DNA from: Limnothrix sp. RL_2_0
GTDB taxonomy: Bacteria; Cyanobacteriota; Cyanobacteriia; Cyanobacteriales; MRBY01
Reading direction: 5' to 3'
NCBI GenBank assembly: GCA_012033055.1
Contig: JAAUPR010000017.1
Location: 7,945-51,365 of the forward strand
DNA length: 43,421 nt
Shown: piece by piece, positions 1 to 43,421 of the stretch
Position numbering within the stretch: position 1 is the first letter of the stretch
Layout: every line of letters begins with the position of its first letter
Translations under genes and position numbers: made by a program
The notes under the pieces: generated by a model
Databases searched by the model: none
What the model was told of the DNA's origin: nothing
The model's input: only the letters and a program-made list of their open reading frames with translations

Positions 1-183
1 CGCCGCCAAACCCGTCACCCCATGGCAAATTAAGTCTGGATAAACTTGGGTAATCAGCATCTGCAACGGAGCTAAGGCCCCATCGGCGATCGCCACACAT
101 AGGATTTTCCGAATTACCATTTCCTTCCCATTAATTCGGTCGATCTGTAATAAATTGGTCGAGTCGGTCAGAGTATCAGTCAT
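1..183 (-). CDS. Unrecognised protein, N-terminal 61 residues (runs off the left edge)
   Basis: An ATG at 183 opens a frame of 61 codons that stays open to the window edge. The protein begins MTDTLTDSTNLLQIDRI and contains KILCVAIADGALAPLQ and then LICHGVTGLAA. I do not recognise the family and only the N-terminus is visible. It starts 6 bases after the stop of the EVE-domain gene on the same strand, so the two are probably co-transcribed. The VAIAD segment is encoded by a HIP1 octamer. Confidence 0.6.
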   Translation of the reverse strand, partial: MTDTLTDSTNLLQIDRINGKEMVIRKILCVAIADGALAPLQMLITQVYPDLICHGVTGLAA

Positions 184-189
184 CGGATT

Positions 190-657
190 TTAGGCCGTTC
201 CATCATAGTCAGCAAGGGCGTATAAACGCTTTGCCACATCCTCCGCTACAGGCATAACGGATAGACGATTACCACGGCGTACCACCGCAAATTCGTCGGG
301 GGTGAAATTTTCCTTGAGCTGAGTCAACGTAATCATGGTTGCAAATGTGCTGGTATAACCGACTTTCACTGTTTGCCACCGGGGCTTTTCTGGAGTCGCT
401 TTTGGGTCAAAATATTTGTGCTCCGCATCAAATTGAGTTGGATCAACAACATTCGCCTGAGTGACTTTGGCTAAACCCACGATACCGGGAGGCTTGGTAT
501 TGGAATGGTAATAAAACAGGCGATCGCCCACCGCCATTTCCCGCAAAAAATTACGAGCTTGATAATTCCGTACCCCATCCCAAATCTCGACACCATCTGC
601 TTGCAAATCCGCCAAACTGTAGTCGTGGGGTTCAGATTTAATCAACCAATATTTCAT
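190..657 (-). CDS. EVE domain-containing protein
   Basis: This is a 155-residue protein beginning MKYWLIKSEPHDYSLADLQ, the typical opening of the EVE family (PUA-like fold). Other family hallmarks are IWDGVRNYQARNFLREM and GDRLFYYHSNTKPPGIVGLAKV near residues 25-65, and DPKATPEKPRWQTVKV after residue 80. Length matches the single-domain family. EVE domains are thought to bind modified nucleic-acid bases; the substrate here cannot be read from sequence. It is followed 6 bases later by another gene on the same strand. The ATG at 657 is the natural start, as the conserved N-terminus begins directly with it. Confidence 0.92.
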   Translation of the reverse strand: MKYWLIKSEPHDYSLADLQADGVEIWDGVRNYQARNFLREMAVGDRLFYYHSNTKPPGIVGLAKVTQANVVDPTQFDAEHKYFDPKATPEKPRWQTVKVGYTSTFATMITLTQLKENFTPDEFAVVRRGNRLSVMPVAEDVAKRLYALADYDGTA

Positions 658-922
658 CGATATAGCCTAAATACCATTACGTTGGACATTAACCATGTTT
701 AAAATTTATCCTGATTTCTCCCTAAATACCTCTACCTTTACAGAGATTTTTACGACTGACAGTCTCCACATTTAGGCTCACAACACCAATGCATACACCA
801 CCCGAATCCATTAAAAAGAAGGATTAGATTTGGGCAGAGAGACCTTAAGGTGTAATCTGTAAAAACTTGTCACCGTTAGCTAACATCTCCCCTCCTAGAC
901 ACTCGTTTGTAAGTTGTGATTT

Positions 923-2632
923 ATGAAAACCCAAGCCGAATTATCTGCACTACTATTTGAACTCGATAGTCGAGGGTATAAGGCTTACAAGCAGATTAAA
1001 GGGGAGTATGATTTTGAAGAATTTACGCTAATTATTGACTACGTTCAGGGGGATCCCTTTGCTGCGCCGACCCAATGTAGCGCCATTATCACTCAGGCGA
1101 TCGCCAAATTTCCTGAAGAACTCTACAGCACCCTCAGCCGAGAAATTGCCCTCCGGGATTACCTATCCCGACAATTTGCCCAAGTCGCCAGAGAATTTAG
1201 CGGTTTCCGAGGCACAGGCAAAAGCGGTTTAATCCAAGGCATCGAACCCGTTCAAGAAGTATTAGAACGCACCTCCGTATTTATCGATGACCAAGACATC
1301 GAAGTGCGATTTTGGGTAGGCTTACCCGCCAAAGGACGTTCCATTCTCGGACGCCAAGCCGAAGAAATGATCTGCTACGACCTGCCACAAATTATCAAAA
1401 AAGCCCTCTTCTACGCCAGCCTAGATCCCGAACTTATTAAAAAACACGTAGAAACCGTCGAAGATGCAGAATGGTTGCGCAGCGAATTAGAAAAGCGCGG
1501 TCTCGTCTCTTTTATCGCCAATGGTTCCATTTTGCCCCGGTGCAGCGGCATTGATCCCCGTCCCCTCACCGAAAATGTTGTACCCTTCCAAGCCCCAGCC
1601 GGTCTAGAGGTGAGTTTTGATTGCCCGAACCACGGCAAAATTACAGGCATGGGTTTCTCGAAAGGCATCACCTTGATTGTGGGCGGCGGTTACCATGGCA
1701 AATCGACTTTACTAAAAGCGGTGGAATTAGGGGTTTATAACCATGTGCCGGGGGATGGTCGGGAATGGGTGATTACGGATGCGAATGCGGTAAAAGTTCG
1801 TTCTGAAGATGGCCGCAGTATTGCGAGTGTGGATATTTCGCCGTTTATCAATCATTTACCCCAAGGACAATCGACCCAGCGTTTTTGCAGTAATAATGCT
1901 AGTGGCAGTACTTCCCAGGCGACAAATATTATCGAAGCTTTAGAGGTGGGCGCGACGGCTTTGCTAATGGATGAAGATACGTCGGCTACAAATTTTATGA
2001 TCCGCGATCGCCGGATGCAGCAGCTCATCCATAAGGACAAAGAACCGATTACCCCCTTTGTGGACAAGGTGCAACAGCTTTATAAAGACCATGGCGTTTC
2101 AACTATTTTGGTGATGGGGGGCAGCGGCGATTATTTTGATGTGGCGGGGACGGTGATTGCCATGGAGAATTTTCAGCCCCACGATGTGACCGCCGAAGCC
2201 CAAAAAATTGCGAAAAAACACAAAAATCAACGGCTGTTGGAAGGGGGAGAGCTATTTGGAGACGTGACCCCCAGAGTGCCGGATGCTGAAAGTATTGATG
2301 CCAGTCGGGGTAAGCGTTCGGTGACCATTAAAGTGCGCGATACGGATGCCCTCGGTTTTGGCACAGAGGATATTGATCTAGGGGGTGTGGAACAGCTCGT
2401 CGAAACGGCACAAATTCGGGCGATCGCCTTAGGGATGCTCTATGGCAAAGAAAAATATGGCGACCAAAATCTCTCCCTTGGTGAAATGTTGACGAAAATT
2501 ATGGATGAGATCGAAGCGGAAGGGCTAGATATCCTCAGCGAGTATCCCCAAGCAGATTTGGCCTATTTCCGTCGCTTTGAACTAGTGGCGGCGATCAATC
2601 GATTACGCACCCTAAAAATCAAAGAAGCATAG
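923..2632 (+). CDS. Predicted ATPase of the ABC class (ABC_ATPase family)
   Basis: This 569-residue protein resembles the COG3044-type ABC-class ATPases. These have an ABC-like nucleotide-binding core but no membrane partner. A P-loop-like segment GGGYHGKSTLLKAVELG lies near residues 253-269. An acidic Walker B-like stretch ALLMDEDTSATNFMIRDRR lies near 343-361, and ILVMGGSGDYFDVA near 393-406. The N-terminal part (YKAYKQIKGEYDFEEFTLIIDYVQGDPFA) is typical of the family. The function is not established. The gene stands alone, with about 265 bases upstream and 170 downstream. The ATG at 923 starts the conserved N-terminus. Confidence 0.9.
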   Translation: MKTQAELSALLFELDSRGYKAYKQIKGEYDFEEFTLIIDYVQGDPFAAPTQCSAIITQAIAKFPEELYSTLSREIALRDYLSRQFAQVAREFSGFRGTGKSGLIQGIEPVQEVLERTSVFIDDQDIEVRFWVGLPAKGRSILGRQAEEMICYDLPQIIKKALFYASLDPELIKKHVETVEDAEWLRSELEKRGLVSFIANGSILPRCSGIDPRPLTENVVPFQAPAGLEVSFDCPNHGKITGMGFSKGITLIVGGGYHGKSTLLKAVELGVYNHVPGDGREWVITDANAVKVRSEDGRSIASVDISPFINHLPQGQSTQRFCSNNASGSTSQATNIIEALEVGATALLMDEDTSATNFMIRDRRMQQLIHKDKEPITPFVDKVQQLYKDHGVSTILVMGGSGDYFDVAGTVIAMENFQPHDVTAEAQKIAKKHKNQRLLEGGELFGDVTPRVPDAESIDASRGKRSVTIKVRDTDALGFGTEDIDLGGVEQLVETAQIRAIALGMLYGKEKYGDQNLSLGEMLTKIMDEIEAEGLDILSEYPQADLAYFRRFELVAAINRLRTLKIKEA

Positions 2633-2801
2633 GCTCTTTGGGTGGTGATGGAGGAATTTTGATTGATAATTTTTCTCTCGAAAACCCTGCAAATTCATAG
2701 CTCAAAGCCACAATGGAAGTGGGAAGCAAAAGCATTGATAGCAGTGTTTTTTCTCCTATCGATATGTCTTTCTCCTTGGCGACCCATTTCTAAAAAGGCC
2801 C

Positions 2802-3280
2802 ATGATTACCAAAGTTTTAGTTGCTTTAGACTACCTTGCTGATCTGCCCCAGATCTTTGAGCAAGCTGTCGATCTCGCGGTGAAATATCAAGCCAGCCTT
2901 TACATTTTCCATTGTGTCGAACCCCACAATGCCCCTTTGCCGGAAGTGAGTGCGATGGCGGCCTATAGCGGGGTACTGAATGAAAATCTTGTTGTGGCGC
3001 AACAGGAAGACTTATACCAACAAATTGCAACAATCTCTGCATGGCTCCAAGAACAGGCGCGATCGCCGAAGAAAAAGGAGTGACCTCCGTCAAAGTTGAT
3101 TACAAAGTAGGGGAATCCCGCGAAGAAATTTGTATTGCCGCGAAGGAATGGAATGCAGATATGGTAGTCATTGGACGGCGCGGCTTAAAAGGTCTTAGTG
3201 AAATACTGCTTGGCAGCGTCAGCAACTACATTGTTCACCATGCCCCTTGCTCTGTGATGGTTGTGCAGCACGAAGATTAG
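2802..3280 (+). pseudogene. Universal stress protein (UspA family), frame broken by a 1-base loss at a HIP1 site
   Basis: The first frame (MITKVLVALDYLADLPQIFE..., to about residue 86) is the N-terminal half of a UspA fold. The second frame (IAEEKGVTSVKVDYKVGE... to VMVVQHED) is the C-terminal half. It holds the ATP-binding signature GRRGLKGLSEILLGSVSNYI. The halves join at about 3058, where the DNA reads GGCGCGATCGCC. Restoring one G (GGCGGCGATCGCC) gives a continuous frame of 159 residues, the normal single-domain length. Removing two bases would also work (reading EQAIAEEK). Either the gene is a recent pseudogene or the base is a sequence error. It lies 31 bases upstream of coaE. Confidence 0.85.
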
Positions 3281-3311
3281 GACGTGAGACGTTATTTGGT
3301 ACATCATCGAG

Positions 3312-3911
3312 ATGACACAGGGAAAAAGCATTGGCTTAACGGGGGGCATCGCCACGGGAAAAAGTACGGTTTCGGATTATTTGGCGACTCGATATCAATG
3401 TCGGATTTTAGATGCGGATATCTATGCGCGGGAGGCAGTGGCGCAAGGTTCACCCATTTTGCAACGTATTTTTCAGCGATATGGCGATGAAGTTAGGGAT
3501 GCGGATGGTTCTTTAAAACGGCAAGCTTTAGGGAATATCGTCTTTCGTGATGAAACAGAAAAGGCTTGGTTAGAGTCACAAATTCATCCTTTGGTGCGGC
3601 AACGGTTTGCGGAAGAGTTGAGCGGCGATCACCCTGCCAATCCCCCCGTCGTATGCGTGATTCCCCTGCTGATTGAAGCCAATTTAGTCGATCTCGTAGA
3701 TGAAATTTGGGTGGTTACTTGCAAGCCTGACCAACAGTTACAGCGACTCCAAACCCGTAATCAGCTCAGTTTTGACCAAGCCCAAGACCGCATTCAGAGC
3801 CAGATGCCCTTAAGGGAAAAGATCAAAGTGGCTGATGTGGTTCTTGATAATTCTTCGGATCTCGCAACACTCCAACAACAAGTTGATCAAGCCCTGAAAA
3901 GATCTTGTTAA
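3312..3911 (+). CDS. coaE: Dephospho-CoA kinase
   Basis: CoaE phosphorylates the ribose 3'-hydroxyl of dephospho-CoA, the last step of coenzyme A synthesis in the cytoplasm. The 199-residue protein has the P-loop GGIATGKST at residues 11-19 and the LDADIYAREAV segment typical of CoaE. It also has IHPLVRQRF and VVCVIPLLIEANLVDLVDEIWVV (quoted in part), followed by QLQRLQTRNQLS. Length is standard. It begins 31 bases after the universal stress protein gene. A small conserved gene follows after 32 bases, suggesting one transcription unit. Confidence 0.96.
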   Translation: MTQGKSIGLTGGIATGKSTVSDYLATRYQCRILDADIYAREAVAQGSPILQRIFQRYGDEVRDADGSLKRQALGNIVFRDETEKAWLESQIHPLVRQRFAEELSGDHPANPPVVCVIPLLIEANLVDLVDEIWVVTCKPDQQLQRLQTRNQLSFDQAQDRIQSQMPLREKIKVADVVLDNSSDLATLQQQVDQALKRSC

Positions 3912-3943
3912 AATACCGATGCAATCCTCTGGGGGTAAACACT

Positions 3944-4153
3944 GTGACCATTTGGGTAAACGAGCAAATTGATCCGACTGGCATCCTGCAAGCCTGTATC
4001 GCCTGCTGTAATGAACAGGTAGCAAAGGAATGTCATACGCGGTGGCAAGCGGAATTGGCGACAGACCATACCACAGCGGGTTGGGAAGCGAAAATTCGTA
4101 CGGTAGAGTCTTGGGATGATGTGCCAGTGAATGCCCTGAAAATTAGTTTTTAG
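3944..4153 (+). CDS. Small conserved cyanobacterial-type protein, 69 residues
   Basis: The likely start is the GTG at 3944, with a GGGGG Shine-Dalgarno-like run 8 bases upstream. A TTG further upstream overlaps the coaE stop and is less likely. The protein starts MTIWVNEQIDPTGILQACIA and ends WDDVPVNALKISF. It has three cysteines (ACIACCN) but no clear metal motif and no membrane segment. I do not recognise a named family. Its place between coaE and a membrane protein gene on the same strand supports it being real. Function unknown. Confidence 0.6.
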   Translation: MTIWVNEQIDPTGILQACIACCNEQVAKECHTRWQAELATDHTTAGWEAKIRTVESWDDVPVNALKISF

Positions 4154-4210
4154 TCCCAGCTTTTAGCCTTGGTTTTTGCGATTTACCAGACCTTTAGCTC
4201 CGATATTTTC

Positions 4211-5100
4211 ATGGCTTCTAAACGTCCCCAAAGAATTAAATACAATTGGCGTGATCTGCCGCGCAATGTCTCTCGTCGGGAATATGATCGGTTTCAATTA
4301 ATCTGTTTTGGGGCGATCGCCACAGGGGGCTTTTCCTTTATCACCTTATTTATTGCGATTACTGGGCAAACATTAAAAGTCTCCAACGAGTTAGAAAAGA
4401 TACCGAGTTTATCGGTTGGGGCGGCGCAGTCTTCGGAGGATGTTGAATTGGTGAAATTATCCGGTTTTTGGTGGCTGATGATCCGCCAATTATGCCTGAC
4501 GATCCGGCTCAGAAAGTGATTCGGGGTGAAGTCGAATTATCCGCCCGTAATGATGCGACTAAGGATGATATGACCATTGAAGAGGTGTTGTTGTCATGGT
4601 CAGCGGATGCCAACCCTGTTTTTTTGTCGGATGGTGAAGAGCGCATTCCTTTTGCCATCGATATTGCCCAATTTCCCTTCCCGGAAGCCGAACCTGATTT
4701 TCAAGCTAAACCTAAAGTGAAATATACGGATGGGTCGTCACGGATTAGTAAACCGAGGGCGATCGCCTATGCTGACCAAGAATTTCCGTTAGATCGAGCC
4801 AAATGGGGAGAATCAAATAGTGCGTTTACCGATGTGAAACGTAAAGTGCTCCCCCATGGTCAATCGGTGGTAGTGGTGGCGGGTTTGCGCGATCGCCAAA
4901 TTATTGATCCTCTAGGTAATCGCCTTAAAATCGAACTGGGCACAGAGTCGGAAATTCGTGAAAATGCCCAAAGAATGCGCTTTATTTTGAGTTTTATTTG
5001 GTTCCCTTTGGCGATCGCCTGTTATTTTTTGGCAAGATCAGCCCAGACCCTCAATCAAGAATTTATCCGCCGCTCCAACGGTGAAAAGTTCGATTCTTGA
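4211..5100 (+). pseudogene. Two-helix cyanobacterial membrane protein, frame broken in a T5 run
   Basis: The first part starts at the ATG at 4211 (MASKRPQRIKYNWRDLPRN) and has a membrane helix near residues 33-54 (ICFGAIATGGFSFITLFIAI). The second part continues ADDPPIMPDDPAQKVIRGEV and ends with a helix (FILSFIWFPLAIACYFLARS) near its C-terminus. The frames meet at the T run 4465-4469. Adding one T gives KLSGFLVADDPP and a continuous frame of 296 residues. The middle region is a soluble beta-rich-looking domain lying between the two helices. The family has no name I can give. Real mutation and sequence error cannot be told apart here; error is favoured. Confidence 0.75.
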
Positions 5101-5145
5101 ACACTGTCAAAGATTAATATTCGCTGTCGTTAAGTCGAGCATTTT

Positions 5146-6129
5146 ATGGTTCACCACGAAGTTCAAAATTTGGCGATCGCCTATGTGCATTTCTATGTCG
5201 ATGACCTGCCCCACTGGCAAACATGGTTTCAGCAAATTTTGGGATTAACTCCCCAGCCCCCCAACCCCCGGTTTGACCATTTACCCCAAAGCAGTGTGAT
5301 GCTTGCAGGACAAGGTTTAAACATTGTCATTTCTGCCCCCACAAGTCCCCGCGATACAGTTGATCAATATCTCCAAAAACACCCCTGTGGCGTGGCGGAT
5401 ATTGCTTTTTTTGTAGATGATCTCGCCCCTTTTGCCCCACCATCATTCAGCGAAAATCTGCTCACAATCCATAATCCCGCTGGATTTCAGCACACCCTCA
5501 TCCGTCAAACTAAGCCGACTTCCGTTAATCAAACTATTGATCATCTTGTACTAAACGTCCCCCAAGGTTCCCTGAGCACCATTGCCGATTGGTATGTGAA
5601 TAAATTTGGCTTTGACCGTAAGCAATCTTTTCAGATTAAAACCAGTTATTCCGGCCTCTCATCCCAAGTGCTCAAACATCCCAGCGGCCTGCAACTCCCC
5701 ATCAATCAACCGGGCGATCGCCGCTCCCAGATCCAAGAATTTTTAGACCACAACGGCGGCGCAGGCATCCAACACATTGCCCTAGCCCAAGACAATTTAC
5801 CGCAAAAAATTCACCATTTACGGCAACAGGGTTTAACTTTTCTCGACGTGCCCCAAACCTATTACAAAAACTTGCTGGAACGGCATCCCCACCTACAAAA
5901 ACTCAAGGCATGGCCAGAGGTTCAGGCCGAAAAAATTCTGATCGATGTAGTGCGATCGCCGCAGGAAATGTTGCTGCAAATTTTCACCAAACCAATATTT
6001 ACCGAACCGACATTTTTCTGGGAATTCATCGAGCGAAAACAACAGGCGATCGGCTTTGGCGAAGGGAATTTTCAGGCTTTATTTGAGGCGATCGAACAAG
6101 CCCAAAAACAGCGCATTCTCACCCCCTAG
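5146..6129 (+). CDS. hpd: 4-hydroxyphenylpyruvate dioxygenase
   Basis: The enzyme converts 4-hydroxyphenylpyruvate to homogentisate, feeding tocopherol synthesis in cyanobacteria. The 327-residue protein has two vicinal-oxygen-chelate halves. The iron ligands fit His133 (TIDHLVLNV), His210 (GIQHIALAQDN) and Glu293 (FFWEFIERK). The C-terminal signature GFGEGNFQALFEAIE is clear. The protein is a little shorter than animal and plant enzymes, as is usual in bacteria. The ATG at 5146 follows the upstream gene by 45 bases, and a weak hairpin terminator follows the stop. Confidence 0.93.
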   Translation: MVHHEVQNLAIAYVHFYVDDLPHWQTWFQQILGLTPQPPNPRFDHLPQSSVMLAGQGLNIVISAPTSPRDTVDQYLQKHPCGVADIAFFVDDLAPFAPPSFSENLLTIHNPAGFQHTLIRQTKPTSVNQTIDHLVLNVPQGSLSTIADWYVNKFGFDRKQSFQIKTSYSGLSSQVLKHPSGLQLPINQPGDRRSQIQEFLDHNGGAGIQHIALAQDNLPQKIHHLRQQGLTFLDVPQTYYKNLLERHPHLQKLKAWPEVQAEKILIDVVRSPQEMLLQIFTKPIFTEPTFFWEFIERKQQAIGFGEGNFQALFEAIEQAQKQRILTP

Positions 6130-6176
6130 AACGACAAACTTAAATCAAAGATCGAAGATGGAAGTTTTAAATATTT

Positions 6177-6210
6177 CCCATCCTTGGAGGGGCTAGGGGT
6201 GGGTTCTTTT
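6177..6210 (+). terminator. Possible Rho-independent terminator after hpd
   Basis: A 7-bp stem CCCATCC/GGGTGGG with one T-G pair encloses a 13-base loop and is followed by TTCTTTT. It lies 48 bases after the hpd stop, facing the 3' end of mnmA on the other strand. The stem is modest. Confidence 0.4.
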
Positions 6211-6254
6211 CGGTGAGTTGCGCCACTGGTAGAGGAAAAGAGGGCGATCGCCGC

Positions 6255-7310
6255 CTAATCATGATTCTCGATAATGCCACCACCCAGAACCTTTTCCCCG
6301 TCATAGAGCACCGCCGCCTGACCCGGCGTAATCCCAAACTGCGGCTCATCAAACGTCAATTTCAGTCGCCCATCAGCCAACGGAATCACACCCACAGGCA
6401 CAGCCCGACTCCGATAACGCACCTGCACCTCCGCACGAATCGGCGACTCAATCGGCGCAATCGAAACCCAATTCATCCGGTTCACCGTGCATTCATCATT
6501 GCCAGCGCGATCGCGGGTACTAACAATCACACGATTCATCACATTATCCAGTTTCACCACATAGAGCGGCTCCGGCGCAGCAATGCCCAAACCCTTACGC
6601 TGACCAATTGTGTAATGGTGAATGCCCGTATGTTTCCCTAAAACAGCGCCATCAAGATCGACAATATCCCCTTCCTTTTGATCAATATATTTGTCTAAAA
6701 AAGTCTTCATCGAACCATGGGCTTCAATCAAACAAAGATCTTGACTCTCCGGCTTTTTCGCGGTGGAAAGCTTCATCTCCTCAGCAATTTCGCGGGTGTA
6801 ATCTTTGGTATATTCACCCAATGGAAATAACGTTCCAGCCAACATATCTTGGGTGAGATCGTAGAGAAAATAAGACTGATCTTTATTACGATCCACCGCC
6901 CGCAACAGTTGGTAACGCCCAGAAGCTTCGTCGTAGCGAATCTTGGCATAGTGACCCGTCGCAATTTTATCGATGCCCAGCTCTTCCTTCGCCCACTGCA
7001 ACATGGGGCCAAATTTCACCATGCGATTACATTGGGAACAGGGCAACGGGGTTACACCGGATTCATAGCCTGTCACTAAATAATCAACAATATATTTCTG
7101 AAATAAATCGCGGCTATCTACCACGTGGTGCGTGATGCCGAGTTGCTCACAAATATCTGCGGCGTCCACCATGCCCTCGGAGCAACATTGACCTTTACCT
7201 GCCATGAGCCATAGGGTTACGCCCTCCACCTCGTATCCTTGACGGTGAAGAATTCCTGCCGTTACGGAGCTATCTACGCCCCCCGACAAACCAACAGCAA
7301 CTTTACTCAT
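6255..7310 (-). CDS. mnmA: tRNA-specific 2-thiouridylase MnmA
   Basis: MnmA adds the 2-thio group to U34 of tRNAs for Lys, Glu and Gln, using ATP and sulfur relayed from a cysteine desulfurase. The 351-residue protein has the PP-loop SGGVDSS at residues 9-15. The predicted catalytic cysteine is in [11 protein letters not shown] (Cys94) and the second in SQDLCLIE (Cys193). The segment [11 protein letters not shown] and the signature DKNQSYFL-like [11 protein letters not shown] are present. The C-terminal barrel ends with [18 protein letters not shown]. Full length, so intact. Confidence 0.97.
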
Positions 7311-7388
7311 GACTCTTTTTGATTGGTCAACTTTCTAATGGTGATTCACTATTGTACTGACTATCTCCCCATTGCTGACTGACAGTGG

Positions 7389-9209
7389 TTAGAGTCTGGG
7401 CAAAATTCTCGGTAAAAGCTCGCTGGGGACTTCGGATAGGGCTTGGTTTTGGGCGACAATGCCTCCTTGTTCGTACACGGCACGGACTTCGCCAATGAGG
7501 TAACTGAGGGTGTCTTCGTAATTGGGGTCATCTTCTATTTGTTTGCTGAGGCTGAGGCAATGGGCTTTGATGGCGGTCTGGAGGTGTTCGATTTTATTGG
7601 CTTGGGGTAAGGCGGAGGTGAGTTCGGTGGCGAGTTGGTAATGGATCAGGCCAAGGTTATTGAGGGTATCGAGGACGGCAAAATCTAGGCTTAGGTCTGG
7701 GTCGTCTTGGGTTAGCAGGTGGGCTAGGCTGAGGGTGATCTCGTAGCTGGCGATCGCCGCCTCTAGGGTTTTCTGCCATTGCTCACTATCCTCGGTGAGA
7801 TAAACGCTTAATTGCCAATAGGTTGTCCCCAGATTGTTATGGGTAGAAGCGCAACCTACAGGATTAGTCTCCGGCGTACGGTGTTGCAAAGCAGCTTGGT
7901 AGGCAGAAAGCGCCACCTGTAGACAAGCATTCGGATCTTGGTATTGGGAGAGATTGAGGTAGGCCGTCCCCAAATTATTTTGCATCATCGCCCAATTTTC
8001 TGGCTCTTGTTCTTCATTCAGAAGTCTGGCAGCCGACTCATAACAATTGATCGCCCCTTGCAAATGACTCACCGAATTTTCCTGCTGCGCCAAATGCCAA
8101 TACACCGTACCGAGATTATTTTGGGTCGAAATATAACGGAGGGTATCGGTGTCGGGGGAACGATGGGCGAGGGCGGCTTCGTAGGCTTGAACTGCGCGGT
8201 GGAGGAAGTCTGACGAATTTTGATAATGGGCGAGATCACTGTACACAGCCCCCAAATTATTGTGGATCATAGCGAAAAGTTCCGCGTCTGGCTCCGTGTC
8301 TGGCGGGGTGGGCATCTCCGTTAAGGCTCGCTCGTAATATTCTACCGATCGCTGTAAGTGGCGCTGTTTAGGCTCTGGTTCGGTGATCTGTCGCGCCAAC
8401 AACCAGGTGAAATTGCCGATGTCATTGTAAATATTCCCCAGACGGCGATCGCCAGATTTTAGGTAAGTCAATAACTGCTCATAGCTTGCCAGAGCCGAGC
8501 GGAGAGTCACTTCATCAGTATTTTCTTGGTGAATCTGAGCACGGTATTGTTGCGAGATAGCCCAAGCCTGCTGTTCCGAATCAACCGTTGTTGTGGACTG
8601 GAGATTTTGGGGATCAAAAGTACGAAAATAACGATCAAAAAATTGCTGATCTTGAACCGGAAAAAATTGCTCTGGTTTTGGCAAATCCGACAACAGCACA
8701 GGGGTCGGTTCCCCCTGAAACTCAAATAATCCCGTACGCCATTGCCAAAATTCGGGTACAGATTCAGTAATGCTGTTCATCCATGGGCGGGGCAGCCACA
8801 ACAGCAAATTAAAATCCATCTTTGGCACATAAATATCGGCGATGAACTTAAGATTTTTGAGAAAACGCCGCTGCTGCTGACTCGATTGCAACGTGAGATG
8901 CTCTACCCCAATAATGGCAAAAGTTGGCGGTTCTAAAGGATTTACCTGCTGTTGATGGGTGCGCAGCCAATGGGAAATAGCGAGGAGGGGATTTAATTCT
9001 GGGTTCTGGGCATTGAGGACAATGGGCACTAAACCATGGGGGGCTTGGGTTGTCTGGGGATGGTCTTCTGCCAATCTCTCCATCAGGCGATCGCGCCAAT
9101 AGCGGTTATCACACACCGCGATCCAAATTTGCCGCCGTAGTCCGAGGGATAAAGCCTGAGCCAATTGTTGATAAGTCTGCTGATTGCGGTAGAGCTCTGG
9201 GGGGATCAC
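7389..9209 (-). CDS. TPR-repeat protein with an NTPase-like N-terminal region
   Basis: This is a 606-residue protein. Residues 1 to about 190 resemble an inactive STAND-like segment (RQIWIAVCDNRYWRDRL, FAIIGVEHLTL, DFNLLLWLPRPWM) with no P-loop. From about residue 240 onward there are tetratricopeptide repeats marked by IHNNLGAVYSDLA, TQNNLGTVYWHLA, MQNNLGTAYLNLS, THNNLGTTYWQLS and LNNLGLIHYQLA. Such arrays usually hold protein partners. It begins 13 bases after lptC on the same strand, so it is probably the third gene of a labA-lptC-TPR unit. The partner and role are unknown. Confidence 0.85.
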   Translation of the reverse strand: MIPPELYRNQQTYQQLAQALSLGLRRQIWIAVCDNRYWRDRLMERLAEDHPQTTQAPHGLVPIVLNAQNPELNPLLAISHWLRTHQQQVNPLEPPTFAIIGVEHLTLQSSQQQRRFLKNLKFIADIYVPKMDFNLLLWLPRPWMNSITESVPEFWQWRTGLFEFQGEPTPVLLSDLPKPEQFFPVQDQQFFDRYFRTFDPQNLQSTTTVDSEQQAWAISQQYRAQIHQENTDEVTLRSALASYEQLLTYLKSGDRRLGNIYNDIGNFTWLLARQITEPEPKQRHLQRSVEYYERALTEMPTPPDTEPDAELFAMIHNNLGAVYSDLAHYQNSSDFLHRAVQAYEAALAHRSPDTDTLRYISTQNNLGTVYWHLAQQENSVSHLQGAINCYESAARLLNEEQEPENWAMMQNNLGTAYLNLSQYQDPNACLQVALSAYQAALQHRTPETNPVGCASTHNNLGTTYWQLSVYLTEDSEQWQKTLEAAIASYEITLSLAHLLTQDDPDLSLDFAVLDTLNNLGLIHYQLATELTSALPQANKIEHLQTAIKAHCLSLSKQIEDDPNYEDTLSYLIGEVRAVYEQGGIVAQNQALSEVPSELLPRILPRL

Positions 9210-9222
9210 GCCAAGTCTTCTC

Positions 9223-10395
9223 CTAGGGGATTACCTCTGTGATCACTTGTTTTTGCCTTGTTCCGGATACTACCAAAGTATTCCGTGTCAGTTGTCCCAC
9301 CGCGCGATCGCCCTTTAACGTGAGACGAGGATCGCTTTGCTCATAGATCACATTACCTTGAGCTAAAACATCTTGGGTTTTGATATTCCAATCCACCTTA
9401 GCCGCCTGCAACGTAGACGGCGGATCTTCCCCAACACCCCGCACAGCTCCCAATAAATTGGCCTGTTGAGTCGTGATATTAAACGTCCCCTGATTACCCT
9501 GAAATTGCACTTTTTCCTTATTTTGGGTCACCTGAACCGATCCCTTGCCCGTAATCAAAGCCTTTTCGATATCCCACACCGCTTCATCACTAGCAAATTG
9601 TATTTCTGGCTCTAGGCTATTGAGCAAGACGCTGCCGGTCATCGTCACCAATTTTTCCAAGAGCTGCACTTCTGCTTTTTCCGCTTTGACATGGGTAGTG
9701 ATTTTTTCCTCGGTATATTGCTGAATTTCTAGCCCTGCTTCGGCCTTGATTAACTCTTCTTTGAGCTGCCAAAAAATAGTTGTGCCCTTGAGATGGAGTG
9801 GCGGCTCGACGGTAAACCCTTCGATGGAGTCATTCAATTCTAATTCTTGGGTATCAATTAAATACTGACCCCGATCCGATGCAAATTGACCATTAGGATA
9901 TTTCCCTTTGAGATCTGCATCAATTTTTAGTAAATAGTTGGCGGGTTGCCATTCGGCTTGACTCGCTTCTAGGACAGCGCCGTAACGGTTATCCGTCACC
10001 ACAATATTTTCCTGGAGGATGACGCGTTCGCCATCGTTAATAATGCGCCCTTTGTCGGCCTTGAGACTTAGAATGATTTCGCCGTCTTCGTAGAGGTTGC
10101 CAATAATGCCCGTGACGGTGGCAAGTTTACGATCTTGGCTGTAGATGGCTTCGTCTGTTTGGATCTTCCAGAGGATATTCCCCTCGGCATCAGACTGCTC
10201 TAGGATCGCATCCTCCACAATGAGGCGGTTTTCTTGGCTGGGTTGCGCGGTCTCTTCTTCGGGCTTGGGAGAAGATGCATTACGGCAACTGGGCAAGGTC
10301 AATAGACAGCTGCCCAAGAGAATTAGGGGGAATAGTATCCCCTGGGGCGATCGCCGCCGAGAATGTGAAGCTTTCATCCAGAGTGGCCATCCCAT
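9223..10395 (-). CDS. lptC: LptC-like lipopolysaccharide export protein (lipoprotein)
   Basis: LptC-like proteins sit at the inner membrane and pass lipopolysaccharide to the periplasmic bridge. The 390-residue protein has a signal segment (ILFPLILLGSCLLTLPSC). Two cysteines, Cys30 and Cys37, sit in lipobox-like settings. Beta-jellyroll repeats follow (ILWKIQTDEAIYSQDRKLA, RLTLKGDRAVGQLTRNTLVV). It is longer than the enterobacterial protein, as cyanobacterial versions usually are. The ATG at 10395 directly follows the TAG of the labA-like gene, implying coupled translation. An internal Met at residue 7 is an alternative start. Confidence 0.85.
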   Translation of the reverse strand: MGWPLWMKASHSRRRSPQGILFPLILLGSCLLTLPSCRNASSPKPEEETAQPSQENRLIVEDAILEQSDAEGNILWKIQTDEAIYSQDRKLATVTGIIGNLYEDGEIILSLKADKGRIINDGERVILQENIVVTDNRYGAVLEASQAEWQPANYLLKIDADLKGKYPNGQFASDRGQYLIDTQELELNDSIEGFTVEPPLHLKGTTIFWQLKEELIKAEAGLEIQQYTEEKITTHVKAEKAEVQLLEKLVTMTGSVLLNSLEPEIQFASDEAVWDIEKALITGKGSVQVTQNKEKVQFQGNQGTFNITTQQANLLGAVRGVGEDPPSTLQAAKVDWNIKTQDVLAQGNVIYEQSDPRLTLKGDRAVGQLTRNTLVVSGTRQKQVITEVIP

Positions 10396-11027
10396 CTATT
10401 CGTGACTGGGCATTTCAAGGGTATTACGACGATTACCATTACCTTGCCCTTCCGGAACCTTAGACTCGCCTGCCCCCTGATAGCCACGGTGTAACTTTTG
10501 GATATCCGTCTGAATTTGCTCTAGATCGATATAGCGATCCGCCACATTGATTAAACTATCGCTCGTCATGGCACGTAAACTCACAACTTCAACCCTTGCA
10601 CCGCGATAACTCACCGCATCCACCGCATAGGCTAAGTCACCATCCCCACTAACCAGAATTGCGGTGTCATAGGAGCCAACTAAGGCCATCATATCCACAG
10701 CAATTTCGACATCAAGATTAGCCTTCTTAGAACCATCGGGCAGCTGAACCAAGTCCTTGGCAATTACGCGATAGCCATTACGGCGCATCCACAATAAAAA
10801 ACCCTGTTGCTTTTCGTTTGTTCTATCGACACCGGTGTAAAAAACGAGCGTAGTAGACGAGAGCCGCCTGTTAAACGGTAAAGAAGTTTGCTGTAGTCGA
10901 TCTCGATGCCTAGCTGTAGCGCTGCATAAAATAAATTAGAGCCATCGATAAAGATCGCTACACGACCTCGATTTTCCAGTACCTGTTCAGGGGAGAAAAC
11001 CGGATCGCTACCGAAGTGATCCAGCAT
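10396..11027 (-). pseudogene. LabA-like NYN-domain protein, frame broken in an A6 run
   Basis: The N-terminal frame has GRVAIFIDGSNLFYAALQLG and RLTGGSRLLRSFF. The C-terminal frame has WMRRNGYRVIAKDLVQLPDG, DVEIAVDMM, LVSGDGDLAYAVDAV and SLINVADRYIDL. Together they form the NYN (PIN-like) domain of the LabA family, which carries conserved Asp residues. The frames meet at the A run 10839-10844. One more A restores RSFFYTGVDRTNEKQQGFLL and gives a 210-residue protein, normal for the family. In Synechococcus elongatus, LabA affects the amplitude of circadian output. The intact frame would abut lptC. Sequence error is more likely than decay. Confidence 0.88.
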
Positions 11028-11186
11028 TTTTGTTATGCCTCTTGCAAAATGTATTTAAAAATGTATTAAAAACAGAAATTTATAGAATGTTTTTATAAAA
11101 AAAGGGTTTTGCCCTGTATATAAGCTTACTGAGAAAATCGAAACTTCGTCAAAGTTTTTATCATTCCCTTAAGTTAGCTACAGTTT

Positions 11187-12779
11187 TTATGATTGTTCTT
11201 CTGGTGACTCGAGACGTACGAAAATGGGTTCTGGCTTCGGCAGGGTTCGTTCAGGCCAGTTGATCCCCCAGCGGCTATGGACTTCAAATGGGGCGATCGC
11301 CTGCAATGCTGCGATGTGATTAAAGTCTCCAGAAAAACCCAGTTGTAAGTAAATCTTATTGCTGAGATTAGGAATAATGGGCGAGAGGAGATAGGCAGCG
11401 AGCCGTACTGATTCGAGGATCGAAAAGAGAATGACTTCTACTTCGGCCTGTTCACCCGCTTTAAAAAGTTTCCATGGCGCACTGTCATCAATGTATTTAT
11501 TGCTCGATTGGACTAATTCCATGATCTGGCTACAAGCCTTCGTGAAATTCAAGGCATCATAGGCTTCTATTGTGCGATCGCCTAAAGTGATCCCCAAGGT
11601 TTTAAGGGGGTGATCTGGGGGAATTGTTGCTAAATCGAAGGCCGGAATTTCACTTTTACAATACTTTTTCAGCATGCCCAAAGTTCGATTCAGGAGGTTG
11701 CCCAGATCATTCGCCAGATCCGCATTCACCACATTGACAAAGCGCGTTTCGTTGAAATCCCCATCCTTGCCCAGCTCAATTTCCTTCAGGAAGTAATAGC
11801 GTAAGGCATCGGAACCATATTGCTCTACCAGCGCAAAGGGATCGATGGTATTCCCCAAGCTTTTACCCATTTTGAGACCATTTTTCGTGAGGAAGCCATG
11901 GCCGAACACACCGCCGGGGAGGGGCAATTCTGCGGACATCAACATCGCAGGCCAATACACCGCATGGAATCGCAGGATATCTTTGCCAATCAAATGTAAA
12001 TTAATCGGCCAAAACTTTTTCAGGGCATTGTCGAGATCAACTTCGTCGTCGGCTTCAAGGAGAGCGGTGACATACCCAAGCAATGCATCAAACCAGACGT
12101 AGATTGTGTGGTTGTCATCCGTCGGCACGGGGAATCCCCAGTCGAGATTGACGCGGGAGATGGAAAAATCTTGTAGGCCTTGCTGTACAAAATTGATGAC
12201 TTCGTTGCGGCGGCTGGTGGGCTGGATGAAATCTGGGCGATCGCCGTACAAAGCTTCGAGTTGGGCTTGATATTTAGATAAGCGGAAAAAATAATTTTCT
12301 TCGTCGCGCCATTCGGCTTTTTTGTTGGTGTGGATCGTGCAGTGATGATCTTCGAGTAGGTCTTTTTCTTCTTTGAATTCTTCGCAGGCAACGCAATACC
12401 ACCCCTGTTGTTGGGCGAGGTAAATGTCGTCTTTTTCCCACACTTTTTTAAAAAATGCTTCGACAATTTTCGCGTGATTCGGCGCGGTGGTGCGACTAAA
12501 CCGATCATACTGAATATTAAATTTGTCCCAGAGATCCTTAAAGCTACCGATAATCTGGTCGCAGTGAGCTTGGGGATCAACTCCGGCGGCCTCGGCGGTG
12601 CGTTGGATTTTTTGACCATGTTCGTCTGTACCCGTGATCAGTAAAACTTCTTCTCCCCGGAGGCGATGGAACCGGGCGATCGCATCGGCAACCATGGTGG
12701 TGTATGCGCTACCGATATGGGGTACGTCGTTAACGTAATACAGGGGGGTGGTCAGGGCAAAACGGACGGGAGAAGTCAT
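11187..12779 (-). CDS. metG: Methionyl-tRNA synthetase
   Basis: MetG charges initiator and elongator tRNA-Met. The 530-residue protein has the class I HIGH-type motif HIGS at residues 21-24 and the KMSKS-type motif KMGKS at 303-307. Zinc-type ligands are Cys129, Cys132 and Cys147, with His150 nearby. The core IYVWFDALLGYVTAL and WPINLHLIGKDILRFHAVYW match the family. There is no C-terminal tRNA-binding extension (EMAP type), so this is the short form. The labA-like gene lies about 160 bases downstream on the same strand. Confidence 0.97.
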   Translation of the reverse strand: MTSPVRFALTTPLYYVNDVPHIGSAYTTMVADAIARFHRLRGEEVLLITGTDEHGQKIQRTAEAAGVDPQAHCDQIIGSFKDLWDKFNIQYDRFSRTTAPNHAKIVEAFFKKVWEKDDIYLAQQQGWYCVACEEFKEEKDLLEDHHCTIHTNKKAEWRDEENYFFRLSKYQAQLEALYGDRPDFIQPTSRRNEVINFVQQGLQDFSISRVNLDWGFPVPTDDNHTIYVWFDALLGYVTALLEADDEVDLDNALKKFWPINLHLIGKDILRFHAVYWPAMLMSAELPLPGGVFGHGFLTKNGLKMGKSLGNTIDPFALVEQYGSDALRYYFLKEIELGKDGDFNETRFVNVVNADLANDLGNLLNRTLGMLKKYCKSEIPAFDLATIPPDHPLKTLGITLGDRTIEAYDALNFTKACSQIMELVQSSNKYIDDSAPWKLFKAGEQAEVEVILFSILESVRLAAYLLSPIIPNLSNKIYLQLGFSGDFNHIAALQAIAPFEVHSRWGINWPERTLPKPEPIFVRLESPEEQS

Positions 12780-13041
12780 AAAAAAAGGCGATCGCCGAGG
12801 GCAGAATAAACAAAAATACGAACAAAGCTACTCTCAAAATTTCTGGGGATAGCCTGCATGTCCGCCTTATTTTACAAGGATTGTCGCTGCTATTGCCGCT
12901 TGAGCAAGAATGAATTGTTCGTCTGGGGAACTGTGATTTCTTGGGATGGGTTAGGGTCAGGATCAGGAGCGGGTGATGGGCGATCGCCGACTACCACGAT
13001 CAAATGTCATTATTCCCGCAGACAACCTTATGACTCATAAT

Positions 13042-13527
13042 TTAGGGAGAAACCTGCCGATAAACGTAGCGCACCAACCAAGTTGCCAAGAAGCCAAGCA
13101 AGCAATAAATAATGATGGCGATGACCAAGTTCACATCAAAAATATTTTGCCCAATAGTAGCGCTCGTGTTTGCGGTGGGACTGATAAACAACGTCGAAAA
13201 AGGTGAGACAAAAGGTTCTGACAGATTATAAATAAAGCGTGCAAACATGTTGTCGGGGTTGGCACCAGTGAGGCGTAGGAAAAATCGAATCAGCAACAAC
13301 GTTTCCAGCATACCCACCAGAAAATAAATACTATTTTCAATGCGGTCGAATAGCCTTTTCTGTTGAGCCATAGCAATCTTTTTTTGCTCCCGACTGAGCC
13401 TCGCAGCTTCTTTTGCCTGTACCTGTGCATTGTCCGGGACGGAAGCATTCGTATAGTCGCGATTAGGGCGGGTGGAATCGGATGGGGGCTGGGGTTCAGA
13501 GGAATTGTTCGGGTATTGCTGACTCAT
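13042..13527 (-). CDS. YggT family membrane protein
   Basis: This 161-residue protein has a polar, proline-rich N-terminal 45 residues and then a charged segment. Two membrane helices follow, at about 65-87 (YFLVGMLETLLLIRFFLRL) and 132-153 (VNLVIAIIIYCLLGFLATWL). The motif LLLIRFFLRLTGANPDNMF with FIYNLSEPFVSPFSTLF is the YggT signature. Cyanobacterial and chloroplast relatives are linked to membrane organisation and cytochrome biogenesis, but the role here is inferred only from family. The stretches on both sides (about 260 bases each) hold no further gene I can support. Confidence 0.85.
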   Translation of the reverse strand: MSQQYPNNSSEPQPPSDSTRPNRDYTNASVPDNAQVQAKEAARLSREQKKIAMAQQKRLFDRIENSIYFLVGMLETLLLIRFFLRLTGANPDNMFARFIYNLSEPFVSPFSTLFISPTANTSATIGQNIFDVNLVIAIIIYCLLGFLATWLVRYVYRQVSP

Positions 13528-13791
13528 CGAAAAAATATCCTTTGCTATGGGACAGGTGATTTTTGTATGTCAAGATTTTATGGCAGTAGCCAAACTGGCG
13601 AAACTACCCCTGTACTGAGATTACAACCGCTTAGCTCTCTACTATTGGATGGACTCTAGGACTGCAATGACCAGCTAATTTGATGGAAATCTGGACAACA
13701 GTCCAACTGCTATTCTCAAATATTTAATGCCCTTGTCTCGCCGTAAATTGCTGATTAATTCTAGGGGGTTGGGCGATGGGGCGATCGCCGC

Positions 13792-14310
13792 CTAGGCTTT
13801 TTTCCCAGCAGACTTCAAATATTCCGTATTCACCCCAGACTCCCTTACCAGAGCCAATTTCCCGGTGCGAGCCACTTCCATAATCCCGAATTTCTCAAGC
13901 ATTTGCAGAATGGCCACCATTTTGCCGGGATCCCCAACCACTTGCACTGTGACACTCTTTTCAGAAATATCGACAATACGCGCCCGGAATACTTGCACTA
14001 ACTGCATCACTTCCGAACGGTGGTTGGCCTCGGCTTTCACTTTTACGAGCATCAGTTCCCGCTCGACACAGGGCTTTACCGTTACATCATCTACTTTGCG
14101 GACATGGATCAATTTATTGAGCTGGGCTGAGACCTGTTCAATTTCTTTTTCGTCACAGGGGACAACCATGGTGACGCGAGAGATGCCTTCCTTTTCTGCG
14201 GGGCCGACGGCAAGGCTCTCAATATTAAAACCACGACGGGCAAATAGTCCGGCAATACGGGTCAAAACCCCGGCTTCATCTTCAACAAGGACGGAAAGGG
14301 TATGCTTCAT
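13792..14310 (-). CDS. ilvN: Acetolactate synthase small (regulatory) subunit
   Basis: This subunit activates acetolactate synthase and carries valine feedback control in branched-chain amino acid synthesis. The chosen start ([20 protein letters not shown]) is where family similarity begins; a longer frame upstream adds 26 poorly conserved residues. The ACT domain covers residues 1-75 ([20 protein letters not shown]). The C-terminal domain holds [29 protein letters not shown] and [20 protein letters not shown]. At 172 residues it is full length. The catalytic subunit gene is not in the window. It follows the hydrolase gene by 58 bases on the same strand. Confidence 0.95.
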
Positions 14311-14368
14311 CATGGGCTGGGTCTGGGCAATGGGGCTGGGCTGCGAACAAATGCAGACAGATATCTTA

Positions 14369-15298
14369 CTACAGCTCGCTGATACCACCTAACCATTCGG
14401 AAAACATTTGCAACACTGTTTCTGGGGCTTCGTCGTGGGGGCAATGGCCGAGGTTCGGTAAAAGTTTGAGCTGGATTTTGGGGTTGAGTTGGGCAAGTTT
14501 GGGGGCGATCGCCACCGGGACAAAGCGGTCTTGTTCTCCCCACAGAATCAAAATGGGGCAGATAATCTCCGGCAAAATAACGGCCATCGCTGGGCAAAAA
14601 TCCGGCTGACTAACCCGACGACTGAGGGCAATAAACGCTTCGACAGCGCCAGTATCAGCAGTGGGAGCCGCAATCACCTCTAGCAATTCTTCGGGAATAT
14701 CGATAAAAGACGGGTAAGCCAGTTTGAGCCAATTACGCAGCACCCCACGACGGCGCAAAAACTGGAACAATCGCTTCAGGAGCCAAGGTTGCAATGCCAT
14801 CCGTTCCACCCGCGTCACAATGGGGAGAAGGGGTTTTGGCAACATCTCCTGTCGTTGGGCGACATCCGGCACACTCAGTAGGGCGATCGCCGCCACCTGC
14901 TCAGGATAATGATGGGCTGTCATCGCACAGACCAAAGACCCAATGGAATTCCCCATTAAAATCGCTGGACAGCGCACCACCGTCGTTAAAAAGTAATGTA
15001 ACTGCTTTGCCCACAGAGGCACACCAAAATTTGCAGCAATCTTGCGCGATCCCCCAAACCCCAACAGATCAATCGCATACACCGGGCGATCGCCCACCAC
15101 GAGGGGAATAAAATCCCGCCAATGCTCAATCGAAGCCCCAAACCCATGCACCAAGACTAACGGTGCAATACTGGCATTCTTTAGGGACGGCGATCGCCAA
15201 AAACTATACCGAATCTGTAGCCCCTGCCAAACCAGACTCCGCTGATGCCCCAGACGCTCCTGCCAACATCCCATCGACCCATCCATGAACCCCTCCAT
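14369..15298 (-). CDS. Alpha/beta-fold hydrolase
   Basis: This 309-residue protein has the oxyanion-hole motif HGFGAS at residues 51-56 and the nucleophile elbow GNSIGS with Ser118. Asp257 (WGEQDRFVP) and His285 ([11 protein letters not shown]) complete a catalytic triad. It resembles the cyanobacterial and plastid hydrolase group that includes pheophytinase-like enzymes. The substrate cannot be decided. No signal peptide is seen, so it is cytoplasmic. Met5 and Met9 are alternative starts. It is divergent from infC and precedes ilvN. Confidence 0.88.
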
Positions 15299-15509
15299 AA
15301 CAACCCCACCCCAAATTCATTAATCTTCACACAAAAACACCATCCCACCGCCCATCCCTTCCCCACGAAAAAGCCCTACAAAGTCAATAAAAATTACACC
15401 CTCCGTAACGAAAACGCACAGAATGAGTAAAATGGGAATAGTTATCGAACTCTAACGAAATTCGACATTCCACCTATAGAAAATAGTAACAACATTCAAT
15501 GCATAGCCT

Positions 15510-16046
15510 GTGAAAGATAGAAGACGCGTAAAACGCGACCTCCCGAAAATCAACGAAAGAATTCGCTTCCCAACGATTCGTGTCATCGGGGTCGAAAGTG
15601 AACAGCTAGGCATCATGACCCCTGCCGAAGCCCTTGCCGTCGCCGAAGAAGAAGAACTGGATCTCGTGCTAGTGAGTGAGAGCGCCAAACCTCCCGTCTG
15701 TCGCATCATGGACTACGGGAAATACAAGTTTGAACAAGAAAAGCGTGCTCGCGAAGCCAAGAAAAAACAACATAACGCCGACCTTAAAGAGGTCAAAATG
15801 CGTTACAAAATTGAGGAGCACGACTACCAAGTCCGGGTGAACAATGCCTTACGCTTCCTCAAAGCTGGTGACAAAGTGAAAGCCACCATCACCTTTCGAG
15901 GGAGAGAAATTCAGCACTCCAACCTCGCCTACAAACTTCTAGATCGCATGGCAACTGATTTAGGAGAAGTGGGAGAAGTCCAACAGCGCCCGAAGCGTGA
16001 AGGCCGGAACATGATGATGATTTTAGCGCCGAAAAAAGCCATGTAG
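15510..16046 (+). CDS. infC: Translation initiation factor IF-3
   Basis: IF-3 binds the 30S subunit and checks start-codon pairing. The 178-residue protein has the N-terminal domain ([40 protein letters not shown]), a lysine-rich linker ([15 protein letters not shown]) and the C-terminal domain ([35 protein letters not shown]). Translation must begin at the GTG at 15510, because an in-frame TAG lies six bases upstream. No strong Shine-Dalgarno sequence is visible. A non-ATG start is common for infC genes, whose product controls its own translation in other bacteria. Confidence 0.97.
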
Positions 16047-16208
16047 ACCTTGCTTATACGAGGGTTGGGGGCGAGAGGAAGATTCATCCATTGTTCTTTT
16101 TTATATCGTCCCCCTATTAGTTTTGTTTCCATTGTGTGAGTGCAGATATATTTAAGGGAAAGCACTGGATTTTGTAGCATCCCAGCGTCATAATTTTGCT
16201 ATTTGTTA

Positions 16209-16258
16209 TGTCACGAACCGAGGCCCTTGTCTTTCAGCACAGTCGGTTCACGATGACA
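16209..16258. repeat. Imperfect inverted repeat upstream of the PP2C gene
   Basis: GAACCGA (16215-16221) pairs with TCGGTTC (16243-16249). The outer TGTCA (16209-16213) pairs with TGACA (16254-16258) with a short bulge on one side. There is no T-tract, so it is not a typical terminator. It lies about 70 bases before the PP2C start and could be a structured leader or a protein-binding site. Confidence 0.45.
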
Positions 16259-16328
16259 CTGTGATGCCATAAATGTAAGTTAAGCTTTTTACGTCACCTC
16301 AAACCCGCCTGAGACGGATATCATTCCA

Positions 16329-18248
16329 ATGATCGCTTGCCCTGAGTGTCACCAATCGAATCCCGCAGACAATCGCTTCTGTCAGTATTGCGGTTTTTCT
16401 CTGCTTATAGCTTGTCCCCACTGTGATACCGAGGTGAGTCTACAGGAAAAGCAGTGTAGTGCCTGTGGTGGCTGGCTGACACCGACTTTGCTGGCCCTAG
16501 TTTTAGATGGGGATGCGGAAAGTTTTGTCGGTGCTGAATATTTGGATACTCAGGAACGGTATCTGCTATCGCCCCAACCGGAGCAGAAAGAACAGATTTT
16601 AGTGGGTCTAGGGGTACTTGATAAGTTGCCCGATGAGCTGTCCTACTTGGAACAGGTATTAGAACAGGAGGCAGAAAGTTTACAGAAACTGGCCGCGACG
16701 GATAAGGAGGGTTTGGCTAATCCGATGTTGTGGTTGCAGATGGGCCTTCCGGCGATCGCCCGCCATTATTTAAGTTTACAGGATACTTCTGATGGCTTTC
16801 CCCTGCTGCAAGACGCTTGGATGAGCGCAGATCATCAGATTATTGTTTTAGAAAATCGTACCCATCTAACCCACTTAACTGAATACCTCGAAGGTCAGCC
16901 TTCCGTTTATGAACAGGTTTTACAGTGGATGTTTCAGATGGCAAAGATGTGGCGCGAATTAGCTCCTATCCATTGTTGTCAAACTTTGCTGCGACTAGAT
17001 AATTTATATATTGACGAAGACGATAATATTGTCGTCCAAAAGTTAATCGAGGATGATCCGGAGCGCACCTCTGCCCTTTCTGAACTCACAAGTTTGTGGC
17101 AAATTCTGTTTGAATTGATTGGCCAAGAAGAGTATGGAACTCTGAATAGTATCCTCGACCAAACAAAATCCCAAGCAATAACTACGGCTTCGGCTCTGTT
17201 GCAGGCTCTCAAAGGATTGGCGGGAGACACGGATGCTACTACAATCATTCACCCCCCTGAACTGACTATTCCAGAGGTGGATGATTGGGAAAATCGACCT
17301 GAATTTCAAGATGATGATCCAGAGGAGTCGGTGGTCGATGATGATGCGACGACCCAAAGTTTAGACAGCCTTAAATATTCCAGCGAAGTGGATGAATTGC
17401 CGACGGTCGTTTTGCCGATGCACCTGCTTAATCTTGAAGATGCGGGACTGAGTGATATTGGCACTCAGCGGGATCATAACGAAGACTATTTTGGGATTCG
17501 CACCTATGTAGAAAAGCAGGAAAACCTTCTAGGGAAGCAGCTCCAAGGCCGGGGTTTGTATATTGTGTGTGATGGGATGGGCGGTCATGCGGCGGGGGAA
17601 GTGGCGAGTGCGCTTTCGGTGGAGACTCTTCAAACTTATTTCAAGAAGCATTGGCAGGATAGTTTACCTGATGAGGACACGATCAAGGAGGCCATCTGGA
17701 AGACAAATCAGACGGTCTATGACATCAATCTCAAAAATGCTCGGTCGGGTAGTGGTCGTATGGGGACAACTTTGGTGATGGTCTTGGTGCAGAATAACCG
17801 GGCGGCGATCGCCCATGTGGGGGACAGTCGTATTTATCGCATTAGCCGGAAGTGGAATCTCGAACAGCTCACGGTGGATCATGAGGTGGGTCAGCGGGAA
17901 ATCCAGAAAGGGGTGGAGCCGGAAATTGCCTATGCCCGTCCTGATGCCTATCAATTGACCCAGGCGATCGGCCCCCGAGATAATAATTTTGTCATTCCTG
18001 ATGTTACCTATATCGACATTAACGAAGACAGTTTATTTTTACTTTGCTCCGATGGCCTCTCAGATAATGAACTGCTCGAACAGTCTTGGGAAAAATGTTT
18101 ACTGCCACTGCTCAGTTCTAGAGCAAACCTTGATGAAGGGGTGAAGGAACTGATCGAATTGGCAAATGAGCACAATGGCCACGACAATATTACGGCGGTG
18201 TTGGTACGGGTTAAGGTGCGTCCGAATTTGGGTATCGAAATAGTCTAA
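16329..18248 (+). CDS. PP2C-type Ser/Thr phosphatase with double zinc ribbon and kinase-like region
   Basis: This 639-residue protein has three parts. Residues 1-50 form a double zinc ribbon with Cys4, 7, 18, 21, 29, 32, 43 and 46. Residues of about 140-300 resemble a degenerate kinase-type fold (LLRLDNLYIDEDDNIVVQKL in place of a catalytic loop) with no catalytic Asp/DFG pattern I can confirm. From about 375 there is a complete PP2C domain: GTQRDHNEDYFG, CDGMGGHAAGE, GTTLVMVLV, HVGDSRIYR, LCSDGLSD and HDNITAVLV. It should remove phosphate from Ser/Thr of signalling proteins in the cytoplasm. Its stop overlaps the next start as TAATG. The kinase-like reading is inference. Confidence 0.9.
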   Translation: MIACPECHQSNPADNRFCQYCGFSLLIACPHCDTEVSLQEKQCSACGGWLTPTLLALVLDGDAESFVGAEYLDTQERYLLSPQPEQKEQILVGLGVLDKLPDELSYLEQVLEQEAESLQKLAATDKEGLANPMLWLQMGLPAIARHYLSLQDTSDGFPLLQDAWMSADHQIIVLENRTHLTHLTEYLEGQPSVYEQVLQWMFQMAKMWRELAPIHCCQTLLRLDNLYIDEDDNIVVQKLIEDDPERTSALSELTSLWQILFELIGQEEYGTLNSILDQTKSQAITTASALLQALKGLAGDTDATTIIHPPELTIPEVDDWENRPEFQDDDPEESVVDDDATTQSLDSLKYSSEVDELPTVVLPMHLLNLEDAGLSDIGTQRDHNEDYFGIRTYVEKQENLLGKQLQGRGLYIVCDGMGGHAAGEVASALSVETLQTYFKKHWQDSLPDEDTIKEAIWKTNQTVYDINLKNARSGSGRMGTTLVMVLVQNNRAAIAHVGDSRIYRISRKWNLEQLTVDHEVGQREIQKGVEPEIAYARPDAYQLTQAIGPRDNNFVIPDVTYIDINEDSLFLLCSDGLSDNELLEQSWEKCLLPLLSSRANLDEGVKELIELANEHNGHDNITAVLVRVKVRPNLGIEIV

Positions 18249-18937
18249 TGGGGCTTAGTGTAATTATCCCTGTGTTGAACGAGGCGCAGGGGATTGGCAC
18301 TTGTTTAGAGGCTTTGTTGCCGTGGGGCGATCGCCTAGAAATTATTGTTGTAGATGGTGGAAGCCAAGACGGGACTGTTGATGAAGTGCGTCGCTTTCCT
18401 GTGCAACTATTGTCAGCTCCGGCGGGACGGGGTATGCAGATGAACCATGGAGCGGCGATCGCCACCGGAGATTATCTACTTTTTTTGCATAGCGATACCC
18501 AACTGCCCCCTACTTTTATCGATGACATCACCGCAATTCTGAGTCAAGAGCAAGTTATTGCCGGTGCTTTCCCACTAAAAATTGATGATCCAAAGATCAG
18601 TTTGCGCTGGATTGAAGCCCTTGTACAATGGCGATCGCAGCTATTTTCCCTACCCTACGGTGATCAAGCGATTTTTTTAAGAAAGCAAGATTTTCAGCAA
18701 TTGGGGGGCTACCAACCCTTACCGATTATGGAAGACTACGAACTCATGCAGCGTTTGAAAACCCACGGCAAAATCGTCCTTGCAACCCACCCCGTCACCA
18801 CCTCATCCCGTCGCTGGCAAAAACTCGGCGTTTGGCGTACCACTTGGATTAATCAACTCATGATTATCGGCTACCACCTAAACATTGACCCCCATACCCT
18901 CCGGGCTTGGTATCGTCAGCAAGCATCACCCAACTAA
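18248..18937 (+). CDS. Family 2 glycosyltransferase (TIGR04283 type)
   Basis: This 229-residue GT-A enzyme opens MGLSVIIPVLNEAQGIGTC. It has VDGGSQDGT, the segment SAPAGRGMQMNHGA and the DxD-type motif LHSDTQLPP. It also has IAGAFPLKI, YGDQAIFLRKQDFQQLGGY and MEDYELMQRL. The signature fits the TIGR04283 group named for arsenosugar synthesis and also found beside radical-SAM/selenodomain genes. None of those partners is in this window, so the substrate is unknown. Its ATG overlaps the stop of the PP2C gene (TAATG), implying coupled translation. Only 3 bases separate its stop from the convergent gene. Confidence 0.88.
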   Translation: MGLSVIIPVLNEAQGIGTCLEALLPWGDRLEIIVVDGGSQDGTVDEVRRFPVQLLSAPAGRGMQMNHGAAIATGDYLLFLHSDTQLPPTFIDDITAILSQEQVIAGAFPLKIDDPKISLRWIEALVQWRSQLFSLPYGDQAIFLRKQDFQQLGGYQPLPIMEDYELMQRLKTHGKIVLATHPVTTSSRRWQKLGVWRTTWINQLMIIGYHLNIDPHTLRAWYRQQASPN

Positions 18938-18940
18938 AAC

Positions 18941-20218
18941 TTACAAATCATCCCGTGGCTGAATTTTACTGAGCTGGATTTTTAGGCGATCGCAGCAAGC
19001 AGTCAATTCATCTAGAGTCGTGAGCGGCGAAGGATTAATTTGACTACGGAGATAAATATGGCGGAGTTTACGTTCCAATTTTTGAGCCATTTGCAAAGCC
19101 TCTTGTCCTTGCTCATCCATCTGTTTTTGCTGATGAAAGACCAACGCCTGCCCCCGCAACACTTGCAGCGTCCCTTCTTCACCATATTTGCCCGGCACAA
19201 TGGTCAACCGTAGCAGAATACGTTCATTGCGATAGTACTGCTCTAGTTCAGCCTTCTTTGTTTGCACCACAGGCACTGGAGGGAGGTGAGCCAAGTGCTT
19301 AAACTCATTCAAGACCCCATAAAATTTGGCGATCGGCAATCCGAAAAGTACCCCTTTCATCACCCCATTTTCACTAAAGAGAATCCGTCCCTCCTGCTCA
19401 TGGTTTTCAAAATAGAGGCGACCAATCCCTTCCGCCAACACCCGACCCAGCAGTTCATGCCAAAGCTCATTAGCAGGCAGTTCCAAAAGGCTATCTAAAG
19501 GTTTTTGCAGATACTGGGTTGGTAAATTAAGATGTTGTTCGTTATTTTTTTGTCGAGTTTCGCTGTCCTGAAATTTAACCGGGGCATTGGGCACGAGCAC
19601 GGACGGAATACCATCACCATGGGAATCTTTTGCTTGGGGATGGGGAATATTAATTGGTTTAGCCGCAACATTGGGGGCGACTTGTAGCTCTGTGATATCT
19701 CCTTCAAAAATCACTGTTTTTTTGTCATCGTCATCGTTATCGTTATCGTCAGTGAGATTAGACGGGATCGATTTTTCTCTCAACTGGTCATCAGGATTTT
19801 GGGGTAATGAATCATCGTTCATCACAAAGGTTGCTCTCTCGGAATTCAGGGCCTGTTTGTACTCGTCTTGAGATAGTGGAATTGGTGCAACGGTTTCATT
19901 AATGACGGGTAAAGAGGAGGTCTTCTGGTAGTTTAGGTAGGAGGAGAGAATGAGTTGATAGGTCTTAGCGTCGAGTTGCTGTCCGAGCAGGGTAAATCGC
20001 TTTCTCGCTAATAATTTTTTGAGAACAATGTGAACTGTGGGGCTGTGTAGATCGACGATTCCGAGGGTGAGCTGCTGGTCTTTAAATTTGAGGGGAATAA
20101 TTTCGTAGGTACGGCACACTTCAAAGGGAATGTAATTTTCCACAAGGCGAAAGGTTTGCTCTAAGTCGAGATTAGACCAGTGGAAAGGTTCTATGGGAAT
20201 TGGCAGAGAGTCTGACAT
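18941..20218 (-). CDS. GspE/PilB N-terminal-type protein lacking the ATPase domain
   Basis: This 425-residue protein starts with an MshEN/GspE-N-like domain at residues 25-100 (VCRTYEIIPLKFKDQQLTLG, KKLLARKRFTLLGQQLDA). A polar linker with an acidic DDNDNDDDDKK stretch follows. The C-terminal part resembles the segment just before the motor in PilB/GspE (ILFSENGVMKGVLFGLPIAK, LRLTIVPGKYGEEGTLQVLR). No Walker A or B motif is present, so it cannot be a pilus motor by itself. It may be a regulatory adaptor, perhaps binding cyclic di-GMP as MshEN domains do. It lies 35 bases after the HetZ-like gene on the same strand. Confidence 0.75.
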   Translation of the reverse strand: MSDSLPIPIEPFHWSNLDLEQTFRLVENYIPFEVCRTYEIIPLKFKDQQLTLGIVDLHSPTVHIVLKKLLARKRFTLLGQQLDAKTYQLILSSYLNYQKTSSLPVINETVAPIPLSQDEYKQALNSERATFVMNDDSLPQNPDDQLREKSIPSNLTDDNDNDDDDKKTVIFEGDITELQVAPNVAAKPINIPHPQAKDSHGDGIPSVLVPNAPVKFQDSETRQKNNEQHLNLPTQYLQKPLDSLLELPANELWHELLGRVLAEGIGRLYFENHEQEGRILFSENGVMKGVLFGLPIAKFYGVLNEFKHLAHLPPVPVVQTKKAELEQYYRNERILLRLTIVPGKYGEEGTLQVLRGQALVFHQQKQMDEQGQEALQMAQKLERKLRHIYLRSQINPSPLTTLDELTACCDRLKIQLSKIQPRDDL

Positions 20219-20253
20219 GGTGGTGTCTCTGGATAGAACGAAACAAGGTGGGG

Positions 20254-21379
20254 CTAGTTCCTAATTGTCTGGGCAAGGAGGTAAATTTTACTCCATTCTT
20301 GAAGCAGCTGTATTGAACTATAGTCTAACTCCTCTGTCTGGCTCTGAAGGGGAATTTGTTGTTGAAGTTTAAGGATGATTTGTTGTTGGGCTGGGGTGAG
20401 TTTGTCTTGTAATTCTTGCCATTGGGGTTGGGTAAGGCCGAGTTGGTGTTGGTGGAGGGTGGTTTGGAGCCATTGGGCCACGAGATCGGGGTTGGTTTTG
20501 ATGGCGAAGTTATGGATGGCGTGGTATTTAACTTTGTCTCGTAGGCGATAAATTTTACGGATCGGGATGTCGAGTTCGGCGCGATCGCCTCTTGGGTCTT
20601 GCCTTGGAGATATAGCTGGAGCCAAGGGATTACAAGGGGATCTTTAACGTTGTGTTGGAGATAGGTGATGAAGCTGTCGAGGACTTCTTGGCGGAGGAGT
20701 TGCTGTTGTAGTAAGTCTTCTTTTGTTTGGTGGCGGGCGATCGCCTCGTCGTCGAGGAGATTGAGGGTTTGTTCACCGAGGGTATTTTCGAGTTCGGTGG
20801 AGAGCAGCCGAATATTATGATCCGCCGGGAGCTGGGTCATGCCAGAACGCTGGTAACGCCGCATGAGATTCACAAAACGGTAACTGATCAGGGGTTGATT
20901 CTGGATCGGGCGCAGGCAATATTCTTCGAGGCTGGTGCAGAGAAAGGCTTCTTGGAGATGGCGATGCGGGGTACAGGTCTGGATCCATTGCAGTTCTTGC
21001 TTGAGGTAGCGATCCCGTTGCAACATTTCTTGGATCACTTCTTCGAGGACATCGTAAACGGTGCGGTGCGATCGCGACTGAGGGAAATCCAAGTTTTAAT
21101 CTGCTGCCGCAGGGTAATCACTTTGCCCAAATGTTTAAGGAGCTGGCCGTAGCGCTGACTCGGTTTTTGACTGAGATATTTCTGGAGCACTCGATAACGG
21201 TACTCTAGACCTTTCTGGAGTAAAACCCATTCTTGGGCTGATTTCTCACCCCATTGATCAACATGATCGCCTAATAACCACTGGATCAAAACAGCGATCT
21301 CTTGGGGGGATTTTTGGTGAGCATAATCTTGCTCGCACTGCTTGTGCCAATGTTGTTGTAAGGTGGCAACTCGATCCAT
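20254..21379 (-). pseudogene. HetZ-like protein, frame broken twice, both times at HIP1 octamers
   Basis: Three frames make one protein. The first runs MDRVATLQQHWHKQCEQDYA to WISLSRDR. The second runs RTVYDVLEEVIQEML to QGKTQEAIA, with CTSLEEYCLRPIQNQPLISY and VNLMRRYQRSGMTQL. The third runs ELDIPIRKIYRLRDKVKYH to the end. Restoring one base at about 21067 and one at about 20580, each beside GCGATCGC, gives 375 residues. The central CLRPIQNQPL segment resembles HetZ-related proteins. KTQEAIAxELDIPIRKIYRL looks like a helix-turn-helix. HetZ proteins regulate heterocyst development in Anabaena, but relatives occur in non-heterocystous species. The assignment is from memory of the family and moderately sure; the single-gene reading is firm. 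Confidence 0.65.
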
Positions 21380-21526
21380 GCTGCGTCTCTAGATTCTGTT
21401 TCTATCCTAGGGGACTCCGGCGATCGCTCCACGAAAATGCAACCTCCAAGGCGGATCGTCTAAACTTCATAGTATAGATTTGTTAACATTTCTGCGCCCC
21501 TATCCTTCATTTTGCCAGTACCTCCT

Positions 21527-23338
21527 ATGGCTGCCCAGTCCTCCCAAGCCCAAGAAATCCGTCGCCTCACTTTTCTCTTTGGGCTAACCGAGCGTTTGCA
21601 AAGTGTGACGAGTGTCGCCACTATCGGGAAATATGCCCTGAAATATCTTGTGGAAAATATGGGCGCTGTCTTTGGGGATATCAAACTCATTTCTGGGGAA
21701 GGTGATCAACGGCGTGCCAGTATGTTGACCAATGGTATGTCATCCAAATTTGTGGCCATTCATGGCGAGGCGATCGCCGGGATGGAAGACTGTCTCAAAG
21801 AAGGCATCCCCTACGGCCAAGGACTCCTGTGGGAAGTCGTGGAAACTGGAGAACCCATATTTATCGAAGATTACGCCAGCCATCCCAAAGCCGTGGCAAC
21901 ATTCCGTCATCCTACCATCGGCCAACTCGGCATTTTCCCGATCAAAGATCAAAAGAGCCGCATCCTCGCCGTCCTCACCTTAGAATCGCGTACCGAAGCT
22001 CCCCTTGAAGACGCCCCCCAACAGGATATTTTAGTTGCCGCTTGCCAAATCCTCGGTGCTGCCATCGAACGTGCCCAAGCCCAAGAGGAACTTAAACAGA
22101 CCAACGAAGAACTCGAAAAAATCTCCCGCCTAAAATCCGAATTTTTAGCTTCCATGTCCCACGAGCTAAGGACGCCCCTCAACAGTGTCATTGGTTTTGC
22201 TGACCTACTCCGTAGACAAGTGGAGGAACAACTCAGCGATCGCCAAGTGAATTATCTTGAGACCATCGAAAAAAGCGGCCAACACCTCCTCTCACTGATT
22301 AACGACATCCTAGACCTTTCCAAAATCGAAGCCGGAAAAACAGAATTAAACGTCAGCCTTGTTGATATTGCCGAGCTATTCGACGAATGCCTAGCCATGG
22401 TGCAGCCGCGTATTAACGCCAAAAAACTGCAAATGTATCTCAATCTTGACCAGCAAGTAAAACAAGCTTTTTTTGATCGCCGCAAAGTACAGCAAATCCT
22501 TGTCAATCTCCTTTCCAACGCCGTTAAATTCACGCCAAAACGTGGCAAAATTACCCTCTCCGCCAGACTTGCCTACGGTGCCGCGTTACAACAAGAACAA
22601 CGCATGGGCATTAGTTTGATTGATGAAAGTACCCCCTATATCTGCCTTGAGGTTACCGATACAGGTATTGGTATTTCAACCGCCGACCAAGCTCAACTCT
22701 TTCAACCTTTTTCCCAAATTGACGGAACCCTAACCCGACAATACGAAGGCACTGGTCTTGGTCTGGTGCTCACAAAACGCCTTGCGGAACTCCATGGTGG
22801 TACAGCTACGGTGAAATCAACTAAAGATGTGGGCAGTTCTTTTCGCGTTTGGCTACCTTTAACCCTCAATGACTCTCATGACGAAAAGTCTAGGCAAACT
22901 GAGGAGGCGATCGCCTTACCATTAGACACCCCAGAATCACCCCTCCCCGTTAAGATCGACCAAAAATATATCCTTGTCGTCGAAGACAAGCCGTTTAACC
23001 AAACACTCATTTCAGAAATTTTGGAGATGCGTGACTACCGCGTTGAAATCGTGGCAGAAGGACAAGCCATGCTGGATCGTCTCCAAGCAGTCCCAGCACC
23101 AAACTCCTTGCCAGACCTAGTATTAATGGATATTCAATTACCCCAAGTAGATGGCTTTACCCTCACAAAAACCCTCAAAAACAACAGTCACTGGCAACAT
23201 ATTCCCGTCATTGCTATTACTGCCCTTGCCATGGCTGGCGATCGCGAACGCTGCCTAGCCGCTGGAGCCGACGATTATTTAAGCAAACCGATCCAAATTC
23301 AAGCATTAGAAACAAAGCTAGAAGAATATCTCCAATAA
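21527..23338 (+). CDS. Hybrid sensor histidine kinase (GAF-HisKA-HATPase-REC)
   Basis: Numbered from the ATG at 21527 (603 residues; a TTG five codons upstream is less likely), a GAF-like sensor covers about 20-185. A short coiled coil follows, then the phospho-acceptor H-box SMSHELRTPLNSVIGFADLL with His212. The ATPase domain has the N-box LVNLLSNAVKFTP, G1 DTGIGIS and G2 YEGTGLGLVLTKRL. The C-terminal receiver (YILVVEDKPFNQ, LVLMDIQLPQVDG, SKPIQ) carries the phospho-Asp. No membrane helix is seen, so it is a soluble kinase. The signal is unknown. It diverges from the HetZ-like gene, about 150 bases away. Confidence 0.94.
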   Translation: MAAQSSQAQEIRRLTFLFGLTERLQSVTSVATIGKYALKYLVENMGAVFGDIKLISGEGDQRRASMLTNGMSSKFVAIHGEAIAGMEDCLKEGIPYGQGLLWEVVETGEPIFIEDYASHPKAVATFRHPTIGQLGIFPIKDQKSRILAVLTLESRTEAPLEDAPQQDILVAACQILGAAIERAQAQEELKQTNEELEKISRLKSEFLASMSHELRTPLNSVIGFADLLRRQVEEQLSDRQVNYLETIEKSGQHLLSLINDILDLSKIEAGKTELNVSLVDIAELFDECLAMVQPRINAKKLQMYLNLDQQVKQAFFDRRKVQQILVNLLSNAVKFTPKRGKITLSARLAYGAALQQEQRMGISLIDESTPYICLEVTDTGIGISTADQAQLFQPFSQIDGTLTRQYEGTGLGLVLTKRLAELHGGTATVKSTKDVGSSFRVWLPLTLNDSHDEKSRQTEEAIALPLDTPESPLPVKIDQKYILVVEDKPFNQTLISEILEMRDYRVEIVAEGQAMLDRLQAVPAPNSLPDLVLMDIQLPQVDGFTLTKTLKNNSHWQHIPVIAITALAMAGDRERCLAAGADDYLSKPIQIQALETKLEEYLQ

Positions 23339-23367
23339 TCCCAATTTCTAATAAGTACATTTATCCC

Positions 23368-23431
23368 GTGAATATTTTTAACGTGAGTATATTTACTCGA
23401 ATAATCTATTTACTATGTGAGTATATTTACT
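23368..23431 (+). repeat. AT-rich 15-bp repeats in the 431-base gap before gap1
   Basis: GTGAGTATATTTACT occurs twice perfectly (23383-23397 and 23417-23431). A diverged copy, GTGAATATTTTTAAC, sits directly upstream (23368-23382), giving a 15-base tandem step. The rest of 23339-23769 is AT-rich. It holds a HIP1 site, a -10-like TAGAAT and one weak frame on the - strand, but no gene I can support. Repeats of this kind could be operator sites for gap1 or a spreading repeat. Confidence 0.5.
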
Positions 23432-23664
23432 GCTTCAAATTAGAAGAAAGAGTTTAACAAAGCGTCTTTGTTACATTGCGCAACCACGGATGTTATGAAG
23501 AGCATACTCAATAATTCCAATAAGCCGAATCACTTCTGGCCAGAAATAATTGTTTTTTGTAAAAAATACTGCTAAATAAGGCGATCGCCGCCATAAAAAG
23601 AGACAAAACAGTCGAAAAAAGTCATCATTAAAAATATTTTGAAAAAAACGAATATGTTTCGTAA

Positions 23665-24807
<1,143 letters not shown>

Positions 24808-24876
24808 GTTAAAACAGTTGCAAAAATCAGATTCTAAATAGTTATAGTCGTTTCAGCTAGGTTTGAGGATTTCGAT

Positions 24877-24918
24877 CCCCCTAAATCTCCTCACTAAAGC
24901 TCCGGCTTTGGAAGGGGG
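24877..24918. repeat. Palindromic cyanobacterial repeat with nested hairpins
   Basis: CCCCCT (24877-24882) pairs with AGGGGG (24913-24918). An inner hairpin AAAGC-TCCG-GCTTT (24896-24909) sits between them. The flanks GATCCCCCTAAATC and GGGGGACTTGGAATTTT resemble a dispersed palindromic repeat common in cyanobacterial intergenic DNA. That family likeness is from memory. It lies between gap1 and a convergent gene, and may add to transcript stability or termination. Confidence 0.6.
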
Positions 24919-24973
24919 ACTTGGAATTTTCATCTGTTTCAAAACTATTTGGAATGACTATGATTGTCCAAGG

Positions 24974-25020
24974 AAGGCAGTGATGTTAAGGAGCATTTGG
25001 CTCGGCATTACTGCCTTTTT
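24974..25020 (+). terminator. Strong Rho-independent terminator downstream of gap1
   Basis: AAGGCAGTGATG (24974-24985) pairs with CATTACTGCCTT (25006-25017) over 12 positions with one G-T pair. The T-tract runs to 25020. It lies in the 353-base gap 24808-25160, which holds no gene I can support apart from this and the palindrome upstream. A 109-codon frame across it reads straight through both hairpins and looks accidental. Confidence 0.75.
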
Positions 25021-25160
25021 CATTGGGGGGTCACTCAAAAAGCTAGGCATGAAAAAACTGAACAAGGAGGAAACGATGACGTTTTTAGCGCAAAATCTCC
25101 CTGTTCCCCATTCCTTCATTCTCCGTGTCCTCTTGGCAGAAGATTTTTTTGTCCCAATTG

Positions 25161-25970
25161 CTACTGGGGACGTTGGGCTGCGAACTGCATAAACATGGCG
25201 GTTTCTAGCTGATCCTCGTCAACGTTTAGTTCTAAAAAACGTGCGGTGAGACCCTGTTGTTGAAAGCGTTTGAGGTTAAATCTTTGGCTCACGCCTTCTG
25301 CAAAGCCGTTCAACATTTCTGGGGGGAGTTGTTGGCCGTTGATTGTACCGCTTGCTTGTGTGAGACGGAATTGGCTACCGGATATGAGGCGCATGGTAAA
25401 ACCGATTCCCAGCTCAGAAATCTCTGTTTCGCCATTTTCGGGATTGACTTGGGCAATTTTGCCGTTGAATTGGAAGCGATTATCACCAACAAAATCGATG
25501 GTGGCGCTGACGAGTTTGAATTGTGGGGGATTGGGCGATCGCGGTGGGGTCAGGAGGCGGTTGATAAGGGGCTGTAGTCTGTCGGTGACTTGGGGCGATC
25601 GCAGGGTGTCATTGATATCGGCTTCTGTGATGATGGCTCTAATACCTGCTCTTACAGGCGATCGCAGGGCAGCAGGACTCACGTTCCCTTGACGCAACTG
25701 TTGCAGATCAAAGCTGATGGGGTCAGTTTCGATTTCGAGGGTGTCAAGGCGCACACCGGGTAGGATTTCAATGCCGCGACTAGCAATACTCACTTTGTCG
25801 ATGTCACCGCTGAGGAGCTGATGGGCGGGTAAATTATCAACGCGGACTTCAAAAGTTTCAGCTTCTTGAAGCCTTTGAGTGAGCTGTTTGCCGCCGACTT
25901 CTTCCACAATCAAGCCGACTGGGGATAAGCCCGCTAACAGACCAGTCATCAAAATCGCCAAAAATTCCAT
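25161..25970 (-). CDS. DUF2993 (LmeA-like) protein
   Basis: This 269-residue protein starts with a hydrophobic segment (MEFLAILMTGLLAGLSPVGL) that may be a signal or anchor. The DUF2993 pattern follows: QEAETFEVRVDNLPAHQLLS, DKVSIASRGIEILPGVRLDT, DLQQLRQGN, ITEADINDTLRSP and LELNVDEDQLETA. The family is related to the mycobacterial lipid-binding LmeA; the cyanobacterial role is unknown. It starts 30 bases after tsaE on the same strand and may be last in the moaC-2TM-DUF3181-tsaE run. Confidence 0.85.
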   Translation of the reverse strand: MEFLAILMTGLLAGLSPVGLIVEEVGGKQLTQRLQEAETFEVRVDNLPAHQLLSGDIDKVSIASRGIEILPGVRLDTLEIETDPISFDLQQLRQGNVSPAALRSPVRAGIRAIITEADINDTLRSPQVTDRLQPLINRLLTPPRSPNPPQFKLVSATIDFVGDNRFQFNGKIAQVNPENGETEISELGIGFTMRLISGSQFRLTQASGTINGQQLPPEMLNGFAEGVSQRFNLKRFQQQGLTARFLELNVDEDQLETAMFMQFAAQRPQ

Positions 25971-26000
25971 CCGTTTGCCTCTATGGTTCTCGTTTCTAAA

Positions 26001-26456
26001 TTACCGAAAAATGTCAGCAAAATCTGCATTCACTGTCGAAATACTGGCCTGTCGTTGATGATCTTCGGTGTAAGTCAAGTCAATTTGCAGATAGCTTTCT
26101 GGTAGGTAGGGTAGTCTTTCTGACCATTCAATCACGGTTAAACCCGGTTCACATTCTTCGCCTTCCCAATAGGTTTCGGGGTAAATACTGTCCACTTGCT
26201 CGGGTTGCAGGCGATACAGATCTAAGTGATATAGGGGAATACGCCCCCGGTGATATTCGTTGACAAGGGTAAATGTAGGGCTGGCGATCGCCTCAGAAAT
26301 CCCTAGTCCTTTACCAATACCTTGGGTGAGGGTGGTTTTTCCAGCACCCAGATCTCCCCGCAATAAAATTACCGAGTGGGGCGGTAGCATTTTGCCTAAT
26401 TTTTCACCGAGGGCAGTCGTAGCCAATGCATCTGCCAAAAAAATCGACTCCACCAT
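26001..26456 (-). CDS. tsaE: tRNA threonylcarbamoyladenosine biosynthesis ATPase TsaE
   Basis: TsaE is the ATPase that helps TsaB/TsaD make the t6A base at position 37 of ANN-decoding tRNAs. From the ATG at 26456 the protein has 151 residues. The P-loop GDLGAGKTT is at 34-42, followed by IASPTFTLVNEY, LYHLDLYRL and VIEWSERL, all family hallmarks. A TTG six codons upstream is possible but less likely. It begins 11 bases after the DUF3181 gene. Confidence 0.94.
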   Translation of the reverse strand: MVESIFLADALATTALGEKLGKMLPPHSVILLRGDLGAGKTTLTQGIGKGLGISEAIASPTFTLVNEYHRGRIPLYHLDLYRLQPEQVDSIYPETYWEGEECEPGLTVIEWSERLPYLPESYLQIDLTYTEDHQRQASISTVNADFADIFR

Positions 26457-26467
26457 CACAGCATCCG

Positions 26468-26767
26468 CTACCAACGACTTTGAAAGTCTTCGAGCAATTT
26501 AACCAGATCCTGTTGCACTGCCGAAGGAATTAGTTGCGCAAGGGAGAGAAAAACTTGTTTCCCCCCCACAGGCACTTGTATTCCTTTGAGAGCTTCCATC
26601 ACTGCACTTGCGTCAATGTCACCGTCTTCCAGTAGAGGAGCCACTTTCTCGGCAACGGAGGTGTGTAAGTGAGCTTCGGTTAAATAGAGATGCCAGCTAG
26701 CCACGTCGATGTAAATATTTTCACCAATTTCTGCTGCGAGTTTTTCGATTTGAACTGTATTAGCCAT
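26468..26767 (-). CDS. DUF3181 family protein
   Basis: The start is the ATG at 26767 (MANTVQIEKLAAEIGENIYI), giving 99 residues. A longer frame from a TTG adds only 11 residues encoded by a HIP1-containing stretch. VASWHLYLTEAHLHTSVAEK and the C-terminal LVKLLEDFQSRW fit the small cyanobacterial DUF3181 family, whose function is unknown. Its start codon lies inside the end of the 2TM gene (8-base overlap), and tsaE follows by 11 bases, so it is mid-operon. Confidence 0.82.
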   Translation of the reverse strand: MANTVQIEKLAAEIGENIYIDVASWHLYLTEAHLHTSVAEKVAPLLEDGDIDASAVMEALKGIQVPVGGKQVFLSLAQLIPSAVQQDLVKLLEDFQSRW

Positions 26768-27014
26768 TAGATTTTTCCGTATAGTCGGCGATCGCCGCAA
26801 TATAGATCAAATTCAGCATCAAAATACCCAGCCAACCGAGACTAAACCACACAGGCCAAGACAACTCCGCCTGCTTAAGAATATCGAAAAACCAAATGCC
26901 CGAATTAATCGCGAGGAAGGCCATCACGTGGACAATAAAATTCATCCGGTCATCAGCACGGCGAAATTCGGGATCAGTTTTGCGATCAGGTTTACGGGGC
27001 CAGCTACGGGGCAT
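26760..27014 (-). CDS. 2TM-domain membrane protein
   Basis: This 84-residue protein has a basic N-terminus (MPRSWPRKPDRKTDPEFRRA). Two membrane helices follow, at about 26-44 (IVHVMAFLAINSGIWFFDIL) and 53-76 (WPVWFSLGWLGILMLNLIYI). This fits the 2TM domain family. Function unknown. It lies 37 bases downstream of moaC and overlaps the next gene by 8 bases, so translation is probably coupled. Confidence 0.8.
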   Translation of the reverse strand: MPRSWPRKPDRKTDPEFRRADDRMNFIVHVMAFLAINSGIWFFDILKQAELSWPVWFSLGWLGILMLNLIYIAAIADYTEKSNG

Positions 27015-27051
27015 AAGTATTGCTTCTTTTTCAAAAATTAACCAGTCCCTA

Positions 27052-27563
27052 TTATAAAGATTTTCTGGTGTAGTCCCCGGATTTACCGCCTGTTTTCTTC
27101 AAGAGCTGAATGTCTGAAATAGTCATATCTTTATCGAGAGCTTTAGCCATGTCGTATAGGGTCAAGGCGGCAATAGATACAGCGGTCAAGGCTTCCATCT
27201 CGACACCCGTCTCCGATTTTGTGGTGACACTCGCCTCAATGCGATAACCGGGCAAAGTTTCGTCCGCTTGGAAGGTCACATTCACTTTTTTGATTGGTAG
27301 AGGATGACACATGGGAATCAGGTTAGAAGTTTGTTTTGCCCCCATAATTCCAGCGATGCGAGCGGTTCCGAGTACGTCTCCCTTTGGGGCATCTCCTGCT
27401 TGAATCGCGCTAAAACAGGTTTGGCTCATGCGGATTAATCCGGTGCGATCGCCTCCCGTTTCGTGACAGCCTTATCGGAAACATCCACCATTTGTGCCTC
27501 CCCGGCCTGATTAAGGTGAGTTAGGGTCGTCGCGTCTGAATTTTTTTCTGGAAAAACTTGCAT
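27052..27563 (-). pseudogene. moaC: Cyclic pyranopterin monophosphate synthase MoaC, frame broken at a HIP1 site
   Basis: MoaC makes cyclic pyranopterin monophosphate in molybdenum cofactor synthesis. The first frame begins at the ATG at 27563 and has [20 protein letters not shown] and TKREAIA. The second has [60 protein letters not shown] and [11 protein letters not shown]. They meet at about 27444, where + strand reads GGTGCGATCGCC. One added G gives [11 protein letters not shown] and a 170-residue protein, normal for MoaC. Starting at the internal ATG would lose the conserved N-terminus. Sequence error is favoured. Confidence 0.9.
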
Positions 27564-27623
27564 AAAGCAAAAAGTCCTGCTAGATTAGATGACTGTTGGT
27601 TATACAAAACTTTTCTTTTACGA

Positions 27624-27697
27624 GGGCTTGTAGCTCAGCGGATTAGAGCGGCTGACTACGGATCAGCAGGTCGGGAGTTCGAATCTCTCCAGGCTCG
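27624..27697 (+). tRNA. tRNA-Arg (anticodon ACG)
   Basis: The 74 bases fold as a cloverleaf. The acceptor pairs GGGCTTG with CAGGCTC, and the D stem is GCTC/GAGC. The anticodon stem GCTGA/TCAGC holds the loop CTACGGA, giving anticodon ACG. The T stem is GGGAG/CTCTC with loop TTCGAAT. CCA is not encoded. A34 is normally changed to inosine, reading CGU, CGC and CGA. A terminator follows. Confidence 0.96.
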
Positions 27698-27710
27698 TCA
27701 GAAGAAGAAT

Positions 27711-27745
27711 AACCCTCCTAGGCTAGCTTAGGGGGGTTGTTTTTT
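27711..27745 (+). terminator. Rho-independent terminator of tRNA-Arg
   Basis: A 10-bp stem AACCCTCCTA/TTAGGGGGGTT with one T-G pair encloses a short loop. It is followed by GTTTTTTG, 14 bases after the tRNA end. Confidence 0.85.
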
Positions 27746-27836
27746 GAGTTGTTTTCCTTGGTTTTGTTGACAAGTATTCAAGGAAACACAGAACATATGA
27801 GAAATACTGCCATCAAACAAACTCATTTTCTCCACC

Positions 27837-28937
27837 ATGATCAGACCGCTGAAATATCTATTTTCGATGGCGTTGGCGATCGCCGTTTGTTTTGGATTTA
27901 ACCAAAGCGCATGGGCATTGCCTTCCCAAAGTTTCACCATCGCATCCCTTGCCCAAGGAGATGCCATCACCGATCCTGAAGCGATTCTCCGGTATGCCCT
28001 GCCCATCGACAACAAAACGGTGCGCAAGTTACAGGACAGCATGGAGGGAATCTCCAAAGATCTCCGGGCGAAACGCTGGGGCCCCATTGCCTCCGGTGCG
28101 AAGAAAGCGAGCCGTGTCCTTTCCATAAGTCGCGGCAAAATCCTTGACGATGTCGTTGATGACTTCAAATCCCAAGCCGAAGCTCTATTGGACGACCTGG
28201 ACGCAGATATCACCGCTATTCGCGAGGCAGTTGATAACAAAGATAGAGAGAGCATTTGGGAAAAACGTCGGGATTTCCTCACCAAAGTAGGTCTGATCGA
28301 AGAGAAAATGATCGCAGCATATCCCACAACAATCCCCGCTGAATACGATAATCTTCCCCGTTTGTTAGGACGTGCCACCGTCGCCATGAAGACAACCCAA
28401 GGCGATTTGACCGTAGTGGTAGATGGTTATAACGCCCCCATCAATGCCGGAAATTTTGTTGACCTAGTACAACGGGGTTTCTACGATGGCTTGCCCTTTA
28501 CCCGTGCCGAAGATTTGTACATTCTTCAGACTGGTGATCCGGAAGGCTCCGAAGTTGGATTTATTGATCCCAAGACAAAAGAGTACCGTGCCATTCCCAT
28601 GGAAATTATGCAAAAGGGAGACTCTGAAGCAACCTATGGTGACACTTTAGAGGAATTCGGTATATATCTACCCGACGTCGAATTACCTTTTAATGCTTAC
28701 GGTGCATTAGCTTTAGCTCGGCCTGCGGATGATCCTAATGGTGGATCTTCACAGATTTTCTTCTTTAAATTTGATACTGAACTTGCGCCTCCCGGGTTTA
28801 ATTTGATGGATGGTCGCTACTCAGTATTTGGTTACACCACTGAAGGAAAGGATGTGCTGGAATCTCTGAGTAAGTCTGACAAAGTTATTTCGGCCAAGGT
28901 TGTTCAAGGTGCTGAAAATCTTGTGATGCCTCAATAA
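27837..28937 (+). CDS. Cyclophilin-type peptidyl-prolyl isomerase, TLP40-like, exported
   Basis: This 366-residue protein has a signal peptide (MALAIAVCFGFNQSAWA) with likely cleavage after Ala27. An alpha-helical region with DAITDPEAILRYALPIDNKT and charged helices covers about 45-165. A cyclophilin-like domain follows from about 180 (ATVAMKTTQGDLTVVVDGYN, APINAGNFVDLVQRGFYDGL, GGSSQIFFFKFD, FGYTTEGKDVLESL). The order matches the thylakoid-lumen protein TLP40 of plants and its cyanobacterial counterpart. That protein is linked to folding of photosystem proteins. A terminator follows. Confidence 0.9.
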   Translation: MIRPLKYLFSMALAIAVCFGFNQSAWALPSQSFTIASLAQGDAITDPEAILRYALPIDNKTVRKLQDSMEGISKDLRAKRWGPIASGAKKASRVLSISRGKILDDVVDDFKSQAEALLDDLDADITAIREAVDNKDRESIWEKRRDFLTKVGLIEEKMIAAYPTTIPAEYDNLPRLLGRATVAMKTTQGDLTVVVDGYNAPINAGNFVDLVQRGFYDGLPFTRAEDLYILQTGDPEGSEVGFIDPKTKEYRAIPMEIMQKGDSEATYGDTLEEFGIYLPDVELPFNAYGALALARPADDPNGGSSQIFFFKFDTELAPPGFNLMDGRYSVFGYTTEGKDVLESLSKSDKVISAKVVQGAENLVMPQ

Positions 28938-29001
28938 GCCGCTGATTAGATTGCGCGATAGGTTTGCAGATTTTGAGATTTGGTTTCAAATATACCTATT
29001 T

Positions 29002-29045
29002 AAAAAACACCCAAGACTCTGGATTCCACAGCTCTGGGTGTTTTT
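29002..29045 (+). terminator. Rho-independent terminator after the cyclophilin gene
   Basis: AAAAAACACCCA (29002-29013) pairs with TGGGTGTTTTT (29035-29045) around a loop of about 21 bases. The A-rich and T-rich arms would allow it to work in both directions. It is 64 bases after the stop. Confidence 0.8.
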
Positions 29046-29201
29046 CGTTGTAAATATTTGGCTCCGTAGCAATCGCTGATTGGCGACTCTCATCCAACTT
29101 TTTCTGGTCAATCCTGATTAATCTAAGTTTTCTGGCGATCGCCTAGCCAAGGAAATATCATTTTGTCGTTGCATAAAAATATCTGCGACAAGGGACTTAA
29201 T

Positions 29202-29546
29202 TTATGCACTGGGTAGTTCACCACGGTAGCGGGCATTGCCAAACCCTAAGACTGGATAGAAGATGAAGGGCAAAAATAGCATCCCAAATCCATAACCAAG
29301 ACCTTTCCCAAATTTATCGGCGAGCCAGAAGGGCAAGAGCACCATCAAAACAATATTGATGAGAGGGATGATAATTCCGACAAGCCACCAGCCCGGTTTG
29401 CCTGCCATTTTTAACATGAGATAAATGTTGTAGAAGGGAATCAATGCTCCCCAGCCCGGATTACCGGCTTTTTCAAACATTTTCCAAAGGCCAGCCAGTG
29501 CGCCAATGATGACGATTAGCTGTAATAGACCTCTAATATTATCCAT
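29202..29546 (-). CDS. DUF5684-type small membrane protein
   Basis: This 114-residue protein has about three membrane segments (LLQLIVIIGALAGLWKMF, WWLVGIIIPLINIVLMVLL, GYGFGMLFLPFIFYPVLGFG). The motif EKAGNPGWGALIPFYNIYLM with KMAGKPGWW is characteristic of the DUF5684 family. Function unknown. It stands alone between a terminator and the antiporter gene. Confidence 0.8.
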   Translation of the reverse strand: MDNIRGLLQLIVIIGALAGLWKMFEKAGNPGWGALIPFYNIYLMLKMAGKPGWWLVGIIIPLINIVLMVLLPFWLADKFGKGLGYGFGMLFLPFIFYPVLGFGNARYRGELPSA

Positions 29547-29771
29547 AGTGTTTTTCTCGAAAAGTAGTTTTATTCACTCCTATTTATTCTAGGTTTGGCT
29601 CATTTTTTGTTGTAAAAAGTTAATGTTATGTAATTTTGACTAACACCATCGAGCTTGTGGAGAGTTGGCGATCGCCGCCGAATGAAATGTATGTCTACAG
29701 TTGGTTTTCAAGACTGAGGGCTATTGCTAACATGGAGCCTGTGGTTTCATTGCGTTTTTTGAGCATTTATA

Positions 29772-31349
29772 ATGGTTTTTCTGGCTGAAGTTGCAGAAGT
29801 TTCGATTAAAACAAATTTGCAGCAGTTTGTTTTGGTTCTATCCATCTCGCTAACGGTAGCGACGTTTTCGCGGATTTTTAGCTGGTTGCGCCAGATTCCC
29901 TACACATTGCTGTTAGTCATTGTTGGCCTAGGTTTGGCATTTATTAATGTACGTTTGGTGAATTTATCGCCAGAGCTGATTTTAGAGATTTTTCTACCGC
30001 CTCTCTTGTTTGAAGCGGCGTGGAATATCCGGTGGCGAGAACTGCAAAAACAATGGTTCCCGATCGTCTTGTTTGCGTTAGTCGGGGTGGCGATCGCCAT
30101 TGCTGGTATTGGTTTTGCCCTGAGTCAATGGACGGCATTACCCCTTGGCACCGCTTTGTTAGCCGGAGCTGCATTATCCGCCACAGATCCCGTCTCGGTA
30201 GTCGCTTTGTTCCGGGAGTTGGGAGCCAGCAAAAAACTCACCGTAGTGATGGAAGGAGAGAGCCTTTTTAACGATGGTGTAGCGGTTGTCGCCTTTTTAT
30301 TATTGGTCGGGATTCCCCTCGGTACCCAAAGCCTGTCTATTTCAGGCACGACTGCGACTTTTATGGCCTTTGTGGGCATCGGCATCGGCATGGGCTGCCT
30401 CGTAGGATTTGGTATTTCCTTCTTGACCCAACGCTTTGACATCCCCCTAGTCGAACAATCTTTAACTCTTGTTTCGGCCTATGGAACCTATCTGCTCACC
30501 GAAGAATTGGGCGGTTCTGGGGTAATTGCAGTGGTGACGGTGGGGATGATTTTAGGGAATTTTGGTTCAAATATTGGCATGAATCCTCGCACACGTCTTG
30601 TGGTGTCAGAATTCTGGGAATTCCTCGCTTTTTTTGTAAATTCCATTGTCTTTTTGCTCATTGGCGATCAGGTCAATTTTGCGAGTTTATGGGAAAGTCT
30701 TGATCTGATTGTTGTGGCGATCGCCTCCGTTTTAGCCACCAGAGCAATCTCCGTATTTGGCCTCGGTTGGATTGCCAATCGCTTCAGTAACGATCCCCTC
30801 AGTCTCTCCGAAAAAATAGTGCTGTGGTGGGGAGGTTTGCGCGGATCTGTGTCCATCGCTGTCGCCCTGAGTGTGCCCGTTGTCCTCGGCGATCGCCAAG
30901 AAATCATCAATATTATTTTCGGCGTAGTCCTGTTCACCCTATTGGTACAAGGCCTAACAACCCAGTGGGTACTCCAAAAACTCAACCTAGTCGGAGACCA
31001 ACCCATTCGCCAAGCCTATTCCGAACTGCTCGCCCGCCGAGTCGCCCTAAAACGAGTCCTGAATTATCTCAACCAACTCGACCTTGCCCCAGACGTAGAC
31101 GACGAATTTTATCGCTACGAACAAGATCTCGTTAAAGGCGAACTACAAAGCATCGAAGAAGCCATCGAAAAAGCAAAAAATGAGCATCCCCAACTCAGAG
31201 ACCTCGATATGCAACAACTGCGGGATACCCTCCTTGATATTGAAGCAGACACCTACGCCGAATTTATCCGAGTAGGTCGCCTGAACAAAGATTTGTCGCC
31301 CCTCCTCCAAGAAACCCTAGTCAAAGCAACAGAAAAAGACATCAAATAA
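29772..31349 (+). CDS. Na+/H+ antiporter, CPA1 family (NhaS1-like)
   Basis: This 525-residue protein has about 12 membrane helices in its first 400 residues and a soluble, charged C-terminal tail of about 110 residues. Conserved CPA1 sites are SATDPVSVVALFRELG with Asp139 and EGESLFNDGVAVV with Asn167-Asp168. WWGGLRGSVSIAVALSVP is also present. It exchanges sodium for protons across the membrane and should help in salt and pH balance. Length and tail resemble Synechocystis NhaS1, though this match is from memory. The ATG at 29772 is preceded by a HIP1-containing spacer. Confidence 0.9.
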   Translation: MVFLAEVAEVSIKTNLQQFVLVLSISLTVATFSRIFSWLRQIPYTLLLVIVGLGLAFINVRLVNLSPELILEIFLPPLLFEAAWNIRWRELQKQWFPIVLFALVGVAIAIAGIGFALSQWTALPLGTALLAGAALSATDPVSVVALFRELGASKKLTVVMEGESLFNDGVAVVAFLLLVGIPLGTQSLSISGTTATFMAFVGIGIGMGCLVGFGISFLTQRFDIPLVEQSLTLVSAYGTYLLTEELGGSGVIAVVTVGMILGNFGSNIGMNPRTRLVVSEFWEFLAFFVNSIVFLLIGDQVNFASLWESLDLIVVAIASVLATRAISVFGLGWIANRFSNDPLSLSEKIVLWWGGLRGSVSIAVALSVPVVLGDRQEIINIIFGVVLFTLLVQGLTTQWVLQKLNLVGDQPIRQAYSELLARRVALKRVLNYLNQLDLAPDVDDEFYRYEQDLVKGELQSIEEAIEKAKNEHPQLRDLDMQQLRDTLLDIEADTYAEFIRVGRLNKDLSPLLQETLVKATEKDIK

Positions 31350-31386
31350 TTAAGTAAGCTAATTTTAATGCTTGCAACAGTACAAT

Positions 31387-31482
31387 CTAGCCACCCTTTG
31401 CAAAACAAATCATCACAATAAAAGACAAGGCCAAACCCGGACTCAATAGGGTGATGAGAGTGGTAAGTTCTTGACCAGACAT
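31387..31482 (-). CDS. Possible 31-residue single-helix membrane peptide
   Basis: A short frame encodes MSGQELTTLITLLSPGLALS, then FIVMICFAKGG and a TAG stop. It has one hydrophobic helix and a small polar head. An AAGGAA Shine-Dalgarno-like sequence lies about 10 bases before the ATG. It lies on the trpE strand, about 200 bases beyond the trpE stop, with the tandem repeats between. Size and shape resemble the one-helix subunits of photosystem, cytochrome b6f or NDH complexes, but I could not match it to a named one. It could also be chance. Confidence 0.45.
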   Translation of the reverse strand: MSGQELTTLITLLSPGLALSFIVMICFAKGG

Positions 31483-31597
31483 AGGCTAAAAATTTCCTTC
31501 AGAATTACTTTCCCCACCTTAGAGCCATTCCCTGAGAATGATCGCCGGATTCACAAAAACTTAATCCACAAACAATCACAAGACAGACCATTACTTT

Positions 31598-31657
31598 TAA
31601 CGATCCATAGACTAACGATCCATAGACTAACGATCCATAGACTAACGATCCATAGAC
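31598..31657. repeat. Four perfect copies of a 15-bp tandem repeat
   Basis: TAACGATCCATAGAC is repeated four times without a mismatch or spacer. The inner ACGATCC is complementary to GGATCGT at 31671-31677, so the last copy can form a hairpin next to the trpE stop. The array sits in the 336-base gap 31350-31685 between the convergent antiporter and trpE genes. Short tandem repeats of this kind are known in cyanobacteria and often vary in copy number. Confidence 0.95.
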
Positions 31658-31685
31658 CCATCAGCCCAGAGGATCGTCATTCTTC

Positions 31686-33212
31686 CTAAAGGGACAAACA
31701 ACGAATTGCTTCGAGCATCCCCCGCGCCTTATCGAGGGTTTCTTGGTATTCTCGCTCTGGATCGGAATCAGCCACAATACCAGCCCCTGCCTGTACAAAT
31801 ACTTCATGACCATTGCCCTGCAACGGCGATCGCACCACCATTGTCCGGATTGTAATGGCCGTATTTAATTGCCCTTCAAAATCGTAGTAACCATATACAC
31901 CCGAATAAGGCCCTCGACGTTCTGGTTCTAGCTCGTTAATGATTTCCAGAGCACGAATTTTTGGCGCACCACTCACCGTGCCAGCCGGGAAACAAGCCTG
32001 CAACAAATCCCAAGCTGATTGATTAGGATCTAGTTCGCCAATGACGTTACTAACGATGTGCATCACGTGGGAATAGCGTTCAATCACCATAAGATCGCCC
32101 ACTGTGACTGAGCCTTTCTTGCAAACCCGCCCTAAATCATTGCGCCCCAAATCCACGAGCATCACATGTTCTGCTACTTCCTTCGGGTCTGCCAACAGCT
32201 CTTTTTCTAAAGCCAAATCTTCAGCAGGAGTTTTGCCCCGGCGGCGTGTACCAGCAATGGGACGCAATATAGCTTGTAATTTATCGTCTAAACCTTGCTC
32301 GGCCTTAACCATAATCTCTGGGCTAGATCCAATCATCTGCCAGTCGCCAAAGTTATAGAAGGACATGTAAGGGGAAGGGTTAATTAACCGCAAGGAACGA
32401 TACAAATCAAAGGGGTGGCCTTCGTAATGGGTTTGTAGCCGCTGGGATAGTACGACCTGAAAAATATCTCCGGCTTTGATGTAATCTTTGGCCTTGGTAA
32501 CGTTTTCACAGAATAATTTTTTGGGGGTGTTGCTCTGGTAGCTGAGGGGTTCGTTTTGCTGTTTATCAGACCATTCGAGGGGCTTGGCGGCAACGGGAAG
32601 GGGCAATTTTAGTTTTAGGACTAAGGCTGTGACGCGATCGCAGGCGGCTTGGTAAGCATCTTCAAGGGATACTTCTGGGTCACGTAAATCAGCGTAGGCG
32701 ATCGCCCAGACTTTTCGTTTCACTTGGTCGAAAATAATCAGGCTATCTACCTGCATCCATAGGCCATCGGGCAGATCGTGTTCACCCCGCTCGAATATGG
32801 GCACTCTAGCTTCGATCCAGCGCATTAATTCGTAGCCCCACATCCCAAAGAGGCCGCCGATACCGGAGGGGAGTTCGGGTAGCTTGACTGGCTCAATAGT
32901 GGCAAGGCAGTTTTTTAGGACTTCGAAGGGGTTGCCCGTAAATTTTAGGGTTTGGCCGTCACGAAATTGCTGGACGGTGCGATCGCCTTTATTTTCTAGT
33001 ACCCACACCGGATCGCAACCGAGGAAACTATAGCGGCCAATATTTTCGCCCCCTTCTACCGATTCCAATAGAAAATTGTAGGGGTGATCCGCACAAACCT
33101 TGTACCAAGCCGATACGGGCGTTTCGAGATCCGCCACCCATTCCTGATATACCGGAATAAAATTGCCCTGTTGACTGAGATGACGAAATTGCTCGAAATC
33201 AGGAAAAATCAT
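31686..33212 (-). CDS. trpE: Anthranilate synthase component I
   Basis: The enzyme turns chorismate and ammonia into anthranilate, the first step of tryptophan synthesis. The 508-residue protein has the N-terminal feedback-site region (FLLESVEGGENIGRYSFLG). The chorismate-binding core follows: KLFCENVTKAKDYIKAGDIF, QVVLSQRL, RPIAGTRRRGKTPAEDLALE, MLVDLGRNDLGRVC and FPAGTVSGAPKIRALEII. It ends VQAGAGIVADSDPEREYQET. Full length and intact. The glutaminase subunit is not in the window. psaD lies 229 bases upstream on the same strand, a neighbourhood also found in Synechocystis. Confidence 0.96.
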   Translation of the reverse strand: MIFPDFEQFRHLSQQGNFIPVYQEWVADLETPVSAWYKVCADHPYNFLLESVEGGENIGRYSFLGCDPVWVLENKGDRTVQQFRDGQTLKFTGNPFEVLKNCLATIEPVKLPELPSGIGGLFGMWGYELMRWIEARVPIFERGEHDLPDGLWMQVDSLIIFDQVKRKVWAIAYADLRDPEVSLEDAYQAACDRVTALVLKLKLPLPVAAKPLEWSDKQQNEPLSYQSNTPKKLFCENVTKAKDYIKAGDIFQVVLSQRLQTHYEGHPFDLYRSLRLINPSPYMSFYNFGDWQMIGSSPEIMVKAEQGLDDKLQAILRPIAGTRRRGKTPAEDLALEKELLADPKEVAEHVMLVDLGRNDLGRVCKKGSVTVGDLMVIERYSHVMHIVSNVIGELDPNQSAWDLLQACFPAGTVSGAPKIRALEIINELEPERRGPYSGVYGYYDFEGQLNTAITIRTMVVRSPLQGNGHEVFVQAGAGIVADSDPEREYQETLDKARGMLEAIRCLSL

Positions 33213-33441
33213 AGGAAATGCGGTGACCGTCGTACCCGGTTGAGGCGATACATGCGTGTGGCGAACTGGCTAGATAAATCTAGACACAAGGAAGCGGAAG
33301 CCTTTTGTTCAGCTTTTCATCATATCAGACTTTAATTAATGGCCCTTGGCGATCGCCACACCATAAAACAAAATCCAGCTAATTCAGAAAAGTTGGCAAG
33401 AAACTTCCGCCTAAAAAAATCATCTTAAAAAGGAGTGAAAC

Positions 33442-33870
33442 TTAAGCTTCGTAAGGCTCAACGCCAGAGAACTTAAGGGTTGCAGGCTCAGGATTGCTGC
33501 CAATGTTGCGGTCAACCTTGCCATTGTACTCACGACCTTCGTTTGCCTTCTCAGATACCACACCATCAAGGGGATAAAGGAACTGAGTTTCGCCAGAGGG
33601 ATAAATGCGATAAATCTTATAGTCCTTGATCTTGGGCTTGAGTTGGGTCTTCAGTTGAGTACCGAGGGCCAAACACTGCTCTTTGCGTGCAAGATAAAGA
33701 AGGTTATCGCCTTCGTTCATGATTGCAGCACCACCAGTGGGCATTTCAAACACTTGTTCTTTCTCACTAGACCAAGTGATTGCGTACTTTTCCTCTCTCT
33801 CAGCAGCGGAAAGAAGACCACCCGTGCTGCCACCGAATTTCGGTGTTTTTCCAGTAAGCTCGTTAGACAT
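33442..33870 (-). CDS. psaD: Photosystem I subunit II (PsaD)
   Basis: PsaD sits on the cytoplasmic face of photosystem I and forms the docking site for ferredoxin. The 142-residue protein begins at the ATG at 33870 ([20 protein letters not shown]); an upstream TTG adds two residues and is unlikely. Conserved stretches are [59 protein letters not shown] and [19 protein letters not shown]. Length is standard. About 80 bases upstream lie repeats resembling RpaB-type sites. Confidence 0.98.
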
Positions 33871-33941
33871 GCTCAAAAATCTTTATTAAATAAAGGGTGT
33901 TTCGCAAATGCTATCACCAGAGCACTCTCCTACAGTTCAAG

Positions 33942-33977
33942 TGTCAAGAACTGTAACAGTTGTTATACGTTTGTAAT
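33942..33977 (-). promoter_or_regulatory. psaD upstream region: spaced TTACA-like repeats and a TTGACA box
   Basis: Read on the psaD strand, ATTACAAA, TATAACAA and GTTACAGT follow one another with 2-base spacers, a 10-base period. They are followed by TTGACA about 75 bases before the start codon. The layout resembles the HLR1 element bound by RpaB, two (G/T)TTACA(T/A)(T/A) units spaced by 2 bases, which controls photosystem I genes by light. The middle unit is poor, and I see no good -10 box. Confidence 0.4.
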
Positions 33978-34067
33978 ATACCTTTGCGGGGCTATTATTC
34001 TCGATTTTTAGAGCTTTGGGGCAAGACGGGATGTCTAGGGTAGTTTATGCAGAATCTAGGGCTTTGG

Positions 34068-34920
34068 TTAACGAAAACGACGTTTTTCGCCTTGATATCT
34101 CAGGTACTCTGCTACGCAGGCGATCGCCCCAGAGACCAAAATCAACAACACACTTAGGGCATTAATATCCGGTTTGACGCCCGTACGAATGCGGCTAAAA
34201 ATTTCCATCGGTAAAGTCGTGGAGCCAGTGCCTGCGGTGAAACTAGAGATCAGAAAGTCATCCATACTCAACACAAAAGCCAGTAAACATCCAGCCAAAA
34301 TTGCGGGGGCCAGTTCCGGGAGTAAGACTTTGATAAACGCTTGGGTGGGGGTCGCACCGAGATCGAGGGCTGCTTCTTCGAGGTTGGGATCCAGGCCGGC
34401 AAGGCGTGAGGATACGACGATCGCCACATAGGCTAGGCAAAAACCACATGGGCGGCAATGATCGTCCAGAGGCTGAGGGCAACCCAATCACGGCGAGGAA
34501 AACGAGGGTAGCAACGGCGATCGCAATATCCGGCACAATCAGCGGTAAGTAAGAAACGCCAACGTATAGAGTCCGTCCCGGAAAACGATATTTTGCTAGA
34601 CCGACAGCCATCATTGTGCCCACCACCGCCGAAATGCCGACCGCAACCAAGGCGACGAATAAACTTTTTTGGAGCGCTGCAAATACCCGTCCATCTCGAA
34701 ACAGAATGGCGTACCATTTCAAAGAAAATCCTTGCCAAGAGCTACTGTAGGCGGACTCGTTGAAGCTATAGAACCCTAAAACAAAAATTGGCAAATACAT
34801 ATAGATGAACATTGAGCCAGAAAAAATGGCCTGCCAAGATAGCCAATAATTAGGGGCATCAGATTTTTTCATGGGGGGAAGCTGCTCTTGTTGCTCTGGT
34901 GGGGTTCGAGTTTCAACCAT
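34068..34920 (-). pseudogene. PotC-type ABC transporter permease, frame broken twice
   Basis: The first frame covers the N-terminal helices (SMFIYMYLPIFVLGFYSFNE, SLKWYAILFRDGRVFAALQK, YLPLIVPDIAIAVATLVFLA). A short middle frame gives VALSLWTIIAAHVVF. The last has CLAYVAIVVSSRLAGLDPNL and the EAA-loop EEAALDLGATPTQAFIKVLL that contacts the ATPase. One base is missing in the C run 34483-34485 and one in the A run 34439-34443. Restoring both gives 284 residues, normal for PotC-like permeases of spermidine/putrescine-type importers. No partner ATPase, PotB or PotD is in the window. Sequence error is favoured. Confidence 0.85.
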
Positions 34921-34999
34921 TGTCTCGTCCTAGGACTACTACAGGTATGGGGCGCAAGTATTGCAAGGTCTATGAATAATTGGGGACTGCTGCTTTAGG

Positions 35000-35818
35000 T
35001 TAATACAGAGTCATCATGAGTTGCTGTTGAAATTTTTGGGTGATGGGGTGGGTTTTGCCGAGCAGATTGAAAATGACGATCATGGCTTTTCTTGCGCCGT
35101 CGTCTTGGTAGTGGCGATCGCCTTCGACAATTTCTAGTAATGAAGCAAGGGCGGTTTCGTAGTTACTCACCAGGGCATGTTTGGCTGCACCGACATATTT
35201 TTCGTCTAGCTCGGATTTCACCTCTAGGGCGACAATTTCCTGTAAGAAGAGTTTCCCTCGCAAATTGTCGGCGATCGCAAAATATTCTGTGTCCTGTACC
35301 GAGATTGTATTGAGCATTCTTGTCGCTGCTTCTGTTTTGCCCAAGGTGATTAAAAATTCTGCGGCGGCGATCGTCACCTTCGGATGTTTGGGGTACTTGG
35401 CAAATAATTTGTCGAGAACGTTTTTGGCTTGAGCTAAATCCCCAGCCGTATGAGCCTCATAAAAGGTTGCGAGTAGTTCATCTAAATCGGAAGCAACGTG
35501 CAGATTATCGAGTAATCCCCGAATTTTTGATTCTTCTAAAACTCCCACAAACCCCGGCATCACTTTGCCCTGCGTCACAAAGCGCACATCCGGAACTCCT
35601 TCCACACCGTACTCATTGGCTAACTCTGGATTTTGGTCAATATCCACTGTCGCCAATACAAAATCGTATTCTGCCAGCAGTCCGTGCAAAATGGGTTTCA
35701 AGATCTGACAAGGGCCGCACCATGTGGCGAAAAAATCGATTAATACGACCTTATCCTGAGAGGCTGCCAGCACTTCCGTGGCAAAGTTTTCTTGTGTGAC
35801 AACGACTGTCTGTCCCAT
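35000..35818 (-). CDS. Thioredoxin-domain protein with TPR-like tail (YbbN/CnoX-like)
   Basis: This 272-residue protein has a thioredoxin fold at residues 1-110 with the active site WCGPC (Cys34, Cys37) and cis-Pro loop GVEGVPDVRF. Helical repeats follow (EAHTAGDLAQAKNVLDKLFA, HPKVTIAAAEFLITLGKTEA, LASLLEIVEGDRHYQDDGAR). This order matches YbbN/CnoX, a chaperone-like thioredoxin that protects proteins and works with GroEL. Unlike E. coli CnoX it keeps both active-site cysteines. It is 79 bases upstream of the potC-type gene on the same strand. Confidence 0.88.
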   Translation of the reverse strand: MGQTVVVTQENFATEVLAASQDKVVLIDFFATWCGPCQILKPILHGLLAEYDFVLATVDIDQNPELANEYGVEGVPDVRFVTQGKVMPGFVGVLEESKIRGLLDNLHVASDLDELLATFYEAHTAGDLAQAKNVLDKLFAKYPKHPKVTIAAAEFLITLGKTEAATRMLNTISVQDTEYFAIADNLRGKLFLQEIVALEVKSELDEKYVGAAKHALVSNYETALASLLEIVEGDRHYQDDGARKAMIVIFNLLGKTHPITQKFQQQLMMTLY

Positions 35819-36058
35819 AACCCGATTGGTAAATGTTTCTGAATGTTTGCTTGTCCTCTAAATTTAGTCTGATTTTGCGCTGGCGATCGCCAAAAACCGA
35901 CATCCCGACAAAAAAGTTGAGATCACAAATGTCACAAAGTTCAACAGACCCAAAAAAAGCTAGTCACAGATTCAAAACCTCCCCTACAATAAGGGCAACT
36001 TTTCCTCTATGCTTTCTCTTGAGTAAGAAATACTCTAAATTCACTGATTTTGAAGGAT

Positions 36059-36075
36059 TCTACGTGAATCTACGT
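36059..36075 (+). repeat. Short direct repeat upstream of the DMT gene
   Basis: TCTACGT occurs at 36059-36065 and 36069-36075 with a 10-base step, and a partial ATCTAC copy follows near 36088. A -10-like TACAAT lies at 35986-35991. Repeats on one helical turn could be a regulator site. The surrounding 294-base gap (35819-36112) holds no gene. Confidence 0.35.
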
Positions 36076-36112
36076 AGTTTTCTGAAATCTACCCACACTG
36101 GACAGTGAGACA

Positions 36113-37813
36113 ATGCCATCAGATCAATTTTCGACTCAGGGTTTGGATAACGCCGAAGCTCGTCTGCAACAAATAAGCGCTGATTTAGATCACCTTAGGC
36201 AGAACCTAACCTCCCAACTTCAAGGGGAAGTGCAACAGCTCCAACAGCATAAATCCGAACTCCAACAGGAAATTCAGACCCTCGAAGCTCAGCGGCGATC
36301 GCTCATGCAGCAGATGGCACCGACCCTCGTCAGTGAACTAAAGAGCATCCTTAAAAAGCAAGGGGCCGCCAGCAACCAGATCAACGGCAGCACCCAAGAC
36401 ATCACAGCCTACGGCAACAACGCCAATCGGCTCATCGCTGACCTAGACAGCACCTTCCGGACAACATTTAAAACACTCCAGCTCGACCTCAACAGCTACC
36501 ATAGCTCCCTGTCCCAGCAGCTCAGTCAGATGTATACCCTAGAGCAGCAGGGCGAAGCGATCCTCGATGCCTTGGTCAACCGACTCAAAGAAGAATTGCA
36601 CGAACGGCAACAGCCAACCATTGCTCCCCCATCAATTATTCAACAAACGATGCCAGCGTCTACCACGACAGACTATGGCTATCAACAAAACCAAATTATT
36701 CAAGACAACCATGGCCCCCTCAACGGCGGAGCCTCTCTCCCAGAAAAGGAAGTCTACACCCCAACCCTAGGAGAAAACGCCAAGAAAAAAGAAATCACCT
36801 TCTCCAAGTCCCAGCTCGGACTAATGTTGATTTTATTTTCTTCATTAATTCTGTCCCTACAAAATGTCGTCATCAGCATTATTCTTAACCAAAGCTCGAT
36901 TTTCGGCTTGATTAAAACAGGCGGCTACATCTCACCGGGTATCGGCAATTCACTACTCATCCTTTTTCTTAGGATGGTTTTTGTGGTGCCAGCCATGTGT
37001 CTCATTGCCCGATCACTTCACCCTTCGAGTTTTAAGGACATTGAGAAATTCATTCAAACCAAAGATTGGATGCTGTTCCTCAAGGCGGCGGGTAGTGGTT
37101 TTGCGCTGTTCTTGTCCCAAGTATTGATTTATACAGCCCTTGGCCCTTTGTCGCCGGGGGTCGCCATTACGATCTTCTTTATCTTCCCTATTGTGACTTT
37201 GCTTTTAGCTTGGTTCGTCTTTGGGGAGCGGCCAACTAATGTACGGTGGTTGGTGGCTTTTTTGGTGGTTTTCGGGGTGGCACTGATTTCGGCTCCTTCT
37301 GGCTCATCTCAGCTCAACTTTCCCCTCGGTAGTGTGTTGGCGGCGATTTTTTCTGGGGTCTCTTTTGCGGCTTATATCTTGTTGACCCAAGCTTGTTCGA
37401 AAAAAATTCACCCTGTGCCATTTAGTGTGATCAACTTCGGTACCATTTTTGTCTTCTCGGCAATTAGCTTATTACTGACGTTTACGCCGCTTTTGCCTGA
37501 TTCTTGGGCGGTTGATGTGGCTCCGGGCAAAGGGTTTAGTGTGTTACTCAGTGGCATCATCTTGGGCGTACTGACGTTGCTGAGTTACCTATCGAACAAT
37601 ATCGGCATTAGTTATATCGGTGCGGCAATCTCATCAATTTTTGGGGCAACAGGGCCTGTACTCACATCATTACTGTCGCTCATTGTGATTGGCAAAACCC
37701 TGACTGGACAGCAGGTTGGCGGAATGTTGGTTGTCACAATTGGGGTGTTGGCGTTAAACCTCGAACGGATGTTTGGGGCGAAGGCGAAGGCCAAGCAGAA
37801 ATCGTCGGCTTAA
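36113..37813 (+). CDS. DMT (EamA-type) transporter with N-terminal coiled coil
   Basis: This 566-residue protein has a coiled coil at about 10-75 (LQQHKSELQQEIQTLEAQRR). A further helical stretch runs to about 170, then a Gln/Pro-rich linker to about 230. About ten membrane helices follow (LGLMLILFSSLILSLQNVVI, SPGVAITIFFIFPIVTLLLA, IISA-type GVALISAPSGSS, ISYIGAAISSIFGATGPVLT). They form two EamA halves. Plain DMT exporters have about 300 residues, so the 230-residue cytoplasmic extension is unusual. The substrate is unknown. The extension may bind a cytoplasmic or cell-envelope partner. Confidence 0.85.
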   Translation: MPSDQFSTQGLDNAEARLQQISADLDHLRQNLTSQLQGEVQQLQQHKSELQQEIQTLEAQRRSLMQQMAPTLVSELKSILKKQGAASNQINGSTQDITAYGNNANRLIADLDSTFRTTFKTLQLDLNSYHSSLSQQLSQMYTLEQQGEAILDALVNRLKEELHERQQPTIAPPSIIQQTMPASTTTDYGYQQNQIIQDNHGPLNGGASLPEKEVYTPTLGENAKKKEITFSKSQLGLMLILFSSLILSLQNVVISIILNQSSIFGLIKTGGYISPGIGNSLLILFLRMVFVVPAMCLIARSLHPSSFKDIEKFIQTKDWMLFLKAAGSGFALFLSQVLIYTALGPLSPGVAITIFFIFPIVTLLLAWFVFGERPTNVRWLVAFLVVFGVALISAPSGSSQLNFPLGSVLAAIFSGVSFAAYILLTQACSKKIHPVPFSVINFGTIFVFSAISLLLTFTPLLPDSWAVDVAPGKGFSVLLSGIILGVLTLLSYLSNNIGISYIGAAISSIFGATGPVLTSLLSLIVIGKTLTGQQVGGMLVVTIGVLALNLERMFGAKAKAKQKSSA

Positions 37814-37818
37814 CTGCC

Positions 37819-37846
37819 TTGCAAAAATGGTATGTTCTGCTACACT
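37819..37846 (+). promoter_or_regulatory. Candidate promoter of a small RNA
   Basis: TTGCAA (37819-37824) and TACACT (37841-37846) are 16 bases apart. A TG one base upstream of the -10 box makes it an extended -10 type. It starts 5 bases after the DMT stop codon. Transcription would begin near 37853. Confidence 0.45.
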
Positions 37847-37852
37847 ATGCGT

Positions 37853-37968
37853 TGTGTAAAGAAATATTTCTGACTTACGTGCTGGGAACGCGGGGTTTGA
37901 AGTTTATTCGATGCAAACAGAACAACAACAAGCTTGAGTCATGCCAGCGATCGCCTCGCTGGTTTTTT
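37853..37968 (+). ncRNA. Candidate small RNA of about 116 nt between the DMT gene and ycf51
   Basis: A plausible extended -10 promoter lies just upstream and a clean terminator ends the unit. No substantial frame lies inside; the only ATG frame is 8 codons (37911-37937, MQTEQQQA). It could be a free small RNA, or a short leader cut off before ycf51. I do not recognise a known family such as Yfr1, PsrR1, IsaR1 or 6S. Start position is inferred from the promoter. Confidence 0.4.
37944..37968 (+). terminator. Rho-independent terminator built on a HIP1 octamer
   Basis: CCAGCGA (37944-37950) pairs perfectly with TCGCTGG (37956-37962) around a TCGCC loop, followed by six T. The stem contains the HIP1 sequence. 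It lies 130 bases after the DMT stop and 90 bases before ycf51. Confidence 0.88.
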
Positions 37969-38059
37969 ATTGGGTCTATTTCCGGGATAATGGAAACCAC
38001 TTTTGCTTTTTTTAATATTGCTTTTTTTAAAACGGACTTTTGACTAGTTATTGGACATT

Positions 38060-38581
38060 ATGGAAAATTTGAATTTTGCCCTATTTACGGAGTGGTCTGC
38101 CTATGCGACCCTTTTTTTTGGTGTTTGGGCGATCGCCGCATTTCTTTTTAAATGGGGAATCCGTTTCCGGCTTGTGGGTACAACGGGTTTTATGGTCGTG
38201 CTGACCATTGGTCTGTTTGGCCTGAGCTTGGGGCTATTTAGACATAGCGTGATTCCGGGGGCTGTGCGCTATACCTTGGTTTACGATAATGCTGCCAATA
38301 TGACTGTTGTTGCCGTTAAGCCAGACATCACTTCAACGGAAGTGGAAGCGACCCTGCGCCAAGCAGCAGATGATCTGTTTGCTTATGGTCGTGTTGGCAG
38401 AGCAGGCGATCGCTTTACCGTGCGTTTACGTACTGTTATTCATCCAGAACCCGGTGTGTCTGAGCCTCTCTATCTCGGTCAGGTGCGTCGCTCTATCTCG
38501 GCGCGGGATGATGCGGAGTTGGATATTCAAATTGACCAAAACAATTTAGCGAAGCTCCCTCCACGGGAATCTATTAGTTAA
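38060..38581 (+). CDS. ycf51: Ycf51 family protein (DUF2518)
   Basis: From the ATG at 38060 the protein has 173 residues. It has two membrane helices near the N-terminus (YATLFFGVWAIAAFLF and TTGFMVVLTIGLFGLSLGLF). A soluble domain follows (VIPGAVRYTLVYDNAANMTV, AVKPDITSTEVEATLRQAAD, YGRVGRAGDRFTVRLRTVIH, LGQVRRSISARDDAELDIQI). This is the Ycf51 pattern, found in cyanobacteria and some plastids. The function is unknown. A TTG three codons upstream is an unlikely start. Confidence 0.88.
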   Translation: MENLNFALFTEWSAYATLFFGVWAIAAFLFKWGIRFRLVGTTGFMVVLTIGLFGLSLGLFRHSVIPGAVRYTLVYDNAANMTVVAVKPDITSTEVEATLRQAADDLFAYGRVGRAGDRFTVRLRTVIHPEPGVSEPLYLGQVRRSISARDDAELDIQIDQNNLAKLPPRESIS

Positions 38582-38635
38582 GATTCGGATAGTCCGGTAA
38601 TCGGCGAATCTTACTCTTTACTGCTCTCGATAACG

Positions 38636-39778
38636 ATGACGACTTCTAGTTCCCAGTCTGCTGCACCTCTGCAAATTCTCGCTGCTCCTGCCCAAGTACT
38701 CAAGGGAGATGATGCCCTCGCTCAATCGGGTCAGGCGATCGCCCGGTGGGGTAAGCGGTCAATCGTGGTGGGCGGGGAACGAACCCTTGCAGTAGTGGAT
38801 CCCATCCTTAAGGAAATCTGCCAACAATACGGCCTGACCGCTGAAGCAGTCCTCTACAGTCCCGACTGTTCCGAGGCAGCGTTAAAACGGCTCAACAAAA
38901 AATTCAAGGCTCACAAAGGAGATTTTGTAATTGGTGTTGGCGGTGGTAAAGCCTTGGACACAGCAAAATTATTAGCCCACCAGCAGCAATGCCCCATCGT
39001 CACCATCCCTACCTCTGCGGCTACCTGTGCAGCATGGACAGCTTTATCCAATATCTATTCCGACCAAGGGGCTTTCCAATACGATGTCAGCCTTGACCGT
39101 TGCCCTGAACTTTTAATCCTTGACTATTGCCTTCTGAAAACTGCACCATCCCGTACCCTTGTTGCTGGCATTGGGGATGCGATCGCCAAATGGTATGAAG
39201 CCTCTGTGAGCAGTGGGTTTTCTTCTGATACCCTGACCATCGCCGCCGTCCAAGAAGCTCGGATTCTGCGGGATATCCTCCTACAAAAATCAGCACAGGC
39301 GATCGCCGACCCAGACAGCACCGCATGGCGCGAAGTCGTTGACGCAACCGTGTTACTCGCAGGTGTTATTGGGGGTCTCGGTGGCGCAAACTGTCGTACC
39401 GTTGCCGCCCACGCCGTTCACAATGGATTAACCCACCTTACCGAAGCCCACAGCATTCTCCATGGCGAAAAAGTCGCTTACGGCATCCTCGTACAACTCC
39501 GCCTAGAAGAACTATGCCTCGGGAGTCAACTCGCCAGTACAGCCCGTCACCAACTCCTCAGTTTCTATCAGGCGATCGGCCTACCAAAAAATCTCACCGA
39601 TCTAGGCTTAGCCAACATTACCCTCCAACAACTACAACAAGTCGCCGATCTAACCTGCCAGCCCCAATCCGATATTCACCGCCTCCCCTTCACTGTGCTA
39701 CCAGAGCAATTAATGGCCGCCATGGTTTCCACCCAAGTTTTACCGGAGAGAACCAAAGAAACAGCCAGCACAACCTGA
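38636..39778 (+). CDS. Iron-containing alcohol dehydrogenase family, glycerol-dehydrogenase-like
   Basis: This 380-residue NAD(P)-dependent oxidoreductase has the nucleotide-binding GVGGGKALDTAKLLAH at about 100-115 and IPTSAATCAAWTALS after it. Metal ligands fit Asp181 (AGIGDAIAKWYEA), a His in AAHAVHNGLT (259 or 262) and His276 (SILHGEKVAYG). The set matches glycerol dehydrogenase (GldA) more than other family members. The true substrate, glycerol or another polyol or ketone, cannot be told. The start ATG is 54 bases after ycf51. Confidence 0.88.
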   Translation: MTTSSSQSAAPLQILAAPAQVLKGDDALAQSGQAIARWGKRSIVVGGERTLAVVDPILKEICQQYGLTAEAVLYSPDCSEAALKRLNKKFKAHKGDFVIGVGGGKALDTAKLLAHQQQCPIVTIPTSAATCAAWTALSNIYSDQGAFQYDVSLDRCPELLILDYCLLKTAPSRTLVAGIGDAIAKWYEASVSSGFSSDTLTIAAVQEARILRDILLQKSAQAIADPDSTAWREVVDATVLLAGVIGGLGGANCRTVAAHAVHNGLTHLTEAHSILHGEKVAYGILVQLRLEELCLGSQLASTARHQLLSFYQAIGLPKNLTDLGLANITLQQLQQVADLTCQPQSDIHRLPFTVLPEQLMAAMVSTQVLPERTKETASTT

Positions 39779-39998
39779 CTGATTCCCACTCAACCCAAGC
39801 CCACAAAAAACAGTTTCCAAACACCTCTCCCACGGTGAACCAAGTCTATCCCTCGCAATTCTCCAAAATCCCCAAAAAATTATTCCCATTGCCATAAAAC
39901 CGGAGATTTGTGGTCAAAATCCTACAGTACGGGAATCATAGCTAGGGTATAAACTGGATAGCAGATCGCTTTGGCCAGGTAGACCCGTCCCACCGCCC

Positions 39999-42900
39999 AT
40001 GAAATCACAAACCCTACGACCTAGAAACAAAAACGACTGGACGCGCAAACTCCTCCAAACTTTTAATCTACGCCCCGAAGAAGGGGAAAGAACCCTGTTG
40101 ATGTTTGGCTTCTACACTGCCACATCGGTAGGGTTGCTATGGATGGAGCAGACGACTACCGCGTTATTCTTGGCGGATGAAGGTGGCTTTGGGGCGTCAT
40201 GGTTACCGATCATCTACATCGTGAGCGCAGTTCTCGGTTCTGGGCTGGGTTTTTTGTACTCGTGGATGCAAAATAATTGGGCTTTACCACGGGTCTTGAT
40301 GTTCATTGTGCTGTTGATGGCGCTGCCTTTGATCCTGTTTCGGGCAGGGGTAGATCTGCAATATTTTGATGGTTTGCTGGCCCTAATCACCGTTTTTATA
40401 CTGCGGCTGTGGATGGATGCGGAGGATATTCTCAACGACCTCAACTCCCAAGTCGCGGCGAACCAGCTTTTTAATATTCGTGAGATTAAGCGAGCTTATC
40501 CCATTATTTCTAGTGGACTGCTTGTGGGGGATGTGATTTCAGGTTTTTCTTTGCCTTTATTTCTTCGGTTTGTGGGCTTGGAAAATATGCTGGTTGCAGC
40601 GGCTGGGATGATCTTGGTCGGCGGCGGCATGTTGTTTTATCTTACTCAACGTTATAAGCAGGCGTTTCCGGATACGCCGGTTAAGGATTTAGAGGATCTG
40701 GAATCGAGTTTCACAAATCGCAAAATTACGAGTTCTCTAAAAAAATATATTGTGCCTTTGTTTTTGTTCTTCGTGATGGGTGAGGTGTTATATCTCCTTG
40801 TTGAAGTGCAGTATCTAGGGGAACTGGAGATTCATTTTGATGCGGATGAGATTGCTGGTTTTCTGGGTTTATTTGCGGGCATTCTGGGTTTATTTGAGCT
40901 GTTAACGCAATGGTTTGTTTCTAGTCGGGCGGTGGAGCGGTTAGGGGTATTTGTGGCGGCGATGTTCCTGCCGGTGTCTCTGTCTTTTTTGGGTTTGGTG
41001 ACTATCCTGCTTGATAAGCGGCTATTTTTTGCGGCGTTTGATAGTGCGCAGATTTTGTTTTTTAGTGCGATTACGCTGCGCTTTTTTGATGAGTTGTTGC
41101 GATATACGCTCATTGCAGGGATTGAGCCATTTTTGTTTCAGCCGTTGCCTTCGGAGATCCGTAGTTCGATTCAGACTTGGGTGCAGGGTATTGCGGAGCC
41201 TTTTACGACAGGTGTTACGGGGGCTGGGCTATTGGGGGCGATCGCCGTTATTAATGTCATTTTTAAAGATGCGAGTGATGAAACCCTCAGGCAAATTCAG
41301 GGCAGTATTTTTGTGGGGGCGATCGTCTTTTTCTCGATTATTTGGGCGACGAGTGCGTGGTTTTTACGGTCTAGCTATGTCAATTTGTTGGTACAAGGGG
41401 CAGAACAAGGCCGTCTTGGCTTCAATAATGTCGATCTCAATGCCTTTAAACGGGCGGTGGTACAAGCTCTGGAAGAACGCAAAACTGAAAGCGATCGCCG
41501 ATCTTGTATTCAACTACTCGACCGCATTGATCCGATGAATCTCTCGGAAGTTCTCGCGCCGATGCTCCATCAATTCACCCCTAGTTTGCAGCGTCAGAGC
41601 CTAGAATCTATGCTGCGATCGCCCAACCCTACCTATCGCACCCAAGTCCAAAACCTGATCGAACAGAAGCCACCCCTTGACGTTTTAGCCCTTGCCTTAC
41701 GCTATCTCTGGCTGTGTGAACCAAATCTTGATGCCCAAACCCTTAAACCCTACCTCAACGAGCGCGTCGATCCCCTCGTGCGCAGTACCGCAGCAAATCT
41801 GATCATCCAGCGGGGCAGCACCATGGAGCAGCGGGAAGCCACCTACGCCCTCGAAGAAATGCTCAACTCCTCCAAAGAGCGGGAACGTACCATTGGCGTA
41901 CAAGCCTTACCGGACGCCGTCCATTCAACCCTTGTCCACACCTACATTCCAGAACTACTCCAAGACGAATCAGCCAAAGTTCGTTGTGCCCTACTAGGAG
42001 TTATTGCCGAGAAAAAGCTCAGTGAATATTACGGCTCTCTGGTCAAAGGACTGTACTTTAGTTCCACCCGTGAAGCCGCGAAAACAGCCCTCACTTCCCT
42101 CGGCAATGAAGCTGCCCCTCTCCTCATTACAGTGTCAGAGGATCTACGCCAAAGCGAGTTCACAAGACAGCAAGTCTGGTCTGTGATGGCTGATATCGGT
42201 ACACCAGAATTAATGAATGCTTTGATCCAACGTTTGCTGGGGAGTTGGGGGATTGACCGCCGTAATTTGCTGCGGATCATCATCAAAATGCCCGTTGAGC
42301 AAGGCATTGAACCAGCATTGGAACAACTGGGTCGCACGGGAGTAGAAACCTTAATTGAGCAAGAGCTATTAGCCCTCGGACAACTATATGGGGCATCCCA
42401 AGAGCTGGGTCAACTCCAGTCGGAAGGGGAAGAACTGAAACTCTTGCTGGGGGCTTTGGAAGGCGCTAAAGAGGATGTGTTTGAACGGTGTTTCTTACTC
42501 ATGAAGCTGCTGTACTCCCTAAGTGCCATGCAGGCGGCAATTTTAAATCTAAATTCGGACTCCCAATCCAGTATTGCCCTTGGTCTGGAAATTTTAGACA
42601 ATATGCTGGATTTACCCCAAAAGCGTTTGTTCCTAGAGCTGTTTGATACGGGCATGAAAACGCCATTAAAAAAACTTACGGTTCTCGAAGAGGTCGTTCC
42701 CTATGTACCGATGGCATCACCGGGCGATCGCCTACGCCATTTAGTCAGTTTGCGCCACTTCCTCTCCCCATGGTGTCTAGCCTGCTGTTTTCATTTAGCA
42801 CGGGCACAACATTGGAGCGTCCGCCAAGAAGCCGTTTTAGTGTGTTTGCAACATCCCAATAGCTTTGTGCGGGAAGCCGTTTTGGCCTATCTCAAGGAAG

Positions 42901-43010
42901 CCAGTCCCCGTATTTGCCTAGAGCTTTTACCCACCCTCCGCAACGATCCAAACTCCATTGTCCATGCTCAAGTAGAGCAATTAAGTTTAGAATTGGGTGC
43001 TTTGGGTTAA
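39999..43010 (+). CDS. Large membrane protein: MFS/nucleotide-translocase-like domain fused to HEAT repeats
   Basis: This 1003-residue protein has about 12 membrane helices over residues 30-460 (GLLWMEQTTTALFLADEGG, WLPIIYIVSAVLGSGLGFLY, FLFFVMGEVLYLLVEVQYLG, TTGVTGAGLLGAIAVINVIF). They resemble MFS or ADP/ATP translocase-type proteins. From about 470 the protein is soluble and built of HEAT-like helical repeats (LNERVDPLVRSTAANLIIQR, LLQDESAKVRCALLGVIAEK, RQEAVLVCLQHPNSFVREAV). These usually bind proteins. Transport function is not shown. A cyclic-nucleotide-binding gene follows 36 bases later on the same strand and may work with it. Confidence 0.85.
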   Translation: MKSQTLRPRNKNDWTRKLLQTFNLRPEEGERTLLMFGFYTATSVGLLWMEQTTTALFLADEGGFGASWLPIIYIVSAVLGSGLGFLYSWMQNNWALPRVLMFIVLLMALPLILFRAGVDLQYFDGLLALITVFILRLWMDAEDILNDLNSQVAANQLFNIREIKRAYPIISSGLLVGDVISGFSLPLFLRFVGLENMLVAAAGMILVGGGMLFYLTQRYKQAFPDTPVKDLEDLESSFTNRKITSSLKKYIVPLFLFFVMGEVLYLLVEVQYLGELEIHFDADEIAGFLGLFAGILGLFELLTQWFVSSRAVERLGVFVAAMFLPVSLSFLGLVTILLDKRLFFAAFDSAQILFFSAITLRFFDELLRYTLIAGIEPFLFQPLPSEIRSSIQTWVQGIAEPFTTGVTGAGLLGAIAVINVIFKDASDETLRQIQGSIFVGAIVFFSIIWATSAWFLRSSYVNLLVQGAEQGRLGFNNVDLNAFKRAVVQALEERKTESDRRSCIQLLDRIDPMNLSEVLAPMLHQFTPSLQRQSLESMLRSPNPTYRTQVQNLIEQKPPLDVLALALRYLWLCEPNLDAQTLKPYLNERVDPLVRSTAANLIIQRGSTMEQREATYALEEMLNSSKERERTIGVQALPDAVHSTLVHTYIPELLQDESAKVRCALLGVIAEKKLSEYYGSLVKGLYFSSTREAAKTALTSLGNEAAPLLITVSEDLRQSEFTRQQVWSVMADIGTPELMNALIQRLLGSWGIDRRNLLRIIIKMPVEQGIEPALEQLGRTGVETLIEQELLALGQLYGASQELGQLQSEGEELKLLLGALEGAKEDVFERCFLLMKLLYSLSAMQAAILNLNSDSQSSIALGLEILDNMLDLPQKRLFLELFDTGMKTPLKKLTVLEEVVPYVPMASPGDRLRHLVSLRHFLSPWCLACCFHLARAQHWSVRQEAVLVCLQHPNSFVREAVLAYLKEASPRICLELLPTLRNDPNSIVHAQVEQLSLELGALG

Positions 43011-43046
43011 TGTTTTAGTAATGCACGACCCCGCCATCTGTAAGCA

Positions 43047-43421
43047 ATGTTAAGTAGTTTTGATCGCTTATTATTTATTCGACGCGTTTCCATCTTTCAG
43101 GAGTTGCGGGACGAGTTTCTCGTCAAACTGGCTTCGGTGATGGACGAACTATCTTTTCCTGCTAGCCACACGATCTTTCAGCAGGGGGAAGAAGGGCGAT
43201 CGCTGTACATTGTGGTGTCCGGGAGAGTCCGGGTACACCTTGGCGACCAAGACCTTGTGCAATTAGATAAAGGATCAATCTTTGGGGAAATGGCGCTATT
43301 TGACGCTGAACCCCGTTCCGCATCGGTAACCACCCTCGAAAAATGTGATTGCCTCACCCTTAACCAGCTACAGCTCATCGATGCCATTGAAGAGACGCCA
43401 GAGATTGCGGTGAATGTCACC
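43047..43421 (+). CDS. Cyclic-nucleotide-binding domain protein, N-terminal 125 residues (runs off the right edge)
   Basis: The frame from the ATG at 43047 stays open to the edge. It starts MLSSFDRLLFIRRVSIFQEL. It then shows a CAP/CRP-type sensor domain: SHTIFQQGEEGRSLYIVVSG, RVRVHLGDQDLVQL, GSIFGEMALFDAEPRSASV and LTLNQLQLIDAIEE. The GEMALFDAEPRSASV stretch is the phosphate-binding cassette, with the expected Glu and Arg for cAMP or cGMP binding. Whether a DNA-binding, HEAT or transporter domain follows is outside the window. Confidence 0.88.
   Translation, partial: MLSSFDRLLFIRRVSIFQELRDEFLVKLASVMDELSFPASHTIFQQGEEGRSLYIVVSGRVRVHLGDQDLVQLDKGSIFGEMALFDAEPRSASVTTLEKCDCLTLNQLQLIDAIEETPEIAVNVT

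Follow-up and report, generated by a model that had tools for sequence, protein, structure and literature searches.

A conserved small RNA gene upstream of ycf51 in Limnothrix sp. RL_2_0 as a probable homologue of NsrR1

The short region between an EamA-type transporter gene and ycf51 in Limnothrix sp. RL_2_0 raises the question of whether it contains an independent regulatory RNA or a control element of one of its neighbours. A preliminary description of the 43,421-nucleotide stretch that was analysed as a whole (the window) had proposed either a regulatory RNA that has a promoter and a terminator to itself or a peptide-leader attenuator in front of ycf51. We arrive at the view that the unit encodes a homologue of NsrR1, a small RNA controlled by nitrogen, and that NtcA presumably represses the window RNA under nitrogen scarcity, a reading to which we assign, from sequence comparison, a probability of roughly 0.84.

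Organization of the unit

The unit comprises the following features:

37819..37824, + strand: -35 element TTGCAA, read from the sequence
37830..37843, + strand: putative NtcA-type operator GTATGTTCTGCTAC, a GTAN8TAC motif that partly covers the -10 box, assigned by motif conservation
37838..37846, + strand: extended -10 box TGCTACACT, read from the sequence
37851..37968, + strand: small RNA with a predicted length of about 115-118 nt; the models R1, R2 and R3 described below match 37853-37967 or 37853-37968
37855..37915, + strand: long 5' hairpin of outer and inner helices, from the fold; 17 of 22 pairs of helices 1-4 are changed on both sides
37884..37889, + strand: conserved GGGAAC of the apical loop, from locus comparison
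37921..37931, + strand: conserved CA-rich unpaired stretch AACAACAACAA, a candidate pairing region, from the fold and locus comparison
37943..37968, + strand: intrinsic terminator, a hairpin with six T, from sequence reading and as helix 5

The -35 element starts five bases past the stop codon TAA (37811-37813) of the upstream EamA gene and is separated by 16 nt from the -10 hexamer TACACT (37841-37846), which becomes an extended -10 box by virtue of the TG at 37838-37839, confirming the promoter that had been described at this place. With 8 of 12 hexamer matches by hand count, it is missing from the listing of our sigma-70 scan, whose threshold was 9. By visual inspection, many relatives have a box in the -35 region that is T-rich or resembles TTTACA. 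All 71 loci with the promoter pattern, which itself asks for TGNTAC, have a T as the last base of the -10 hexamer. The combination of GTAN8TAC with an extended -10 box occurs once in the window, where 0.24 matches are expected, and 21 of 100 shuffled windows also held one. The weight of this motif thus derives from its conservation and not from its presence in the window alone.

We infer that the RNA starts at G37851 or G37854 and ends in the T run. The terminator hairpin (37943-37963) is perfect, as had been stated, and runs into the six T at 37963-37968, closing the unit at the predicted length. The HIP1 element GCGATCGC that had been noticed in its stem is present at 37947-37954, and so is the 8-codon Gln-rich frame before the terminator, which extends from ATG to TGA at 37911-37937 and encodes MQTEQQQA. 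In the fold, the CA-rich stretch is single-stranded between the 5' hairpin and the terminator. The single-sequence fold of the window RNA shows no added stability compared to shuffles (z -0.12); the folds of four out of six relatives clearly beat their shuffles (z about -2 to -2.8), with values of -1.1 and -1.4 for the other two. HIP1 is found in the terminators of five of the six loci of the window's genus and in 21 of 65 others, and terminators without it contain alternative stem sequences with compensatory changes; its presence is incidental.

Conservation of the RNA and its promoter

Besides the window's own genome (G000), the unit is kept in all five relatives of the same genus that were searched, including Picosynechococcus sp. 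PCC 7117 (G003), with identities of 79-86%. Among four weaker matches, two in other families (G024 and G032) are genuine units, which contain the promoter, GGGAACG, AACAACAAC and the terminator in the order found in the window. The other two, in G010 and G056, were not the RNA unit on inspection, and G056 carries it at another place, which was detected with R1, a covariance model that was constructed from eight sequences and covers only the RNA. This model matches 60 of the 291 genomes of the order (E <= 0.01). A second RNA-only covariance model from 32 sequences (R2) matches 142 of the 291 (E <= 0.05), with a single place in 139 of them, and finds no match at this threshold in the other 149, reflecting either absence or divergence. 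In a family that includes named Anabaena, Nostoc, Trichormus and Nodularia genomes (f33), R2 finds matches in 176 of 217 genomes at E <= 1. Across the phylum, it matches 37 of 292 genomes (E <= 0.05), of which 33 belong to the order; the promoter was read in two of the four matches outside the order and its motif is present in G443, which is of the same class, and lacking in G503. Second and weaker R2 matches at G232:C183:14415-14498 and G187:C60:21581-21652 are possible extra copies, and the second of two matches in G088 overlaps the first on the opposite strand.

A covariation search in related genomes had been proposed as a check of the unit. In alignment A7, 87.0% of the cells are paired and 19 of 30 pairs are altered on both sides, counts that are biased towards the R1 structure to which the alignment was fitted. 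The terminator (helix 5) is paired in 99.2% of the cells, with two of its eight pairs changed on both sides. The covariation score of 0.391 compares to 0.211 for shuffles and at most 0.124 for slid controls, and although related sequences may outscore shuffles even in the absence of structure, the observed score exceeds both controls by a wide margin.

Since all models exclude the promoter, it offers an independent test of the family. The motif GTRN5TGNTAC, which corresponds to GTRN8TAC over an extended -10 box, is found within 90 bases upstream of the RNA in 71 of 75 distinct loci, compared to 6 of 3700 dinucleotide shuffles of the same upstream stretches. These 75 are the loci with fetched DNA, a part of the 142 genomes matched by R2, with identical repeats merged and L088 and L089, which duplicate other loci of the set, left out. 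The strict site is missing from L108, L122, L139 and L142. Of these, L122 is likely to be a true member in which the first base of the motif has changed, and the other three, which we take as false matches, suggest that the weak matches include false ones. In L080, L104, L107, L125, L127 and L143, the site is located further upstream.

Conservation within the genus, covariation and the conserved promoter all place the unit above chance, and together with its order-wide distribution and a promoter unseen by the models, they support the earlier suggestion of a regulatory RNA that has both a promoter and a terminator of its own. The comparison thus indicates that the unit is a real and conserved regulatory RNA gene under selection.

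The spacing of promoter elements varies in some loci. In L080 (G206), where the promoter lies at -71, an insertion appears to set it apart from the RNA match, and the motif begins 39-53 bases upstream of the match in L104, L107 and L127. Nine of the 34 loci examined for it (L065, L066, L067, L069, L071, L073, L075, L077 and L081) contain an additional GTAN8TAC at -63 or -64, about 40 bp upstream of the first, which may represent another NtcA-type site in their family.

The RNA lies upstream of ycf51 in all six genomes of the window's genus, which, together with the Gln-rich frame, is what would be expected if it acted in cis on ycf51 as a leader or attenuator, possibly with the peptide sensing glutamine. 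However, in the DNA examined, which extended up to 1.5 kb to each side with some loci ending at contig ends, Ycf51 is absent around 69 of the 75 loci, and the six where it is found all belong to this genus. Conversely, the RNA is absent from the DNA examined at 46 of the 47 ycf51 loci of named genomes, with PCC 7117 as sole carrier. The frame is kept in three of the six loci of the genus, being lost in G001, which has an ATA, and in G004 and G005, where it is out of frame; among 65 loci outside the genus, one contains a dissimilar frame of five codons. A search of Rfam, riboswitches included, returned nothing above the gathering score at the locus and nothing at E <= 10. With a peptide that is not conserved and a linkage to ycf51 confined to the genus, the proposed leader and attenuator are thus left unsupported, and we regard this explanation as very unlikely. 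The absence of a matching Rfam family also implies that annotation based on this database would miss the RNA.

It is even less likely that the unit is just a part of the upstream EamA gene, either its 3' end or an accessory promoter, and has no function of its own. The position of the -35 box five bases past the EamA stop codon would suit such a role, but EamA is found upstream of the RNA in just three of the 75 loci (G000, G004 and G005), and the RNA and its promoter persist elsewhere without it. The window RNA is considered free-standing and probably trans-acting. The EamA gene itself (36113-37813, 566 aa) encodes a long, Gln-rich and apparently coiled-coil N-terminal extension that precedes the transporter domain, and the Pfam matches of its product are to EamA only.

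Relationship to NsrR1

In the sections of PMC6166021 considered here, NsrR1 of Nostoc PCC 7120 is given a length of about 110 nt from a northern blot and of 112 nt from its coordinates (2050703-2050814), and its homologues all contain GTRN8TAC partly overlapping the -10 box. According to the same sections, NtcA binds the NsrR1 promoter in gel shift experiments and the RNA is repressed upon nitrogen removal. Its targets are given as nblA and all1871 (PMC6166021, PMC7281752, both as consulted in part). The window unit shares this organization, with a predicted length close to 110 nt, a promoter of its own with GTRN8TAC over the -10 box, and an intrinsic terminator. In the family as a whole, the RNA has a median length of 112 nt with a range of 99-160 (71 loci, counted from the seventh base after the -10 box). 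As in the relatives of NsrR1, the window RNA contains a hairpin with a UUGGGAACG-type loop and an ACAAC region, its CA-rich stretch being a candidate counterpart of the GACAAC region of NsrR1, and GGGAA is present in all six loci of the window's genus and in 58 of the 65 other loci having the promoter site.

Homology was detected with R3, a model constructed solely from 29 loci of the Nostoc family, which finds the window unit at 37853-37968 with a score of 34.0 bits (E 3.7e-5), the next match scoring 9.8 bits (E 3.8). R3 also detects 24 of 49 other loci (E <= 0.01), including all five same-genus relatives. The connection to NsrR1 was made through the loci of these Nostoc-family relatives and not through the sequence of PCC 7120 itself. 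In L154, from the genus that holds Trichormus, the RNA has the U51, C63 and C66 published for NsrR1 and extends over 112 nt to the last T by hand count, if its start is set at the A that is the seventh base after the -10 box. These three residues are matched in 5 of 23 Nostoc-family loci when counting from base 7 or 8 and in 2 of 23 from base 5, and they fit at none of the bases 4-9 in the remaining 16, apparently due to small indels. In 8/16 and 4/7 Nostoc-family loci, the nearest long frames are placed like alr1709, upstream on the same strand, and all1710, downstream on the other strand.

Pairing of NsrR1 with nblA involves a segment that contains C63 and C66, whose partners in the nblA leader are G at -18 and G at -21 (described in part in PMC6166021). 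The nblA leader of G706 contains both G by hand count, and it is at this place that the family RNA encoded in G706 pairs with it (p 0.025), in a duplex test with 200 mononucleotide shuffles per gene. Position -21 is an A in G711 and a C in G708, with no pairing above chance in either, both G thus being present in one of the three Nostoc relatives checked. We classify the window RNA as homologous to NsrR1 because of the published signature, the fit of L154, the nblA partners in G706 and the R3 match.

Some features set the two RNAs apart. The window RNA resides upstream of ycf51, unlike NsrR1, and in a genus that, in contrast to Nostoc, is not known to form heterocysts. The pyrimidine-rich CUCU segment is replaced by UUUAUUCGAUGC; in Nostoc, this segment lies in the stretch of NsrR1 that is protected by all1871 (PMC7281752, as consulted in part). 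Pyrimidine-rich motifs between the hairpin and the CA stretch, from a list picked after the sequences had been seen, occur in none of six loci of the genus and in 50 of 62 others. This replacement, a sequence that has diverged outside a few blocks, and the finding that R1 has no match in Nostoc-family genomes (E <= 0.1) would fit a separate small RNA that came under a similar NtcA-type promoter by convergence and not by descent. We consider such an origin improbable, since the model based on Nostoc-family loci finds the window directly and intermediates share the order of blocks and mostly also the promoter spacing.

The published range of NsrR1 encompasses heterocystous strains and two close unicellular ones and was defined by BLASTN with a length cut (PMC6166021, as consulted in part). 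The distribution found here extends beyond this range, a mismatch that we read as a limit of the published search, given the method used. The open-access literature that was searched yielded no description of NsrR1 from Picosynechococcus or from the neighbourhood of ycf51. The parts consulted of PMC7760821 place NsrR1 and NsiR4 under NtcA 'in Nostoc and Synechocystis' without assigning them individually, those of PMC6778093 assign NsiR4 to Synechocystis and NsrR1 to Nostoc, and those of PMC10989914, PMC12282138 and PMC12718436 mention NsrR1 in their reference lists only.

Other cyanobacterial RNAs were compared by their descriptions, as far as these were accessible. NsiR4 is likewise an NtcA-controlled small RNA of nitrogen metabolism, but it is induced and not repressed by nitrogen stress. 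The NirP1 transcript, formerly listed as the non-coding ncr1071, is also repressed by NtcA but encodes a protein of mostly 76-86 aa (PMC10907346, as consulted in part), whereas the window RNA has no conserved frame. The NtcA regulon of Synechocystis is reported to include eight non-coding RNAs. PsrR1 and Yfr1 are small RNAs of similarly wide conservation; PsrR1 differs by its length of 131 nt and its induction by high light, and Yfr1 carries CACUCCUCACACC, which upon reading is absent from the window RNA.

Proposed regulation and evolution

NtcA acts together with 2-oxoglutarate, and an NtcA gene scoring above the curated cut-off is found in G000. Because the NtcA-type site lies over the -10 box, repression is expected under nitrogen shortage. 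The RNA would therefore be made when nitrogen is plentiful, whereas under shortage NtcA bound to GTAN8TAC would block RNA polymerase at the -10 box and cause the RNA to fall. As long as the RNA is present, its unpaired stretch would bind by base pairing close to the start of at least one mRNA and reduce translation, so that the genes concerned would rise under nitrogen shortage. While the nitrogen regulation of the RNA is likely conserved, its targets in the window's genus may differ from those in Nostoc, and we propose none.

The five same-genus genomes each contain two or three copies of nblA (11 listed). For 9 of the 11 genes, pairing with the RNA did not exceed chance (p values of 0.08-0.56) in a test of low power, which detected one of four genes in Nostoc relatives, and nblA may still be a target. 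When six genomes, with G004 and G005 left out, were scanned for sequences complementary to the CA repeat ahead of ATG, G000 gave 60 matches compared to 19 for the reversed pattern, and G001-G003 gave 29-43 compared to 19-24. Four target candidates (nine stretches, among the matches listed, none of which were from G000 or G006) were rejected, as they were located inside a coding frame, had no consistent start behind them or were found in G002 and G003 only.

What is new here, as judged from sequence, is a wide extension of the range of a known small RNA. Carriers with the promoter motif that are named and non-heterocystous include PCC 7117, Spirulina CCY15215, Trichocoleus FACHB-40, Kastovskya, Coleofasciculus LEGE 07092, Oscillatoria HE19RPO and Phormidium tenue FACHB-886, all from genera that are not known to form heterocysts. 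Control by NsrR1 thus appears older and more widespread than was thought, as the published RNA was confined to heterocyst formers and their close kin. The locus in G443, from another order, combines the promoter motif with an R3 match (E 0.006) and is likely a member of the family outside the order. It is conceivable, though we hold the odds to be slightly below even, that NsrR1 is an ancestral NtcA-repressed RNA of the entire order that was rewired in Picosynechococcus while the logic of its promoter stayed fixed. If it is ancestral to the order and not an invention of the heterocyst lineage, its first job would have been general nitrogen control, and a rewiring to other targets would be suggested by the replacement of the pyrimidine-rich segment, which resembles an anti-Shine-Dalgarno sequence, and by the prominence of the CA repeat in Picosynechococcus.

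The published restriction tied NsrR1 to some trait of the heterocystous group, and its presence with the promoter in non-heterocystous genera would make it a candidate for a general node of cyanobacterial nitrogen control. The family now reaches the genus of Synechococcus PCC 7002, a laboratory organism that is easily manipulated, and a promoter that stayed fixed while the pairing segment changed would offer a natural test of target change in a small RNA.

Two further observations concern the surroundings of the RNA in other genomes. At locus L123 of G012, which belongs to another family, the RNA and its promoter are placed between genes that, as read from their translations, are NFACT-like and GTPase-like. 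Close to the RNA gene in L007, at 1976-2051, we find a long and near-perfect inverted repeat with five Rfam matches to unrelated hairpin families, all below thresholds, which is perhaps a small mobile repeat.
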